Source: Fundidesulfovibrio soli
GTDB taxonomy: Bacteria > Desulfobacterota > Desulfovibrionia > Desulfovibrionales > Desulfovibrionaceae
Length of the DNA: 64,000 nt
Assembly (NCBI RefSeq): GCF_022808695.1
Contig: NZ_JAKZKW010000008.1
Span: forward strand, 62,001-126,000
Direction: 5' to 3'
The notes beneath the pieces are model-generated. The model was not told the origin of the DNA and did not search any database. It was given only the letters and a program-made list of their open reading frames with translations. The stretch's first letter is position 1. Each line of letters starts with the position of its first letter. The position numbers were made by a program, and so were the translations under genes. Shown piece after piece: positions 1-64,000 of this stretch.

Positions 1-594
1 GGGCAGCACTGCGGTCATGTCGGTTTCGATATAGCCTGGGGCCACGGCGTTCACGGTGACGCCGCGCGGGGCCAACTCCACCGCCGCGGACTTGGTCAGG
101 CCCACAAGCCCGGCCTTGGCCGCCACGTAGTTGGCCTGGCCCGCGTTGCCCATCTGGGCCACCACGGAGACCATGTTGATGATGCGGCCGCTGCGGCGCT
201 TCATCATGATCTTGGCGGCCTCGCGCAGGCAGGTGAAGGCCCCGGTGAGGTTCACGCCGATCACGCGGTCCCAGTCGTCGTCCTTCATGCGCACCAGCAG
301 GCCGTCCTTGGTGATGCCGGCGTTGTTCACCAGCACCTCGAGTTTGACCTTGCCCTCGATGTGCTCCTTGAAGAAGGCCGGCACCGCCGCGCGGTCGGAG
401 ACGTCCAGGCGCACGGCCTGGGCCTCGCCGCCTTCGGCCATGATCTGGGCCGCCACGGCGTTGGCCTCGTCCGGCTTGGAGACATAGGTGAAGATGACGG
501 AATAGCCGTCCTTGGCCAACTGCTTGGCCACGGCCGCGCCGATGCCGCGCGAGCCTCCGGTGACGAGGGCGGTGAGGCGGGGTGGGTTGTTCAT
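1..594 (-). CDS. fabG: 3-oxoacyl-ACP reductase FabG (3' end outside window)
   Basis: NADPH-dependent reduction of 3-oxoacyl-ACP in type II fatty-acid elongation; cytoplasmic short-chain dehydrogenase. The reading frame is open from an ATG at 594 down to base 1, giving 198 residues, so the C-terminal part is missing. Visible features are the Rossmann TGGSRGIG (about residues 12-19), NNAG near 90-93, and the catalytic Ser143, Tyr156 and Lys160 (YVAAK). The MGNAGQANY stretch before the tyrosine is typical of FabG rather than of other SDRs. It lies 83 bases downstream of fabH and is probably the last gene in view of the rpmF-plsX-fabH-fabG operon; acpP and fabF would be expected next. Confidence 0.93.
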   Translation of the reverse strand, partial: MNNPPRLTALVTGGSRGIGAAVAKQLAKDGYSVIFTYVSKPDEANAVAAQIMAEGGEAQAVRLDVSDRAAVPAFFKEHIEGKVKLEVLVNNAGITKDGLLVRMKDDDWDRVIGVNLTGAFTCLREAAKIMMKRRSGRIINMVSVVAQMGNAGQANYVAAKAGLVGLTKSAAVELAPRGVTVNAVAPGYIETDMTAVLP

Positions 595-677
595 GATCGT
601 TCCGGTATGAATTGAGGATTGTCCCTTAACCCAAACAAACGCATAACTCAAACGCCAATTTGGCGACGCGGGCGGGG

Positions 678-1673
678 TTAGACGAACTCCAGCAAGGCCG
701 CGCCGAAGGTGAAGCCCCCGCCGAAAGTGGTCAGCAGCACCTTGGCCCCGGGCTTGATGCGCCCTTCGGTCTTGGCGTCGGCCAGGGCGATGGCCACGGA
801 GGCGGCCGAGGTGTTGCCGTAGCGGTCCACGGTGACCATGACCCTGTCCCCGAAGACCTTCAGGCGCTTGCCCACGGCCTCGATGATGCGCAGGTTGGCC
901 TGGTGGGGGATGAACAAGTCGATGTCATCCATGCTCAGGCCGTTCTTCTCCACGATCTCCTCGCAGACCTGGCCCATGGAGCGCACCGCGTTCTTGTAGA
1001 CCTCGGGGCCGTTCATCTCGATGAAGAAATCTTCCTTCACGGTGTCGCCCAGCTTGAGCGGCCAGCCCGAGCCGCCGCCCTTCACGGTGAGCAGGGGCCA
1101 CATGGAGCCGTCGCTGTGCAGGATGACGTCGCGGATGGCGGCCTGGCCGGGCTTGGGCTCCCTGGTGGAGAGCACCACGGCCCCGGCGCCGTCCCCGAAG
1201 AGCACGCAGGTGGCCCGGTCCGCCCAGTTGGTGCGCGAGGAGGTGACCTCCGACGCGGTGACCAGCACGGTGGCGTCAGGCTTGCGGGCCAGGGTGCCCA
1301 TGGCGTGGTCGAGGGCGAAGAGGAAGCCCGAGCAGGCGGCGCTCACGTCTGAGGCGGGGCGGCCGGAGATGCCCAGTTTGTGCTCCAGGATGCAGGCGGC
1401 CGGGGGGCAGATGGAGTCGGGCGTGAAGCTGGCGAAAAAGATCTGGGAGACGTCCTCGACGGGGCGTCCGGCGTCGGCCAGGGCGGTGTTGCAGGCCTTG
1501 ACGGCCAGGTCGCTGGCTGCCTCGCCCGGAGCGGCGATGTGGCGGGTCTTGATGCCGGTGCGGGTGGTGATCCAGTCGTCGCTGGTCTCCACAATGGATT
1601 CAAGGTCCGCGTTGGTGAGCACCCGTTCGGGAACGTGGCGGCCGAAGCCTTCGATGGTGAATCGTCCGTGCAT
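678..1673 (-). CDS. fabH: 3-oxoacyl-ACP synthase III (KAS III)
   Basis: Condenses acetyl-CoA (or another acyl-CoA primer) with malonyl-ACP to start fatty-acid synthesis. The 331-residue length is normal. The thiolase-fold catalytic triad is complete: Cys114 in SAACSGF, His257 in PHQAN and Asn287 in GNTSA. The DDWI..RTGI motif near residues 32-41 is diagnostic of KAS III. It lies 18 bases downstream of plsX on the same strand, so the two are probably co-transcribed. This order is conserved in many bacteria and couples phospholipid acyl transfer with chain initiation. Confidence 0.96.
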   Translation of the reverse strand: MHGRFTIEGFGRHVPERVLTNADLESIVETSDDWITTRTGIKTRHIAAPGEAASDLAVKACNTALADAGRPVEDVSQIFFASFTPDSICPPAACILEHKLGISGRPASDVSAACSGFLFALDHAMGTLARKPDATVLVTASEVTSSRTNWADRATCVLFGDGAGAVVLSTREPKPGQAAIRDVILHSDGSMWPLLTVKGGGSGWPLKLGDTVKEDFFIEMNGPEVYKNAVRSMGQVCEEIVEKNGLSMDDIDLFIPHQANLRIIEAVGKRLKVFGDRVMVTVDRYGNTSAASVAIALADAKTEGRIKPGAKVLLTTFGGGFTFGAALLEFV

Positions 1674-1691
1674 GTGGGGAGGTCTTCTATA

Positions 1692-2744
1692 TTAGTCGGC
1701 CTGGGCCGGTCGTTTCACGAAGTGGGCGAAGTCCTTGTTGGCGGCCAGGCCTTCGCGCATGAGCCGGGTGGCGTCGCGGCGGATGAGCACCCCGGCCATG
1801 TCCACGGCGTTGCCGATGGCCTTGATGTTCGAGGCCCCGTGGCTGACGATGACGATGCCCTTGAGGCCCAAAAGCGGCGCGCCGCCGTATTCGGCGTAGT
1901 CCATCAGGCGCGAGAATCGCTTGAGCGCCGAGAGGGCCAGCGTGGTGCCGATCTTGGCGAAGAAGCCCCGCCGCAGCTCGCCCTTGAGCAGCCGCCCCAG
2001 GGAGGAGGCCAGCCCTTCGGCCTGCTTGATGACCACGTTGCCCACGAACCCGTCGCAGATCACCACGTCCACGTCGCCCGAGAAGAGGTCGCGCCCCTCC
2101 ACGTTGCCCACGAAGGACAGCGAGGACTGCTTGAGCAGCTCGAAGGATTCCTTGACCAGCTGGTTGCCTTTGCCCTCCTCCTCGCCGTTGGAGAGCAGGG
2201 CGACCTTGGGGTCGGGGTAGCGCAACAGGGTGCGGGCCATCACGTCGGCCATGATGGCGAACTGCAGGAGGTTCAGGGGCTTGCAGTCCACGTTGGCGCC
2301 CGCGTCGGTGAGCACGCAGGGGGTGCGCTCCGTAGGCAGGATGGTGGCCAGGGCAGGCCGGTCCACGCCTTCGAGGCGGCCCAGCGTGAACAGGCTGCAG
2401 GCCAGCACCACGCCGGTGTTGCCGGCGCTGATGAGGCCGTCGGCTTCGCCGGCGCGCACGAGGTTGCAGCAGACCTGGATGGACGAGTCCTTCTTGCGGC
2501 GCAGGGCCTCGGAGGGCTTGTCGTGCATCTCAGCAACTTGCGAGGCATGCACGACGCGCACCTCAAGACCCCGCGTGTCGTGCTTGTTCAGCTCGGCGGC
2601 AACGCGGGCCTCGTCCCCGACCAGCAGCAGGTCGTACTGCTTGGCCTTGGCCATCTGGACAGCGCCGGGGACGACGACATGGGGGCCGAAATCGCCCCCC
2701 ATTGCGTCCACGGCGATGCGAGGCCGGTTAGGACTGGGGTTCAT
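1692..2744 (-). CDS. plsX: phosphate acyltransferase PlsX
   Basis: Converts acyl-ACP to acyl-phosphate, the donor for PlsY in membrane phospholipid synthesis; a peripheral membrane enzyme. The ATG at 2744 gives 350 residues starting [20 protein letters not shown], and AVDAMGGD is the family N-terminal signature. A 25-residue upstream extension is open but lies inside rpmF and lacks family character, so it was not used. The start overlaps the last 17 bases of rpmF, implying translational coupling. Other family blocks seen are GNTGVVLA and the [11 protein letters not shown] segment. Confidence 0.95.
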
Positions 2745-2913
2745 CCTGCTTGAGCACCTGGCGGCCCTTGTAGGTGCCGCAGGTCGGGCAGACCCGGTGA
2801 GGCAGGGTCGGCGCGCCACAGGAGCACAGGATGACGTTGGGGGCGGTCAGCGCGTCGTGGGAGCGGCGCATGCCCTTGCGGGACTTGGAGACTTTTTTCT
2901 TGGGGACGGCCAT
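2728..2913 (-). CDS. rpmF: 50S ribosomal protein L32
   Basis: Small zinc-ribbon protein of the large ribosomal subunit. The 61-residue product starts [20 protein letters not shown], the family N-terminus. It has Cys30, Cys32, Cys42 and Cys45, so this is the cysteine-containing (zinc-binding) form of L32. It lies between the DUF177 gene and plsX, the usual DUF177-rpmF-plsX-fabH arrangement linking ribosome and lipid synthesis. Confidence 0.97.
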
Positions 2914-2944
2914 TTCCGTTAACCTCTATGATCGGTCTGTTTTA

Positions 2945-3475
2945 TCAATCTTTCTTGGCGATGGTCAGCCCGCGCAGGGCGGCCATGCGCTCGTCGCCCT
3001 TGGGCTTGGCGCAGCCGCAGGGGCCTTCGTTCAGGTCCTTGCCGCAGTCGGGGCAGAGGCCCTTGCAGTCCTCGGAGCACAGGGGCTTCGTGGGCAACGC
3101 CAACACGAACTCTTCCCAGAGCATCGCCCCCGCGTCAAGCTCAAGCCTGCCCTTGTGCTCGCGCAGCAGGCCGGGCTCCACGGATTCCTCGTCGGGCGAC
3201 TCCAGCTGCTCGAACAGGTCGAAAGGCTGGTCGATGCGCACGGAGAGATCCTTGAGGCAACGGTCGCAGGGGGCGGACACCTCGCCGGCGAGACGGCCCC
3301 GCACCAGCGCGCCGCGTGGCTGCGGCTGCACGGTGAAGGTGGCGCTCAAGGGGGTGAGGGCCTCGAAGCCCATCTGGAACTCGGCCCACTTTTCGGCCCA
3401 AAACTCCTTGTCATCCAAGGAGAACTCGCGCCCTTCGGCCGGGAGATCCGTTATGTCCAGCCAGTGTTCGGCCAT
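2945..3475 (-). CDS. DUF177 (YceD-family) protein
   Basis: Member of the DUF177/YceD family, which is nearly always encoded just upstream of rpmF and is linked to 23S rRNA accumulation in some organisms. Its molecular role here is not shown by sequence. The ATG at 3475 is preceded by a good GGAGG and gives 176 residues; a longer open frame upstream runs into the promoter and was rejected. CDRCLKDL lies mid-protein, and the C-terminus has a cysteine-rich segment of the CxxxCxxxCPDCG type that probably binds zinc. This is the promoter-proximal gene of the leftward operon. Confidence 0.88.
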   Translation of the reverse strand: MAEHWLDITDLPAEGREFSLDDKEFWAEKWAEFQMGFEALTPLSATFTVQPQPRGALVRGRLAGEVSAPCDRCLKDLSVRIDQPFDLFEQLESPDEESVEPGLLREHKGRLELDAGAMLWEEFVLALPTKPLCSEDCKGLCPDCGKDLNEGPCGCAKPKGDERMAALRGLTIAKKD

Positions 3476-3496
3476 GCTTCCTCCGGGAAACAAGGG

Positions 3497-3525
3497 TGAG
3501 TAATCGCGCCTTCGGCTTCTGTCAA
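3497..3525 (-). promoter_or_regulatory. sigma-70-type promoter for the DUF177-rpmF-plsX-fabH-fabG operon
   Basis: On the minus strand, TTGACA (3520-3525) is followed after 17 bases by TACTCA (3497-3502). It lies about 25 bases upstream of the DUF177 start. The -35 is perfect and the -10 only moderate. It is divergent from the rpmB promoter in the same 145-bp gap. Confidence 0.6.
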
Positions 3526-3533
3526 CAAAAAGC

Positions 3534-3562
3534 TTGCCAGTGCAAAAAAGTGCGTGTAAGCA
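3534..3562 (+). promoter_or_regulatory. sigma-70-type promoter for rpmB
   Basis: TTGCCA (3534-3539), 17 bases, then TAAGCA (3557-3562). It is about 60 bases upstream of the rpmB ATG and immediately adjacent to the divergent DUF177 promoter. Confidence 0.5.
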
Positions 3563-3620
3563 TCTCTTCCCTTTGAACGGGAATTCATATTCCAGGGGCC
3601 CGGCCCTGCGGAGGTGCGAT

Positions 3621-3836
3621 ATGTCCAAGGTTTGCGAAAAGTGCGGCAAGCGTCCCCAGACTGGTAACAACGTCTCCCACGCCAACAACAAGACCAAGCG
3701 CCGCTTCATCCCGAACCTGCGCCAGGTGCGCGCTCAGAAGGCCAACGGCGAGGTCTGCACCATGACCGTGTGCACCCGCTGCCTGCGCTCCGGCGCGGTG
3801 GTCAAGCCCGTGGTTCGCCAGGCCGCCGCCGAGTAG
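3621..3836 (+). CDS. rpmB: 50S ribosomal protein L28
   Basis: Large-subunit ribosomal protein L28, 71 residues from the ATG at 3621, which follows a [25 protein letters not shown] is the family N-terminus. CEKCG (Cys5, Cys8) and the later CTMTVCTRC segment make this the cysteine-bearing, probably zinc-binding, L28 form. An in-frame extension back to 3534 contains the promoter and is not used. It forms a divergent pair with the DUF177-rpmF operon and is followed by a strong terminator, so it is monocistronic. Confidence 0.96.
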
Positions 3837-3871
3837 GGCGAGCCTCCAAGACCATACTACCGCAAAACAGC

Positions 3872-3904
3872 GGCCGGTCCAGCACGAACTGGACCGGCCT
3901 TTTT
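3872..3904 (+). terminator. rho-independent terminator of rpmB
   Basis: Perfect 11-bp stem, GGCCGGTCCAG (3872-3882) with its complement (3889-3899), a 6-base loop and a T tract from 3900. It lies 35 bases after the rpmB stop. Confidence 0.92.
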
Positions 3905-3945
3905 GCGTTTGATTTACTCAGCCCCCGGGGGGCCGCAAGGACGGC

Positions 3946-4371
3946 TCAATCCCCGGATTTCTTCCTTGAATATGCCACGAAATCCACTTGTACTTGGTGG
4001 ATGACGTTCTCGCGCAGCTCGGCCACCTTCTCCATGGGCTGGCCTTCCATGATCGCTTGATGGAACTCCGCCAGCGCGGGGTAGGTGGTGAGCATCCCTT
4101 CCAGCATGGATGGTTTGTCCGGCGTGACCTCGCGCAGCGAGACCACGCGCTGCCCCATGCGCGACGCCAAGTAGCGCAGGGGCATGACGGAGTTGCAGGC
4201 CCGCATAAGCGGCAGGAGCAGTTCCACTCCCAGCTTGGCGCCCTGGTCGTCGGGGTTGAGTTCGCGCATAAGGGTGGAATAGGGCTTGCCCAACTCGGCG
4301 GCCAGTTCCTTGACCGGGGCCGGGCCTGCCTCCACCATCTCCTTGATCACCTCGTAGATCTCTTTGGACAT
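3946..4371 (-). CDS. phage CII (CP76)-like DNA-binding protein
   Basis: A 141-residue protein starting MSKEIYEVIKEMVEAG at the ATG at 4371. Residues 1-80 resemble the phage regulatory CII/CP76 family: a short helical region, KELAAELGKPYSTLMRELNP as a likely helix-turn-helix, then LGVELLLPLMRACNSVMPLRYL. Family knowledge points to a transcriptional regulator; the target is unknown. No phage structural or integrase genes lie nearby, so it looks like a domesticated chromosomal copy. It is convergent with rpmB. The start is chosen on family similarity; upstream residues in the same frame have no such character. Assignment is by recalled motif only. Confidence 0.62.
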   Translation of the reverse strand: MSKEIYEVIKEMVEAGPAPVKELAAELGKPYSTLMRELNPDDQGAKLGVELLLPLMRACNSVMPLRYLASRMGQRVVSLREVTPDKPSMLEGMLTTYPALAEFHQAIMEGQPMEKVAELRENVIHQVQVDFVAYSRKKSGD

Positions 4372-4574
4372 GAGAAATGTTTCACCCCAAAATAATGGCG
4401 TAATCCAGCTGACGGGTTCAAACCTTGGCGCGTTTGCGAAATGGCGCTTCCGGTGCGGCGTGATCCGGCGCTCGCGGGCGGCAAGCCGCTCCGGATGTGC
4501 CATTGTCGCCGACCAGAACGGAATAAGTCAATCCCGCCGAGCGGGGAGCTGACAGCGGCAGGAGTACGGCAGGA

Positions 4575-5741
4575 ATGGGCAAAAAGCTGAAGATCGTCAT
4601 CGGCGGATACGCAGTTGGGTTTCCCATGGGCGGGCAGGTCTGGATGCTGCTGCATTACGCCATGGGGCTTTCCAGGCTGGGGCACGAGGTGCTGTTTGTT
4701 GAGGACACGGCAGAATGGGCCCTGCCCTTCGACCCTGTACGCGGATTCGCACTGCCCGACTCCACCCACGGGCGAGGTGTCGTCTCCGAGGCCTTCGAGC
4801 GCGCAGGGCTCCCCGGGCGTTGGGCCTACAACTCCCTGTTCGAAGGCAGGTGCTTCGGCCTCGAACGCGAGGAAGTCGAGCGCTACTGCACACAGGCCGA
4901 CCTATTCCTGAACATCTCCGGCGTGATTCCCCTGCACGAGCATTTCTTGAAGGCCAAGGTACGCGCCGTCATCGACACCGACCCGGTGTTCACCCAGTCC
5001 AAGATCGCGAGCGACCCCTGGACCCGCGACTACTACCTGCAACACGACCTTGTCTTCACCTTCGGGCACAACATTCCTTCGGGCTCCACCGGGGTGCCCC
5101 TTTCCGGCATCGAGTACGTGCCCACCCGCGCCCCGGTGGTCCTGGACCATTGGCGGGAGCAGCCCGGCCCCGGCCGGGGCTTCACCACCATAGGCAGCTG
5201 GGACGCCCAAGGCCGCGACATCGTGCACGACGGCAAGAGGCTCTCCTGGCGCAAGTGCGAGAAGTACGAGCAGATCATCGACTTGCCCGCCAGCCTCCCC
5301 GGCGTGACGCTGGACCTGACCATGAGCTCCATGAAGGAGGACGCCAGGCGCTTCGCCGCGCGCGGCTGGAACGTCAAGGACGCCCTGGTGGTCTCGCGGG
5401 ACATTCAGGGCTACAGGGACTATATCCTCGGCTCAACGGCGGAGTTCACAGTGGCCAAGGAGCAGAACATCCAGCTCAAGTCGGGCTGGTTCTCGGACCG
5501 CTCGGCCTGCTACCTGGCCTCGGGACGCCCCGTGATCGTCGAGGATACGGGCTTCGGCACCTATCTGCCCGTTGGAGAGGGGCTGCTGGCCTTCGAGGGG
5601 GCAGATGGCGCCAAGGGCGCCATCGAGGCCGTGCTGGCCGACTACCCGAAGCACCGCGCCGCCGCCAGGCGCATCGCCGAGGAGTTCTTCGACTCGGTCA
5701 GGGTCCTGGGCGACCTGCTCAAGGCCGCCGGGCTGGACTGA
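4575..5741 (+). CDS. glycosyltransferase-like protein (GT-B fold likely)
   Basis: 388 residues. The N-terminus (KLKIVIGGYAVGFPMGG, then LGHEVLFVED near residue 38) resembles GT-B glycosyltransferases that recognise an acceptor. The C-terminal half carries the donor-domain pattern SGWFSDRSACYLASGRPVIVED followed by GTYLPVGEGLLAF, as in GT1/GT4-like enzymes with a conserved acidic residue contacting the nucleotide sugar. No signal peptide or membrane segment is seen, so it is probably cytoplasmic. It stands alone between two terminators, so substrate cannot be inferred from context. Which GT family it belongs to is uncertain. Confidence 0.68.
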   Translation: MGKKLKIVIGGYAVGFPMGGQVWMLLHYAMGLSRLGHEVLFVEDTAEWALPFDPVRGFALPDSTHGRGVVSEAFERAGLPGRWAYNSLFEGRCFGLEREEVERYCTQADLFLNISGVIPLHEHFLKAKVRAVIDTDPVFTQSKIASDPWTRDYYLQHDLVFTFGHNIPSGSTGVPLSGIEYVPTRAPVVLDHWREQPGPGRGFTTIGSWDAQGRDIVHDGKRLSWRKCEKYEQIIDLPASLPGVTLDLTMSSMKEDARRFAARGWNVKDALVVSRDIQGYRDYILGSTAEFTVAKEQNIQLKSGWFSDRSACYLASGRPVIVEDTGFGTYLPVGEGLLAFEGADGAKGAIEAVLADYPKHRAAARRIAEEFFDSVRVLGDLLKAAGLD

Positions 5742-5766
5742 TCGTCCCCCGTTACCAATCATGCAC

Positions 5767-5803
5767 AAAACCCCGCCCAGGCATTACCCGGGCGGGGTTT
5801 TTC
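5767..5803. terminator. bidirectional terminator
   Basis: AAAACCCCGCCC (5767-5778) pairs with GGGCGGGGTTTT (5790-5801). A's precede and T's follow the stem, so it can serve the glycosyltransferase on the plus strand and the ABC ATPase on the minus strand. Confidence 0.88.
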
Positions 5804-5837
5804 GCACATTGCCGGTTCGCCCGGCGAAGTTCGCAGC

Positions 5838-6557
<720 letters not shown>

Positions 6558-6605
6558 GTCGGTCTCCCGTTTGGTTGTCTCTGATATGGAAATATGGTCC
6601 GGAGT

Positions 6606-6660
6606 CGCCTCCGGCGGGCAAAGGGCCTTCGGCCCTCCGCACTCCCTTTCCGCTTCGCGG
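6606..6660 (-). repeat. intergenic palindromic repeat, family A (inverted copy)
   Basis: GCCTCCGGCGGGCAAAGGG, a CCTTCGG hairpin region, then CTCCCTTTCCGCTTCGCGG. This is family A read from its CCGCCGGAGGC end on the opposite strand. It faces the copy at 6704-6795 across about 45 bases. Both lie inside the permease-ATPase gap, an apparent operon. Confidence 0.65.
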
Positions 6661-6703
6661 CGTGTGCCGTAGCTGCCGGTGTCCGGCTGACAACCGCTCC
6701 CTA

Positions 6704-6795
6704 CGCGAAGCTGTGAAGGATTCCAAAGGAACGAAGTTCCTTTGGCGGGAGAGTCCGGAGAGGGCAGCGCCCTCTCCGGCCGCCGGAGGCGCTCT
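6704..6795 (+). repeat. intergenic palindromic repeat, family A (with extra hairpin)
   Basis: Begins CGCGAAGC, then GGATTCCAAAGGAACGAAG, then TTCCTTTGGC, followed by an inserted GGAGAGGGCAGCGCCCTCTCC hairpin before the terminal CCGCCGGAGGCGCTC. The CCAAAGGAA/TTCCTTTGG arms form a stem. The inserted hairpin is not present in the copies at 19601, 28483 or 30237. Confidence 0.65.
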
Positions 6796-6798
6796 CCT

Positions 6799-7959
6799 CT
6801 AAAGCATTACCAAGGCCTGGCTGGGGTCGGTGTTGGCGGCCTTCCAGGCCGGAATCACCGACGACAGGCAGGAGATCACGGCCACGCCCGCCAGGGTCAC
6901 GCCCAGGTGCCACCATTCCATTTGCATGGTCGCCTCCTTGCCGAGCTCCAGCATGTCCATCACGGAGTGGCTCACGCCGAACCCGCCCAGGAATCCGGCC
7001 ACGCCCGCGGCCATGCCGATGGCCATGGCCTCCAGGCAGAAGATGGAGAACACGCTCCCCCGCGAGTAGCCCAGGGAGCGCAGCACGCCGATCTCGTGCT
7101 TGCGTTCGTTGACCGAAGCCAGGAGCGACAGTGCGATCATGAAGCAGGCCGTGAGCAGCAGGATCACGCTGACGATGAGCGCCAGGTGCTGCACGAAGTG
7201 CACGGTGTACATGCGGGCCTTAACGATCTTCTGCATGGCCACGATGTCCACGTCGGGGATCTTCTGCTGGATCTGGGCCACGATGTCGTCGATGGGGCAG
7301 CCGGAGCACAGCGCGGCCACCTCGGCGAAGTGGATCTGGCCGGGCTTGCCCATGGCGGCCTGCAGGTCCTCGATGCCGGCGAAGATCACGTTGTCGTCCT
7401 CGGAGCCGGTCTGGGTCAGCAGGCCGGACACGGTGAAATCCCGTCCCTGCACCTGGAAACGGTCGCCCACCTTCAGGCCCAGGGTCGCGGCCGCGCGGGA
7501 GCCCACCAGCACCTCGCCCGGGGCCTCGGGCGTCTTGCCCTCGAATCCCCAGTAGTTCTTGATCATCAGCTCCTCGGGCCAGTCCACGCCGATGACGGCC
7601 GCGTGCTGCCCCTTGACCTCGGTCAGGGCGATGAACTTGGGCGCCACGGACGCGATGCGCTCGTGCAGCTCGATGGTGCGGACCTTGTCCACCTGTTCGC
7701 GGCTGAGGCTCTTCACGTCCAGGGAGACGTTGCCCAGGCTGAAGCCGCCGTAGCCCACGGCCAGGGTGTCCACCTTGGGCTGGAGCAGGATGTTGGCGCC
7801 GTAGGCGGTGAGCTTCTTCTCCATGGAGTCGCCCACGGCCTTGGACACGTAGTTGAGCGCCACCACGGAGCAGATGCCCGCGGCGAAGACCACGGTGAGC
7901 AGTGCCGTGCGCATGGTCTTGCGGCGCAGGGTTCGCAGAGGCAGGGTGAGCAGGTTCAC
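6799..7959 (-). CDS. FtsX/MacB-like ABC transporter permease
   Basis: 386 residues. One N-terminal membrane segment (about 17-36), a large periplasmic region (about 40-260), then three C-terminal membrane helices ending TDPSQALVML: the MacB/FtsX permease topology. The helix before the first C-terminal loop is followed by the family motif ERKHEIGVLRSLGYS. The periplasmic domain contains an unusual CSGCP pair near residue 215. The directly upstream gene encodes a cysteine-rich DUF2318 protein. DUF2318 and FtsX-like permeases also occur together in P19/FTR1-type iron loci, so a metal-related role is plausible but inferred. Confidence 0.87.
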   Translation of the reverse strand: MNLLTLPLRTLRRKTMRTALLTVVFAAGICSVVALNYVSKAVGDSMEKKLTAYGANILLQPKVDTLAVGYGGFSLGNVSLDVKSLSREQVDKVRTIELHERIASVAPKFIALTEVKGQHAAVIGVDWPEELMIKNYWGFEGKTPEAPGEVLVGSRAAATLGLKVGDRFQVQGRDFTVSGLLTQTGSEDDNVIFAGIEDLQAAMGKPGQIHFAEVAALCSGCPIDDIVAQIQQKIPDVDIVAMQKIVKARMYTVHFVQHLALIVSVILLLTACFMIALSLLASVNERKHEIGVLRSLGYSRGSVFSIFCLEAMAIGMAAGVAGFLGGFGVSHSVMDMLELGKEATMQMEWWHLGVTLAGVAVISCLSSVIPAWKAANTDPSQALVML

Positions 7960-7972
7960 GGGCGCTCCTTGG

Positions 7973-8377
7973 CTATTTGAAGTATTTGATGCCCTGGGCC
8001 AGGTCGGACTTCTGGATCACCACCTTGTCGCCCTCCACCTTGTTGGGCAGCGGATGCGGGTTGCAGCCGCCCTTGACCATGCCCACGCGGGTCACGGGGA
8101 ATTTCATCCCGCAGTTGACGCAGACCATCACGTCGCCCGACTGCTTGTAGCCCTTCTTCTCGGGGAAACAGACGTCGCAGGCGTCCAGGGCGGAGCGCAC
8201 GGAGCCGTCCGGGGCCTTGATCAAGAAGTACTTCACGGTGACGCCGTCCACGTCGAACTTGAAGAACTTGGCGGTGTCGCTGACGTCGGAGAGCGGGATG
8301 GTGACCGTGTCGTCGGCGGCGCGGGCGGCGGGGGCCAGGGCCAGAAGCAGGAGCAGGGGGAGAAGGATGCGTTTCAC
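7973..8377 (-). CDS. periplasmic DUF2318 protein
   Basis: 134 residues starting at a GTG preceded by GAGAGG. A clear signal peptide (MKRILLPLLLLLALAPAARA) is followed by about 110 residues with the DUF2318 cysteine pattern: CDACDVC near residue 70, then CVNCGMKFP, then GGCNPHPLP. In other bacteria DUF2318 is a cysteine-rich domain found with P19/FTR1 iron uptake and thioredoxin-like proteins. Here it is a short secreted version without membrane helices. It ends 13 bases before the permease gene, so the two are co-transcribed. A periplasmic metal- or electron-relay role is an inference. Confidence 0.82.
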   Translation of the reverse strand: MKRILLPLLLLLALAPAARAADDTVTIPLSDVSDTAKFFKFDVDGVTVKYFLIKAPDGSVRSALDACDVCFPEKKGYKQSGDVMVCVNCGMKFPVTRVGMVKGGCNPHPLPNKVEGDKVVIQKSDLAQGIKYFK

Positions 8378-8764
8378 GAAAGATACCTCTCAGTATAGGA
8401 TTTGCACGACGACCGGTTGCGGTGGCCCGGCCTGTGAACGTCGGAGAAGCAATGGGATAACCATTCTTTGTTCACAGTCAAAACGGACAAGATGAAGCAG
8501 GATTTGTGCCTGTGTCTAACTGTTCAAAATCGAAAAGTTTATTCTGAGGAGTGGTGTCAGTATGTGCAATATACTGCACAAGATAGGCCTTTGTGCAAGG
8601 CGGGACTCCGAGGGGAGGGGAGGCCTGAAATACAATAACCGTTGTGAGGTGGACCCAGGTGCGATATTGATGTGCGCAAAGAGTTGTCGGGTTTCGAGTT
8701 GCCGACGGGCGGTTATTGCCGCTTTGCTGATTTGAGCACCGTCGCCGCGCAAAGGAGCTTTTCG
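8378..8764. other. 387-bp intergenic region, AT-richer than its surroundings
   Basis: Separates the DUF2318 gene (minus) from the membrane-anchored hypothetical gene (plus). No credible coding frame was found. It holds the dyad at 8563-8580. A minus-strand TATACT at 8392-8397 lies very close to the DUF2318 start and may be a -10 box. Confidence 0.5.
8563..8580. promoter_or_regulatory. inverted repeat, candidate operator
   Basis: TGTGCA (8563-8568), six bases, TGCACA (8575-8580): a perfect dyad in an otherwise gene-free region about 190 bases upstream of the hypothetical membrane-anchored gene. The binding protein is unknown. Confidence 0.35.
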
Positions 8765-9247
8765 ATGAAGAAGGCGTTGATGATCCTGGGTGGGTTGTTT
8801 CTGGCGGCGTTCGTGTTGGTTGGCGCGTTGTTCGCCTACATGGCTGTCGTGGGGCAGGGGCTGGACCAGGAAAGCAAAGCCTATGTTATGGAGACGGTTC
8901 CGGTGCTCTGTTCCGCTTTTGATCTGGAGACCTTCAAAAAACACGCAAGCCCGGAGCTTCTGAAAGCCGGCTCTCCCGAGGAATTGACCAAAATATTGAT
9001 CTGGCTCAAGGGGCTTGGCCAATTCGGGCGGATTATCGAAGTAACTGGTGACGCCAATATTTCCTACATGCTTGGGAGCGGTAAAGTCGTAACGGCCAAA
9101 TACAGGGCCAAGGTTGAGTTCGAGACAGGCCCGGCAACAATCCAGATCGTACTCGTAAAGCGCCACGATGGTTGGAAATACAGGCTGTTCACGATCAATT
9201 CCATGGCGCTCGTGCCGCAATCTGATCCAGCCCCCTCGCCCTCCTGA
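8765..9247 (+). CDS. hypothetical membrane-anchored protein
   Basis: 160 residues from the ATG at 8765, which follows AAAGGAGC with good spacing. Residues 5-28 form a single membrane helix or uncleaved signal (LMILGGLFLAAFVLVGALFA). The remainder is soluble and probably extracytoplasmic, with an alpha+beta look: YVMETVPVLCSAFDLETFKK, then TAKYRAKVEFETGPATIQIVL and a HDGWKYRLFTINS ending. That tail is reminiscent of NTF2-like or DUF4019-like folds. No lipobox and no recognised family; function unknown. Base composition is less GC-rich than the neighbours. Confidence 0.7.
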   Translation: MKKALMILGGLFLAAFVLVGALFAYMAVVGQGLDQESKAYVMETVPVLCSAFDLETFKKHASPELLKAGSPEELTKILIWLKGLGQFGRIIEVTGDANISYMLGSGKVVTAKYRAKVEFETGPATIQIVLVKRHDGWKYRLFTINSMALVPQSDPAPSPS

Positions 9248-9386
9248 GCTGTCGGCGCGAAGGCCGCCCGCGCCCTTCGTTGACATCCGCCCACTGAAAG
9301 GCTTACCAGCCAGCCACCCCAAATTTTGGCAATCACGGGCCTATGTGGTGGGCTTTTCCCCGCATGGCGTCCGTTCTGGAGGCTTC

Positions 9387-10769
9387 ATGAGCATCGTCAC
9401 CCGTTTCGCCCCCAGCCCCACCGGACAGCTGCACATCGGCGGCGCGCGCACGGCAATCTTCAGCTGGCTGCTGGCCCGCCAGGCAGGCGGCCGTTTCCTG
9501 CTGCGCATCGAGGACACCGACACTGTCCGCTCCCAGGCCGCCTACACCGAGGGCATCCTGGCCTCCATGAAATGGCTCGGCCTTGATTGGGACGACGAGC
9601 CCATCTACCAGACCCAGCGCTTCGAGATTTACAACCAGTTCATCGACTCCATGATCGAGAACGGCACGGCCTACTGGTGCTCCTGCACCCCCGAAGAGGT
9701 GGAGGCCATGCGCGAGACCGCGCGCGCCAACGGCACCAAGCCCAAGTACGACGGGCGCTGCCGCGAGCGCGGCCTGGGCCCCGGCCCGGGGCGCGTGGTG
9801 CGCCTCAAGGCCCCCCTGGCCGGCACCACCATCATGGACGACCTGGTCCACGGCCCGGTGGCCTTCGACAACGCCGAGCTCGACGACATGATCCTGCGCC
9901 GCTCCGACAACACGCCCACCTACAACCTTGCCGTCGTGGTGGACGACGCCACCATGGGCATCACCCACGTGATCCGGGGCGACGACCACATCAACAACAC
10001 TCCCAAGCAGATCATGATCTACAACGCCCTGGGCTTCCCCCTGCCCAAGTTCGGGCACGTGCCCATGATCCTCGGGCCGGACAAGAAGAAGCTCTCCAAG
10101 CGCCACGGCGCCACGGCGGTCTACGAGTACGAGGCCCAGGGCATCCTGCCCGAGGCCATGCTCAACTGCCTGGTGCGCCTGGGCTGGTCCTACGGCGACC
10201 AGGAGATCTTCAGCCGGGAGGAACTGCTGCGGCACTTCTCCATCGGCAGCCTGGGCAAGTCCGCCTCGGTGTTCGACAACGAGAAGCTGCTCTGGTTGAA
10301 CCAGCACTATATCAAGGAAGCGGACCTGGACCGCCTGGCCGGGCTGCTGGCCGCGATCCTGGGCGAGAGGGGCTACGCCGGGCCGGATGCGGCCTATCTG
10401 AAGGCGTTCATCCCGCTTTTGCAGCCGCGCTCGCGCACCATGCTGGAGATGGCCGACCAGGCCGAGATGTTCGTGGCCGAGGAGCCCGCACTGGACGAGG
10501 CCGCGGGGTCCAAGTTCTTGACTGATGAGACCAAGCCGCATTTGGCCGAGATCGCCAAGATTTTCGAGACTGCGGACGACTTCAGGCAGGAGCCTCTGGA
10601 GGCCGCCGTGAAGGCCTATCTTGAGGGGAAAGAGCTGAAATTCAAGCTGGTCGCCCAGCCCCTGCGCGTGGCCCTCACCGGAAGAACCGCCAGCCCCGGC
10701 CTGTTCGAGATGGTGGAAGCCATGGGCAAGGAGCGGGTGCTGAAGCGGTTGAAGAGGGTGGCGGGGTAG
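9387..10769 (+). CDS. gltX: glutamyl-tRNA synthetase
   Basis: Charges tRNA-Glu (and, in many bacteria lacking GlnRS, tRNA-Gln). The ATG at 9387 follows GGAGG and gives 460 residues. The class I signatures are HIGG at 16-19 and KLSKR at 235-239. CSC at 98-100 together with Cys125 resembles the zinc site of bacterial GluRS. The same frame is open upstream to 9168, but that part overlaps the preceding gene and lacks similarity. Monocistronic, followed by a cluster of GC-rich hairpins and a terminator. Confidence 0.96.
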   Translation: MSIVTRFAPSPTGQLHIGGARTAIFSWLLARQAGGRFLLRIEDTDTVRSQAAYTEGILASMKWLGLDWDDEPIYQTQRFEIYNQFIDSMIENGTAYWCSCTPEEVEAMRETARANGTKPKYDGRCRERGLGPGPGRVVRLKAPLAGTTIMDDLVHGPVAFDNAELDDMILRRSDNTPTYNLAVVVDDATMGITHVIRGDDHINNTPKQIMIYNALGFPLPKFGHVPMILGPDKKKLSKRHGATAVYEYEAQGILPEAMLNCLVRLGWSYGDQEIFSREELLRHFSIGSLGKSASVFDNEKLLWLNQHYIKEADLDRLAGLLAAILGERGYAGPDAAYLKAFIPLLQPRSRTMLEMADQAEMFVAEEPALDEAAGSKFLTDETKPHLAEIAKIFETADDFRQEPLEAAVKAYLEGKELKFKLVAQPLRVALTGRTASPGLFEMVEAMGKERVLKRLKRVAG

Positions 10770-10798
10770 CTGGCGAGTCCGGAAATCGGGTGGAGAGA

Positions 10799-10882
10799 GC
10801 GGGGCGCTGCCCCGCACCCCGCAAGGGGGCGTGGCCCCCTTGACCCGCAAATAGGGCGGAGTGGCGTCGGGGGTGCCCCCCG
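10799..10882. repeat. three consecutive GC hairpins downstream of gltX
   Basis: GCGGGGC/GCCCCGC (10799-10805/10809-10815), AAGGGGGC/GCCCCCTT (10823-10830/10834-10841) and CGGGGG/CCCCCG (10868-10873/10877-10882). Together they fill the space between the gltX stop and its terminator. They may be mRNA-stabilising or another intergenic repeat type; no function is shown. Confidence 0.5.
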
Positions 10883-10905
10883 TCGAACTCACGCAAAATG
10901 CATGA

Positions 10906-10939
10906 AAAGGCCCGGACGGCATCGTCGCCCGGGCTTTTT
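10906..10939. terminator. terminator between gltX and the convergent phosphodiesterase gene
   Basis: AAAAGGCCCGG, a 12-base loop region, then CCCGGGCTTTTT. A's on the left and T's on the right allow termination from both sides. Confidence 0.75.
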
Positions 10940-10963
10940 CATTATATGCCAGGGTATCGGCAC

Positions 10964-11728
10964 TTAGTCCTCCCCATCCTCCGGCTCCGCCATCCCGCCC
11001 TCGGGCCGCGCCTCCTCATAGATCGCATTGAACCCGTGCATCGCGCAGAACTTTCTCTGCTCCCGGTTGCGCGCAGTCCAGACCAGCACCGGCATCCTCT
11101 CCCGCATCCTCATGAGCCAGTTGAGCCGCCAGCCAGTCAGCATGGTGATGTCCACGGCCGCGAAGTGCGGCTGCGTCACGCAGTTCAGCAGCATGTTGCG
11201 ATAGGCGAAGCTCCTGAGCGGGTGCCTCGCGGATTTGTCCGCATAGTCGTAGACAAGCTGTCCCCTCAGGAAATGCGGCCTGCGCCGCTTGAACCACAGC
11301 ACCGAGAACGGGTTGAAGGCCTGCACCGCGAACGGGCCGCCGTAGCCGTCCAGCAGGGCGGCCACGCGTTCCTCCAACGGGCCTGGGGGCCCGTCGCCCT
11401 TGAGTTCCACCAGCAAGGGCGAGCGCCCGGCCACGAGGTCGAGCACCGTGGAGAACAGGGGGATCGCGTCGCCCGTGCCGAAGAGACGGAACCCGGAAAT
11501 ATCCGCATAGGAGCGCTCGCGCAGCAGCCCGTCCACGCCGCAGGCCCTCATCAGGCCCTTGTCGTGGAAGGCCACCACTTGGCCGTCCCCGGTCAGGCGA
11601 ACGTCCAGTTCGATGGGCATGCCGGACTCCGCGCAACGCTCAAAGGCCGAGAGCGAATTCTCGGCCACGCTCACGTTGTCGTGCAGGCCCCGGTGGGCGA
11701 TGGGGGCGTTTCTCAGCCAGTCGCGCAT
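10964..11728 (-). CDS. glycerophosphodiester phosphodiesterase
   Basis: Hydrolyses deacylated phospholipids to glycerol-3-phosphate and an alcohol; GDPD TIM barrel. The ATG at 11728 gives 254 residues with the catalytic and metal residues His12 (AHRG), Glu40 and Asp42 (IELDV) and His55 (FHD). A longer frame with a TTG start upstream encodes a basic region without family character. There is no signal peptide, so it is likely a cytoplasmic UgpQ-like enzyme. It is convergent with gltX. The C-terminus ends in an acidic tail. Confidence 0.88.
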   Translation of the reverse strand: MRDWLRNAPIAHRGLHDNVSVAENSLSAFERCAESGMPIELDVRLTGDGQVVAFHDKGLMRACGVDGLLRERSYADISGFRLFGTGDAIPLFSTVLDLVAGRSPLLVELKGDGPPGPLEERVAALLDGYGGPFAVQAFNPFSVLWFKRRRPHFLRGQLVYDYADKSARHPLRSFAYRNMLLNCVTQPHFAAVDITMLTGWRLNWLMRMRERMPVLVWTARNREQRKFCAMHGFNAIYEEARPEGGMAEPEDGED

Positions 11729-11876
11729 GGATTCTCGCAGGGTGATTGTCGGGCATCGGCACCATGCCTTCCCGACGACCCGAAGGCAACCGGCGCGCTT
11801 GGCTGGTAGCGCAGCCGGCAAACGGCAGGGCGGACGCTTCTATGACGGGGCGAAAAAGCCGGGGGAATCCAAACGA

Positions 11877-11910
11877 GAAAAAGGCCGGCACGCTCCCGCG
11901 CACCGGCCTT
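11877..11910 (-). terminator. terminator of the DUF1566 gene
   Basis: AAGGCCGG (11881-11888) pairs with CCGGCCTT (11903-11910). The A run at 11877-11882 becomes a T run on the minus strand, 22 bases past the DUF1566 stop. Confidence 0.75.
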
Positions 11911-11931
11911 CATTCGTCAGGCTTCTGGATG

Positions 11932-12987
11932 CTACTGGGTCACAAGCAACAGCAGCGCTCCGGGCACACCCGCCATGGGCGTGTAGGTCCATCTGCCGCC
12001 GCGTACGCAGCGTGCGTATTGCTGGGGCGGGTCTTGCGTGACTTTCCAGTACCCGTCGGAAAGCCCGTCGCTGAATGATACCCGCCAGCCATAGGGCGAA
12101 TAGGTGTTGTAGGTCGTGCTCGCCCAGAACAAGTTGGTGCTGGGGGTGAAAACGGCGGGCAGGACCGAGCCGGTGAGGCTGTAGTCCGTGATGGTCAGCA
12201 GCTCGCGGCGGTTGGGCAGGCGCCAGTCCTTGTAGCCGCCGGTGGTGCGGCGGGTGCAGTAATCAAGGGCGTTCTGCCAGTAGGCGGGTGTTGCGCTGCC
12301 GGTTTTTTCCCACATCAAACCGGTGGAAGCGTCGCTGACCGTGCCGTTGCCGTTGTCGGTCAGGCTGGGGCCGGGCAGGGCCGAGCCTTTGACGCAACGC
12401 ACGCTGTAGCTGTCGGTCTGGGCGTAGCGTTCGGACTTGCCGGTGGAGAAATCGACGCCCCAGGCATCCGTGGCGGAGCCGGCGACCGGAGTGGAAGACC
12501 AGTAGGGGGCCGCATCGGCCTGGGGACCGGGAAGCGAGGTTGTGGGCCAGACGCCGAGGTTGACCGTGCTCAGCAGCTCCTGCTGGGTGGGCAGCCGCCA
12601 CCCCGTGCCGCCCAGGTTCAACCCGGAGCAGGTGTTTCCCGCGTCTTCCCAGCTCTTGCCCTCGATGCCGCTGGTGTTTGCGTCGATCTGCCAGATCAGG
12701 CCGGTGAAAGTGTCGGTGGCGGTCCCGTTGCCGTTGTCGGTGAACTTGGGCTGGGGGCCCCGGAAGTTTCCATCCTGCGCGGAGAACGGTTTGCCGCGCG
12801 ACAGGCAGACGATGGAAGCGGTGCTATCGTCGAAGCACAGGGTCTGCCCGGTGTCAGGCAAAGTGTACGCCCGGGCGGGGACCGGTGCGGATGCGAAAAG
12901 GAAGGATGCCAGTATGCCCGTCAGCAGGAGGAATGGGAGGAGGAGGGGCGAACAAGGCTGGCTCTGATTCCGCGCGATACTGCTCAT
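11932..12987 (-). CDS. secreted DUF1566 (Lcl C-terminal-like) repeat protein
   Basis: 351 residues from the ATG at 12987, preceded by GGAGCC. An N-terminal signal or anchor (about residues 15-40, hydrophobic, ending PVPARA) is followed by two DUF1566 units. Each unit has DNGNGT..D..TGL(I/M)W, WRLP(T/N)..EL, YWSST/FWAST and a closing (S)VRCV/ARCV motif (roughly 85-200 and 210-335). DUF1566 domains are typical of exported or surface proteins of unknown function. It ends with a short hydrophobic tail (GALLLLV). Cysteines are paired near the ends of each unit, suggesting disulfides. Monocistronic between two minus-strand terminators. Confidence 0.82.
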   Translation of the reverse strand: MSSIARNQSQPCSPLLLPFLLLTGILASFLFASAPVPARAYTLPDTGQTLCFDDSTASIVCLSRGKPFSAQDGNFRGPQPKFTDNGNGTATDTFTGLIWQIDANTSGIEGKSWEDAGNTCSGLNLGGTGWRLPTQQELLSTVNLGVWPTTSLPGPQADAAPYWSSTPVAGSATDAWGVDFSTGKSERYAQTDSYSVRCVKGSALPGPSLTDNGNGTVSDASTGLMWEKTGSATPAYWQNALDYCTRRTTGGYKDWRLPNRRELLTITDYSLTGSVLPAVFTPSTNLFWASTTYNTYSPYGWRVSFSDGLSDGYWKVTQDPPQQYARCVRGGRWTYTPMAGVPGALLLLVTQ

Positions 12988-13117
12988 ACTTGGCTCCAGA
13001 GGTTGCTGCGTGGCGAAAATATAATCTTGTTGCACCCGGGAGGCAAATCATAATAAACTGCAAGATTCTGATTCCGCCCAGGCCGGGTGTGGCCAGCCAT
13101 CCATTTGTACTCACAAT

Positions 13118-13149
13118 GAAAAAGCCCCGTGACCAGAGTCTCGGGGCTG
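13118..13149 (-). terminator. terminator of the gmd operon
   Basis: AAAAAGCCCCG on the plus strand with CGGGGCT downstream; read on the minus strand it is a GC stem followed by TTTTT. It lies about 30 bases past the gmd stop. Confidence 0.8.
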
Positions 13150-13180
13150 TGGAGCGAAGATTAATTTCTCTTCATGAATG

Positions 13181-14272
13181 CTATTCGTGGAAGTCATACG
13201 TCCTGAAGCCCTGGGTCTTGCAGAGGCTGTCGCGCTCGGCGTCGCGCAGGTCGGCCTGGATCATCTCCGCCACCATCTGCTTGAAGGTGATGCGCGGCTC
13301 CCAGCCCAGCCTCTCGCGGGCCTTGGCCGGGTCGCCCAGCAGGGTCTCCACCTCGGTTGGGCGGAAGTAGCGCGGGTCAACGGCCACGAGGCACTGCCCG
13401 GTCTGCGCGTGGTAGCCCTTCTCGTCCACGCCCTGGCCTTCGAAGCGCAGGGGGATGCCCAGCTCCTCGGCGGCGGCCTGCACGAACTGGCGCACGCTGT
13501 GCTGCACGCCGGTGGCGATCACGTAGTCCTCTGGCCCGTCCTGCTGGAGCATGAGCCACATCATCTTCACATAGTCGCGGGCGTGGCCCCAGTCGCGCTT
13601 GGCGTCCAGATTGCCCAGGAACAGGCAGTCCTGCAGGCCCAGCTTGATGCGCGCCATGGCCCGGGTGATCTTGCGGGTCACGAAGGTCTCTCCGCGCAGG
13701 GGGGACTCGTGATTGAAGAGGATGCCGTTGCAGGCGTACATCCCGTAGGCTTCGCGGTAGTTCACCGTGATCCAGTAGCCGTAGAGCTTGGCCACGGCGT
13801 AGGGGCTGCGCGGGTAGAAGGGGGTCTTCTCAGTCTGGGGGGTCTCCTGCACCAGGCCGTAAAGCTCCGAGGTGGAGGCCTGGTACACGCGGGTCTTCTT
13901 GGCCAGGCCCAGGATGCGGATGGCCTCCAGCACGCGCAGGGTGCCCAGGGCGTCGCAGTTGGCCGTGTATTCCGGCGTCTCGAAGGAGACGGCCACGTGC
14001 GACTGCGCCGCAAGGTTGTAGACCTCGTCGGGCTGCACCTTCTGGATGACGTTGATGATATTGGTGGAATCGGTCAGGTCGCCGTAGTGCAGGATGAACC
14101 TGCGGTTGTCCACGTGCGGGTCCTGGTAGATGTGGTCGATGCGGTCCGTGTTGAACAGGGAGGATCGGCGCTTGATGCCGTGGACCGTGTAGCCCTTCTC
14201 CAGCAGCAGCTCCGCGAGGTAGGCCCCGTCCTGGCCGGTGATGCCGGTGATGAGGGCGACTTTGTTGCTCAT
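13181..14272 (-). CDS. gmd: GDP-mannose 4,6-dehydratase
   Basis: Makes GDP-4-keto-6-deoxy-mannose, precursor of GDP-fucose, GDP-rhamnose and related sugars for surface polysaccharides. 363 residues of the extended SDR type: nucleotide motif GITGQDG at 10-16, then [23 protein letters not shown] and the catalytic YAVAK. The family segment [16 protein letters not shown] is complete. The start overlaps the stop of the preceding paralogue by 4 bases (ATGA), so the two genes are translationally coupled. The downstream terminator makes a two-gene operon. Confidence 0.95.
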
Positions 14273-15246
14273 GAACAGTTCTCCTGAAGGCGCAGGCGCT
14301 CCTGTTGGGCCCGCACCATTTCTTTCACGACGAGGGGCATGTCCTTGCTGGCGCTCCAGCCCAGCAGCTCGCGGGCCTTGGACGGGTCCCCCTTGCTGAC
14401 GGGGATGTCGGCCGGGCGCAAGAGCTCGGGCCGGGTGTCCACGTGCTCGGCGTGGTCCAGGCCAACTGCGGCGAAGGCCTGGGCCGTGAACTCCATCAGG
14501 GAGTGGCTCCTGCCCGTGGCGATGACGAAATCCTCAGGCTCCGGGTGCTGGAGCATGCGCCACATGGCGTCCACGTATTCGGCGGCCCAGCCCCAGTCCC
14601 GCACGACGTCGGTGTTGCCCAGGCTCAGGCGCTCGCCGGACCCGGCCGCGATGCGGCAGGCCGTGGAGACTATCTTGCTGGTCACGAAGCGCGTGGGCCT
14701 CAGCGGGGACTCGTGGTTGAAGAGGATGCCCGAGCAGGCGAAGAGCCCGTAGGCCTCGCGGTAGTTGGCCACGGCCCAGCACGTGGCGGCCTTGGCCACG
14801 GCGTAGGGGCTGCGGGGCTTGAAGGGGGTCTCCTCGTTGGCGGGCTCGGGGGTGTGGCCGAAGCACTCGGAGGAGCAGGCGTTGTAGAAGCGCACCGGGC
14901 GGCCCAGCAGGCGCAGCAGTTCCAGAATGTTGAGGGTGGCCACGGCCACGGACTCGAACGTCTCCAGCGGCTGGTCGAAGGAGAGCCCCACCGAGCTTTG
15001 ACCGGCCAGGTTGTATATCTCGTCGGGCCGGGTCTTCTCGATCACCTGCCAGAGCCCCCTGAAATCGGAGGGCGAGGCCGAATGCAGGGCCACCTTGTCC
15101 GCCACGCCCAGCAGCCGCAGATTGGCGGTGCGGGCCATCTGCGCGTCCCGGGAGGTTCCGGCGACGGCGTAGCCCTTCTCCAGGAGCAGCTTGGCGAGGT
15201 AGGCCCCGTCCTGGCCCGTGATGCCGATGATGAGCGCTGATTTCAT
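14269..15246 (-). CDS. Gmd-family sugar-nucleotide dehydratase/reductase paralogue
   Basis: 325 residues from the ATG at 15246; upstream in-frame sequence contains the intergenic region and was rejected. It shares the Gmd architecture: GITGQDG at 8-14, [20 protein letters not shown] in place of the usual TSTSELYG, YAVAK, and [16 protein letters not shown]. It is therefore a second Gmd-like enzyme, or a 4-keto reductase-like partner acting on the Gmd product. The adjacent coupled genes suggest they supply one deoxyhexose pathway. Sequence alone does not separate the two options. Confidence 0.8.
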
Positions 15247-15337
15247 GGATGGTCCGGTGGAAGCGTGTAAAAGGTGACTCCTCTTGGGCCAAAGCTCACT
15301 TCCTGTCAATGGCGCGACCCGGGGCGCGGCCTGCGCG

Positions 15338-15383
15338 CTTGTGCACGGGCTTGTGCAACCGGTTGCACAACCCCGTGCAAGCT
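15338..15383. promoter_or_regulatory. extended dyad, candidate enhancer site for the ZraR-like activator
   Basis: Perfect 20-bp palindrome TTGTGCAACCGGTTGCACAA (15351-15370). It is nested in a wider imperfect dyad whose outer arms read CTTGTGCACGGG and CCCCGTGCAAG. The centre is about 70 bases upstream of the sigma-54 -24 element, a usual enhancer distance. The downstream locus encodes a sigma-54 activator. Confidence 0.6.
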
Positions 15384-15428
15384 GCCGGGGCTGGCTTGAT
15401 AATATCCTGGAATCGTTGAAGCAGTTTG

Positions 15429-15446
15429 TTGGCACGGTTGCTGCTT
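15429..15446 (+). promoter_or_regulatory. sigma-54-type (-24/-12) promoter
   Basis: TTGGCACGGTTGCTGCTT: the -24 GG (15431-15432) and -12 GC (15443-15444) are exactly 10 bases apart and TGGCAC is the consensus -24 box. It drives the small glycine-rich gene and probably zraP. The start codon is about 45 bases downstream. Confidence 0.65.
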
Positions 15447-15490
15447 TGTCCCATCGCAGACGCGGCAAACGCCGCCTCATGGAGGTTCCC

Positions 15491-15793
15491 ATGCGCACAA
15501 CGGCACTCTTCATCGCTCTGGCGGCGCTGGCCCTGGCGCCTCTGGCCGAGACCGCCCTGGCAAGGGGCAACGGTTACGGCAACCGCAACGGCTGTCCCGG
15601 CTGGTCGGCGGGCGGCCCCATGACGGGCGCGGGCTACGGTCCGGCCAACTGCCCGGCCTACTGGCAGGGGGCAGGCCCCGGCTCAGGCTACGGCCCCGGC
15701 GCGGGGCGCGGCTACGGACGCATGATGCGCGGCGTCTCCTGGAACACGTCCTCACCGGCGCAGACCCAGGTCCCGGCACAGGCCGCTCAATAG
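15491..15793 (+). CDS. small secreted glycine/tyrosine-rich protein
   Basis: 100 residues from the ATG at 15491, preceded by GGAGG. Signal peptide (about residues 1-24, ending ALA), then a low-complexity part rich in Gly, Tyr, Asn and Pro with GYG repeats and two cysteines (NGCPGW, ANCPAY). The tail is Gln/Ala-rich. No known family was recognised. It lies directly behind the sigma-54 promoter and just before zraP, and its composition matches the C-terminal tail of ZraP, so it probably belongs to the same periplasmic response. Confidence 0.72.
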   Translation: MRTTALFIALAALALAPLAETALARGNGYGNRNGCPGWSAGGPMTGAGYGPANCPAYWQGAGPGSGYGPGAGRGYGRMMRGVSWNTSSPAQTQVPAQAAQ

Positions 15794-15891
15794 CGCGAAA
15801 CCCGAAAGGGCCTGAACACAGGTCCGGCCCGGCCGGACGAAACGGCGCCGCTCCGCCGGGAACGGCGCGCAACGACAAGGAGCCTTACGAG

Positions 15892-16443
15892 ATGACCATC
15901 CGCACGATGACCCTTTCCCTGGCGATGGCCGCCCTGCTGGCTGCGGGGTCTTTCTCCCCGGCGCAGGCCTGGCGGGGCATGTCGCTCGACATCCCGCAGG
16001 ACAAGCAGGAGCAGGTGGCCAAGATCTACCGCGAAGGCCGCCAGAAGATCGCCGAACTGGAAAGCCGCAAGTGGAACAAGCAGGGCGAACTCAACGCGCT
16101 GCTGGCCCAGGCCAAGCCTGAGAGCTCCAAGATCGAGGCCCTGGCCAAGGAGATCGGCAACCTGAGCTCCATGATCTACCAGGAGCGCGTGGGCCTGCAG
16201 CAGCGCATCTTCAAGGAGACCGGCGTGAGCCTGCCCATGGCCGACGGCCCCGGCTCCGGCCGCGGCGACTGCCCCGGGGGCTACGGCTCCGGCTACGGTC
16301 CCGGCGGCGGTTACGGCCCCGGCGGTTGCCCCATGGGCGGCCCCGGCGCGGGTTTCGGCCCCGGCAAGGGCGCTGCCAAGGGCAACCTGCCCTCCTGCTG
16401 CCAGACCTCCGAGGCTCCTGAGACCCAGCCCAAGACCAATTAG
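15892..16443 (+). CDS. zraP: ZraP/Spy-like periplasmic chaperone or metal sensor
   Basis: 183 residues; start preceded by AAGGAGC. Signal peptide (about 1-26, ending AQA) is followed by WRGMSLDIPQDKQEQVAKIY and a long helical region (residues 35-105) with the LxxLL-type heptads of ZraP/CpxP/Spy proteins. In ZraP the helical hairpins assemble into zinc-binding chaperone oligomers that inhibit the ZraS kinase. The C-terminal third is glycine/proline-rich (GYG/GPGG repeats) with several cysteines (GDCPGG, GGCPMGG, PSCCQTS) that could bind metal. A ZraS-like kinase and ZraR-like regulator follow on the same strand. Confidence 0.8.
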   Translation: MTIRTMTLSLAMAALLAAGSFSPAQAWRGMSLDIPQDKQEQVAKIYREGRQKIAELESRKWNKQGELNALLAQAKPESSKIEALAKEIGNLSSMIYQERVGLQQRIFKETGVSLPMADGPGSGRGDCPGGYGSGYGPGGGYGPGGCPMGGPGAGFGPGKGAAKGNLPSCCQTSEAPETQPKTN

Positions 16444-16484
16444 TCCTCCGCCTCCACAGCGCGCGCAGGCGCGCCCTCACCAAG

Positions 16485-16513
16485 GGAACCCCGCCCCCCA
16501 CCGGCGGGGTTCC
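16485..16513 (+). terminator. hairpin terminator after zraP
   Basis: GGAACCCCGCC (16485-16495) pairs with GGCGGGGTTCC (16503-16513). The T tract is weak, so termination may be partial. Confidence 0.6.
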
Positions 16514-16608
16514 TCCTTGATGGGCGGATTGCATCGGACGGCGGCGGGGTGTAGATCAGTGAGCTTGCGGCGGGCCGGTGCCCGCGCCGATCGCAGGGAG
16601 CAAACTTC

Positions 16609-17793
16609 ATGATACGCCGTCTGTTCTGGTTGCTTTTCGCCTTTTCCCTGGCGGGGCTGTGCGCCTCGTCCCTGGCTCTGTTCGCCGGCCCCTCCAGCGA
16701 GGTGGCCCTCTGGTCCGAGTGGACCTTCCTGGGGCTCTCACGTCCCCGCTGGGAGGCCCTGCACTACGGCATGGGCCTGCTGACCGTGCTGGGCGGGCTG
16801 GGCAGCCTGCTGGCCGGAGGCCGCAGGATGATGGCCCTGGAGGAAGAGGAGCGCAGCGCGGCCCCCTCCTGGGTGCTGGCCGTGATGACCTTCTTCGTGG
16901 TGATGGTGGCCAGCGTGCTGAAGCTGCCCCCGGGCGGCACGCTTGTGAACCTCTCCGCCTCGCTCAAGGCCTGGCACGCCAAGAGCTTCGGCGAGCCCCC
17001 CATCGCCGGGGCCGCCTCCATGACGCCCACGGACCTGGCCAAGCGCCTGAGCCTGGACCCGGCCAAGGCCCTGACCAACCTGGCCCTGCACAACGTGAAG
17101 CTCTCCTCCCCGGACGCCACCCTGCAGGAGATCGCCCGCAAGAACGGCCTGGCCCCGGCCGCCGTGTACGAAACCCTTCGCGGCGGCAAGGAGCCCAAGG
17201 CCCCCACGCCCCCGCCGGTGCAGACCGCCGAGGTCAAGACGCCGCCCCCCGCGCCCCAGCTGCCCGCCGACCCCCCGCCGGGGCTTGGCAGGCTCAAGCT
17301 CTCCGACGTGTGCGAGCAGTACGGCCTGAACCTTTCCACCGCCGTGGAGAAGCTCACCAAGGCGGGCATCAAGGCCTCCCCGGAGATGACCCTGCGCCAG
17401 ATCGCCCAGTCGAATCTGATGCTGCCCATCGAGGTCTACGACGCCCTGCGCGGCGTGCCGCCCAAGGCTTCCGAGCCTGCCCCCGCTCCGGCGCCTGCGC
17501 CTGCGCCAACTCCGGCGGCCCCCCAGGCTTCCGCTTCGGCGCCGGCCCCCGTTCCGTCCCAGCCGGGGCACGAGCAGCCAGTGGCCCAAACCCCGGGCGT
17601 CATCCCCGTGCCGGAGGGCCTGGAGCGCATGACCCTTTCCGCCTTCTGCCGCGAACACGGCATCGACACCCAGCAGGCCCAGGCCAGGCTCAAGGCCCGG
17701 GGCATAGTGGCCTTCTCGGACATGACCTTCCGCGAGCTGGCCATCGAAAACAACCTCACCCCCGAGCAGGTGATGGATCTGGTGGTGAAATAA
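16609..17793 (+). CDS. membrane protein with three copies of a ~50-residue repeat (DUF4405-like N-terminus)
   Basis: 394 residues. The N-terminal part has three hydrophobic segments (about 5-27, 55-70, 85-105) with an HYGMG motif, resembling short DUF4405-type cytochrome-like membrane modules. Then come three copies of a helical unit (about 137-193, 228-284, 340-393). Each unit follows the pattern (M/L)xLx.hCx..G(I/L)x...A...L...GI..S.(E/D)MTL..IA..N.L.P..V...L. Proline/alanine-rich linkers separate them. The last unit is the C-terminus. Function is unknown; the repeats look like small ligand- or protein-binding helical domains. It ends 4 bases before the kinase gene, so it is probably translated with the sensor. 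Confidence 0.72.
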   Translation: MIRRLFWLLFAFSLAGLCASSLALFAGPSSEVALWSEWTFLGLSRPRWEALHYGMGLLTVLGGLGSLLAGGRRMMALEEEERSAAPSWVLAVMTFFVVMVASVLKLPPGGTLVNLSASLKAWHAKSFGEPPIAGAASMTPTDLAKRLSLDPAKALTNLALHNVKLSSPDATLQEIARKNGLAPAAVYETLRGGKEPKAPTPPPVQTAEVKTPPPAPQLPADPPPGLGRLKLSDVCEQYGLNLSTAVEKLTKAGIKASPEMTLRQIAQSNLMLPIEVYDALRGVPPKASEPAPAPAPAPAPTPAAPQASASAPAPVPSQPGHEQPVAQTPGVIPVPEGLERMTLSAFCREHGIDTQQAQARLKARGIVAFSDMTFRELAIENNLTPEQVMDLVVK

Positions 17794-17797
17794 AACC

Positions 17798-19555
<1,758 letters not shown>

Positions 19556-19600
19556 TCCGCCCCGCCGCGAACAATCGTGGTGAAACTGAGCCAATTGATT

Positions 19601-19640
19601 GGGATTCCAAAGGGCGAAGCCCTTTGGCCGCCGGAGGCCT
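19601..19640 (+). repeat. intergenic palindromic repeat, family A (minimal copy)
   Basis: GGGATTCCAAAGGGCGAAGC then CCTTTGGCCGCCGGAGGC. The CCAAAGGG/CCCTTTGG arms close around CGAAG. This is the shortest clean copy. It lies between zraS and zraR, inside an apparent operon. Confidence 0.75.
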
Positions 19641-19670
19641 CCCCATGCAACCCCCCATCACCCACCTGAC

Positions 19671-21073
<1,403 letters not shown>

Positions 21074-21077
<4 letters not shown>

Positions 21078-21370
21078 GCCCGCGGGTGGACATCAACCGC
21101 GTGCCCCAGGCGCTTCGCCCGTTGCTGCCGGAGTTCGTCGCCTCCGGCAGGGAGACGCTGGCCCGCGTGCGGGAGGCCGTGGCCGCCGGGGAATGGGAGG
21201 CCGCGCGCAAGGCCGCGCACGCGCTCAAGGGATCGTGCCAGCTCTTCCAGCTGCGGGAGCTGGGCGAGGCCGCCAGGCTGGCGGAGGAGGCCCTGCTGCG
21301 CGGGGAGGGGGCCAGGGAGGAGCTGAGGGAGTTCGAGGAACTGCTGGAGGCGGTCGCCAGCGGGAAGTGA
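21074..21370 (+). CDS. Hpt-domain phosphotransfer protein
   Basis: 98-residue all-helical protein with the Hpt signature HALKGSCQLF (His about 50). It overlaps the end of the sigma-54 regulator by ATGA, implying co-translation. A stand-alone Hpt is unusual next to a simple kinase-regulator pair because no phosphorelay intermediate is expected. It may transfer phosphate between this system and another receiver, for example the single-domain regulators in the window. The partner is unknown. Confidence 0.83.
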
Positions 21371-21428
21371 TTTGCGGAACGCTTCCGCCGCGAAAGTGCA
21401 GGTATGAAGCGGCGCATGGAGCGGGAAA

Positions 21429-21499
21429 CGCGAAGCGGAGCGGGAGTCCAGAGGGCCGAAGGCAGGACTTCGTCCTTTGGCCGCCGGAGGCGTTCCCTC
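21429..21499 (+). repeat. intergenic palindromic repeat, family A
   Basis: CGCGAAGCGGAGCGGGAGTCC, a diverged middle (AGAGGGCCGAAGGCAGGAC), then TTCGTCCTTTGGCCGCCGGAGGCGTTCC. It has the family start and end blocks, and lies between the convergent Hpt and NarL-type genes. Confidence 0.65.
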
Positions 21500-21515
21500 C
21501 GGGACTGGTGCGGGG

Positions 21516-22163
21516 TTATTCGTCGTCGGTGAGCCCGTTCTCCACGCAGAACGCGGCCAGCTCCAGCGAGCTGCGCAGCCCGAGCTTCTTCTTCAGGTTG
21601 GTCTTGTGCTTTTCCACGGTCTTCACGCTGACGAAGATGGCGTCGGCCACGTCCTTGTTGGTCATGCCCTTGGCCGCCAGCTTGAGCACCTGGCGCTCCC
21701 GCTTGGAGAGGCGCTCCAGCGGGGCGTTGTTCTTATTCCCCATGCGGCATACCTGGGCCAGCATGGAGGATACCTCACGCGAGAAATAGGTCTGCCCCTG
21801 GGCCACGGCCTTGATTGCGGCGAACAGCTCCTCGCTGGGGCTGTGCTTGAACATGTAGCCGTCCACCCCGGCCTGCACGGCGGTGGTCAGGTAGGACTCC
21901 TTCCCGTGGCCCGTCAGAGCCAGGATGCGCATGCGCGGGAAGCGGCGCTTGATCTCGGTGATGGCTTCGACCCCGTCCATGCGCGGCAGGGAGAGGTCCA
22001 TGATGACCACGTCGGGGTTGGCGGTCTGGGCCTGGCGCACGGCGGCATGTCCGTCAACGGCCTCTCCGACAACCTCGAAACCGGGGTTGGAGGTGATCAG
22101 AGCCTTGAGACCCTTGCGGACTATCTCCATATCCTCGGCTATGACCAGCCTGATCTGCTTCAT
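21516..22163 (-). CDS. NarL/FixJ-family response regulator
   Basis: 215 residues from the ATG at 22163. Receiver domain (1-120) with ED at 10-11, phosphoacceptor Asp56 and the conserved lysine in MFKHSPSEE. LuxR-type HTH at about 145-210 (LSKRERQVLKLAAKGMTNKD, then SVKTVEKHKTNLKKKL). No cognate kinase is adjacent, so it is an orphan regulator. It is convergent with the Zra-like cluster. The ATG was preferred over an upstream TTG because MKQIRLVIAED begins like other family members. Confidence 0.9.
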   Translation of the reverse strand: MKQIRLVIAEDMEIVRKGLKALITSNPGFEVVGEAVDGHAAVRQAQTANPDVVIMDLSLPRMDGVEAITEIKRRFPRMRILALTGHGKESYLTTAVQAGVDGYMFKHSPSEELFAAIKAVAQGQTYFSREVSSMLAQVCRMGNKNNAPLERLSKRERQVLKLAAKGMTNKDVADAIFVSVKTVEKHKTNLKKKLGLRSSLELAAFCVENGLTDDE

Positions 22164-22381
22164 GGATGCCAACCATCCCGGCTTTACACGATTGCGAATA
22201 ATAAAAAAAACGTAACAAAGATCGCCTGGGAGTCAATAAAAACCGCACCGGGCCGGTTGTGTGAAGATATTTTCCGGTCGGAAAGCCTCCTGCGCAGCCT
22301 CACATGTTGCGCCGGCGCTGACGGAGAAGCGGATGCGGCGGCCCCCCGGCCTGACCAGGAGCCTTGCCCGGAAGACGGGGA

Positions 22382-22729
22382 TCACTCCAGGCCGAGCCCG
22401 GCCAGCACCTTCTCGGGGGGGCGGCGCTCCGGCACCACCTGGTGGGGGATAGTGCCGTCGATCCAGCGCTGATCGACATAGAGGCCGCAAAAGCAGGACC
22501 CGTACTCGGCCACGTCCGGCTCCCTGTAGGCGCAGGGGCAGACGATGTCCTTGTCCATCTCGTAGTTGCCGCTGGCCAGACGGCAGGGGCAGGCCATGTG
22601 CCCGTAGCGCTCCTTGTTGACCAGGAGCATCTCCATCAGGTCCATGGTCATGGAGGTGTCCGGGTTGAACTGGTAGCCTTTCTTGGCCTGAATGGGTCCG
22701 AGCATGTTGAAGAGCTGCTTGGCGTCCAT
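22382..22729 (-). CDS. ftrB: ferredoxin:thioredoxin reductase catalytic subunit
   Basis: Transfers electrons from ferredoxin through a 4Fe-4S cluster and adjacent disulfide to thioredoxin- or glutaredoxin-like proteins. 115 residues with the full cysteine set of the catalytic beta chain: CPCRLASG, CPC and CFCGLYV. No variable subunit gene is nearby, as in other anaerobes where the catalytic chain works alone. The start overlaps the glutaredoxin stop (TGATG), so electrons probably pass from FtrB to that glutaredoxin. It is the last gene of the transporter-redox operon. Confidence 0.92.
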   Translation of the reverse strand: MDAKQLFNMLGPIQAKKGYQFNPDTSMTMDLMEMLLVNKERYGHMACPCRLASGNYEMDKDIVCPCAYREPDVAEYGSCFCGLYVDQRWIDGTIPHQVVPERRPPEKVLAGLGLE

Positions 22730-22980
22730 CACTCCTCCAGGGCCTGGGTGATCTCGGCTTTGTCGAAGCCGACGATGACCTTCTGGTTCACGATGACGGT
22801 GGGGAACGACAACGTGGGATTGACCTTCTTTATCTCGTCGATGACCTGCTTGCGCTCGTCGCCGGTGAGCTTGTCAACGTAGACGCACTCGTACTCCTGG
22901 CCGCGCTCATCGAGGAATTCCTTGCAATGCTTGCAGTGGATGCATGTGGATAAGGCGAAAACCTTAACGTCCTTGCTCAT
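22729..22980 (-). CDS. glutaredoxin-like redox protein
   Basis: 83 residues with a thioredoxin fold, starting MSKDVKVFALSTCIHCKHCK. The active-site CIHC sits at residues 13-16 with an extra cysteine at 19, and cis-proline SFPTV is present. Its start overlaps the stop of the upstream permease gene by 4 bases and its stop overlaps the ftrB start, so all three are tightly coupled. Likely an electron acceptor of FtrB, delivering reducing power to a target that is not identified. Confidence 0.88.
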   Translation of the reverse strand: MSKDVKVFALSTCIHCKHCKEFLDERGQEYECVYVDKLTGDERKQVIDEIKKVNPTLSFPTVIVNQKVIVGFDKAEITQALEE

Positions 22981-23777
22981 GTGGCCGCTCCTTTCTGTTT
23001 GTCCGCCGAAGGCTTTCTTGGAGCGGACTGGTAGGTTATCCGCCTTTCCAAGTGGTAGGTCAAGATGCTCAGGGGGTAGGTCAGCAGCAGGTAGAAGGCG
23101 GCCAGGGGCAGGTAGGCCTCGAAGGTCTTGTAGGTTGCGGCGTTGACCATCTCCGCGCCCTTGGTCAGCTCGCGCACGGCGATGACCGAGAGCAGGGACG
23201 AATCCTTGATGAGCGACACGAACTGGCCCGTCACCGGGGCGATGATGCGGCGCATGGCCTGGGGGAAGATCACGTGGCGCAGGGTCTGGCCGTGGCTCAG
23301 GCCCGAAGAGCGCGCCGCCTCCCATTGGCCCTGGCCTATGGACTCGATGCCCGCGCGCACCATCTCCGTGATGTAGGCCCCGGCGAAGAAGGCCAGGGTG
23401 GCCATGCCGGTCAGGAAGGGGCTGTCCACGTGGATGACCACGGCCAGGCAGAAGTAGAAGATGTAGATCTGGGTGAGCAGCGGAGTGCCCCGGAAGGCCC
23501 AGACGTAGATGGTGGCCAGCTCGCGCAGCCAGATGTTCTCCGACACGCGGGCCAGACCGCCCAGGAGCCCGATGGCCAGCCCCAGCGCGATGGCCCCGCA
23601 GGAGACGGCCACCGTGTTCACGAAGCCCTGCCAGTACACGGCGCGGTACTGCCAGACCACGCCCCAGTTCCAGGTGTAGTCGATTGTGGAGAGCAGCCCG
23701 GCCAGCGACGCCGTGAAGAAGGCGACGATGATCAGGCGGACGTAAAAGGGGCGGATGGTTTTTGGGTCGCGGGTCAT
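22977..23777 (-). CDS. polar amino-acid ABC transporter permease
   Basis: 266-residue inner-membrane permease of the HisM/GlnP type. About five membrane helices; the cytoplasmic EAA loop (QWEAARSSGLSHGQTLRHVIFPQAMR) is present at about 165-190, followed by IKDSSLLSVIAV. The binding-protein gene is just upstream and the glutaredoxin gene overlaps the end. No ATP-binding subunit is encoded next to it, so it must share an ATPase from elsewhere. Substrate unknown; cystine would suit the redox neighbours but this is speculation. Confidence 0.9.
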   Translation of the reverse strand: MTRDPKTIRPFYVRLIIVAFFTASLAGLLSTIDYTWNWGVVWQYRAVYWQGFVNTVAVSCGAIALGLAIGLLGGLARVSENIWLRELATIYVWAFRGTPLLTQIYIFYFCLAVVIHVDSPFLTGMATLAFFAGAYITEMVRAGIESIGQGQWEAARSSGLSHGQTLRHVIFPQAMRRIIAPVTGQFVSLIKDSSLLSVIAVRELTKGAEMVNAATYKTFEAYLPLAAFYLLLTYPLSILTYHLERRITYQSAPRKPSADKQKGAAT

Positions 23778-23789
23778 GGCGAGGAAGTC

Positions 23790-23819
23790 CCCGGCCGGCC
23801 GGGCAAAGGGCCGGCCGGG
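23790..23819 (-). terminator. intra-operon hairpin between binding protein and permease genes
   Basis: CCCGGCCGGCC (23790-23800) pairs perfectly with GGCCGGCCGGG (23809-23819) around an 8-base loop, with no T tract. Such hairpins usually protect the upstream mRNA or reduce downstream expression, which fits the excess of binding protein over permease. Confidence 0.6.
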
Positions 23820-23834
23820 ACGCGTAAGGCGTTG

Positions 23835-24629
23835 TTAGAACAGCTCGCCCAGGTGGGCCTTGCGGATTTCTTCCATGCGGCCGTTGGCCTTGTTCACGCT
23901 GATGAACATCTGCAGCCAGTTCCAGAGGTCGAAGTCGCCCTTGCGCATGGCGATGCAGTAGGGCTCGTAGGTGAAGGGCGTGAGCAGGGCCTTGGTGCTC
24001 TCCGGGTTCTGGCGGGCGTGCTTGGCCACGGAGATCTGGTCGTAGAAGAAGGCGTCGGCGCGGCCGTTGACCACCTCCTGCACGCAGGCTGTCTCGTCCT
24101 TGTAGCGGTTGATCTGGGCCTTGGGGAAGCGGGCGGTGGCCACGGAATCCGCCGTGGTGCCGGTCTTCACGGCGATGACGCGGCCGGTGGCGTTGAGCTG
24201 GTCGGCCTTGGTCAGGTCGCCCGCGCGCTTGCTGGAGAGCAGGGCGCACAGGCCGGTGGTGAAGTAGGCGTCCGTGAAGGTGATGGATTTGGCGCGCTCA
24301 AGCGTCCCCGTGATGCCCGAGATGATCAGGTCGATCTTTCCGGACTGCAGCGCGGGGATGAGCCCGGTCCACTCCATGTCCTTGATTTCGAGCTCCACGC
24401 CCATGTCCTTGGCGATCTGGCGGGCCACGTCCACGTCCAGGCCCACGGGCTGGCCTTTCTCGTCGGTGTATTCGAAGGGCCAGAACTTGAGCTCCATGCC
24501 CACGACGAGCTTGCCCTTGGCCACGATCTCGGCCAGCTGGCTCTTCTTGCTGATGTCGAAGGGGGTCTGGGCCAGGGAGGCCTGGGCGCCAAGCAGAAGT
24601 ATGGCGAACAGAAGCAGGATTTTGCGCAT
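23835..24629 (-). CDS. amino-acid ABC transporter substrate-binding protein
   Basis: 264 residues with signal peptide (1-20, ending SLAQ) and the SBP family 3 fold: LVVGMELKFWPFEY, then DVDVARQIAKDMG, and the DLIISGITGTLERAKSITF block. The sequence lacks a lipobox, so it is a soluble periplasmic protein. Ligand residues are those of the polar amino-acid group. First gene of the SBP-permease-glutaredoxin-FtrB unit. Confidence 0.92.
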   Translation of the reverse strand: MRKILLLFAILLLGAQASLAQTPFDISKKSQLAEIVAKGKLVVGMELKFWPFEYTDEKGQPVGLDVDVARQIAKDMGVELEIKDMEWTGLIPALQSGKIDLIISGITGTLERAKSITFTDAYFTTGLCALLSSKRAGDLTKADQLNATGRVIAVKTGTTADSVATARFPKAQINRYKDETACVQEVVNGRADAFFYDQISVAKHARQNPESTKALLTPFTYEPYCIAMRKGDFDLWNWLQMFISVNKANGRMEEIRKAHLGELF

Positions 24630-24706
24630 CGTGGATTCCTCCGGGAATGGATGGTAGGCAACACCTAGCCTGAAAGGCCGTTGTGAGGAAAGAGTTTTTT
24701 AATTCT

Positions 24707-25339
24707 TCAGGACAGATGCGCTTCGAGCGCCGCGCGGACTCTGGCGAACACGTCCTCCGGGCTTCCGGCGGCGTGCACCACGGCGAAGCGCCCGGGCTCG
24801 CGCCGGGCCAGTTCCAGAAAACCCTCGCGCACCCGCTGGTGAAAGTCCAGCTCCAGGGCCTCGAAGCGGCCTTCGCTCTGGCTCGCCCCAACCGCCTGGT
24901 TGCGCCCCCTGGCCCTGGTCAGCCCCGTCTCGGGGGGCAGGTCCAGCAGGATGGTCGCGTGCGGGGCCAGCCCACCCGTGGCCATCCGGCCCAGGGCCAC
25001 GAGGCGCTCCACGTCCAGGCCGCGCCCGAAGCCCTGATAGGCCACGGTGGAGTCGTGGTAGCGGTCGCAGAGCACGTCGCGCCCGGCGTCCAGGGCCGGG
25101 CGGATCACCTCGGCCACGTGCTGGGCGCGGTCGGCCAGGTACATGAACAGCTCCGCGGTGCTGTCCAGGTGGGTGTTGCGGGCGTCCAGCAGGATGCGGC
25201 GCAGCTCCAGGCCCAGGGCGCAGCCCCCGGGCTGGCGCGTCACAAGGGCTTCGCGGCCCAGGGAGGCAAGCCATTGCCGGACGAGTCCGATCTGGGTGGA
25301 CTTGCCCGAACCCTCTACGCCTTCGAAAGTAACGAACAC
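24707..25339 (-). CDS. tmk: thymidylate kinase
   Basis: dTMP to dTDP kinase. 210 residues with P-loop EGVEGSGKST (6-15), the DR(Y)HDSTVAYQG catalytic/substrate segment and the TRARGRNQAVG LID region. The start lies inside the end of the upstream nuclease gene (25-base overlap), so translation is probably coupled. The plsX-to-fab genes are elsewhere, so this is a separate nucleotide-metabolism unit. Confidence 0.94.
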   Translation of the reverse strand: MFVTFEGVEGSGKSTQIGLVRQWLASLGREALVTRQPGGCALGLELRRILLDARNTHLDSTAELFMYLADRAQHVAEVIRPALDAGRDVLCDRYHDSTVAYQGFGRGLDVERLVALGRMATGGLAPHATILLDLPPETGLTRARGRNQAVGASQSEGRFEALELDFHQRVREGFLELARREPGRFAVVHAAGSPEDVFARVRAALEAHLS

Positions 25340-26346
25340 TGTGCCGGTCCTTTTTCCTGGGTCTTCTTGGCGGGCGGGGTCTCGGGGCGCACGCGCAGGG
25401 GGTTGAACACGTAGCGGTCCAGCCCGCGCACGTAGCCCACCACGCCGGTCTTCTCGGGGTCATCCACCACCTGGCTGAACTGCTGCACTTTGGCGTCGAT
25501 GTTGTCCGCGAAGTGAAGGATCATGGCCTCGGGCGTCATGGGCGCGCGCGGGGAGCCGTACTCCAGTTCGCCGTGGTGGCTGACCAGCATGTGCCTGAAA
25601 TGCAGCACCAGGCCCGGCTCCAGGTCCTTGGCCTTGCGCAGGAAGGGCTCCAGCACGGACATGCCCAGCATGATGTGCCCGAGCATCTGGCCCTCGTCGG
25701 TGTAGTCGCGGGTCAGCCCGGCGGTCAGCTCCCAGGCCTTGCCCAGGTCGTGGAAGGCGGCCGAGGCCAGCAGGGTGTCGCGGTCCAGGGCCGGGTAGAG
25801 CTGGCAGAGCGCCAGCGTGACCTTGCAGACGGAAAGCGTGTGCTCCAGCAGGCCGCCCCGGTAGGCGTGGTGCATGGCCTTGGCCCCGGGCGCCGCCAGG
25901 AGCTTCTCGCGGATCTCCGGGTCCGCCAGCACCTTGCGGCAGAAGCGCCGCCAGGGGGCGTGGCCGATGTTGGCGGCCAGCAGCTCCTCCAGGGCGGTGA
26001 GCAGGCTCTCGGGCTTCTCGGCGCTCTGAGGCAGGAACAGGCCGTGGTCCACCCCCTCGGGGGAGGAGCCCAGCAGCTCCAGGCCGTCCAGGTTGAGCTG
26101 GGGCTGGTCCCGGAAGGTGTTCACCACGCCGGAGGCCAGCACGAACTGCCCGGCGGCGATGTCCTCGAAGGCCCCGGCCGCGGGGGACCAGAGCTTGGCC
26201 TCGATGGTGCCGGTGGCGTCCTGGAGCTTGAGGCTCCAGAACGGGCCGTTGCGGGCCTGCCCCTTGGAGGCCTGGGCCAGCAGGAAACACTCGTTCACCT
26301 GGGCGCCAACCGCCAGGTCACGGACGAAGATGCGTTTTTCGCTCAC
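25315..26346 (-). CDS. YhaM-family 3'-5' exoribonuclease (OB + HD domains)
   Basis: 343 residues. N-terminal OB-fold (about 5-110: FWSLKLQDATGTIEAKLW) followed by an HD phosphohydrolase domain (about 150-300). The HD domain has HAYRGGLLEHTLSV, the FHDLGK motif and FRHMLVSHHGE, the metal-ligand pattern of YhaM/KH-OB-HD nucleases. Predicted to degrade RNA or single-stranded DNA from the 3' end. The C-terminus overlaps tmk by 25 bases. Confidence 0.86.
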   Translation of the reverse strand: MSEKRIFVRDLAVGAQVNECFLLAQASKGQARNGPFWSLKLQDATGTIEAKLWSPAAGAFEDIAAGQFVLASGVVNTFRDQPQLNLDGLELLGSSPEGVDHGLFLPQSAEKPESLLTALEELLAANIGHAPWRRFCRKVLADPEIREKLLAAPGAKAMHHAYRGGLLEHTLSVCKVTLALCQLYPALDRDTLLASAAFHDLGKAWELTAGLTRDYTDEGQMLGHIMLGMSVLEPFLRKAKDLEPGLVLHFRHMLVSHHGELEYGSPRAPMTPEAMILHFADNIDAKVQQFSQVVDDPEKTGVVGYVRGLDRYVFNPLRVRPETPPAKKTQEKGPAQCSLLSKA

Positions 26347-26459
26347 GGCTTGCCAGCCCCTCGGGTGTCATCTAATGTGGATTCAAGCGGCGCAAAGAGT
26401 TACAGATTTCAAGAGGCGGGGCAAGTGCCCCTGTGCCGCACCCGAAGGCGCATAATTCC

Positions 26460-27212
26460 ATGAAGATCCTGCTCACCAACGACGACGGCATCCAGGCCAC
26501 GGGCCTGCGCTCCATCTACCACGCACTCAAACGCGCCGGGCACGACGTGCACGTGGTGGCCCCCGTGACCGAGATGAGCGCCGTGGGGCACGCCGTCACC
26601 CTGGCGGCCCCGCTGCGCGTGAAAATCTTCGACGAGGCGGATTTCTACGGCCAGGGCGTCTCCGGCACCCCGGCGGACTGCGTGAAGCTCGGGCTGACAA
26701 CGCTCATGGACTCCGTGCCGGACCTGGTGGTCTCCGGCATCAACGCCGGGGCCAACGTAGGCGTGGACATCCTCTATTCCGGCACGGTCTCCGCCGCCAC
26801 CGAGGGCGCGCTCATGGGCTTCCCGGCGCTGGCCATCTCCTACGACAGCTTCGACCCGCGCGACCTGGCCGGGCAGGCCGACTACGCCGCCGCGCTGGCC
26901 GCCAGGGTGGACTGGGCCGCGCTGCCCCGCAACTGCGTGCTCAACCTGAACTTCCCGCACCTGCCCATGAACCGGGTCAAGGGCCTCAAGGTCTGCCCGC
27001 AGACCCGCGCCGCCTACCACGACTGGTACGAGGAGCGCGAGGACCCGCGCGGCAGGAAGTACTACTGGCTCACGGGCGTGATCCCCAAGGACAAGGTCTC
27101 CCCGGAGAAGGACAGGGCCCTGCTGACCGAGGGCTACATCACGCTGACGCCCCTGCGTTTCGACTTCACCGACCACGCGAGCATGGAACTGTTGCGTGGG
27201 CTGGCTTTCTGA
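26460..27212 (+). CDS. surE: 5'/3'-nucleotidase SurE
   Basis: Survival protein; dephosphorylates nucleoside monophosphates. 250 residues from the ATG at 26460. Metal-binding NDDG at 7-10, SGTPADCVK and SGINAGANVG are all family signatures. Nine upstream in-frame codons have no ribosome site. Divergent from the YhaM-tmk unit. Confidence 0.95.
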   Translation: MKILLTNDDGIQATGLRSIYHALKRAGHDVHVVAPVTEMSAVGHAVTLAAPLRVKIFDEADFYGQGVSGTPADCVKLGLTTLMDSVPDLVVSGINAGANVGVDILYSGTVSAATEGALMGFPALAISYDSFDPRDLAGQADYAAALAARVDWAALPRNCVLNLNFPHLPMNRVKGLKVCPQTRAAYHDWYEEREDPRGRKYYWLTGVIPKDKVSPEKDRALLTEGYITLTPLRFDFTDHASMELLRGLAF

Positions 27213-27291
27213 GTATACTAGCACCGGTTTTTTCGTTGCGCGCTGTGTGGAAAAATGACAGGTATCGCGTAAACCAATACCGGACGCCGCC

Positions 27292-27714
27292 ATGCTGCAC
27301 ATACTCGCCGTGGACGACGACGAGGTCACCCAGTTCCACCTGACCCAGCTGCTCATGCCTTTGGGCAAGGTGCGCATCGCCAGCTCAGGCCTGGACGCCC
27401 TGGAATGCGTCCGCACCGCCCTGGACAAGGGCAAGCCCTACGACCTGATACTCATGGATGTGAAGATGCCCGGCCTCGACGGGCTGACCACCGTGCGCGA
27501 GATCGTGGGCCTGTTCAACAAGCTGCGCCTGCCCCTGGAAGAACGCCCCAAGATCATCATGCTCTCCGCAGTGGACGAGCCCGACACCCGTATCGACGCG
27601 CTCTACGCCTGCGGCGCGGACGCTTACCTGGTCAAGCCCCTGGAGGAGGATTCACTGCGCGCCGCCCTGCGCGAGCTCAAGATCCCCCCGCACGATTCTC
27701 CCGGCGAACCCTGA
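27292..27714 (+). CDS. single-domain response regulator
   Basis: 140 residues, a CheY-like receiver without output domain. DDDE at 8-11, phosphoacceptor Asp56 (LILMDVKMPG), Ser (MLSAVD) and Lys in LVKPLEE. The stretch EIVGLFNKLRLPLEERPKIIML is slightly longer than in CheY. No kinase is adjacent; it could receive phosphate from the orphan Hpt protein or from one of the kinases in the window. Confidence 0.88.
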   Translation: MLHILAVDDDEVTQFHLTQLLMPLGKVRIASSGLDALECVRTALDKGKPYDLILMDVKMPGLDGLTTVREIVGLFNKLRLPLEERPKIIMLSAVDEPDTRIDALYACGADAYLVKPLEEDSLRAALRELKIPPHDSPGEP

Positions 27715-27799
27715 TTTTTTGCCTGCCCGCTTGCGATGACCGCTGTGGCGCGCTACAGAGGGTGCATCGGCCCATCATCCATCCAAAGGAGTCAACGCG

Positions 27800-28225
27800 A
27801 TGAGAATCCTTCTCCTGCTCGTGTTGCTGGTCGGCCTGGCGGGCATCGCCCAGGCCCAGGGCGGCAAGGTGTACCAGTGCGTGAGGCCCGACGGCACGGT
27901 CGTCTGCACCACCAGGGACACCTCCGGTGACCCCAGCGTCACCTGCAACTACGAATGTCCGGACTGCAACATGGTTTGCGCCGCCCGCCTGCATCTTACC
28001 AACGAGGACGGTACCCTGCGCCCGGTGATGCCCCCGCCCGTGGAGGATGGGAAAGGCCCCATCAAGTCTCCCAACGGGAAGGAGACTCCCGAATACTGCC
28101 AGCAGCAGTACCAGAAGTGCCTGAGCGCCTGCTCCAAGAATCCGATGAACAAATCCCGCTACGACATGGAGTCCTGCCAGGCCAGCTGCAAGAGCTGGTA
28201 CTCCGGCTGCGGCACCAACAACTAG
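27800..28225 (+). CDS. secreted 12-cysteine protein
   Basis: 141 residues, start preceded by AAGGAG. Signal peptide (1-20, ending AQAQ), then a DUF4124-like opening (KVYQCVRPDGTVVCTT) and twelve cysteines in two clusters: six within residues 27-60 and six within 98-137 (YCQQQYQKC, LSACSK, ESCQASC, YSGCG). The proline-rich centre separates them. Six disulfides, or metal binding, are possible. No known family beyond the weak DUF4124-like start. Followed by the first repeat-rich intergenic region. Confidence 0.72.
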   Translation: MRILLLLVLLVGLAGIAQAQGGKVYQCVRPDGTVVCTTRDTSGDPSVTCNYECPDCNMVCAARLHLTNEDGTLRPVMPPPVEDGKGPIKSPNGKETPEYCQQQYQKCLSACSKNPMNKSRYDMESCQASCKSWYSGCGTNN

Positions 28226-28275
28226 ACGCCGAAGACGAGGACCGGGGAGGGCCATGCCCTCCCCGGACCCCACCC

Positions 28276-28318
28276 GCGAAAGGGGCTTCGCCCCTCCCGA
28301 CTCCCTTTCGGCTTCGCG
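28276..28318 (-). repeat. intergenic palindromic repeat, family A (partial, inverted)
   Basis: GCGAAAGGGGCTTCGCCCCTC followed by CCGACTCCCTTTCGGCTTCGCG. It shares the CTCCCTTTC(C/G)GCTTCGCG end with the copy at 6606 but lacks a clear CCGCCGGAGGC block. Confidence 0.5.
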
Positions 28319-28364
28319 TCGATCGGAGAGAGCTGTTTCCCGGATGTGCGCCGTGGTCCGTGTT

Positions 28365-28453
28365 GCCTTCCGGGTGACCCTGCCGGGACGGCGCATGACG
28401 ATATTCTTCCGATATGTCGGCGTGCGCCGTCCCGGCAGGGCCACCCGGAAGGC
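28365..28453. repeat. long hairpin with conserved loop, family B copy 1
   Basis: Arms of 31 bases (28365-28395 and 28423-28453) are complementary with one mismatch. The 27-base loop contains GATATTCTTCCGATA, matching the loop of copies 2 and 3 (GATGTTCTTCAAATA). The arm sequence is unrelated to the arms of the other two copies. Confidence 0.85.
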
Positions 28454-28482
28454 TCAAAGCACAATAATTCAATAGTCTATTT

Positions 28483-28525
28483 GGGGTTCCAAGGGGACGA
28501 AGTCCCCTTGGCCGCCGGAGGCGCT
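28483..28525 (+). repeat. intergenic palindromic repeat, family A
   Basis: GGGGTTCCAAGGGGACGAAG then TCCCCTTGGCCGCCGGAGGC. Relative to the 19601 copy the stem has changed from AAAGGG/CCCTTT to AAGGGG/CCCCTT, a paired change that keeps the hairpin. Confidence 0.75.
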
Positions 28526-28592
28526 CGCCGGACCGCGCGGCAAGGCGACCCGGTTGCGCAACAGGATGACTCGCTGTAGTTTCCCCGGCGAT

Positions 28593-30207
28593 ATGGCAAC
28601 GCCTCACGCCGCCGCTCCCCACAGGAAAATCGCCTGGGCCACAGCCCTGATCTTTCTCATTTTTCTATACGCCGAGGGCGCTTGCCGCCTGCTGGACCAC
28701 ATCCAGGCGGGCGGACGCGGATCGCCAGAGGACGCGGTGGGAATCCGGCACGAGCTCCTCGGCACCCGCCTGAATCCCGGGGCGGCCACACCCTCGGTCA
28801 CGATCAATTCGCTCGGATTCCGGGGGCCGGAAATCCTGCCGTCGCGGACGCCGGGCCGCCCCAGGATCGCCTGCCTCGGCAGCTCCTTCACCTTCGGACA
28901 GAATGCCGCCTTGGGACGCCACCGCCTACCCCGGCGCCCTGGCGGAGCTGCTCGGCGCCGCCACGGGCGGGCAGGTGGAGGTGATCAACGCGGGGGTCCC
29001 GGCTCATACAAGCCTCCAGTTCCTGCTGCGGCTCCAGGAGGAGATCATCCCGCTCTCGCCGGACCTCGTCCTGCTGGGAGACGGGTTCGACAACATTCTC
29101 CTCGCCGCGAGCCTGGCGCAGCATCCCTGGCTGGATCTGCCCGAGCGCCGCGATCTGGCGGACGCCGCGCACAGGCTGTACCTCCTGGACGAACTGACCA
29201 CGCCGCTTCTGCGGCTCTCCTCGGTCCGCAAGCTGCGGGACGCCTCCCGGAGGCTCTTTCCCGGGCCTGTCTGGCACGCGCCCGCATCTGCCGAGGCGAT
29301 GTGGCGCTACGGGCTGGAGAAATACGTGGCGCACACGTCCCTGACCGTCGAGACCCTGCTGCGCGCGGGGATCATGCCGGTACTGGTGAACTTCCCGGTG
29401 CTTCAGGCCAGGGGGAGCATTTTCAATCTGTCGGCCGACAAAGTGGCCATGCTCGAATTCATCCGCGGCGAGCTGAACGATGCGAACAGGGCGCTCGCCA
29501 GCCGCTCCGGTGTTCCGCTTGTGGACGCCTCCGCCGAGATGGCGGGATACCTCGCCGACCCATGCGGGCAGTTCGCCCTGTTCAGCGATTACATCCACTT
29601 CTCCAACCAGGGGTACGTCCAACTGGCCGACGTCCTTGCGCGGGGAATTCTCGCGAATCCCGCCTGCCGCCAGGCCCTCGGCATCACGAGAACCCCGGAC
29701 GCCGGCTCCATGGAAGCCCGCTACCGCGAGGTGCGGCGGGCCATAGCCTCCATCGCCCCCGCATCGGGGTTCGTCACCCGCCCCGCACGGTCCGACGCGG
29801 CGAAGCCGTCGTTCGCGAACGTGAAGCCGGGCGATGCGGACCAGAAAGGGTGGCGGCCCTACGAGGCCAAGGATGCGGCGCTGCCCGCGACCATCGGCAT
29901 GGCCCCCCCGGAAGGCGGATGGTCCGGCGGCTGTCTGCTGTTCTATCCCCGTGGCTCCTCGCCCCAGGGCCGGGTGGAGGTGCGCGCCGTGGACGGCGAG
30001 GGTTCGTTCCGGCCGCTGGCGGTTTACAGCCCGGCCACCCGAGCGGGAGCATGGACCAACGTGGGGGACCGGCACTTGATCGACCTCCCCGAGGAGGTTC
30101 GCGGCCAGCGGATCGAGGTCGTCCTGATTGGGGACGGCGTGCAGGTCTGGGGCGACGCCGGGGGCGTTCTCTTCGAGCCTGACGCCGTCGGCAAGCTCGA
30201 CCCGTGA
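28593..30207 (+). pseudogene. SGNH-hydrolase-like membrane-anchored protein, interrupted by a frameshift
   Basis: Two overlapping frames together make one protein of about 535 residues. The first part (from the ATG at 28593) has a membrane anchor (residues about 12-30) and the SGNH opening NSLGFRGPE...RIACLGSSFTFG. After about residue 107 the similarity continues in the next frame (DATAYPGALAELL, VEVINAGVPAH, the catalytic DYIHFSNQGY, then a C-terminal beta-rich domain). Removing one G from the TTGGGACG run near 28911-28914 would restore the frame. Block I is GSS rather than GDS. It could be a true pseudogene, a sequencing error or a programmed shift. Repeats of both families flank it on each side. 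Confidence 0.75.
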
Positions 30208-30236
30208 CCCGCGCGGTGGCAGGCCGAGAAGCGATG

Positions 30237-30280
30237 CGGGGTTCCAAGGGGTTGAAGTCCCCTGGGCCACCGAAGGCGCT
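30237..30280 (+). repeat. intergenic palindromic repeat, family A
   Basis: CGGGGTTCCAAGGGGTTGAAG then TCCCCTGGGCCACCGAAGGC: same orientation as the copy at 28483, with a diverged CCGCCGGAGGC end. Confidence 0.65.
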
Positions 30281-30295
30281 GCCTTTGTCTCGGCT

Positions 30296-30378
30296 CCAGG
30301 CGTGGCCTCTCCAAGGCCGAACTGCCCGCTGTATTTGAAGAACATCCGCCAGTTCGGCCCTGGAGAGGCCGCGCCTGG
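30296..30378. repeat. long hairpin with conserved loop, family B copy 2
   Basis: 29-base arms (30296-30324 and 30350-30378) pair with two mismatches. The loop, read on the minus strand, contains GATGTTCTTCAAATACAG, identical over 18 bases to copy 3. The arms share no sequence with copies 1 or 3. Confidence 0.87.
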
Positions 30379-30447
30379 ACCCGCTACGGCTCACAGCGTC
30401 CGCAACGCGGCAAACATGCAAGGCGCTCTCTCCCCGGAAATTACCGC

Positions 30448-31821
30448 CTAGAACAGCAGCAGCGCCGCGACCCCTCCCGCGATCACCACCACGAGCATGT
30501 CCACCTTCAGGGCCAGGGCCGCCACGGCGACCGCGCCCAGCAGCACTCGGGCCGGGCTCCAGTGCGTGGCCAGGGCGAACATGCCCGCCGTGTAGCCAAG
30601 CAGCCCCACGAAGCAGCAGTTGACGCCCATGCTGGCCCGCTGGAAGCGCACCGAAGCCTTGAGACGCTCATGGTAGGGGTCGGCCAGCATGAGCAGCACG
30701 AAGGAGGGCGAGAACATGGCCAGCGTGGCCGCCACCGCCCCGGGCAGCCCGAAGAGCATGTAGCCCAGGAATGTGGAGGTGATGCTGATGGGTCCAGGCG
30801 TCACCTGGCCCAGGGCGATGCCGTCCATGAAGGTCTTGGCGTCCATCCAGCCGCGCACGTCCACGATCTCGTGGAGCATCAGCGGCAGGGAGGAGAACCC
30901 GCCGTTGAAGGCCACCACGTTGATGCGCAGCATCAGCTCCGTGAGGCTGAACAGCCTGGGGTCCAGCAGGTGGAGCAGGCCGAGTCCGGCCAGCAGGGCC
31001 GCGCAATAGGCCAGCATGGGCCTGACGTGGGAGGGCGCGGGCGCGCTCCCGACTTGCGGCAGGGCTGCGGGAGGCGAATCGCAGAAGACGACCATCCCGG
31101 CCAGGGCAAAGGCCACGATGATGCCGAAGGGGTTCACCCCGTAGGCCAGCAGGGCGCAGGCCAGCCCGGCCAGCAGCCAGTGCCGGGCGGTGCCAAGCAG
31201 GGCGCGGCCGAATCCGGCGCAGGCCACGGCCAGGATGGCCATGACCACGATCTGCAAGCCCTGGAACAGGGCCTGGAAGCTCTCCAGCGAGCGCGTGGCC
31301 CCGTAGGTGGCTGCCAGGCCGAGCATCATGAAGAAGGCCGGGAGCCCAAGCCCCACGTAGGCGGCCACGGCCCCGCGCAACCCGCCCGCCTTGAGACCCA
31401 CGTAGGCGCCCATCTGCATGGCCGTGGCCCCGGGCAGGGACTGGCACAGGGTAAGCCCCTCCCGGAAGGTTCGCTCCGAAAGCCAATTGTTGCGCGTAAC
31501 GGCCATGTCCCTGATAATGGCGATTATCGCCGGGCCGCCGAAGGCGGTGAGGCCCAGGCGCAGGAAGGCCCGGAAGATCTGTCCGGTTGTGCAGGGCCGG
31601 AGTTCGAAGCCCGGTTCTGGCCCCGGTTCGGGCTCTGCTCCGATCCCGGCCGCGCCCGCTGGCCCTGTCCCAGGGCCAGCTATCGGGCCAGTCCCAGGGT
31701 CAACCCCGGGCTCGGCCATGAACGTGGCGTCCGGCATGGACCCGGTTGCGGCCCCCGTCTTCGGCCCCTCATTCGGCCCGGCCTCGGGCGGCAAGCCTGG
31801 CTGCACGGTTGGCGGGCTCAC
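30448..31821 (-). CDS. chrA: chromate transporter ChrA (two-domain form)
   Basis: CHR-family inner-membrane protein exporting chromate. 457 residues. The two homologous halves each contain the CHR motif: FLRLGLTAFGGPAI...LCQSLPGATAMQMG in the first half and FNGGFSSLPLM...LGQVTPGPISI in the second. There are about ten to twelve membrane helices. Residues 1-75 are an unusual cytoplasmic extension rich in Gly, Pro, Ala and Glu with PGTGP-type repeats, absent from typical ChrA. The start overlaps the padR stop by 4 bases, so both are expressed together. Confidence 0.92.
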   Translation of the reverse strand: MSPPTVQPGLPPEAGPNEGPKTGAATGSMPDATFMAEPGVDPGTGPIAGPGTGPAGAAGIGAEPEPGPEPGFELRPCTTGQIFRAFLRLGLTAFGGPAIIAIIRDMAVTRNNWLSERTFREGLTLCQSLPGATAMQMGAYVGLKAGGLRGAVAAYVGLGLPAFFMMLGLAATYGATRSLESFQALFQGLQIVVMAILAVACAGFGRALLGTARHWLLAGLACALLAYGVNPFGIIVAFALAGMVVFCDSPPAALPQVGSAPAPSHVRPMLAYCAALLAGLGLLHLLDPRLFSLTELMLRINVVAFNGGFSSLPLMLHEIVDVRGWMDAKTFMDGIALGQVTPGPISITSTFLGYMLFGLPGAVAATLAMFSPSFVLLMLADPYHERLKASVRFQRASMGVNCCFVGLLGYTAGMFALATHWSPARVLLGAVAVAALALKVDMLVVVIAGGVAALLLF

Positions 31822-32183
31822 TGCTTTGCTCCGGCTTCGTCGGGCTCCGGCGGGGAGAGGCGTTCATAGGCCTCCAGGAACACCGACAGGATGCGCATGC
31901 GCGTCTCGATGTCGCCCTTCCAGAATGCCAGCCGCTCCCAGCCCAGCGGCGTCAGGCGGTAGACCTTGCGGGGCGGTCCGGACTGGCCCGTGTCCCAGCC
32001 GGAGGCGATCTCGCCGTCGCGCTCCAGCTTCTGCAAGGCGCGGTACACGGCCCCGGTGTCGGCCTTGAACACCGGGAGCTTGTGCAGCAGGGCGTCGTGT
32101 ACGGCGGCCCCGTGGCTGGGGGCCTCGGCCAGGGCCAGGAGCACGAAGGCGTTGAGGTGCCTGTATTGCTTGCGTTTTTCCAT
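31818..32183 (-). CDS. PadR-family transcriptional regulator
   Basis: 121-residue winged-helix regulator: LNAFVLLALAEAPSHGAAVHDAL, VYRALQKLERDGEI (recognition helix and wing) and KVYRLTPLGWERL are PadR blocks. A short C-terminal helix would mediate dimerisation. It is coupled to chrA by a 4-base overlap and probably autoregulates both genes, with chromate or an oxidant as signal. The palindrome just upstream (32195-32213) is the likely operator. Confidence 0.88.
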   Translation of the reverse strand: MEKRKQYRHLNAFVLLALAEAPSHGAAVHDALLHKLPVFKADTGAVYRALQKLERDGEIASGWDTGQSGPPRKVYRLTPLGWERLAFWKGDIETRMRILSVFLEAYERLSPPEPDEAGAKQ

Positions 32184-32194
32184 GGGAGCCTCGC

Positions 32195-32213
32195 ATACTG
32201 TTTTTAACAGTAT
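32195..32213. promoter_or_regulatory. perfect palindrome, probable PadR operator
   Basis: ATACTGTT-TTT-AACAGTAT in the 92-base divergent gap between padR and the FAH gene. A further half-site-like AACAGTGT lies at 32223-32230. It is positioned to control padR-chrA and possibly the FAH gene. Confidence 0.65.
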
Positions 32214-32275
32214 AGTGCTATGAACAGTGTAATGTCAAAAACAGAATGCGGCCCGGGCCGCAAGGAGGATACGTC

Positions 32276-33130
32276 ATGCGTCTGGCCATGATCAGCCGGG
32301 AGGGCCGCACGGGCCTGGCACTGTGCAAGGATGGGGAAATGCGGGCGTTCTTCGAGGGCGACCAGGACTATCCCGGCAATCTGGAGGAGCTGCTGGCCAC
32401 CGGGGCGGACCTGCGGGCCGTGGGCGCGCTGCTGGAGAAGGCCCCGGTGGTGGACGAATCAGGTGTGCGCTGGCTGCCGCCGGTGCGGCGGCCCGGCAAG
32501 ATCGTCTGCGTGGGGCTCAACTACCGCGACCACTCCAAGGAGACCGGCTACGACATGCCGGACTACCCCACACTGTTCCTGCGCTTCACCACCACGCTGG
32601 TGGGGCATGGCGAGCCCATCGTGCGCCCTGCCGTCTCCACCCAACTGGACTACGAGGGCGAGCTGGCCGTGGTGATCGGCCGCAAGGGGCACGCCATACC
32701 CAAGGAGGTGGCCCTGGAGCACGTGGCCGGGTACTCGCTGTTCAACGACGCCTCCATCAGGGACTACCAGTTCCGCACCCCGCAGTGGACCGTGGGCAAG
32801 AATTTCGACGGCACCGGCCCCTTCGGCCCGTGGCTGGTCACGCCGGAGGAGCTGCCGCCGGGCTGCGCGGGGCTGGGCATCCAGACTCGGCTCAACGGCA
32901 AGGTGATGCAGAAGGCCTCCATCGACGACATGATGTTCGACGTGGCCTCCCTGGTCTCCATCATCAGCGAGGTGGCCACCCTGGAGCCGGGCGACGTGAT
33001 CGTCACCGGGACCCCGGCGGGCATCGGCTTCGCGCGCGACCCCAAGGTGTTCATGGCCCCGGGGGACGTCTGCGAGGTGGAGGTGGAGGGCGTGGGCGTG
33101 CTCAGGAACGGCGTGGCCGACGCGGTATAG
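32276..33130 (+). CDS. fumarylacetoacetate hydrolase-family protein
   Basis: 284 residues from the ATG at 32276, preceded by AAGGAGG. FAH superfamily: GLNYRDHSKETG, the metal-binding DYEGELAVVIGR (acidic residues), GYSLFNDASIRDYQ, and TGTPAGIGFARDP. Typical substrates are acylpyruvates or 2-keto acids with a beta-dicarbonyl; the precise one is not evident. The N-terminal 70 residues form the usual small beta domain. Divergent from padR-chrA, convergent with the TorD gene (7-base gap). Confidence 0.9.
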   Translation: MRLAMISREGRTGLALCKDGEMRAFFEGDQDYPGNLEELLATGADLRAVGALLEKAPVVDESGVRWLPPVRRPGKIVCVGLNYRDHSKETGYDMPDYPTLFLRFTTTLVGHGEPIVRPAVSTQLDYEGELAVVIGRKGHAIPKEVALEHVAGYSLFNDASIRDYQFRTPQWTVGKNFDGTGPFGPWLVTPEELPPGCAGLGIQTRLNGKVMQKASIDDMMFDVASLVSIISEVATLEPGDVIVTGTPAGIGFARDPKVFMAPGDVCEVEVEGVGVLRNGVADAV

Positions 33131-33137
33131 CGGGGGA

Positions 33138-33704
33138 TCAGCCAGGGAGCGGCGCGGCCAGCCTCTGCAGCAGCGCAGCCAGGGCACGGTAGAGGGGGGA
33201 GCGCCCGGCCTCGCCCAGGCGCAGACCGTAGGCCCCGGCCCAGGGGGCGATGCGTTCGGCGTGGAAGGCCCGGGCCGTGGCATGCAGGGCTGCCGCGCCT
33301 GCCGCATCATCGTCGGCGCAGCGCAGCAGGGCGCTCACGAAGGCAAGCTCGAAGCCGAGGTGGTCAGGGTGGGGGATGGCCCGCCAGAGCGGGTCCATGT
33401 CCAGGCGGGCCGGTTCGAACCCTGCGGCCTCGTAGGCCTGCCGCGCACTCCAGGCGGCCTCCCCGCCCAGGCGGCCCTCCCGAAAGACGGACTCCAGGGG
33501 CGGCAGGTAGCGCCCGGAGCGCGGCGAGAAGAACAGGTCGCTCCAGTCCTCCAGGGCCAGGGGCAGGGCGTCCGGCTCCAGCATGGGCTCGGCCAGGCAG
33601 GGCAGGGCGAGGCTGGCGGCCTCCAGCAGCCCGTGGCTCGGGCGCTTAAGCAGCAGGGCCGCGCCCGCGTCGAACAGCCGGGCCAGCCCGGCGGCGTCCT
33701 CCAT
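33138..33704 (-). CDS. TorD-like redox-enzyme maturation chaperone
   Basis: 188-residue all-helical protein; the segment PHPDHLGFELAFVSALLRC matches the DHxxxEL core motif of TorD/DmsD/NarJ-type chaperones. It begins 3 bases after the ttrA stop, so it is translated with the molybdoenzyme and is expected to load its cofactor and guard its twin-arginine signal. Confidence 0.83.
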   Translation of the reverse strand: MEDAAGLARLFDAGAALLLKRPSHGLLEAASLALPCLAEPMLEPDALPLALEDWSDLFFSPRSGRYLPPLESVFREGRLGGEAAWSARQAYEAAGFEPARLDMDPLWRAIPHPDHLGFELAFVSALLRCADDDAAGAAALHATARAFHAERIAPWAGAYGLRLGEAGRSPLYRALAALLQRLAAPLPG

Positions 33705-33707
33705 CTC

Positions 33708-36700
33708 CTACAGCTTCACGATGCGCGCGGGCAGGGCGTTGCGGGCGTTGGCCCCCACCGCGATGTCGCCGAGCGTGGAGAAGCCCTTGCGGAAGGGGTC
33801 CTTGAGGCCAAGCAGGTTGGAGGCCGCGCCCGCGCCGCGCAGGGGGCTGGCGGGCAGGGTCTTGGCCCCGAAGCTCATTTCCTTGGCTCCCAGCGCCCAG
33901 TGCCCGTAGCCGTGCTCCACCGCCACCACGCCCTCCATCACGCCCCGGCGCACGGTGACGCGCGCTTCCACGGAGCCGTCCGGGGTCTCCAGGCGCACCC
34001 TGTCGCCCGTGCGCAGGCCCAGGCGGGCGGCGTCGGCCTCGCACACGGCCACCTCGCTCTCGGGCCGGATGGCGTGCAGCCGCTTGGAACCCACGGCACC
34101 GGCGGCCATCAGCTGGGACTTGGTGGAGACGATGGAGAAGGGCCACTTCTCCTCGGGGTAGACGGCGCGCACCGGGGTGCCCTCGCAGAAGGCCGGTTCG
34201 ATCCAGGCGGCCGTGCCCTTGAGGCGCTTGCCGGTCATGGAGTTGATGGCGCGGGACACGTTCTCGTTCCAGATCTGGACGGGCTTCTCCCACCTGGAGG
34301 CCAGCAGTTCGCCCTGCCAGCCCTTCTCCACCGGCTCGAAGCGCCCGCCCCGGCAGTACACGCTGGCGGCCTTGGCCGCCTCCTCCGGGGTGAGCACGCG
34401 GGCCAGGCTCTCGGCCAGCTTGGACACGCCGCTGGCGTCCATGTCCTCCTGGGCGGCGTCGGCCACGGGCTTGCCGTCGAAGGCCATGTTGGCCACGGCG
34501 CGGTGGTACCAGTCCTCCGGCCGCTCCAGGGGGTGCTTGCCGCCCTGGGCGTCGGCGATGGCTTCAGGGCCGAAGCCGGGCAGCCCCAGGCGCTTGGCCA
34601 GGGTGATCAGGAAGCTCTCCATGCATACGGGGTCGCCCGCAGGCGTGCGGGCCACGGGGGACTTCACACAGGGCCAGGCCACGCTGGAGACCTTTGAGAG
34701 CGGCCCGGCCCAGGGCGTGGCGCAGCCGAAACCCTCGTACAGGGCCACGTCGGGCACCACGTAATCGCACAGGGCGGCCGTCTCGGTCATGAAGGCGTCC
34801 ACGCAGACCATCAGCGGGATGCGCTTGGGGTCCTTGATCTGCCCGGCGCTGGTGTTCATCAGCCCGGCCTGCCCGTAGACCGGGTTGCTGGCCCAGAAGA
34901 GCATGGCCTTGAGCGGGTAGGGGTAGGCGCTCAGCGCCGAGGGCAGGTACTCCGACTGCACGGAGTTGGAGAACGGGTACCAGGGGGCCCTGGCCGGGTA
35001 GGGCTTGGCGCCTGACTCCACCAGCCGCTTGAACTCGCTGGTCTTCTCGTAGGGGAAGCCCTGGCGGGAGAGGCGCACTCCCCCCGGCTTGGCCTTGCCC
35101 GGGAAGTCGGCCAGGTTGTAGCGCGGGCCGGGGCCGAAATCCTTGTACTTGCCGCCGCCCACGCCCGTGCCGCCCTTGCGGTTCAGGTTGCCCGCCAGGG
35201 CGTTGAGCAGGGCCACGGCGTAGGCGGTGTAGAATCCGCCCGCGTGCATGGTGCCGCCGTGGCAGTCGGCCACGGCGGTGCGCCCGTTGGCCGCGAACTC
35301 GTCGGCCAGGCGCACGATGTCCGCCTGGGGCACGCCGCAGGCCTTGGCGTATTCGGCCAGCGTCTTGGACTGGGCCTCCTCCAGGAGCAGCTGCAGCGCG
35401 GTCTTCACCGCCACGGTGCGGGCCGGGGTGGCCACGGAGCCGCTGAAGAAGATGGAGCAGGGGCCTTGGGCCTGATCGTGGGCCACCATGTCGCCCGTGG
35501 CCACGTCGCGGGCCAGCAGGGCGTTCTCGGCGGCCTCGGGGCTCAGCTCGCGGGCGCGCAGGAACTGGCCGAAGTCCTTGGCGGCGGGATCGGCCACCAC
35601 CAGATGCGCGGCGTTGGTCCAGGCGGCCTCGCCCGCGTTTTTGGCGGCCAGCGGCCCGGCGCATGCCAGGTGCCCGGCCTGGTAGCCGCGCGTCTCCAGG
35701 ATGCGGCGGATCATGCCCATGACCAGCGCGCCGTCCGTGCCCGGGCGCACCGGCACCCATTCGGTGCGCTCGCCGCAGCAGGCGTTGTCGGAGTTGGTGA
35801 GCACCGGGTCCACCACCACCAGCCTCGGGCCGCCCTCGGCGCGGGCGCGGGCCGCGTGGGCAGCCTGGTACATGAAGGGGTTGCCCGCGTTGGCAGGGGC
35901 CGAGCCCACGGAGAGGTAGAAGGTGCAGTTGGCGTAGTCGGGCTTGAGGTGCGGATACTCCTGGAAGTCGCCCAGCATGGCCGCGTAGCCCGCGCGCATG
36001 GTCAGCCCGCAGTTGCCCTGGTGGTTGGCGATGTTGATGGTGCCGAAGGAGCCCGCGGCGAAGCGCTGGAAGAACTGCATGCGCCCGTTGGCGTAGCCGA
36101 AGATGCAGGCCAGCTGGTTGGCGCGGCTGCCCAGTTCCGGGGAGGCCGGGTCGATGGGCTTGCCGTCCAGCAGGGCGGCCAGGCCCTCCACCTGGCCTTC
36201 GCCGAAGAGGTCGCCGCCCGCGGAGATTTCCTCCACCAGGCGCTCCAGGGTGATGGGCTCCCACTTGCCGGAGCCGCGCGGCCCCAAGCGCTTGAGCGGG
36301 GTGAGCACGCGGTAGGGGTCCTTGAGCTTGTCCAGCACGGCGTTGCCCCGGCCGCAGGCCGTGGCCCGCTGCGAAAGCCCCGAGCCCTGGTGGGCGGAGA
36401 GGGCGCGCACGGTGTCGGCCAGGGATGCCTCGTAGGGCGCGGGGGGCTGGGCGGCCAGGGGGTGGTAGGGGTTGCCGGAGACGCGCAAAACGCTCCCGAA
36501 GACATTGTCCATGCGCACGCGCACCCCGCAGATGGAGGTGCAGCCCAGGCAGATGCTGCCCGCCAGATACTGCTGGCGGTTGAAGGTCACTTCGCCGGTG
36601 GCCTTGTCCACCGTGGCCTCGGGTTCCAGGTGCGGCCAGTTGTTACGTTGCTTGGCCGGGTCAGACTGGACCGGATATAAAAGCATGGCCCGGAGCGTGG

Positions 36701-36779
36701 GCTTGTAGCCCGAGGCGAACACGGAGAGCGCGGCCCCAGCGCCAAGGCCCTTGAGGACGGTGCGGCGGTCGATGCTCAT
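33708..36779 (-). CDS. ttrA: molybdopterin oxidoreductase, tetrathionate reductase subunit A-like
   Basis: 1023 residues, close to TtrA length. N-terminus DRRTVLKGLGAGAALSVFA is a twin-arginine signal or anchor. A 4Fe-4S site is formed by Cys77, Cys80, Cys84 and a later Cys (TACGRGNA). The segment NHQGNCGLTMRAGYAAMLG followed by CTFYLSVGSAPANAGNPF is characteristic of the TtrA/SrdA branch of the DMSO reductase superfamily. The C-terminal molybdopterin-binding domain ends with GYGHWALG. Predicted to be the periplasmic catalytic subunit reducing tetrathionate or a related oxyanion with electrons from quinol. The substrate is inferred from family only; selenate or other sulfur compounds remain possible. 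Confidence 0.85.
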   Translation of the reverse strand: MSIDRRTVLKGLGAGAALSVFASGYKPTLRAMLLYPVQSDPAKQRNNWPHLEPEATVDKATGEVTFNRQQYLAGSICLGCTSICGVRVRMDNVFGSVLRVSGNPYHPLAAQPPAPYEASLADTVRALSAHQGSGLSQRATACGRGNAVLDKLKDPYRVLTPLKRLGPRGSGKWEPITLERLVEEISAGGDLFGEGQVEGLAALLDGKPIDPASPELGSRANQLACIFGYANGRMQFFQRFAAGSFGTINIANHQGNCGLTMRAGYAAMLGDFQEYPHLKPDYANCTFYLSVGSAPANAGNPFMYQAAHAARARAEGGPRLVVVDPVLTNSDNACCGERTEWVPVRPGTDGALVMGMIRRILETRGYQAGHLACAGPLAAKNAGEAAWTNAAHLVVADPAAKDFGQFLRARELSPEAAENALLARDVATGDMVAHDQAQGPCSIFFSGSVATPARTVAVKTALQLLLEEAQSKTLAEYAKACGVPQADIVRLADEFAANGRTAVADCHGGTMHAGGFYTAYAVALLNALAGNLNRKGGTGVGGGKYKDFGPGPRYNLADFPGKAKPGGVRLSRQGFPYEKTSEFKRLVESGAKPYPARAPWYPFSNSVQSEYLPSALSAYPYPLKAMLFWASNPVYGQAGLMNTSAGQIKDPKRIPLMVCVDAFMTETAALCDYVVPDVALYEGFGCATPWAGPLSKVSSVAWPCVKSPVARTPAGDPVCMESFLITLAKRLGLPGFGPEAIADAQGGKHPLERPEDWYHRAVANMAFDGKPVADAAQEDMDASGVSKLAESLARVLTPEEAAKAASVYCRGGRFEPVEKGWQGELLASRWEKPVQIWNENVSRAINSMTGKRLKGTAAWIEPAFCEGTPVRAVYPEEKWPFSIVSTKSQLMAAGAVGSKRLHAIRPESEVAVCEADAARLGLRTGDRVRLETPDGSVEARVTVRRGVMEGVVAVEHGYGHWALGAKEMSFGAKTLPASPLRGAGAASNLLGLKDPFRKGFSTLGDIAVGANARNALPARIVKL

Positions 36780-37846
36780 GCGGGGTCTCCGTGGGCGGTT
36801 TGGGCGTCGGCGGGGGCTTCGGGCTGGGCCGGGGCGGCGGGCGCGTCAGTCGCGGCCTGAGTTTTGGGTGCGGCGGGCTCAGTCTTTGCCGGGCGGCTCA
36901 TGACCATGGAGGCGATGAACATGAGCGCCACGAACAGCGCGGGCTGGGCCAGCACGCCCAGGATGTCCGTGTGCCCCAGCAGATGCGGCTCGCCCTGGGC
37001 GCGGCCCAGCGCGGCGGACTGCCCCAGCAGCAGGATGCCCAGGCGCGCGCCCAGGCCACCGGCCAGCGCCAGCAGGCAGGCCCAGGTCAGCGGGCCGGAG
37101 AGGGATTTGGGCCTGTCCAGGAAGAGCGCCCCGGCCAGCAGCAGGGCCAGGGCCGAGCCGCCCAGCAGGGCCGAACCCCAGGGCCAGCCGGGCGCATCAG
37201 GCCAGGAGCCCAGCAGGCCCCACACGGCCAGCGCCCCGCCGGAGCCCAGCGCGCCAAGGGCGGCGGCCAGCCGCACGATCAGGGACTGCGCCGCCGCGCC
37301 GCCGTGGGCCAGGTCCAGCCAGAGGGCCAGCCCAAGGCCGCAAGGCAGCGCCGAGGCGAGCAGCACCGCCGAGGCGTACGGGTTGGCCCAGAGGGGCACT
37401 CCGGCGGCCCGGGCGATCTCGAACCAAGTGTAGGCCAGCACGCCGAGCGCGGCCAGCAGGCCCAGGCCCGCAACTGCTTTCTTCGGCACGGGCAGGGTGC
37501 GCTTGAGCCCCACGCAGCCCAGGGCCCCGGCCAGCACGAACAGGCTGATGGCCGCCACGCCCCAGGAGAGCGGGGAGCTCGGGGTGAAGTGCGGGATCAG
37601 GGTGTAGAACTTGTGGGGGCTAAGCATCTCAGCGATGAGGTTCAGCGGGGCGCAAAGGCCCAGGCCCGTGGCGGCCAGCAGGCCCCAGGCACCGAGCCCG
37701 CGCAGCCTCTCTGAGTTGGCGGCCCTGGCGGCCAGCCCGGCCAGCATGGCCCAGGCGCCGGCCTGGATCATCAGCAGGTACAGGGCTGCGTGCATCTCCC
37801 ACACGGGCTGGTGCCGGAAGGCGGTGAGTTCGATCAGCGTGCTCAT
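36776..37846 (-). CDS. ttrC: NrfD/TtrC-like membrane quinol-oxidising subunit
   Basis: 356 residues with about nine hydrophobic helices, starting MSTLIELTAFRHQPVWEMHA. The NrfD-family layout fits the integral membrane partner that passes quinol electrons to the iron-sulfur subunit. The upstream in-frame region lies inside ttrB and was rejected. The start overlaps ttrB by 4 bases and the end overlaps ttrA by 4 bases. The last 40 residues are Ala/Pro/Gln-rich and probably cytoplasmic. Confidence 0.85.
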   Translation of the reverse strand: MSTLIELTAFRHQPVWEMHAALYLLMIQAGAWAMLAGLAARAANSERLRGLGAWGLLAATGLGLCAPLNLIAEMLSPHKFYTLIPHFTPSSPLSWGVAAISLFVLAGALGCVGLKRTLPVPKKAVAGLGLLAALGVLAYTWFEIARAAGVPLWANPYASAVLLASALPCGLGLALWLDLAHGGAAAQSLIVRLAAALGALGSGGALAVWGLLGSWPDAPGWPWGSALLGGSALALLLAGALFLDRPKSLSGPLTWACLLALAGGLGARLGILLLGQSAALGRAQGEPHLLGHTDILGVLAQPALFVALMFIASMVMSRPAKTEPAAPKTQAATDAPAAPAQPEAPADAQTAHGDPA

Positions 37847-38535
37847 CGGAAGGTCTCCTCGGTCACGCGGCGCTCGCGTGCGACGGCCGGGTCGGCCTGC
37901 GGCAGGGCCATGCCCTCGGGCAGGCCGATGTAGAACACCTGGGGCTTGGCCCCGGCCTGGGGCGCGAGCGTCACGGCCTTGTGCTCCGCCAGGAGGCGGG
38001 CCGCTGCGCTGGCGGGGTCGTTCACATCGCCCACGGTGCGGGCCTTGCCGATGCAGGTCTCCACGCAGGCAGGCAGCAGCCCGGCGTCCAGGCGGTGGAC
38101 GCACAGGGAGCACTTGTCCGCCGAGCGCGTTTCGCGGTTGAGGAAGCGGGCCGAGTAGGGGCAGTTGAGAACGCAGTAGCCGCAGCCCACGCAGCGCTGG
38201 GCGTCAACCAGCACCAGTCCGTCGGCGCGGCGGAAGGTGGCCTTGGCCGGGCAGCCGGGCACGCAGGGCGGGTTGTCGCAGTGGTTGCAGAGCGCGGGCA
38301 GCAGGATCTTGCGCGGCCTGCCTTGCTCCAGGGTCTCGAAATCGCTTACCGAAGTGCGGAATTCGCCAAGGGGGGTGCCGTTCTCCATGGCGCAGGCCAC
38401 GGTGCAGGCCTGGCAGCCCACGCAGCGCCGCAGGTCAACGACCATGACCCAGCGTTGGGGCGGCGGCGGGGGCGGCGCGGCCTCGCGCTTCTTGCCGCCG
38501 AATGAGAAAAACTCCAGGAAGTCCCGGCGCTCCAT
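37843..38535 (-). CDS. ttrB: 4Fe-4S ferredoxin subunit, TtrB-like
   Basis: 230 residues with four cysteine clusters typical of NrfC/TtrB/DmsB: CVGCQACTVAC (about 38-48), CNHCDNPPCVPGCP, CVGCGYCVLNCP and CSLC..ACVETC. Carries electrons from the membrane subunit to the molybdenum subunit. The N-terminus MERRDFLEFFSF has a twin-arginine-like RR but lacks a long hydrophobic stretch. A proline run at 21-26 follows. First gene of the ttrB-ttrC-ttrA-torD order. Confidence 0.9.
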   Translation of the reverse strand: MERRDFLEFFSFGGKKREAAPPPPPPQRWVMVVDLRRCVGCQACTVACAMENGTPLGEFRTSVSDFETLEQGRPRKILLPALCNHCDNPPCVPGCPAKATFRRADGLVLVDAQRCVGCGYCVLNCPYSARFLNRETRSADKCSLCVHRLDAGLLPACVETCIGKARTVGDVNDPASAAARLLAEHKAVTLAPQAGAKPQVFYIGLPEGMALPQADPAVARERRVTEETFR

Positions 38536-38658
38536 GGGCTGCTCCGTCTGGTAATTGTTCGAGTTTGTTGACTATTCAGTGCGGAAAGCCAGCGCATGAA
38601 ACTAGCAGATGGTTCGGGGGATTGCAAACGCGCCGGTTCGGAAGCCTGGGCAGGCCCC

Positions 38659-38690
38659 GAAAAACAACAGCCCCCCATGACGGGGGGCTG
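38659..38690 (-). terminator. terminator of degP
   Basis: CAGCCCCCC (38668-38676) pairs with GGGGGGCTG (38682-38690) around ATGAC. On the minus strand the stem is followed by a T-rich run, about 80 bases after the degP stop. Confidence 0.8.
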
Positions 38691-38769
38691 ATGCGGGGTG
38701 CGAGGCAGGCGGCTCCGGGGGGCTGGGGCCGGAGCCGCGCGAGGGGATCAATTCATGCCGGGCAGTGCT

Positions 38770-40167
38770 CTATTGCACCGGGATGGAGCGGAACACCGGC
38801 TGCCCCTGGCGCTTGATGAGCACCAGGACCGCGCCGTTGGCCTTGCCTTCCTTGTTCACGATCTGGGCCACGTCGGCCACGCTGCCCACCGGGCGCTGGT
38901 TCACTTCCACCAGCACGTCCCCCCGGCGGATGCCCACCTCGGCGGCAGGGGAGCCCGGGGCCACGTTGACCACCAGCAGCCCGTCCACGGGGCGGCCGTT
39001 GCGCGGGTCCACGTTGGAGAGGGACATGCCCAGCGTGCTGGATTCGTCGCCCTGGTCCTGCTCTTCGGCCTTGCCGAGCTTCTTGGGGTCGCGCTCGGTG
39101 AGCGTGACCTTCACGGTCTTGGTCTGGCCCTTGCGCAGCACGGTGGCGGACACGGTGTCGCCGGGGGCCATGGTGCCGATGCGCGCGGTGAGCTCGTGGG
39201 AGTCGGTGACGGCCTGGCCGTTGACCTCGGTGATCACGTCGCCGGAGACGATGCCCGCCTTCTCGGCCGGGCTGCCCGGGCTCACCTGGCTGACCAGCGC
39301 GCCGTGGGTGGAGGACAGGCCCAGGGCCTTGGCGGTGTTCTCGTCGATGGACTGGATGGTCACGCCCATCATGCCGCGGCGCACCTTGCCCTTGCTCTTG
39401 AGCTGGGCCACCACCTCCTTGGCGATGTTGGAGGGGATGGCGAAGCCGATGCCCTGGCCCGAGGAGACGATGGCCGTGTTGATGCCGATGACCTCGCCGT
39501 CCAGGTTGAGGAGCGGGCCGCCGGAGTTGCCCGGGTTGATGGAGGCGTCGGTCTGGATGAAGTCGTCGTAGGGGCCGGCGCCGATCACGCGGCCCTTGGC
39601 CGAGATGATGCCCGCCGTGACCGTGTGGGACAGGCCGAAGGGGTTGCCGATGGCCATGATCCAGTCGCCCACGCGCATTTTGGCGGAGTCGCCCAGCTTG
39701 AGGTAGGGCAGGCTGGAGCCGTTGTCGATCTTGATGAGCGCCAGGTCGGTCTCGGGGTCGGTGCCGATGACCTTGGCGGCGATGGTCTTCTCGCCCTTCT
39801 GGAGCTTCACGTTGATGCGGTCGGCCTTCTCCACCACATGGTTGTTGGTCAGGATGTAGCCGTCGGCCGAGATCAGGAAACCGGAACCCAGCGAGCGGCT
39901 GCGCTGCTGCTGTTGCGGGTCGCGGTTGAAGAACTGGTCGAACTGGTCGAAGAAGTCGTCAAAAGGAGTCCCGCGGGGGATGTTGCGTTGCGTGCGCGGC
40001 TGTTGCTGCTGCTTGGGGATGGTCTCGGTGAAGATGTTCACCACGGCCGGTCCGGCCTTTTCGGCCAGGTCGGCGAGCTTGGGCAGTTCGGCCAGGGCCT
40101 GGCCCACAGTGAACAGGACGAGAAGGGAGCAGGTGAGCGCGATGCGGATGAGCTTCGTCCTTAACAT
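38770..40167 (-). CDS. degP: periplasmic serine protease DegP/HtrA
   Basis: Envelope quality-control protease and chaperone. The ATG at 40167 follows GGAG and gives 465 residues with signal peptide (1-26, ending ALA). Catalytic triad His110 (TNNHVVE), Asp141 (ETDLALIKI) and Ser215 (NPGNSGGPL). A glutamine-rich flexible loop lies at 53-58 and 85-88 (the LA-loop region). Two PDZ domains follow at about 250-345 and 375-460. It lies downstream of a CpxRA-like pair on the same strand, so it is a likely output of that system. Confidence 0.94.
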   Translation of the reverse strand: MLRTKLIRIALTCSLLVLFTVGQALAELPKLADLAEKAGPAVVNIFTETIPKQQQQPRTQRNIPRGTPFDDFFDQFDQFFNRDPQQQQRSRSLGSGFLISADGYILTNNHVVEKADRINVKLQKGEKTIAAKVIGTDPETDLALIKIDNGSSLPYLKLGDSAKMRVGDWIMAIGNPFGLSHTVTAGIISAKGRVIGAGPYDDFIQTDASINPGNSGGPLLNLDGEVIGINTAIVSSGQGIGFAIPSNIAKEVVAQLKSKGKVRRGMMGVTIQSIDENTAKALGLSSTHGALVSQVSPGSPAEKAGIVSGDVITEVNGQAVTDSHELTARIGTMAPGDTVSATVLRKGQTKTVKVTLTERDPKKLGKAEEQDQGDESSTLGMSLSNVDPRNGRPVDGLLVVNVAPGSPAAEVGIRRGDVLVEVNQRPVGSVADVAQIVNKEGKANGAVLVLIKRQGQPVFRSIPVQ

Positions 40168-40259
40168 GGTCTTCTCCTGGTGTTGGGCGGTCTGCGCCCG
40201 TGATGGGAGCAATTAAATCACGTGAATGACAGAAATATTTCCCAAGGATGAACGGATGT

Positions 40260-41642
40260 TCATCCTGGCTGTGCCGCGGGGACGGTGAGGCTGATCCTGA
40301 GGCCGGGGGCGTTGTCGCCCAGCTCGAGCCTGCCTCCGTGCAGCCGGGCCACGGCCGCAACCAGCGAGAGGCCCAGGCCGGAGCCCGGGGTGTTGCGGCT
40401 CTGGTCCAGCCGGTAGAACCGGGAGAGCACGTGGGCGCGCTCGGCTTCGGGCACGCCCGGCCCGCTGTCCGCCACCGTGAGCACGGACTCGCCCTCCCCG
40501 GAGGCCACCTCCACGCGGATGGCCCCGCCCTCGGGCGTGTACTTCACGGCGTTGTCCAGCAGGTTGGCCACCGCCTGGGAGAGCAGGTGGCGGTTGCCCA
40601 GCACGTTCGCGCCCGTCTCCAGGTTGAGGGTCATGGTGATGGATTTGTCCTCGGCCAAAGGCTCGTACAGTTCGGTGGCGTCCTGCGCGAGCATGGCCAG
40701 GTCCAGCTGCTCGAAGGCGTCCCGCGCGGCCGCCGCCTCGGCCCGGGCGATGGTCAGCAGGGCGTTGAAGGTCGCGATGATGGCCTCGGCCTGGTCGATG
40801 GCGTCCTCGATGGCCTGGCGCTGGGCCGCGGGGTCGGGGTCCTCCAGGAGGGCCAGCTCCAGGCGGGAGCGCAGGCGCGTCAGGGGGCTGCGCAGGTCGT
40901 GGGCGATGTTGTCGCCCACCTGGCGCACGGCCACCACCAACTCGCCGATGCGGTCGAGCATGGCGTTGAGGTTCTGGGCCAGGCTGTCGAACTCGTCGCC
41001 GGAGCCGGTCAGGGGAATGCGCTGGGTGAAGGTGCCGCCCATGATCTTGCGGCTGGCGCGGTTGACGTCCTCCAGGCGGCGCAGAAGCTTGTTGCTCATC
41101 ACCTGGCCCCAGACCAGGCCCATGAGCACCGTGCACAACAGGCCGATTGCCATGGCCCGGGCCATGACGGCCTGGGCGCGCAACACGTCGGAGAGCTCGC
41201 GCCCCACCAGCATGTGCACCTTGCCCATGAGCGTGACCACGAACACCCGCGCCTCCAGGGGGTGGGCCACGTCCTCGGCGGTCACGGAGATGGTGTGCCA
41301 CTCCGGGAAGCCGCGCGGCTCGATGGATTTGGGCCACAGGCGCATGTTGCCCGCCAGGTAGTGGAACTCGCGGTCCACCAATAGGTAGATGTTGGCCTGG
41401 GAGGAGCCGCTTCGCTGGCGGCTGGAGATCTGCATGGAGAGCGCCGCCAGGCCGCGCTCGTCGTACTGCTCCACCAGCCCCCAGGTCTCGCTCTCGATGA
41501 TCTCGTCGGTCTGGCGGATCATGAACGTCACCGCCGCCCAGTAGATGAAGCCGAAGACCACCGTGGCGGTGATGGCGAAGATGCCCACGTACCACAGGGC
41601 CAGGCGGAAACTGAACGACTTAAGGAGCTTCAGACGGATCAC
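40260..41642 (-). CDS. sensor histidine kinase (HAMP-HisKA)
   Basis: 460 residues. TM1 about 12-38, periplasmic domain 40-158, TM2 about 160-180, HAMP 181-235, HisKA with His248 (AHDLRSPLTRLRS), HATPase with NLLDNAVKYTPEGG, DSGPGV and GSGLGLSLV. It is the cognate kinase of the upstream OmpR-type regulator, with which it overlaps by 23 bases. DegP follows 92 bases later. The arrangement suggests an envelope-stress sensor; the signal is not evident. Confidence 0.92.
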   Translation of the reverse strand: MIRLKLLKSFSFRLALWYVGIFAITATVVFGFIYWAAVTFMIRQTDEIIESETWGLVEQYDERGLAALSMQISSRQRSGSSQANIYLLVDREFHYLAGNMRLWPKSIEPRGFPEWHTISVTAEDVAHPLEARVFVVTLMGKVHMLVGRELSDVLRAQAVMARAMAIGLLCTVLMGLVWGQVMSNKLLRRLEDVNRASRKIMGGTFTQRIPLTGSGDEFDSLAQNLNAMLDRIGELVVAVRQVGDNIAHDLRSPLTRLRSRLELALLEDPDPAAQRQAIEDAIDQAEAIIATFNALLTIARAEAAAARDAFEQLDLAMLAQDATELYEPLAEDKSITMTLNLETGANVLGNRHLLSQAVANLLDNAVKYTPEGGAIRVEVASGEGESVLTVADSGPGVPEAERAHVLSRFYRLDQSRNTPGSGLGLSLVAAVARLHGGRLELGDNAPGLRISLTVPAAQPG

Positions 41643-42306
41643 GCAGGATGTACCCCGCCCCCCTCACGGTGTGGATCAGGGGCTTGTCGAAATCCTTGTC
41701 GACCTTGCTGCGCAACCGGGAGACGTGCACGTCGATGACGTTGGTCTGGGGGTCGAAGGCGTAGTCCCAGACGCGCTCCAGCAGCATGGTCCGTGTGACC
41801 ACCTGCCCGGCGTGGCGCATGAAGTACTCCAGCAGGGAGAACTCCTTGGGCTTGAGGTCGATGGGCTTGCCCGCGCGCTTCACGGTGCGGGCGGTCAGGT
41901 CCAGCTCCAGGTCGGCCACCTGGAGCACGGTGAGCATCTTTTCGGCGCGGCCGCGCCTGCCCAGGGACTCGATGCGGGCCATGAGCTCCGCGAAGGCGAA
42001 GGGCTTGGTCAGGTAGTCGTCGCCGCCGGCGCGCAGGCCCTCCACGCGGGCGTCCACGTCGGAGAGGGCCGAGAGCACCAGCACGGGGGTGGTGTCCCCT
42101 GCGGCGCGGATGGCCTTGAGGATGGAGAGGCCGTCCAGGTTGGGCAGCATCCTGTCCAGCACGATCACGTCATAGCCGCCCGCCGTGGCCCGGATCAGGC
42201 CCTCGCGCCCGTCGGCCACGTGGTCCACGGTGAGGCCCTGCTCCTTGAGGCCCTTCACCAGATAGGAGGCGGCTTGCGGGTCGTCTTCCACCAGAAGAAC
42301 GCGCAT
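41620..42306 (-). CDS. OmpR/PhoB-family response regulator
   Basis: 228 residues: receiver with EDD at 7-9, phosphoacceptor Asp51 and conserved Lys in LTKPFAF, followed by a winged-helix DNA-binding domain (about 130-225, ending TVRGAGYILRD). It begins 3 bases after the UDP-glucose pyrophosphorylase stop and overlaps the kinase, so all are probably one transcript. Likely regulates degP and possibly its own unit. Confidence 0.94.
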   Translation of the reverse strand: MRVLLVEDDPQAASYLVKGLKEQGLTVDHVADGREGLIRATAGGYDVIVLDRMLPNLDGLSILKAIRAAGDTTPVLVLSALSDVDARVEGLRAGGDDYLTKPFAFAELMARIESLGRRGRAEKMLTVLQVADLELDLTARTVKRAGKPIDLKPKEFSLLEYFMRHAGQVVTRTMLLERVWDYAFDPQTNVIDVHVSRLRSKVDKDFDKPLIHTVRGAGYILRDPSEAP

Positions 42307-42309
42307 GGC

Positions 42310-43749
42310 CTAGAACCTCACTTCCCCCGTGAGCGCCGTTCCGTCCGGGATGTGAACCTGGGCGCCCGAGGCGTTGATCACCGTGGCTGTGCCGCTGACG
42401 GTGACGTTTTTTCCGAAAACCACGTCTCCCTTGATGGTCAGGCAGGAACAATCCTTGAGCGAGGGCGCCCCGTGCGGGAAGCGGGCGCTGAAGTCGTCGA
42501 TGCGCTTGTAGAAGTGGCCGTCCAGGTGCACCACGGGCATGGGTCCCTTGTGCGCGCTGGCTGGCACCACGGTCTTCTCCGGGCTGACCTCGTAGCAGTC
42601 GGACATGACCACCAGCAGGTCCGCCGTGGTCTTCACCGGGGCGAAGCGCGTGCGCGGCACCTTGATGGCCTGGGCGGACTCGAAGGCCGACACGGCCGAG
42701 CCCATGGCCGTCTCGATCTGGATCACCTCGGGGGACTTGTGGTCGCGCGGGTCCAGGGTCTTGGGGTTGAGGATCAGGTCCAGCGGCATCATGCCGTTGG
42801 CCACGAACACCTTCTCCATGGCGCGCAGGTCGATCCAGAGGGAGTTGGTGTTGAAGAAGCGGTGCTTGGTGATGTCCTGGAAGGCGTCCAGGTCCTTGTC
42901 GGGGCACTGGGCGATCTCGCGCAGCACCAGGCGGCCGTTGGAGCGCTGGCGGGCCAGGTGGCCGCCCTTGCGGTCCGAGGCGGTGCGACCGGCCACCTCC
43001 ATGAGGAAGGGTGAGCCCTGGCTGACCATGTAGCCCAGGATGCGCTCGTCCATCACCGCGCCCAGGTTGTCCGAGTTGGAGATGAAGGCGTAGTGGAAAC
43101 CCCGGTCCAGGAGCTTGCGCAGGATCTTGGAGGTCACCAGCGCGGTGTAGAGGTCGCCGTGGCCGGGCGGGTTCCATTCCAGCTCGGGGTTGCCGGGCCA
43201 GGTGGCGGGCGAGAGGTCCTTGTGCAGGATCTTGGGGTAGCGATGCTGCAGGAAGGCCAGGGGCAGGCTGGTGGTGCCGTTGTCGAAGCCCTCCACCTTG
43301 AGCATGGTGTCCAGGTGGGTCTTGAAGCTGTTCATGAACAACAGCGGAATGGGCTTGCCGTACTTCTCGCGCAGGGCGCGCATCTGGCCCAGGATCAGGT
43401 CCAGGAAGGTCATGGAGTCCTTCACCTGGATCAGGCTCTTGGCCTTCTCGAGCCCCATGGAGGTGCCCAGGCCGCCGTTGAGCTTGATGACCACGGTGTG
43501 GCCCATGGAATTGCGGCCCGTCTCGGCGTAGTCGGCCAGGGCCTCGTACTGGGGCACCTCGGCGTCGGTGAGCGGGAGCAGCTCGTCCTCTGGCAGCTTG
43601 CCCTGCGCGCCGTAGAGCAGCCGGGCGTAGTAGCATTTGAAGACGTTTATGACGATGGGGGGGATGCCCTGCTCCTCCATCTTCAGGCCGAAGGGGCGGA
43701 ACATCTCGATCATCGCCGGATCGGCCGTTTTCATGCAATCAAGGATCAT
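42310..43749 (-). CDS. UTP-glucose-1-phosphate uridylyltransferase (eukaryotic-type UDPGP)
   Basis: Makes UDP-glucose for polysaccharides and glycolipids. 479 residues from the ATG at 43749, which has AGGA at good spacing; upstream residues have no match. It belongs to the UDPGP (UGP2-like) family, not the bacterial GalU family. KLNGGLGTSMGLEKAKS is the nucleotide-binding loop, and NPPGHGDLYTAL and FISNSDNLGA contact the sugar nucleotide. The C-terminus is a beta-helix-like tail. Coupled to a two-component pair and DegP downstream. Confidence 0.9.
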   Translation of the reverse strand: MILDCMKTADPAMIEMFRPFGLKMEEQGIPPIVINVFKCYYARLLYGAQGKLPEDELLPLTDAEVPQYEALADYAETGRNSMGHTVVIKLNGGLGTSMGLEKAKSLIQVKDSMTFLDLILGQMRALREKYGKPIPLLFMNSFKTHLDTMLKVEGFDNGTTSLPLAFLQHRYPKILHKDLSPATWPGNPELEWNPPGHGDLYTALVTSKILRKLLDRGFHYAFISNSDNLGAVMDERILGYMVSQGSPFLMEVAGRTASDRKGGHLARQRSNGRLVLREIAQCPDKDLDAFQDITKHRFFNTNSLWIDLRAMEKVFVANGMMPLDLILNPKTLDPRDHKSPEVIQIETAMGSAVSAFESAQAIKVPRTRFAPVKTTADLLVVMSDCYEVSPEKTVVPASAHKGPMPVVHLDGHFYKRIDDFSARFPHGAPSLKDCSCLTIKGDVVFGKNVTVSGTATVINASGAQVHIPDGTALTGEVRF

Positions 43750-43819
43750 GCGCGTCCTCGCGGGTGCTGGGAGTGTAATTGCGTACCACTCCCACACATG
43801 CGTGAAATGGTTGGACGCG

Positions 43820-44707
43820 TCAAGCGGGCTGGGCGGATTCCTCCGTGTTTCGAGCGGGGCGGGAGGAGGCGTACACCGAGGCCAGGATCACCGCACCGCC
43901 CAGGGCCTGGCCCATGCTCACGGACTCACCCAGGGCCAGGTGCGCCCCGAACACCGCCACCACGGGCACGGCGTTGATGCACAGCGAGGCCGTGGGAGCC
44001 TCCACCCGCGACAGGGCGTAGTTGTAGGCCAGGAATGCGCCCACCGTGGCGAACAGGCCAAGCGCGCCCACGGCCAGCAGGCTGGCCAGGGGCACGGCAT
44101 CCGGGCTGGGCGGGTTCGTCAGGAACATGGGCAGGAAGAAGATCGCGCCCCAGGCCATCTGCAAAGCCGTGAAGCCGAGCGGAGCGACGCTTGCGCTCAG
44201 ACGCCCCGTGGCCACCATGTACACGGATGCCGAGGCCACGGCCCCGAGCATCAGGGCGTCGCCCGTGTTCACGGGGCCTCCGCCAACGCCCACCAGCATG
44301 GCGACCCCGGCCAGGGAGGCGGCCACGCCCGCCATGCTGCGCAGGCTCGGGCTTCGGCGCTCCACGACGGAGGAGAGGGCCAGGACCATCATGGGGATGG
44401 CCGCCGCGATGAGCGAGGCGTTGGTGGCCGTGGTCAGGCGCAGGGCCCAGGTCTCCAGGGCGAAATAGCAACCCGGGAAGACCACCGACACGGCCAGCAC
44501 CTGGAGGTGCACCCGCAGGGGCAGGCGCAGCGATCCGCTGGCAAAGGCGGGCGGCAGGAGCAGCAGGCATGCCAGCCCGAAACGCAGGAACAGGATGGAG
44601 GAGGGGCTCAGGCCCTCCAGTGCGATCTTGGTGGCCGTGAAGGAAAGGCCCCAGAAGAGCACGGACGCCGCCAGGGCGGCGTAGGGGGCGTAGGAGGCGC
44701 GTGGCAT
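43820..44707 (-). CDS. EamA/DMT-superfamily transporter
   Basis: 295 residues, ten predicted membrane helices in two EamA halves. The first half starts YAALAASVLFWGLSFTATKI and the second begins near residue 145 with GDALMLGAVASASVYMVATG. Typical of small-molecule or amino-acid exporters. The AraC-type gene upstream (93 bases, same strand) is the probable regulator. Substrate unknown. Confidence 0.88.
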   Translation of the reverse strand: MPRASYAPYAALAASVLFWGLSFTATKIALEGLSPSSILFLRFGLACLLLLPPAFASGSLRLPLRVHLQVLAVSVVFPGCYFALETWALRLTTATNASLIAAAIPMMVLALSSVVERRSPSLRSMAGVAASLAGVAMLVGVGGGPVNTGDALMLGAVASASVYMVATGRLSASVAPLGFTALQMAWGAIFFLPMFLTNPPSPDAVPLASLLAVGALGLFATVGAFLAYNYALSRVEAPTASLCINAVPVVAVFGAHLALGESVSMGQALGGAVILASVYASSRPARNTEESAQPA

Positions 44708-44800
44708 GGGATACTCCGGGATGGGATTGTCGGGTCGCGGGAGGCGATACCCCGGAGCGGGGCGGGGATTCTTGGATGAAATTGCGCTGGGCGCTCCCGA

Positions 44801-45655
44801 TTACGGCCTTGCCCCCAACAGATACTGCCTCGGCGTGGCCCCCATGTAGCGCCTGAACACCCTGTTCAGGTGGCTCTGGTCCACGAATCCGGCCTCCAGG
44901 GCGACCTGGGCGATGGGCTCGCCCCCGGCCAGCAGGCGCTTGGCCAGGTTCACGCGCAGCTGGTTCTGGAAGGCGTGCGGGGTCAGCCCGCGCGAGCGCC
45001 TGAACACCCGCAGCAGGTGGCTCGGGGTCAGGCCGGAGGCCTCGGCCAGCTCTTCCAGGCGGATGGTCTCCGCCGGGTCGCGGGAGATGGCCCGCACCAC
45101 CGCGCTCACGGCCTCGCGCTCCGCCGTGGGCTCCCCCTCGCCCATGAAGTACGCTGGCGCGCGCAACAGCCTCGCAAGCGCCTCGCGCAGCAGGGCGAGC
45201 TTCTCGCCGGCCGCCGCTTCCCCTTCCAGTGCGCGGGCCAGGGCCGCGAAGGCCACGGCCGAACCCTGGTCGCTGACCACGGCCGGGCGCGCGGCCCCGT
45301 CCTTCAGGATGCTCCAGGCGGGGGGCGCGGCGGGCTCCCCGGCCAGCTCCAGGCGCAGGGCCTCGAACCAGACCGGGGCCAGGTAATACTTGCGGTAGTC
45401 CATGGCCTCGCCCGGCAGGGGATTGCAGGAGTGCGGCTCCTCCGCCGGGAAGAACACCGCCGAGCCCGGCCCGGCCGCCCGGGTCTCGCCCCGGCAGCTC
45501 AGGGCGTAGCTCCCCCCGCGCACCACGGCCACGGAGACCGTGTCGTGCGTGTGAACCCCGAAGGGCGCGCCCTGGATGAGCGAGCTGCGCCACTCCAGGA
45601 AGCCAAGCTCCGGGTCGCGCCGGAACACCGAGGCGCAGGGAGGGGTCTTGCGCAT
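44801..45655 (-). CDS. AraC-family regulator with cupin sensor domain
   Basis: 284 residues. N-terminal cupin-like ligand domain (about 1-140: FGVHTHDTVSVAVVRGGSY, FFPAEEPHSCNPL) and a C-terminal double helix-turn-helix (about 185-280: LEELAEASGLTPSHLLRVFRR, then VALEAGFVDQSHLNRVFRR). Cupin-type AraC proteins often control an adjacent exporter, which fits the EamA gene just downstream. Confidence 0.9.
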   Translation of the reverse strand: MRKTPPCASVFRRDPELGFLEWRSSLIQGAPFGVHTHDTVSVAVVRGGSYALSCRGETRAAGPGSAVFFPAEEPHSCNPLPGEAMDYRKYYLAPVWFEALRLELAGEPAAPPAWSILKDGAARPAVVSDQGSAVAFAALARALEGEAAAGEKLALLREALARLLRAPAYFMGEGEPTAEREAVSAVVRAISRDPAETIRLEELAEASGLTPSHLLRVFRRSRGLTPHAFQNQLRVNLAKRLLAGGEPIAQVALEAGFVDQSHLNRVFRRYMGATPRQYLLGARP

Positions 45656-45673
45656 GGGCTGGGCCTTTACGGG

Positions 45674-45994
45674 CTAATCCTCGTCGAGGGCCTTGCGCAC
45701 CCAGCTCATGGCGGCGGCCACGGTGGGGAAGCCGATGGTGGAGGTCAGGCCGATGAGGGCGTGGTAGATTTCGTCCAGGCTGGCCCCGGCCTTCAGGGCG
45801 CGGCGGGCGTGGGAGAGCACGGAGCCTTCGGAGTGGCTGGCGGCGGCCGCACCCAGCTGGACGAGCAGGAGGGTCTTGCTGTCCAGGGGGCCGCAGCCGT
45901 GCACGGCCTTGCCCAGGTTCTCCACGGCTTCGATGTATGCGGGGTGCTTGGCGCGAATGATTTCGTAGTGCTTGGGCTTGAGGTCGTCCTTCAT
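45674..45994 (-). CDS. carboxymuconolactone decarboxylase-family protein lacking the redox cysteines
   Basis: 106 residues from the ATG at 45994; a longer in-frame start exists but the upstream part lacks family character. All-helical CMD/AhpD fold (LLLVQLGAAAASHSEGSVLS, HARRALKAGASLDEIYHAL, then a GFPTVAAAM tail). In AhpD-type members CxxC precedes the HTRRAL helix; here those positions are serines (SHSEGSVLSHARRA), so peroxidase activity through a disulfide is unlikely. It lies between the AraC gene and the divergent corA. Function unassigned. Confidence 0.82.
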   Translation of the reverse strand: MKDDLKPKHYEIIRAKHPAYIEAVENLGKAVHGCGPLDSKTLLLVQLGAAAASHSEGSVLSHARRALKAGASLDEIYHALIGLTSTIGFPTVAAAMSWVRKALDED

Positions 45995-46178
45995 CGTTTT
46001 CTCCCGGAGTCTGTTTTCGTGACCTTCCCGTGACATGAGGATGGCAAAAAGTCCACGGCGCGGGTGGCGCGGCCCGGGCGTCTCATGGTTGACCGTCACG
46101 CGCGCTCGGGGATATGCAACGCGGGGCGATACCGGTTGCCGCCGTCCAAGGCGGCGCCGGCGGCCTCCCGGAGGAAGG

Positions 46179-47132
46179 ATGATCACAATCTACGGACCAG
46201 GATGCACCATCCTGGACGACCCGGACGGAGCCTGCGAGGGCTGCTGGATCGATCTCATCGAGCCCCGTTCGGAAGACATATCGCGGGCGGCGCGCATGGC
46301 CGACGTGGACGAGAAGCTCCTCCGCCACGCCCTGGACATGCACGAGCGGCCGCGCATCGAGGTGGACGACGACGCCACCCTGGTGGTCATCCGCACCCCG
46401 CACATCGAGCAGAACGGGGACCAGCGGCGCTATTCCACCGTGCCCATGGGCATCCTCTTCACGCGGGCCAACGTGGTCACGGTCTGCCAGATCGAGGACG
46501 AGTCCCTCACCCACATCCTGAGCATCAGCAGGAGCGCGCCGGACGGCTTCAAGCAGGAGCGCTGCCTCTGCAACATCGTCAAGCACGTGACCATGCTCTA
46601 TATGCACCACCTCAAGGCGATCTCCGCCAATATCCAGGAGGTGGAGCGCGACCTGGCGGAATCGCCCTCCAACGACGACCTCAAGTTCCTGCTGAACCTG
46701 CGCAAGGCCGTGACGTATTTCCACGCGGCCCTGAAGAACAACGACCTCATCATCGACAGGATCGCGCGCAAGGGCCTGGCCGTGTGCAACAGCTACAAGC
46801 TCATGTTCTCCGAGGACGACCTGGACATCTTCGACGACGCCCTCATCGACATCCGCCAGGGCATCTACATGTCCAAGATCTTCTCGGAGGTCCTGGATTC
46901 GACGGCCAACGTCTACTCCTCGGTCATCTCCAACAACGTCAACCAGATCATGAAGATCCTGACCTCGCTGACGGTCATCCTCATGGTCCCCACGCTCATC
47001 ACCAGCATGTACGGCATGAACATCCCCCTGCCGCTGCAGGAGGCGGAGCACGCCTTCGGGGTCGTGGGGCTGGTGTCCATCCTCATCACGAGCGGGGTCA
47101 TCCTGTTCCTGCGTTTCAGAAGGTTGCTGTAG
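46179..47132 (+). CDS. corA: CorA-family Mg2+/Co2+ transporter
   Basis: 317 residues from the ATG at 46179 (GAGGAAGG). A long cytoplasmic alpha/beta funnel, then two C-terminal membrane helices separated by the GMN selectivity motif at about 279-281 and ending in a basic tail (LRFRRLL). The 4-Cys N-terminal segment (PGCTILDDPDGACEGCW) is not usual in CorA. The start lies 184 bases from the divergent CMD gene. Confidence 0.9.
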   Translation: MITIYGPGCTILDDPDGACEGCWIDLIEPRSEDISRAARMADVDEKLLRHALDMHERPRIEVDDDATLVVIRTPHIEQNGDQRRYSTVPMGILFTRANVVTVCQIEDESLTHILSISRSAPDGFKQERCLCNIVKHVTMLYMHHLKAISANIQEVERDLAESPSNDDLKFLLNLRKAVTYFHAALKNNDLIIDRIARKGLAVCNSYKLMFSEDDLDIFDDALIDIRQGIYMSKIFSEVLDSTANVYSSVISNNVNQIMKILTSLTVILMVPTLITSMYGMNIPLPLQEAEHAFGVVGLVSILITSGVILFLRFRRLL

Positions 47133-47167
47133 CGTCCCTGGCGGGCCCCACCCGGGGCGGAGGCACC

Positions 47168-48196
47168 ATGAAGAGCGCCGGCAAGACGAAAGAGCAGTTG
47201 GTGCGGGAGATTGCGGAGCTCCAGCTGCGCGTGAACGGGCTCGAGCGCGCCTGGGCCATGGTGCGCGACTCCGAGGAGCGCTACCGCAGGCTTCTGGAGT
47301 CCGTGACGGACTACGTCTACACCGTGAAGGTGGAGGACGGCCGCGCCGTGGGCACCACGCACGGGGCGGGCTGCACCCGCCTGACCGGCTACTCCCCCGA
47401 CGAGTTCGAGCGCGACCCCCTGCTCTGGCTGGGCATGGTCAGCGAGGAGGACCGCCCCGCGGTGCTGGAGCAGGCCGGGAAAATCCTGCGCGGCGAGGAC
47501 GCCATGCCCCTGGAGCACCGCATCCTGCGCAAGGACGGCACGCTGCTCTGGGTGCGCAACACCACCGTGGTGCGCCGCGACGCCTTCGGCCGCGTGGCCT
47601 TCTACGACGGCATCATCCAGGACGTGACCGCCTCCAAGGGCGTCGAGGCCAAGGCCATGCACGACGCCCAGCACGATCCCCTGACCATGCTCCCCAACCG
47701 GCCCCTCATGCTCTGCAGGCTGGCCGCGCTCATCGACGCCGCCAGGCGCGCGGGCGACAAGGTGGCCGTGCTCTTCGTGGATCTGGACAACTTCAAGCCC
47801 GTCAACGACACCCTGGGCCACGCGGTGGGCGACGAGGTGCTCAGGGAGGCGGCCGCCCGCCTGCAGGGCGTGGTCCGCTCCACGGACACCGTGGCCCGCG
47901 TGGGCGGGGACGAGTTCGTGGTGCTGCTGGGCCGCCAACGCGGCGGGGCGGGCGCGGCCGAGGTGGCCCGCAAGCTGGTGGTTGCGTTCGCCAGGCCCTA
48001 TGAGAGCCTGGAAGGGGCCGCCGGGCCCGGAGCCAGCGTGGGCGTGAGCCTCTATCCCGACGACGGGGCCGACCCCTCCACCCTGATCCGCAGGGCAGAC
48101 GAGGCCATGTATTACGTCAAGAACCACCAGCGCGGCAGCTTCGCCTTCGCCTCCAGCCTGACGCGCCTGAACCTCCCGGGGCCGGACGACGCATGA
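47168..48196 (+). CDS. PAS-GGDEF diguanylate cyclase
   Basis: 342 residues; start preceded by GGAGG at 47158-47163. Short coiled coil (1-35), PAS/PAC domain (about 38-160), and a GGDEF domain (about 165-330) with an intact RVGGDEF and an upstream RxxD (RSTD) five residues before GG, the inhibitory-site position. It should make c-di-GMP and be product-inhibited. It is followed by a hybrid kinase gene overlapping by 4 bases, suggesting shared signal input. Confidence 0.92.
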   Translation: MKSAGKTKEQLVREIAELQLRVNGLERAWAMVRDSEERYRRLLESVTDYVYTVKVEDGRAVGTTHGAGCTRLTGYSPDEFERDPLLWLGMVSEEDRPAVLEQAGKILRGEDAMPLEHRILRKDGTLLWVRNTTVVRRDAFGRVAFYDGIIQDVTASKGVEAKAMHDAQHDPLTMLPNRPLMLCRLAALIDAARRAGDKVAVLFVDLDNFKPVNDTLGHAVGDEVLREAAARLQGVVRSTDTVARVGGDEFVVLLGRQRGGAGAAEVARKLVVAFARPYESLEGAAGPGASVGVSLYPDDGADPSTLIRRADEAMYYVKNHQRGSFAFASSLTRLNLPGPDDA

Positions 48197-50538
48197 AGCA
48201 CGCGCCCAAGGCCGCCATCCCGCAGGACGCCCCCGCCCCATCCGCCTGCGCCGCCGCGCGCGAGGGCATGTTCGAGGCCATGTTCCGGGGCCACGTCTCA
48301 GCGATGTTCCTGCTCGACCCCGATACCATGCAGGTCCTGGATGCCAACCAGTCCGCCCTTGATTTCTACGGGTGGAAGCAGGGCGCGCTGGGCGGGATCA
48401 CCCTGGCCAGCTTCTGCATGAACGGGGCCGCCTGCCACGAGGCCACCAGCAGCGTGTGCCGGTCCGCGGGCGGGCGGGTGGCGGTCTGCAAACACAGGCT
48501 GGGCACCGGCGAGATCCGCGACGTGGACCTGCGGGTCTCGCGCATCAGGACGGACCAGGGCGAGGTGCTCTTCGCGGTGGTGTCCGACATCTCTGGCCGG
48601 ACCCAGGCGGAGCAGGCCCTGCGCGACTCCGAGGCGCGTTTCCGCAGCATCTCCGAGAGCGTGATGGAGGGCATCTTCCAGGCTTCGCCCGAGGGCGGCT
48701 TCCAGTGGGTCAATCCGGCCTTCGCCAGGATGCTCGGCTATGCGAGCCCGGCGGATGCGGCAGGGCGGACCTGCGTGATGCTCAATCCCCCCGTTGAGGC
48801 GGGCGAGGGCTTCGGCGGCTTCCTGGCCCGCGCCGCCGCAAGGGGGGACCGCAGGGAGGTCCGCCTGCAGCGTGAGGACGGTCTGCCCATCTGGGTCTCG
48901 GTGCACGTCTGGGCCCAGCGGGGCGAAGGCGGGCGGGTGCTGCGCTACGAGGGCGTGGCCGAGGACGTCACGGCCCGCAGGCAGGCCGAGGCCGAAAGGA
49001 TGCTGCTGGTGGCCGCCGTGGAGCAGGCCGTGGAGGGCATCGCCGTCACCGGGGCGAAATGGTCCGTGGAGTACGTCAACCCGGCCTTTTCGGCCGTCAC
49101 GGGCCTTGGGCGCAGCGAGGCGCTGGGCCGCCCCCTGTTCGGGCTGTTCCTGGGCGCGCGCCCGCCCCTGCCCGGGCAGGAGATCGCCGCCGCGCTGGCC
49201 GAAGGCCGCGAGTGGACGGGCATCATCAACCAGGTGCGTCCCGGCGGGCACTGCTTCACCGCGGAGACGACCTTCAGCCCCATCCGCGACGCCTCCGGCC
49301 AGGTGAGCAACGCCGTGCTGCACCTGCGCGACGTGAGCTACCAGGAGCGGCTGGAGAAGCGCCTGCGCCGCGCCCAGAAGCTTGAGGCCGTGGGCACACT
49401 GGCCGGGGGCATAGCCCACGATTTCAACAACATCCTCACGCCCATCCTGCTCAACGCCGAGCTGGGCATGCAGCTGCTCGAACCGGGGGACATCCTGCGC
49501 AAGCCCCTGGAAGACATCATCAAGGCCGGGGGCAGGGCCAGGCAGCTCATCAAGCAGATCCTGGCCTTCAGCCGCCGTGGCAGCCTGCGCTCCACCCGCC
49601 TGGCCCTGGCCCCGCTGGTGCGCGAAACCATCGAGCTGATGCGGCCCACGCTGCCCGCAGACGTTGAGGCCACCTTCGACGAAGGCCCCGAGCCGTTGTC
49701 CGTCATGGCCGACCCGAGCCTGGTGCACCAGATGCTCTCCAACCTGATGGACAACGCCCTGCACGCCATGCGGGGGCGCGGGGGCTCCCTGTCGGTCGCC
49801 CTGGCCCGGCACGAGGCCCACGGGGGCGATCCCTCCGGGGACACCGCCCTGGCCCCGGGGGAATACGCCCTGCTGACCGTGGGAGACACCGGCCACGGCA
49901 TGGACGCCTCCCTGCTGGAGAAGATTTTCGTTCCGTTCTTCACCACCAAGCGCCCGGGTGAGGGTACGGGCATGGGCCTGGCCACCGTCCACGGCATCGT
50001 CCGCTCCCTGGGCGGCGCGGTGCGGGCGGAGAGCGAACTGGGGCGCGGCAGCCTGTTCAGGGTCTACCTGCCGCTGGCCCCGCAACAGGCCGGAGCAGCG
50101 CCGTCCCCGGGATGCTCCGCGGGGGCCGCGACTGGCGCGGTCGGCCGCCGCGCGCTGGTGGTGGACGCCCAGGCCTTCTCGCGCCAGGCCCTGGCCATGA
50201 CCCTGCGGGAGATCGGGTTCAAGGTCACCAGCATGCGCGACGCGTCCAAGGCCCTGGACGTGTTCGCGCGGGTGCCGGCCCGCTTCGACGCGGTTCTGGC
50301 GGGTGAGAATCTGCACGGCATGTCCGGCTGGGAGTTCCTGGCCGCCTGCCGCCGCGTGCGGGAGCAGGCCCGGCTGGTGCTGCTGACCGACCAGGCCGAG
50401 GACGGGCCCGGCGCGGCGGTGGCCGACGCGGTGCTGGCCAAGCCGGTGTCGCGTTCCCAACTGGCCCGCGCCCTGGGCCAGCCCCTGGATGCGGGGGGCT
50501 CCCCCCCGTGCCGAGTTGCTGGCCGAGGCAGCCCTTGA
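48193..50538 (+). CDS. PAS-rich hybrid histidine kinase with a degenerate receiver
   Basis: 781 residues, no membrane segments. Three PAS domains (about 25-140, 145-265, 270-395), HisKA with GIAHDFNNILTPILL, HATPase with LSNLMDNALHAM, DTGHGM and GTGMGLATV, then a C-terminal receiver (about 655-765). In the receiver the first acidic pair reads VVDAQ and the phosphoacceptor position reads VLAGEN instead of a T/D-D motif; the lysine (LAKPVS) is kept. The receiver is probably not phosphorylated. The start overlaps the cyclase gene (ATGA). Confidence 0.9.
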   Translation: MKHAPKAAIPQDAPAPSACAAAREGMFEAMFRGHVSAMFLLDPDTMQVLDANQSALDFYGWKQGALGGITLASFCMNGAACHEATSSVCRSAGGRVAVCKHRLGTGEIRDVDLRVSRIRTDQGEVLFAVVSDISGRTQAEQALRDSEARFRSISESVMEGIFQASPEGGFQWVNPAFARMLGYASPADAAGRTCVMLNPPVEAGEGFGGFLARAAARGDRREVRLQREDGLPIWVSVHVWAQRGEGGRVLRYEGVAEDVTARRQAEAERMLLVAAVEQAVEGIAVTGAKWSVEYVNPAFSAVTGLGRSEALGRPLFGLFLGARPPLPGQEIAAALAEGREWTGIINQVRPGGHCFTAETTFSPIRDASGQVSNAVLHLRDVSYQERLEKRLRRAQKLEAVGTLAGGIAHDFNNILTPILLNAELGMQLLEPGDILRKPLEDIIKAGGRARQLIKQILAFSRRGSLRSTRLALAPLVRETIELMRPTLPADVEATFDEGPEPLSVMADPSLVHQMLSNLMDNALHAMRGRGGSLSVALARHEAHGGDPSGDTALAPGEYALLTVGDTGHGMDASLLEKIFVPFFTTKRPGEGTGMGLATVHGIVRSLGGAVRAESELGRGSLFRVYLPLAPQQAGAAPSPGCSAGAATGAVGRRALVVDAQAFSRQALAMTLREIGFKVTSMRDASKALDVFARVPARFDAVLAGENLHGMSGWEFLAACRRVREQARLVLLTDQAEDGPGAAVADAVLAKPVSRSQLARALGQPLDAGGSPPCRVAGRGSP

Positions 50539-50674
50539 GGGGGCCGCAGGCTGTTGTCCACGCATTCCTCCCGCCGGAGGATAACTTGGAATACTTATCA
50601 AGCACCTACCGCTCGGGGGAAGGCCGCGAGCCGCATGGATGCTGCGTCCCCAGGCCGCGAACGTCCGCTTTTCA

Positions 50675-50704
50675 TTGACAAAAAAAGCGTTCCGGGGCTA
50701 GGCT
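50675..50704 (+). promoter_or_regulatory. sigma-70-type promoter for fba-gap
   Basis: TTGACA (50675-50680), 18 bases, TAGGCT (50699-50704), about 75 bases before the fba ATG. The -35 is perfect; the -10 is weak. Confidence 0.5.
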
Positions 50705-50784
50705 CGCGAGGCTGTCGCGGCGCTTCGCGCCCGACCCCGCACACCCCGACACAACCGCCCGCGTCCCGCAAGGAGGAGAGCGTC

Positions 50785-51708
50785 ATGCCATTGGTATCGC
50801 CCAAAGAGATGTTCGAGAAAGCCTATGCTGGCGGCTACGCCGTCGGCGCGTTCAACGTCAACAACATGGAGATCGTCCAGGGCATCATCTCCGCAGGCAA
50901 CCAGGAGCGCTCCCCGCTCATCCTCCAGGTCTCGGCCGGGGCGCGCAAGTACGCGGGCGAGAACTACATCATGAAGCTCATGGAAGCCGCCATGCAGGAT
51001 ACCGACTTGCCCGTGGTGCTCCACCTGGACCACGGCCAGAACTTCGACATCTGCAAGAAGGTCATCGACGCGGGCTTCACCTCAGTGATGATCGACGGCT
51101 CCCACCTGAACTTCGAGGAGAACATCGCCCTGACCAAGCAGGTGGCGGAATGCGCCCACGCCCAAGGCGTGTACGTGGAGGCCGAGCTGGGCCGCCTGGC
51201 CGGAGTCGAGGACGAGGTCAGCTCCGAGCACAGCGTCTACACCGACCCGGACCAGGCCGTGGAGTTCGTGGAGCGCACCGGCTGCGACTCCCTGGCCATC
51301 GCCATCGGCACCAGCCACGGGGCCTACAAGTTCAAGGGCGAGGCCAAGCTGGACTTCGAGCGCCTGGAGAAGATCGGCAAGCTCATGCCCGGCTATCCCC
51401 TGGTGCTGCACGGCTCCTCCTCGGTGCCCCAGGAGTTCGTGAAGATGGCCAACGAGCACGGCGGCAAGGTGGGCAGCGCCAGGGGCGTGCCGGAGGAGAT
51501 GCTGCGCCGCGCCGCCTCCGGCCCGGTGTGCAAGATCAACATCGACACCGACATCCGGCTGGCCATGACAGCCGTGATCCGCAAATATTTCGACGAGAAC
51601 CCCGAGCACTTCGACCCCAGGCAGTACCTTGGCCCCGCCCGCGACGCCGTGCGCGACATGGTGGCCCACAAGATCAGGAACGTCCTGGGCTGCTCGGGCA
51701 AGGCCTAG
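50785..51708 (+). CDS. fba: fructose-bisphosphate aldolase, class II
   Basis: 307 residues from the ATG at 50785 (AAGGAGG). Zinc-dependent class II enzyme: His80, Asp82 and His83 in LHLDHGQNF, later His in GTSHG and LHGSSSV. VEAELGRLAG is the family block. Cleaves or condenses fructose-1,6-bisphosphate in glycolysis or gluconeogenesis. The gap gene follows 88 bases later on the same strand, so the two form a central-carbon unit. Confidence 0.95.
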   Translation: MPLVSPKEMFEKAYAGGYAVGAFNVNNMEIVQGIISAGNQERSPLILQVSAGARKYAGENYIMKLMEAAMQDTDLPVVLHLDHGQNFDICKKVIDAGFTSVMIDGSHLNFEENIALTKQVAECAHAQGVYVEAELGRLAGVEDEVSSEHSVYTDPDQAVEFVERTGCDSLAIAIGTSHGAYKFKGEAKLDFERLEKIGKLMPGYPLVLHGSSSVPQEFVKMANEHGGKVGSARGVPEEMLRRAASGPVCKINIDTDIRLAMTAVIRKYFDENPEHFDPRQYLGPARDAVRDMVAHKIRNVLGCSGKA

Positions 51709-51796
51709 CGCGGGCCGGCGAATCATGACTGCCCCCCGGGGGCATGAAGCAACATCATACGCGGCCGGCGAACTCCCGGCCCGCAAGGAGGAGACA

Positions 51797-52786
51797 ATGG
51801 CGATCAAGATTGGCGTGAACGGATTCGGACGCATCGGGCGGTACCTCACCCGTCTCCTGGCCGTCGACAAGGACATCGAAATCGCGGTCATCAACGCCCG
51901 CGCCTCCAACGCCGACCTGGCCCGCCTCCTCAAGTACGACTCCGTGCACCGCACCTTCCACGGCGAAGTGGGCACCTGGGAGGACGGCATCACCGTCTGC
52001 GGCAAAAAGATCCAGGTCACCCGCTGCAACGCGGGCGAGTGGAAGTGGGGCGAGCTCGGCATCGACTACGTGGCCGAGACCACCGGCAAGTTCACCGAGC
52101 GGGAGAAGTCCGCGCACCACCTCCAGTGCGGCGCGAAAAAGGTCATCATCTCCGCGCCCGCCAAGAACCCGGACTGCACCGTGGTCATGGGCGTGAACGA
52201 GCACGTCTACGACCCCGCCGCCCACGCCATCATCTCCTCCGCGTCCTGCACCACCAACTGCCTGGCCCCCGTGGTCAAGGTGCTCAACGACGCCCTGGGC
52301 ATCAAGCACGGCCTGATGACCACCATCCACTCCTACACCATGAGCCAGCGCATTCTGGACGGCTCCCACAAGGATCCGCGCCGCGCCCGCGCCGCCTGCG
52401 TCTCCATGATCCCCACCACCACCGGCGCGGCTCGCGCCACCACCGTGGTGCTGCCGGAGCTGGCTGGCAAGCTGGACGGCTACTCCATCCGCGTCCCGAC
52501 CCCCGACGGCTCCATCGTGGACCTGGTCTGCGAAGTCTCCAAGTCCACCACCGTGGAGGAGGTCAACGCGCTGCTCAAGTCCAAGGCCAGCGAGGCCATG
52601 GGCTACACCGAGGAGCCCCTGGTCTCCGTGGACTACCTGGGCGACACCCACGGCGGCGTGGTGGACGGCCCCCTGACCGCGGTCATGGACGGCACCATGG
52701 TCAAAGTGGTCATCTGGTACGACAACGAGGCCGGGTTCACCAACCAGTTCGCCCGCCTGGTCAAACTGGTCGTCTCCAAGGGCTAA
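51797..52786 (+). CDS. gap: glyceraldehyde-3-phosphate dehydrogenase
   Basis: 329 residues from the ATG at 51797 (AAGGAGG). Catalytic Cys151 in SASCTTNC and the complete NGFGRIGR Rossmann loop. The usual NAD-selective aspartate (VIND..) is replaced: the sequence reads VINARASN (Ala34-Arg35), a change known to relax or shift cofactor use toward NADP in some GAPDHs. The in-frame region upstream to 51629 lies in the fba end and gap leader and was rejected. It ends with a strong terminator. Confidence 0.95.
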   Translation: MAIKIGVNGFGRIGRYLTRLLAVDKDIEIAVINARASNADLARLLKYDSVHRTFHGEVGTWEDGITVCGKKIQVTRCNAGEWKWGELGIDYVAETTGKFTEREKSAHHLQCGAKKVIISAPAKNPDCTVVMGVNEHVYDPAAHAIISSASCTTNCLAPVVKVLNDALGIKHGLMTTIHSYTMSQRILDGSHKDPRRARAACVSMIPTTTGAARATTVVLPELAGKLDGYSIRVPTPDGSIVDLVCEVSKSTTVEEVNALLKSKASEAMGYTEEPLVSVDYLGDTHGGVVDGPLTAVMDGTMVKVVIWYDNEAGFTNQFARLVKLVVSKG

Positions 52787-52798
52787 CGCTGCGATTGC

Positions 52799-52830
52799 AC
52801 GGCCGGAGGCCCAAGCCTCCGGCCGTTTCG
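52799..52830 (+). terminator. rho-independent terminator of gap
   Basis: ACGGCCGGAGGC pairs with GCCTCCGGCCGT around CCAA, followed by TTCGTTTC. Confidence 0.88.
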
Positions 52831-52854
52831 TTTCAAGCAGGATGGGTGTGCGGG

Positions 52855-53289
52855 GTGCGATGGGTGGTTAACCGGAACGCTCAGACAGCAGACACAGCCA
52901 GGAGGCTGTCCGAGGCGACCGTGCTGGTGGCCGAGGACACTCCCGTCATGCGCGAGCTCATCTGCGGGCTGCTCGAACCGCTGGAGCTCGGCAGGCTGCT
53001 GCAGGCCGCAAGCGGCCAGGATGCCTGGGAGCTGCTGGAATCCGGCGGCGTTGACGTGGTGGTCGCCGACTGGCTCATGCCCGGCATGAACGGCCTGGAA
53101 CTGCTGGACCGGATGCGCGGGGACGACCGCTTCGCGGCGGTCCCCTTCATCATGGTCACCGGCGTGCCGGACAAGCGCGTGCTCGGCCAGTGCGGGGCCT
53201 ATCCCGCCACGGACTGCATCCTCAAGCCTGTGGACGGCTCGGAGCTCAAGCGCAAGCTGCTCAAGGCCCTGGGACGCCCCCGCAGCTAG
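52855..53289 (+). CDS. single-domain response regulator (start uncertain)
   Basis: About 144 residues from a GTG at 52855; other GTG codons at 52846 and 52864 are possible and no strong ribosome site decides. Receiver with ED at about 27-28, phosphoacceptor Asp72 (VVVADWLMPGMNG) and Lys in LKPVDGS. No output domain. It ends 19 bases before the membrane protein gene. Partner unknown. Confidence 0.82.
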   Translation: MRWVVNRNAQTADTARRLSEATVLVAEDTPVMRELICGLLEPLELGRLLQAASGQDAWELLESGGVDVVVADWLMPGMNGLELLDRMRGDDRFAAVPFIMVTGVPDKRVLGQCGAYPATDCILKPVDGSELKRKLLKALGRPRS

Positions 53290-53308
53290 CACCCGGAGCC
53301 TTTCGCCA

Positions 53309-54250
53309 ATGAATCCCCTCATCGCCGTGGTTCGTGACGCGGTCCGCGTCAGCCTGGACCTGTTCAAGGTCATGGTGCCCATCATCATCCTGGTCAAGGT
53401 GCTGCAGACCCTGGGCGCGGTGGACTACCTGGCCGCCCCCGTGGAGCCCCTGATGGAGCTGGTGGGCCTGCCCGCCGGGCTGGGCCTGGCCTGGGCCACG
53501 GCCATGCTCTCCAGCATCTATTCCGGGCTGGTGGTCTTCTACGCCCTGGCCCCCTCCATGGGGCCGCTCAGCCAGGCCCAGGTCACGGTGCTGGGCGTGC
53601 TCATGCTCATCGCCCACAACCTGCTGGTCGAGGGGCAGGTCACCAGGCGCTGCGGCCTGAGCTTCTTCGGCCAGAACCTGCTGCGGGTGTTCGGGGCGCT
53701 CGGTTGCGCGTGGATACTGCACTTCATCCTGGAGGCGGGGGGGTACCTCGCCCAGCCCGCGCACATCCTGCTCGCGCCCCAGCCGCAGGACGCCTCACTG
53801 GTTGGGTGGGCCTTCGGAGAGCTCAAGAACCTGGGCTGGATCTTCCTGGTCATCCTGGCGCTCATGGCGCTCATGCGCGTGCTCAACGCCGTGGGGGCCA
53901 CACGGTTGTTCGAGGCCGTGCTGGAGCCCTTCCTGCGGCTCATGGGCATCGGGCGCAAGGCGGCCACGGTCACGGTCATCGGCATGACCATGGGCCTGGC
54001 CTACGGCGGCGGGCTCATCATCCACGAGGCCCAGTCCGGCAAGCTCTCCCGGCGCGACATCTTCGCCTCGGTCTCGCTCATGAGCCTCTCCCACGCCCTC
54101 ATCGAGGATACGCTGCTGCTCACCCTCATCGGCGCGAGCCCCTGGGGCACCATGGTGGCCCGGCTGAGCTTCTCGCTGGTGGTCATCGCGGTGCTGGCCC
54201 GGGTGGTGCCCATCCGGGAGGATGCGGCGCCCGTGGCCGAGAAGGGTTGA
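53309..54250 (+). CDS. Gate-domain (nucleoside-recognition/SpmA-SpmB-like) membrane protein
   Basis: 313 residues, eight to ten membrane helices. Two Gate-type halves: AMLSSIYSGLVVFYAL in the first, and GLAYGGGLIIHEAQSGKLSRRD followed by LSHALIEDTLLLTLIGAS in the second, which match PF07670. Family members act in nucleoside or ion transport or are of unknown function; substrate not evident. It follows a receiver gene closely. A family A repeat, a terminator and hairpin B3 lie downstream. Confidence 0.85.
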   Translation: MNPLIAVVRDAVRVSLDLFKVMVPIIILVKVLQTLGAVDYLAAPVEPLMELVGLPAGLGLAWATAMLSSIYSGLVVFYALAPSMGPLSQAQVTVLGVLMLIAHNLLVEGQVTRRCGLSFFGQNLLRVFGALGCAWILHFILEAGGYLAQPAHILLAPQPQDASLVGWAFGELKNLGWIFLVILALMALMRVLNAVGATRLFEAVLEPFLRLMGIGRKAATVTVIGMTMGLAYGGGLIIHEAQSGKLSRRDIFASVSLMSLSHALIEDTLLLTLIGASPWGTMVARLSFSLVVIAVLARVVPIREDAAPVAEKG

Positions 54251-54347
54251 GGGGTTGTTGCGGTAAGAAGGAGATTAAGCCGGGGGTGTTGTCTGTTTGC
54301 CCGTTTCAGACGCTGTGAGCCACGGCTGGAGCCTAGACAAGAAGAAT

Positions 54348-54400
54348 GCCTCCGGCGGCCAAAGGGAGTCCCTCCCTTTGGAATCCCTTCCGGCTTCGCG
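54348..54400 (-). repeat. intergenic palindromic repeat, family A (inverted copy)
   Basis: GCCTCCGGCGGCCAAAGGG, AGTCCCT, CCCTTTGGAATCCCTT, CCGGCTTCGCG. This is the complete family pattern on the minus strand, including the CGCGAAGC end. Confidence 0.78.
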
Positions 54401-54472
54401 CTGGGGCGGAACTGCTCGACGGCTCAGGCCGTTTGTTCTGGGCGGGAGACCAAGCGGATATCTACCAACGTT

Positions 54473-54498
54473 AAGGAGGCGGGAAACACCTCCTTTTT
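54473..54498 (+). terminator. terminator in the Gate-protein downstream region
   Basis: AAGGAGG (54473-54479) pairs with CCTCCTT (54489-54495), followed by TTTTC. About 220 bases after the gene stop. Confidence 0.7.
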
Positions 54499-54569
54499 CG
54501 TTCGGCCAGCCCGGATCGCAATACTGGCCGGTTGTTCTATCCTGGCAGTATAACGCCTGGCGACGCATT

Positions 54570-54660
54570 GGCCCCGGTGCAGGCCTCCGCCGCGCCGCGC
54601 CTGGCGATGTTCTTCAAATACAGCGGCGGGCGCGGCGCGGCGGAGGCCTGCACCGGGGCC
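54570..54660. repeat. long hairpin with conserved loop, family B copy 3
   Basis: 31-base arms (54570-54600 and 54630-54660) are perfectly complementary. The loop (54601-54629) contains GATGTTCTTCAAATACAG (54606-54623). The arms are unrelated to those of copies 1 and 2. Confidence 0.9.
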
Positions 54661-54707
54661 GGGTTGCGACGAAGCACCGCGGCAGGGCCAGGGCCGCGAA
54701 CAGCCGA

Positions 54708-55286
54708 CTATTTCTTCGGTTTTTCGCCCAGGTCCTGGGCGCTGGCGGAGAACGAGAACAGGTTTTTGCCCGTCTTGAGCACGATGTAGCGGTTGGCCAC
54801 CGACGCCACGTACTTCTGCGTCTCCGGTATGGGCGGTATCCCCGCGCTCCTGCGCACCGCCTCCGGTCCGGCGTTGTACGCCGCCAGGGCCAGCCTCACG
54901 TCCCCGAAGGCCTTGATCTGCTCCTTCAGGTAGCGGCAGCCCGCGTCGATGTTGGCCGCAGGGTCGAACGCGTCCTTGAGGCCAAGGTCCTGCGCGGTGC
55001 CGGGCATGATCTGGGTCAGCCCCTGGGCGCCCTTGGGCGACACGGCCTGGGCGTCGCCGCCCGACTCCACCTCCACCAGCGCCTGCAGCAGGAAGCGGTC
55101 AATTCCGTATTTGGTTGCGGCCTTCTGTATCCAGAGCTTCACCTGCGCGTCCGCAATGCCCTTGGGGATGCGGAACTCGAATTCCCCGGGGACGTGCTCC
55201 TTCTCGGCCGCGAGGCAGGGCAGGGCCATGAGCAGGCAGACGAGGGCGGCCAAAACGAAGAGGAGGGGGCGTTTGATGGTGCGCAT
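54708..55286 (-). CDS. lytic transglycosylase (SLT domain)
   Basis: 192 residues from the ATG at 55286. Signal peptide (1-26, ending CLA, possibly a lipobox-like LPCLA), then an SLT-type goose-lysozyme domain. The catalytic Glu is in ALVEVESGGD, followed by SPKGAQGLTQIMPGTA and the AYNAGPEAV motif. Cleaves peptidoglycan to 1,6-anhydro products. An in-frame extension upstream runs over the PilZ gene and was rejected. Confidence 0.92.
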   Translation of the reverse strand: MRTIKRPLLFVLAALVCLLMALPCLAAEKEHVPGEFEFRIPKGIADAQVKLWIQKAATKYGIDRFLLQALVEVESGGDAQAVSPKGAQGLTQIMPGTAQDLGLKDAFDPAANIDAGCRYLKEQIKAFGDVRLALAAYNAGPEAVRRSAGIPPIPETQKYVASVANRYIVLKTGKNLFSFSASAQDLGEKPKK

Positions 55287-55342
55287 GGTCAGGCTGTGCC
55301 AAAGCGCAGGGGGAATGTCCAGCGGGCGGGCCGGTGGAGGCC

Positions 55343-56773
55343 TCAGACCCCCGCGGCCTCCATGCGGGTCATGAACGCGGCCAGCAAGGGCAGCTGGCTC
55401 TTGCCCGCCTGGAAAATCAGCCCCAGGGAGACGCGGTTCTCCTTCAGGGTGAAATTCTTGACCCTGGCCTTCAGGCTCTCCACGCGCAGCCCGTCCAGAG
55501 GCAGGGTCAGGTGCACCGTGTCGCCGCTCATCACGTTGACGATGCCCTCCTGCCCGTCCAGGTTGGCCAGCACCCGGCAGCCGCCCATGCTGATGTCCGT
55601 GACGTAGCCGCTCACGCGCATCATGTCGCCCTCGAGGGCGGCGGGCATCATGCAGTGCACGCGGGGGTGCAGCCTGCGCTTGAGCACCTCGATCTTCTTG
55701 GGGCAGGCGAAAAACACCAGGGGGCGCGGCTTGGTGACGAACTTGAGCACGCAGGTGCGGAACCCGTAGTAGGAGCCCTGCTTCTCGAAGCGGCCGCGCA
55801 GGCCCATGCCCGGCTTTGGGCAGCAGCCCATGGCGGTGAGGGGCATCTCCGCGATGATGCACTCCGCGCCGTCCACCGCCACCACGCTGGAGGCGTCGTA
55901 GAGGTGGTTGCCGGTGAACTGCAGCTCCAGGGGCTGGGCCACGGTGAGGCTCACGACCGCCCCGTCGCTGACGTGGGCCGTGGCGTCGCGCAAAGCTTCG
56001 GACTCCAGCGGGGCGTGCGCCCTGCTCGAGGGAGGAGGCGCGTTCTTGGCGGCCTCGAGGGAATCCTCCCGGCGCAGGTTCTCCACCATGATCAGCTCGC
56101 ACACGAAGCGCTCGGCCAGATCCGAGCTGCGCCCCTCATGGAAGGACATGCACAAGGCCACCGTGTCCCCGTCCTGCTGCACGGAGCGCAACTCCCCGGT
56201 GAAGGTCTCCATGCGCAGGCCGCTCACGGGCAGGCGCACCTCCAGAGGGTCGCCATGGTGCAGGGCCGCGCCGCCGTTGCGGGGCAGGTTCGAGGTCACG
56301 ATGCGGCAGCCGCCCACGCTGAAATCACTCAGGTGCCCCTCGCAGGTGAAGCCCGCGCCCACGGCGGTGGCGGGCAGCAGGCATTTGTGGCGCACGTGGC
56401 GGCGCAGCGCCCGGGAGCGCACATCCTGAGGGTAGCCGACGAAGAGAACGGGGATGGGGTGGGTCAGCGCGCTGAGGACTTCCGAATGGAAGGCGTAGAC
56501 GGTGCCCTCTTTCTCGAGGAGCACGTCCACCCCCGCGCCGGGCCGGGCCGCCCGGATCGTCTGCGAGGAGGCCGGGGGCCGGACCACGATGAACTCGCCG
56601 CGTTTGAGGCCGAGCACCCTGGCGCGCTCCGCCCGCTCTGAACCGGCGCAGCGGATGGTCATGGGATGGCCGGGTTCCAGCAGCAGGCTGGCCAGGGCGA
56701 AGCTGTCCGAGCAGGCCGTCGCTGTGGGCGCGCCGCAATACCTTTCGCCTTCTTCCGGATTATCCAAGTACAT
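55343..56773 (-). CDS. tandem PilZ-domain protein (two YcgR-like modules)
   Basis: 476 residues from the ATG at 56773. Two repeats each with an N-terminal beta domain of YcgR type and a PilZ domain. The first PilZ has RRHVRHKC...SDFSVGGCR and the second RRLHPRVHC...TDISMGGCR. Both keep the RxxxR and (D/N)xSxxG c-di-GMP-binding residues. Such double-PilZ proteins could bind two c-di-GMP molecules or dimerise internally. Adjacent to the siaABCD-like operon, so it is a plausible effector. Alternative starts upstream up to 56818 exist. Confidence 0.86.
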   Translation of the reverse strand: MYLDNPEEGERYCGAPTATACSDSFALASLLLEPGHPMTIRCAGSERAERARVLGLKRGEFIVVRPPASSQTIRAARPGAGVDVLLEKEGTVYAFHSEVLSALTHPIPVLFVGYPQDVRSRALRRHVRHKCLLPATAVGAGFTCEGHLSDFSVGGCRIVTSNLPRNGGAALHHGDPLEVRLPVSGLRMETFTGELRSVQQDGDTVALCMSFHEGRSSDLAERFVCELIMVENLRREDSLEAAKNAPPPSSRAHAPLESEALRDATAHVSDGAVVSLTVAQPLELQFTGNHLYDASSVVAVDGAECIIAEMPLTAMGCCPKPGMGLRGRFEKQGSYYGFRTCVLKFVTKPRPLVFFACPKKIEVLKRRLHPRVHCMMPAALEGDMMRVSGYVTDISMGGCRVLANLDGQEGIVNVMSGDTVHLTLPLDGLRVESLKARVKNFTLKENRVSLGLIFQAGKSQLPLLAAFMTRMEAAGV

Positions 56774-56985
56774 GCTCGGTCTCACGCGGGGCGCTATGCG
56801 TTGGCAGCCGTGCGCCATGCGGCGCCGGGGGCGGCGGGATGCCGCGGCCTGCCTCGGGGAGCTGGGTCCCTGTCCTGCTGGTCCGGGACAATACCCGGCG
56901 AAACCTCTCCTGGAAAGTCGGAAAACACGAATTCAGCCAGGAAATCCGCAGGGCTGTACGACCACTGGGCGCGGGCCGGAGAGGC

Positions 56986-58161
56986 TTACGGCTGGGGAAG
57001 GGTCGAGGCGGTGACGGCCCTGTCGCGCCCCTGGGCCTTGGCCTCGTAGAGGGCGTCGTCGGCGGTGGAGATGGCCTTGTCCAGGTCCGAGCCGGGGTGG
57101 ACCGAGGCGATGCCGAAGCTCATGGTCACCGTGATGCTGCTCCCGTTCCAGCGGGTGGGCGTGTCGCGCACCAGCTCGCCCAGCTTCTTGGCCACGTTGC
57201 TGGCGGCCTCGACGCCTGTTTCGGGCAGCAGGATCATGAACTCCTCGCCGCCCCAGCGGGCGCACAGGTCCTCGGCGCGCAGGTGGGTCTGCATCAGGGT
57301 GGCCACGTTGCGCAGCACGGCGTCGCCGCACTGGTGGCCGTACGTGTCGTTGACCTGCTTGAAGTGGTCCACGTCGCCCAGGATGAGCGTGAGCTCGCTG
57401 CTGTGGCGCTGCATCCGGTTGTGCTCGGCTTCCAAGCGGTGGGTCATCTCCCAGCGGTTTGCCAGGCCGGTGAGCAGGTCTGTGCGGGCCAGCAACTCCA
57501 GGCGCATGTTCAGGTCGCGCAGCTGTGACTGGTAGGAGTCGGAGATGGTCACGGTCTTGGCGAAGCGGCGCGCCAGCTTGGAATAGCGGAGCACCAGGCG
57601 TTCGAGGTCCTCCTCGAATTCCGGGGCCTTGGCCTCGACCCTGGCGGCCAGTTCCTTGGCCTCGCGCACGTACTGGTCGTCGGTGACGATGGAGGGGCGG
57701 TTGCGCTTTTTGGGTTCCTGCGGGGCCTTGGCCGGCTGCTGCTGGGTCGCCTCAGTGGCGCCCATGCGGGCGTAGGTGGCCTTGAGGCAGTCCGGGCAGA
57801 TGCCCTGGGAGAACATGATGTCCGCGTTGCGGCTGAGAAAGGTCTCCAGCTTCTGCCAGTACTCCTCGGACTGTGGGCGCACCCTGCGGCAGTAGACGCA
57901 CAGGGGCAGGGCCACCTCGCGCAGCTGGTTGATCTTGGTCATGGCGCGCTCAAGCTTGACGGCCAGCTCCTTGACCTGCTGCTGGTAGCCGTCGCTGATG
58001 AGCAGCGTCTTGTAGAGCCTGCGGGAGAGCGTGCGGTAGCCGTCGGCCAGGATGGCGTATTCGGAAAGCAGCGCGTCCGGCCCCGGCGGGTCCAGCAGGA
58101 ATTCCCCGCAGCGGTCGAGCAGGGGGTCGTCCTGCGGGGGGGTGGCTCTCTTGGGGCTCAT
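56986..58161 (-). CDS. siaD: SiaD-like diguanylate cyclase with a cysteine-pair domain
   Basis: 391 residues. Two similar helical segments (about 42-75 and 193-226, each with ISD.YQxQ) flank a region with CVYC (Cys88, Cys91) and ICPDC (Cys122, Cys125). That region matches the CxWCKKIR...GICPxC domain often found next to PAS/kinase modules. The GGDEF domain (about 225-385) has GGEEF at 304-308 and an RxxD inhibitory site (R295-D298). In Pseudomonas SiaD is the cyclase output of the SiaABC switch. The N-terminal cysteine region is not described for classical SiaD. Confidence 0.87.
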   Translation of the reverse strand: MSPKRATPPQDDPLLDRCGEFLLDPPGPDALLSEYAILADGYRTLSRRLYKTLLISDGYQQQVKELAVKLERAMTKINQLREVALPLCVYCRRVRPQSEEYWQKLETFLSRNADIMFSQGICPDCLKATYARMGATEATQQQPAKAPQEPKKRNRPSIVTDDQYVREAKELAARVEAKAPEFEEDLERLVLRYSKLARRFAKTVTISDSYQSQLRDLNMRLELLARTDLLTGLANRWEMTHRLEAEHNRMQRHSSELTLILGDVDHFKQVNDTYGHQCGDAVLRNVATLMQTHLRAEDLCARWGGEEFMILLPETGVEAASNVAKKLGELVRDTPTRWNGSSITVTMSFGIASVHPGSDLDKAISTADDALYEAKAQGRDRAVTASTLPQP

Positions 58162-58166
58162 GGGGC

Positions 58167-58541
58167 CTACTCCTGGGGCACGAGGTTGAACTCGAAGGTG
58201 ACCTCTTCCTGGAATTCCTCAGCGAGGTCCAGGGCCCGGGGGTTCTCGCCGTCGTAGCGCCAGAGCACGCTGGCCGCGAAGCCCTTGGCCGAGGCTTCCT
58301 CCAGGATGTCGAGCAGGTCGAGCATGCACTTGGTGCTGCTTGAGTTCATGTAGCTGACGTGGATGTCCAGGCGCAGCGAGTCCTGGGCGGCCACGGCTTC
58401 GCGCAGCCAGCGCATCACGGGGTCGTAGAACTCGAAGGAGTTCTCGGGGTAGGATTCCCCCGAGATGCGTAGCGTGTGCGTCTGCGCGTCGTAGGCGATC
58501 TCCGGGGAGGTGGAGGTCATGGCGATGTCGAGCGGTTGCAT
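58167..58541 (-). CDS. siaC: SiaC-like (DUF1987) partner-switch protein
   Basis: 124 residues; start preceded by AAGGAGC. The DUF1987/SiaC fold includes GESYPENSFEFYDPVMRWL and YMNSSSTKCMLDLLDILE. The S/T-rich loop corresponds to the site phosphorylated by SiaB and dephosphorylated by SiaA; the unphosphorylated form activates SiaD. It ends 5 bases before siaD. Confidence 0.88.
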   Translation of the reverse strand: MQPLDIAMTSTSPEIAYDAQTHTLRISGESYPENSFEFYDPVMRWLREAVAAQDSLRLDIHVSYMNSSSTKCMLDLLDILEEASAKGFAASVLWRYDGENPRALDLAEEFQEEVTFEFNLVPQE

Positions 58542-58566
58542 GGAGGCTCCTTGACCGGCGCCGCGG

Positions 58567-59097
58567 CTAGACCGTGGCGGCGAGGCTGAAAAATGCGTAG
58601 TTCCCGTCCAGGTCGCGCACGCTGTAGCTGAGCTTTTCCGGGCTCCTGCGGGCGATGTCCAGCAAACCCAGGCCGGCCCCCATGGCGCCGGGCTGGCGGT
58701 CCCTGCGCATCTGCTCCTTGTAGCGGGCCTTGAGTCCGGCCGGGTCCAGGGCGTTGATGGAGTCGATGTTGGCCAGCAGGGGCGCTATGTCCTCGCGCAG
58801 GACCACGTTGCCGGAGGAGACCTGGTAGCGGCCGTCCAGCTTGGCGATGGTGATGATGGAGGAGCCCGGGTCCCCCGTGGGCAGCGTGCGCGTGGCGCAG
58901 TAGTTCTTCACGTTCTGGGCCAGCTCGATGTAGGCGGCGAACACGTCCATGACCGCCGCCTTGGCGATGTTCTCCGCGCTCAGGTGATTGCGCACGGCCT
59001 GGCCGATCTCGTCGATGATGCTGTGGGAGAACGGGCCGGTGAAGCAGATCATGACGCCGGATTTCGAAAGCTCTTCCCTGATGGCGAACAGGTCCAT
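58567..59097 (-). CDS. siaB: SiaB-like (DUF6272) protein kinase
   Basis: 176 residues; start preceded by GGAGG. SiaB-family pattern: GVMICFTGPFSHSIIDEIG, AYIELAQNVKNYCATR (the N-box-like helix of a GHKL-type ATP fold) and GAGLGLLDIARRS. In the Sia system this kinase phosphorylates SiaC and so holds SiaD inactive. It lies between siaA and siaC on the same strand. Confidence 0.85.
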   Translation of the reverse strand: MDLFAIREELSKSGVMICFTGPFSHSIIDEIGQAVRNHLSAENIAKAAVMDVFAAYIELAQNVKNYCATRTLPTGDPGSSIITIAKLDGRYQVSSGNVVLREDIAPLLANIDSINALDPAGLKARYKEQMRRDRQPGAMGAGLGLLDIARRSPEKLSYSVRDLDGNYAFFSLAATV

Positions 59098-59150
59098 GTA
59101 TCCTCCGGTTGAAACCGCGCGGGGGGGGGCGGTCCGTTCGTTGCCCGGGC

Positions 59151-61169
59151 CTAGATGGAGAACCCGAGCATGGCGATGTCGTCGCGCTGCTTCCTGGTTC
59201 CCCGGTATCTGGCAAGGGTGTGCTCGAAGGCTTCGGCTTGGCCTTTGAGGGGCGTGTTCGCCTGGGCCAGGATCATCTCCCGGAAGCGCTCCAGGCCGAA
59301 GCAGTAACCCTTGTCCCCGCCGCCTTCGTCCAGGAATCCGTCGGTGACGGCGTAGAAAACATCTCCGGCGCAGTCCGCGAACTCGTGGGTGGCGTAGGCG
59401 AAATCCTTGAATTCGCCCCGGTAGCCCAGGCGCCGCCTGTCCCCCTTGGTTTCGGTCAGCTCGCCCCCGCGCAGCCTGTAGAGCGAGAGCCCGGCCCCCG
59501 CGAAGCGCACGCGCCCGCCGCCCGCGTCCCCCCCGTCACGGTGGACGACGAACAGGGCCATGTCCAGCCCGCAGTCCAGGGAGCCTTCGCCGGTCTCGTG
59601 CAGGCCCAGGGTCTCGCGCAGCACGCGGTCGAACCTGCTCAGTATCCGGGCGGGGTCGCGGCTGTCCAGGGTGTCGAGCACGTGGTTGAGCACGGAGTGG
59701 GCCGTCATGGTCATGAACGCGCCGGGCACGCCGTGGCCGGTGCAGTCCATGAGGGCGGCCACGGTGCAGTCCTCGAACGGGCGCAGGTAGATCAGGTCGC
59801 CGCCCACGATGTCGCGCGGAAGGTAAAGGCTCATGTGGCTGGCGAAGGCGCGGTCCATCTGGGCGGGCCGGGGAAGGATGGACTGCTGGATGGTGCGGGC
59901 GTAGCGCAGGCTCTCCATGATGCGCCGCCGAGACTCCCGCAGGTGGTCGTTGGCCTCGGAGAGCTCGGCCGTGCGGCCCTGGACCATGTGCTCCAGGTTC
60001 TGCGTGTAGTCCAGGACCTTGGCGGTCATGGAGTTGAAGCTCCGCGTCAGCTGGCCGATCTCGTCGTTGCGGTCCACGGGCAGGGTGATGTCGTAGCGGC
60101 CGAGCGCCACTTCCTGCGAGGCCCCGGTGAGCCGCGCCAGCGGGGTGATGACGATCCGGCCCAGCAGCCAGCCCACCGTGACGATCACCGCCAGCAGCGA
60201 GAGCACCAGCAGGGCCAGAACGGGCAGGAACACCCGCGAGCTGACCACGCCCGACACGTCCACCAGGGCCACGGTGTACCAGCCGATGCCGGGCAGGGCC
60301 GTGATCGCGGCGAGGGTTTCGCCTCCCTCCAGCTGGACTCGGAAGGACTCCACGCCCTGCGGCGACGCGTCCAGGGCCAGCAGGGCCTGGCTCATGCGTT
60401 GCTTGTCCTCAGAGTTGCGGAGCATGGAATACAGGGTGGTCTTTTTGGACTCGTCGCGCTCCATGGCGTTGCGCTTCACGACTTGCGGGTCGCCCCAGGC
60501 CTGGAGCACTCCGGCCCGGTCCACGATGGCCACGGAGACCGCTTCGTCCCGTGTGCCCACGGCCTCGCGCAGGAAGTCGCCCAGGTCGATGCCGCCGCCC
60601 CCCACGCCGATCTTCTCGCCGCCCGCGCCGCGCACCACCACGTTGAACCAGACCTTGGTGACGTTGAAGGATGGGTTGTGGTCCAGGTTCAGGGCGAAGG
60701 AGTCCACCTTGGAGAGGGTCTCGAAGAACCAGGCGTCGGCGGGGTGGTCGCGCCGCAGGATGCGGCTCTGCACCTCGCCCTTCTGGTCGCGTTCCGCGAT
60801 GTAGTAGCGCGAGGAGGATTTGAGCGCCAGGAACACGCTCCTGTCGCGGAACTGGCTGCGGTAGTTCTCGAGCTGCTCCAGGGCGGCCTGGCGCAGGGCC
60901 GGGTCTGTCTCGTCGGCCGCCCAGCGGCGCACCAGGGGGTCCCCGGCCAGGGTGCGGGCCAGGGCCTCCTCGCGGTCGATGATGGTCATGACCTTGTTGC
61001 GCTCCAGCATGGCCTGCTTCATGGCGATGCGCTGGGCGAACTCGCCGAGGATGCTGTGCGTGACGAAGGCGAAGCCCACAAGAGAACCGGCCGCGGCCAG
61101 CAGATAGACCAGGGCCACCGCAAGGTTGAACTTCGCCTTGAGCGAGAAACGGCGTTGTGTGTGGGTCAT
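59151..61169 (-). CDS. siaA: SiaA-like membrane sensor phosphatase (PP2C/SpoIIE)
   Basis: 672 residues from the ATG at 61169. TM1 about 16-38, a long periplasmic dCache-like domain (about 40-295), TM2 about 300-325, HAMP, a coiled coil (RTAELSEANDHLRESRRR), and a C-terminal PP2C/SpoIIE domain (about 440-672) with DIVGGDLIY and MDCTGHGVPGAFM. A signal-dependent dephosphorylation of SiaC by this domain would turn on SiaD. No strong ribosome site is seen before the ATG, so the start is provisional. Confidence 0.9.
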   Translation of the reverse strand: MTHTQRRFSLKAKFNLAVALVYLLAAAGSLVGFAFVTHSILGEFAQRIAMKQAMLERNKVMTIIDREEALARTLAGDPLVRRWAADETDPALRQAALEQLENYRSQFRDRSVFLALKSSSRYYIAERDQKGEVQSRILRRDHPADAWFFETLSKVDSFALNLDHNPSFNVTKVWFNVVVRGAGGEKIGVGGGGIDLGDFLREAVGTRDEAVSVAIVDRAGVLQAWGDPQVVKRNAMERDESKKTTLYSMLRNSEDKQRMSQALLALDASPQGVESFRVQLEGGETLAAITALPGIGWYTVALVDVSGVVSSRVFLPVLALLVLSLLAVIVTVGWLLGRIVITPLARLTGASQEVALGRYDITLPVDRNDEIGQLTRSFNSMTAKVLDYTQNLEHMVQGRTAELSEANDHLRESRRRIMESLRYARTIQQSILPRPAQMDRAFASHMSLYLPRDIVGGDLIYLRPFEDCTVAALMDCTGHGVPGAFMTMTAHSVLNHVLDTLDSRDPARILSRFDRVLRETLGLHETGEGSLDCGLDMALFVVHRDGGDAGGGRVRFAGAGLSLYRLRGGELTETKGDRRRLGYRGEFKDFAYATHEFADCAGDVFYAVTDGFLDEGGGDKGYCFGLERFREMILAQANTPLKGQAEAFEHTLARYRGTRKQRDDIAMLGFSI

Positions 61170-61314
61170 GTTGGCGGCGATGATGATGTGACCTGCTGCA
61201 GATGGTCTGCGCTGCCGGAACTGATCAAAGTGCCTAGCACCAAGCGCCGCAAGAATCCAGCCGCAGTTGCCCGCCGGAGGCGGAGCGCGCCCCCGGCGGG
61301 ATGACCGGTATCGC

Positions 61315-61899
61315 TTACGGGCAGGGGATCTGTTCGTAGACTGTGCGGCCGCCGTCGTGGATCTCCCGGTAGCACTCCCTGTCCACCTTGTAGACGGTCT
61401 TGCCCGAGGAGTTGGAAACGGCGATGGCGGTGGCGGGAAGCACCGTGAGCATGGCGCCCAGGGCAACGCCCGCGGCCACGGCTCCGCCGCTCGGCCCGTA
61501 ATAGCCGCCGTAGTACCCGGGGCCGGGAACCGGCACGGGTACGGGCACCGGCGGCGGAACCACGCGCCCGCTGGGCACGGCTACCGCGGCCCCGCGAGGG
61601 CCAACAGCCGCAGCCCCGCCGTAAGGCCCCCTGGCCGCCGCCCCGCCGTAAGGGCCGCGAGCGGCGGCGCCGCCGTATGGTCCGCGGACTGCGGCGCCTC
61701 CGCGCGGGCCAACGGCCGCCGCGCCTCCGCGCGGGCCGACAGCCACCGCGCCTCCGCGCGGGCCGACGGCTGCGCCCCCTCTGGCCATGGCCTCCAAGGG
61801 GCGGCTCCAGTCGCCCAGGAGCAGCAACCCGACCGTCAACCATCCGCACAGGCTCAGCATGCAGGCCCGGACCGCGCTTCGAGGAAGTGTTTGTCTCAT
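61315..61899 (-). CDS. secreted glycine/alanine-rich repeat protein
   Basis: 194 residues; start preceded by AGGAGG. An N-terminal hydrophobic segment (about 13-29) is followed by seven to eight near-perfect 9-residue repeats of the GGAAAVGPR or GGAAARGPY type (about 40-105). Then comes a proline/valine run and YYGGYYG, a hydrophobic helix (about 139-162) and a C-terminal ECYREIHDGG...IPCP with two cysteines. No known family recognised; the repeated part is presumably extended. It precedes the DUF2092 gene in the other direction of the same strand. Confidence 0.72.
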   Translation of the reverse strand: MRQTLPRSAVRACMLSLCGWLTVGLLLLGDWSRPLEAMARGGAAVGPRGGAVAVGPRGGAAAVGPRGGAAVRGPYGGAAARGPYGGAAARGPYGGAAAVGPRGAAVAVPSGRVVPPPVPVPVPVPGPGYYGGYYGPSGGAVAAGVALGAMLTVLPATAIAVSNSSGKTVYKVDRECYREIHDGGRTVYEQIPCP

Positions 61900-61909
61900 G
61901 TGGTGCCTC

Positions 61910-62731
61910 CTAGTTGGCGGTCTTCGCCGCAGCCTTGCGCTTGGCCTTGCCGGCGGGTTTGGCCTCCAGCGGGGTGAACAGGGAGTCGTCTCGCGTGGTG
62001 CCCTCCGGGGCAGTGAAGGCGAAGGTCTTGGCCGCTATGGGCCCTTCCTTCCAGGCGCTGAAAACGGCCTGGAACTGCGGGTCCCTGGGCAGGCTTGTGT
62101 AGGTGATGAGCATCTTGGCGGGCAGGGCGGGGCCTTTTTCCGGCACCCAGAGCTGCCAGTCCGCTCCGGGTCCCTGGAAGAAGAGGTGGTCGCAGACGGT
62201 GTGGCCCACCACGGCCTTGCCCACGTACACGGCGGCCGTCATCTTCAGGCGGGCGCAGGGCTGGCTGACGATCAGGTCCCCAAGGGGGGACTCCAGGCCG
62301 TACATGTCGGCCAGGCGGTCGAGCACCGCGTCGATGGTCATTTCCGCGGGGATCTGGCTCCAGATCTTTTTGTCGGGCTGCAGCACTGTGAAGGTCTTGC
62401 CGTCGAAGAAGGAGGCGGCCTTGAGGTCGTCGCCCGCGGTCACCACCCGGAAGGCGTCGGGGCGGCGCACGTTGAGGTGCATCACCCGGGAGAACTGCAC
62501 CTTGGAGCCGTCCTCGTAGACCTTGTCCAGGGCCACGTTGGCCTGGAAGGAGAACTCCTTGAGCGCGGTCAGGGCCTTGCAGCTCTTCTCCAGGATGTCC
62601 AGGGCCTGCGGGTCCAGGCGGGACTGCGCCTCTCGGGGCTGGCTCTTGTCGGCAGCCGCGGCCATGCCGGGCAGCAGCGCCGCCAGGGCCAGGACGGCGA
62701 TACCCATGCGTATGCGGACGGAAAAGGACAT
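61910..62731 (-). CDS. secreted DUF2092 protein
   Basis: 273 residues; start preceded by AAGGAGG. Signal peptide (1-26), then the DUF2092 pattern: ALDILEKSCKALTALKEFSF, RRPDAFRVVTAGDD, FFDGKTFTVL, WSQIPAEMTIDAVLDRLAD, then DHLFFQGPGADWQLWV. The C-terminus is Ala/Lys-rich. DUF2092 proteins are LolA-like periplasmic proteins of unknown role. The next gene on this strand (61899) begins 10 bases after the stop, so they may be co-transcribed. Confidence 0.85.
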   Translation of the reverse strand: MSFSVRIRMGIAVLALAALLPGMAAAADKSQPREAQSRLDPQALDILEKSCKALTALKEFSFQANVALDKVYEDGSKVQFSRVMHLNVRRPDAFRVVTAGDDLKAASFFDGKTFTVLQPDKKIWSQIPAEMTIDAVLDRLADMYGLESPLGDLIVSQPCARLKMTAAVYVGKAVVGHTVCDHLFFQGPGADWQLWVPEKGPALPAKMLITYTSLPRDPQFQAVFSAWKEGPIAAKTFAFTAPEGTTRDDSLFTPLEAKPAGKAKRKAAAKTAN

Positions 62732-62838
62732 GCGGGCCTCCTTGATGGGGATTCGACGGGTACGACGGGGTACGATCCACGAATAGCCCATCGGCGGCGG
62801 CGGGGCCAGTCCGAAATGCGGGGGAACATTCGATCGTA

Positions 62839-63708
62839 TCAGAGGCGGCGGGCGCGCTCCGGCTTCAGGGGGAGCGACCCGTCCAGGGCGGCGTCCAGCA
62901 GGTCCAGCCCGTGCTGCCTGTCGCGGGGCATGCGCAGCTTGAGCGGCACATGGTTGGAGGCGTGGTCCGCCAGGAAGAGGCCGCGCCGCATGTCGGTGTG
63001 CGCCAGCAGCTCGCGCAGCTCGCGGACCATGCCCGGCCCGTCCGGCAGGGCGAAGCGCCCGGCCCGCACGTCTTCCCAAAGGGGGGTGCCCGGCACGGGG
63101 ATCACGCTCAACGAGGCGGCCTGGTCCGGCTCCATGAGGGTCAGGGCGCGGCCCGTGAGCTGCGCGTGGCGGCGCCAGCCCTCGACGCCGCCCAGGCCGG
63201 CCAGCACGGTGACGCAGAGCTTCAGCCCCGCTTCGCGCACCTTCCGGGCCTGGAGCAGCATCTCATCCAGGGTGGCCTTCTTGTTCATGCGCGCCAGCAC
63301 TTCGTCGTCGCCCGACTCCAAGCCCATGTACACGGCGGCCAGCCCAAGCTCGCGCAACCTTTCCAGATCGCCCGGCGTCTTGAGCTTGAGGCCCCGGGCG
63401 TTGGCGTAGCTGGACACCCGCGCCACCCAGGGCAGGCGCTGGCGCACCCGCTCCAGGATGCGCTCCAGCCGGGCCTGGGGCATGGTCAGGGCGTCGCCGC
63501 TCAGCAGGAACAGGCGGCGCTGGCGGGTCATGTGCCTGGCGGCGAAGTCGATATCCTCGAAGACCTGGGCTTCGTCCTTGATGCGGAAGCGTTCGTCCGG
63601 GTAGGCCCCGCAGAAGGCGCACTTGTTGTGGGTGCAGCCCACGGTGGCCTGGAGCAGGATGCTGTCCGCCTCGCTGGGCGGTCGGATGACGTTGCCTTCG
63701 TAATGCAT
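62839..63708 (-). CDS. radical SAM protein
   Basis: 289 residues. The cluster motif is CTHNKCAFC, a CX4CX2C spacing rather than the common CX3CX2C. It is followed by LFLLSGDAL (SAM-binding beta strand), SSYANARGLKL, and AAVYMGLESGDDEVL. The C-terminal part has VIPVPGTPL as in HemN/YgiQ-like enzymes. No B12-binding domain is present. Substrate unknown. Confidence 0.9.
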   Translation of the reverse strand: MHYEGNVIRPPSEADSILLQATVGCTHNKCAFCGAYPDERFRIKDEAQVFEDIDFAARHMTRQRRLFLLSGDALTMPQARLERILERVRQRLPWVARVSSYANARGLKLKTPGDLERLRELGLAAVYMGLESGDDEVLARMNKKATLDEMLLQARKVREAGLKLCVTVLAGLGGVEGWRRHAQLTGRALTLMEPDQAASLSVIPVPGTPLWEDVRAGRFALPDGPGMVRELRELLAHTDMRRGLFLADHASNHVPLKLRMPRDRQHGLDLLDAALDGSLPLKPERARRL

Positions 63709-63958
63709 GGTTTCCCCCGAAGCACCGATTACATGCCGCCGCCCTGGCCCGCCAGGGGAAAAACCAGGGCGGGCTTGGGGCGAGACAGCGGAAATTTGTT
63801 TCGTGTTGCAAGCGGGTTGTCGATGGGATACCGGATTTACGTGTCCTCAATTTGTCGTAAACGCGTTTTCCAGGCCGAAATTTACGGTCATCACGTTTTT
63901 TGGGAGGGGGCTGAGGGAAGTACGCATCCACATTCGACTTGTGAAACCGGGGGGGGTC

Positions 63959-64000
63959 ATGAAGCTGTCCACCAAGCTCGTCTTGTCGTTCTCGGCGATG
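63959..64000 (+). CDS. start of a membrane-bound signalling protein (truncated by window)
   Basis: Fourteen codons (MKLSTKLVLSFSAM) after a G-rich ribosome site. The basic, hydrophobic start is typical of methyl-accepting chemotaxis proteins and of sensor kinases. The rest is outside the window. Confidence 0.45.
   Translation, partial: MKLSTKLVLSFSAM

Follow-up and report, generated by a model that had tools for sequence, protein, structure and literature searches.

Bacterial palindromic repeats are usually classed by a common stem sequence. The GTAG- and CGTC-tagged REPs treated in the sections of Di Nocera 2013 (PMC3733652) used here are 20-40 bp long and are grouped into families and sequence types by the sequence of their stems. 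For TnpA-REP and IS200/IS605, the corresponding sections of PMC8266576 describe recognition of a single-stranded hairpin that bears a 5' motif and, for one of the groups, a stem irregularity. Concerted change of both arms has been treated elsewhere: template switching is offered for it in the discussion section of PMC6649704 on nematomorph mitochondrial inverted repeats, and the correction of quasipalindromes by template switching also changes both arms together, as outlined in the cited part of PMC7202029.

The window analyzed here is a stretch of 64,000 nucleotides from the draft genome of Fundidesulfovibrio soli (G000; 4.0 Mb, 41 contigs). A first-pass annotation, made from the sequence alone, had reported three hairpins in it, and both the sequence and a gapless inverted-repeat scan placed all three where it had put them. 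They are true members of one repeat family. Their parts are as follows, together with those of a probable scar.

54552..54668, + strand: copy A, with a degenerate 5' box, a perfect 32-bp stem at 54570-54660 (0 mismatches), the loop GATGTTCTTCAAATACAGC and a 3' flank

30284..30400, - strand: copy B, with the 5' box GACGCTGTGAGCCG, a stem at 30291-30383 (34 pairs, 3 mismatches), the loop GATGTTCTTCAAATACAGC and the 3' sequence GGAGCCGAGACAA

28346..28462, + strand: copy C, with the 5' box GCGCCGTGGTCCG, a stem at 28365-28453 (31 pairs, 1 mismatch), the loop variant GATATTCTTCCGATATGTC and the 3' sequence GGCTCAAAGCAC

54302..54345, + strand: probable scar (by eye), a 5' box running straight into a 3' end (CAGACGCTGTGAGCC followed by ACGGCTGGAGCCTAGACAAG) without the stem-loop between them

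Two of the three loops are identical, as had been claimed, but the pair is the one at 54606 (+) and 30346 (-), which agrees over 21 bases (GATGTTCTTCAAATACAGCGG), and not the second and third copies; the loop of copy C at 28400 is the CCGATA variant. A second palindromic intergenic repeat, GCCTCCGGCGGCCAAAGGG ... CCCTTTGGAACCCC, lies in the window at approximately 28483-28523, 30238-30279 and 54348-54388, and it is also found near many hairpin copies in G000 and in its congener G009, on either side.

The loop pattern GAT[AG]TTCTTC[AC][AG]ATA matched 61 times in the 4.0 Mb of G000 and the backwards-read pattern not once, so the family is not a product of chance. All of the 36 matches with 70 nt on either side fold as long hairpins (-75 to -120 kcal/mol); two of these, L010 and L019, look garbled on one side. 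The remaining 25 matches lie at contig ends, and poly-G/C or N runs stand beside several others. Nine end-to-end matches, eight of them independent (one end has two partners), indicate that the contig-end matches are mostly halves of broken hairpins, which leads to approximately 53 copies in G000. The draft assembly of this genome breaks at hairpins of the family.

The association was also followed from the hairpins to the loop. In the window and 650 kb of G009 picked for matches, the tip was present on 33 of 35 long inverted repeats, the exceptions being a 21-bp palindrome and a poly-G/C stretch, while the 799 kb of G009 between the picked regions held three long hairpins, one of them poly-G/C and none with the tip. 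This amounts to 33 of 38 long hairpins over the combined 1.51 Mb of window and sampled G009, a sample that covers 1.45 of approximately 3.9 Mb, with the first 40 regions match-bearing by choice and the next 40 lying between them. The bare tip (TTCTTC, then AA, CG, CA or AG, then A) was armed in 34 of 44 occurrences in the window and the picked 650 kb, in none of 8 in the 799 kb between, and at 64 of 75 in loci mostly fetched for their matches. Mostly armless loop matches or mostly alike arms, which by the first-pass annotation would have made these ordinary repeats or chance hairpins, were thus not what was found, with the limit that one loose cluster takes in 26 of 50 stems.

Copy number is patchy, as is usual for dispersed repeats. 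Exact matches to the pattern numbered 61, 48, 2, 2, 0, 0 and 0 in the seven Fundidesulfovibrio genomes; with one mismatch allowed, G009 had 62, G050 (also a congener of G000) 6, G075 4, and G094 and G106 1 each, not all of them checked for arms. The distribution of copies across wider groups was followed by model searches; as these scored no more than 18 candidates per genome in the family and 12 in the order, match counts for copy-rich genomes are to be read as "at least". Model R1 matched 8 of 199 genomes of the taxonomic family at E<=0.01, G094 and G158 being tip-less by eye, with eight matches over seven places in G050. The order-wide search, run with stricter filters at the loss of weak matches, hit 5 of 297 genomes at E<=0.001, all in two genera, Fundidesulfovibrio and g25. 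In the latter, the core (<=3 mismatches) was found 51 times in the one-contig genome G121 and 28 times in G058; 12 congeners searched had 1 to 4 occurrences each. Loop matches outside the two genera were folded for 6 of 15 other-genus genomes with a match, for 16 of the 51 listed loci from outside F. agrisoli and for all 9 viral loci; they were armless by eye, whereas L072 of G050, folded alongside them, has arms.

What results is a coherent family, a REP-like palindromic repeat variant set apart by a constant 9-nt loop whose stem covaries and is free in sequence. The placement known from REPs was found, namely a high copy number in intergenic gaps of unidirectional or convergent type, and within the REP account used here (PMC3733652) the strain-variable number and the motif at the foot of the palindrome are further traits in common. 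By the same account, the family differs from REPs in its hairpins of 80-95 nt, its free stem sequence, its constant 9-nt loop and the lack of a general tag. Within 16 nt around the 5' foot, GTAG occurred in 5 and CGTC in 6 of 36 copies in G000 (shuffled means 1.3 and 3.1), and each in 1 of 46 copies in G121 (shuffled means 2.4 and 2.8). The hairpin with its 5' motif and stem irregularity resembles the targets of TnpA-REP and IS200/IS605 as PMC8266576 presents them in the sections cited; however, no match to PF01797, which would represent a cognate RAYT (Y1 transposase), was obtained in G000, G009, G050 or G121. The nematomorph repeats share the long perfect arms but are organellar and lie within coding sequence, with no constant loop mentioned in the part of PMC6649704 used. 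Rfam 15 at the gathering score returned no match in the window and seven loci from G000, G050 and G121, and full-text searches of an open-licence library on palindromic or stem-loop repeats, conserved loops, Fundidesulfovibrio, perfect palindromes and template switching listed no title or opening abstract describing such a family.

When 32 copies were aligned on the loop, the loop was the best-conserved part, followed at a moderate level by positions -52 to -42 and -31 on the 5' side, positions near +34 and +43 on the 3' side and some stem positions. The parts of the element are a 5' box, which in Fundidesulfovibrio resembles CGCNGTGANCCG, a stem of 30-41 bp, a 9-nt apical loop and a weak CAACC-like 3' motif. 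The conserved box lies outside the arms, approximately 42-52 nt ahead of the loop, and the 3' motif outside the arms is weaker. Of the 39 Fundidesulfovibrio copies that a crude 12-mer test could decide, 38 have the box ahead of the loop; 10 more were undecided. Taken together, we regard the element as probably, though only just, a directional dispersed repeat of approximately 115 nt and of the REP/MITE type. The contrast drawn earlier, in which an ordinary mobile repeat keeps its ends and this one does the reverse, fails, since the ends are conserved here too (5' box and 3' positions).

The loop proper has the consensus TCTTC-NR-AT and is counted as 9 nt, since GAT[AG]T and A[TC]ATC on either side of it pair with each other and covary. 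The conserved loop reported at first therefore holds as a constant tip, but consists of these 9 nt plus part of the stem. In Fundidesulfovibrio the tip reads TCTTCAAAT or TCTTCCGAT; G050 and g25 carry the same 9 nt (TCTTCAAAT, TCTTCGAAT, TCTTCTAAT, TCTTCTGAT) atop other inner stems. In G121, where 40 fetched regions held 46 hairpins and one core without good arms, an inner 7-bp helix is invariant in the 33 aligned copies and is followed by a 2x3 internal loop and then by the variable arms; all 33 carry the same T.G wobble on their loop-sense strand. A short coding sequence, with the loop read as (I/M)FF(K/R)Y in one frame, might be suspected, as ATR TTC TTC AAA/CGA TAY varies in Fundidesulfovibrio like synonymous or similar codons. 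We give this next to no credence: the R/Y variation is that of base pairing (G-C 13, A-U 9, of 23), and the same loop on a different inner stem in G050 changes the peptide. The CTTCAAA of the tip is similar to the anticodon loop of tRNA-Sec, a likeness judged a coincidence because the loop varies.

The arms covary in both genera. In 23 copies of G000, hand-chosen from 31 printed ones and compared over a 41-pair stem, 91.7% of cells were paired and double-sided changes occurred at 34 of 41 pairs, with a covariation score of 0.611 against 0.175 for shuffled and at most 0.121 for slid controls. For 33 of the 46 copies of G121, chosen to comprise the majority of copies showing either of the two most frequent offset geometries, the values were 92.7%, 22 of 33 pairs and 0.409 against 0.116 and at most 0.090. 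As G121 is a single contig of 4,686,982 bases, the family is no artefact of draft assembly. Two origins had been proposed at the outset. The first, in which the loop is recognised and the stem may have any sequence, agrees well with the loop and the strong covariation in two genera. An inverted duplicate copied from flanking DNA is unsupported, since the arms are inherited and common to orthologous sites, sequence outside the arms is conserved, and long arm matches elsewhere are lacking. In 1.6 Mb outside the hairpins, the longest among the best matches to the arms measured 19-20 nt, the longest exact match (19 nt) equalled the reversed control, and there were 16 matches at E<0.01 against 9 in that control.

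The arms are nonetheless not unrelated between copies, as had been supposed. Left-arm identity averaged 48% against 35% for shuffled arms, 17% of copy pairs exceeded 60% identity against 0.2% (50 gapless stems of 57), and single linkage at 70% identity sorted the 50 stems into 18 clusters, the largest being the one of 26 mentioned above. This likeness beyond chance means that copies share common ancestors and drift in step. Among mismatches at pairs 8-34 in Fundidesulfovibrio, G.T outnumbered A.C by 52:16, an excess that thins to 17:5 with one copy per cluster and to 28:15 (summed by hand) with two hot positions removed; in G121 it was 31:20 (also summed by hand) and not significant. The constant wobble and the Fundidesulfovibrio G.T excess suggest that the loop-sense strand, as RNA or single-stranded DNA, folds by itself. 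Differences between copies are mainly of the transversion type (294 of 410 and 230 of 280), which would not be favoured by a G-U route; saturation in a GC-rich genome would also yield transversions. Arm pairing may be upheld by selection or by arm-to-arm copying.

Orthologous sites in G000 and G009 were printed as 23 pairs, one of them unalignable and several visible on one side only. Sums were done by hand on 9 of 16 pairs, those with un-replaced arms; L054, L046, L019 and L027 were left out for arms that were replaced or badly garbled, and L013, L032 and L030 gave no loop under the script filter. In the nine pairs the arms diverged at 77 of 720 sites (10.7%), close to the flanks (355 of 3148, 11.3%), and yet 11 matched double changes, six transition-type and five transversion-type, stood against approximately 1.4 expected by independence. 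In addition, 41 one-sided arm changes were counted. In three of the 23 pairs (L012/L192, L052/L198, L010/L190), the flanks stay fixed but the loop stands in the opposite orientation. Exchange between arms would have this effect, but both assemblies are drafts broken at hairpins and L010 is garbled on one side, so no weight was rested on these inversions. They may be assembly artefacts, as the loop cannot be oriented by assembly words that do not reach the length of an arm.

Such numbers bear on a mostly mutational explanation, in which template switching between the arms perfects the palindromes without selection for pairing and only loop and box matter. It is favoured by the matched changes in arms that diverge as their flanks do, by the even mix of transitions and transversions among those changes, which gives no sign of a G-U route, and by the loop inversions, which however may be assembly artefacts, both genomes being multi-contig drafts. 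The SbcD model TIGR00619 matched none of 11 genomes of the two genera, whether copy-rich or copy-poor, with 13 of 14 controls detected, which also speaks for it; without this nuclease of palindromes the group may be more tolerant of them, but that leaves unexplained which genomes are copy-rich. Template switching that perfects quasipalindromes is described for E. coli in the part of PMC7202029 cited, and accounts for pairing alone, not for the constant loop, the box or the copy number. The persistence of the 41 one-sided changes means that copying is not fast, and the constant core geometry, internal loop and wobble of G121 imply structural constraint. We consider the mutational explanation rather improbable.

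At five orthologous sites (L054/L195, L046/L183, L019/L200, L027/L208 and L030/L185) the stem differs while the flanks match, and in L030/L185 the loop subtype differs as well. L195 scored 46 with another copy against 26 with its orthologue, L019 and L200 each scored 46 against 22, and L046 scored 36 with copy A of the window against 12, on a scale where the 99th percentile of all copy-pair scores is 48; only weak partners were found for L054 (32 against 26) and L183 (29 against 12). Judged from these scores, the differences would fit an exchange between copies, without proving it.

Presence and absence at orthologous loci, a comparison proposed at the outset, revealed two differences. G009 is without copy A and approximately 297 bp around it, and the tip was not found at the copy A locus in five further congeners. 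At L009/L306, the 5' box and CTCCAACCC are still present in the G009 sequence, and precisely the stem-loop is lacking, between two CTCC repeats. This is the sole precise empty site, the CTCC repeat is not general among copies, and loss by slippage explains the site as well as insertion does. For 18 distinct G000 loci of full context, both flanks were traced in the sampled G009 DNA, which was largely picked for loop matches; L009 was the only one of them whose tip was missing there. At a loose threshold, the 5' box was matched 159 times over the 1.51 Mb, and 24 of these matches had a hairpin; since a reversed control on one strand gave 48 matches, only the highest-scoring boxes are meaningful. 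Among the 22 that scored >=22.9, 16 had a hairpin by the script test. The others were, by eye, the empty site L306, a degenerate hairpin (L185:11035), a shortened one (L315), a truncated one (L314), a solitary box with a full copy shortly downstream (L202:12963) and a chance or coding-like match (L207:15030).

All 55 copies examined lie outside predicted genes, as called by our own codon-usage script, which was trained on Fundidesulfovibrio and used on G121 too. Gaps (>=150 nt) with a hairpin were divergent just once among 46 in Fundidesulfovibrio, compared with 110 times among its 400 hairpin-free gaps, and never among 44 in G121, where 10 of 23 hairpin-free gaps are divergent; this places the copies in intergenic sites off divergent promoters. 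Of the 32 G121 copies between co-directional neighbours, 30 have the loop in sense orientation (p = 2e-7); for Fundidesulfovibrio the count is 20 of 32, which is not significant (p = 0.22). Upstream genes end at a median of 203 and 313 nt from the loop, farther than the short REP distances given in the sections of PMC3733652 used, which speaks against a simple 3'-end role. No replication-strand bias was evident by eye in G121, and a gene unit common to hairpin pairs 2.2-2.4 kb apart was not found.

GC-rich hairpins downstream of genes might be ordinary intrinsic terminators. We hold this to be very improbable: the 40 nt downstream of the hairpin showed no T tract (T 15-16%, C 32-34%), copy A lies past a separate hairpin with its own T run (approximately 54474-54499, by eye), and the conservation of loop and box would be left unexplained. 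A host cis-acting RNA element, regulatory or linked to 3' ends or termination, bound at its loop and spread by ordinary duplication with no mobile phase, would agree with the 30:2 orientation in G121, the near absence between divergent genes, the loop common to two genera, and the fact that in G121 the arms covary strongly while the loop, the internal loop and the wobble stay constant. However, it does not sit well with a copy number that falls from tens to nearly none inside one genus, with the empty site and the box-only or truncated copies, with the distant upstream gene ends, or with the lack of a significant orientation bias in Fundidesulfovibrio, and we regard it as unlikely.

A mobiliser was sought as well. 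Besides the four genomes named above, PF01797 had no match in G075, G094, G106 and G080. Matches were found in the copy-rich G058 (one gene) and in G025, G187, G142, G159 and G132; as the domain thus occurs in a copy-rich genome and in copy-poor ones and had no match in G121, Y1 and copy number do not correlate. The search with the PF04986 (Y2) model detected none of its controls and carries no weight. The 346 proteins encoded no more than 1.6 kb away from sampled hairpins included five recurring clusters, none of them transposase-like by its first residues.

The explanation we consider probable, if by little, is a small dispersed and directional repeat of the REP/MITE type that is read by its loop and box and has a stem of free sequence. 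A factor recognising the folded strand through the loop and the 5' box would have dispersed the copies. Those retained would lie at places where transcription turns them into 3' or intercistronic RNA hairpins, tolerated or used, for example, as stabilisers of RNA 3' ends. The arms would stay matched because unpaired copies fail at the dispersal or the RNA step; a mutation in one arm may also be copied to the opposite arm through template switching at the palindrome, and whole stems may sometimes be swapped by exchange with another copy. This explanation is weakened by the absence of a mobiliser among the candidates searched, the non-significant orientation bias in Fundidesulfovibrio, the shrinking G.T excess, the single empty site and the far gene ends.

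A more specific proposal, which we put forward tentatively and with more doubt than belief, is that the stem is nearly sequence-free: a factor or the host transcript would read nothing but the outer box and the 9-nt tip, while the arms would copy each other as a self-templating spacer. If true, such an element could change most of its bases and yet stay the same element across genera. In the family as observed, the stem is mainly a shape under a constant loop, seen in copy-rich genomes of two genera. Repeat finders based on similarity would split it into small groups, and like families may therefore go unnoticed elsewhere. Its orthologous copies also lend themselves, as a natural experiment, to testing how the arms of DNA palindromes are kept matched and what it is that reads the loop.

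Two further observations concern the arrangement of the copies. The gene at 28903-30207 lies between copies C and B, with the hairpins flanking it, and its best G009 matches are distant (27% identity), so the region around it differs between the two species. In G121, L365 and L366 each hold a hairpin pair in the same orientation, 186 and 214 nt apart, possibly a tandem arrangement like that of REP dimers.
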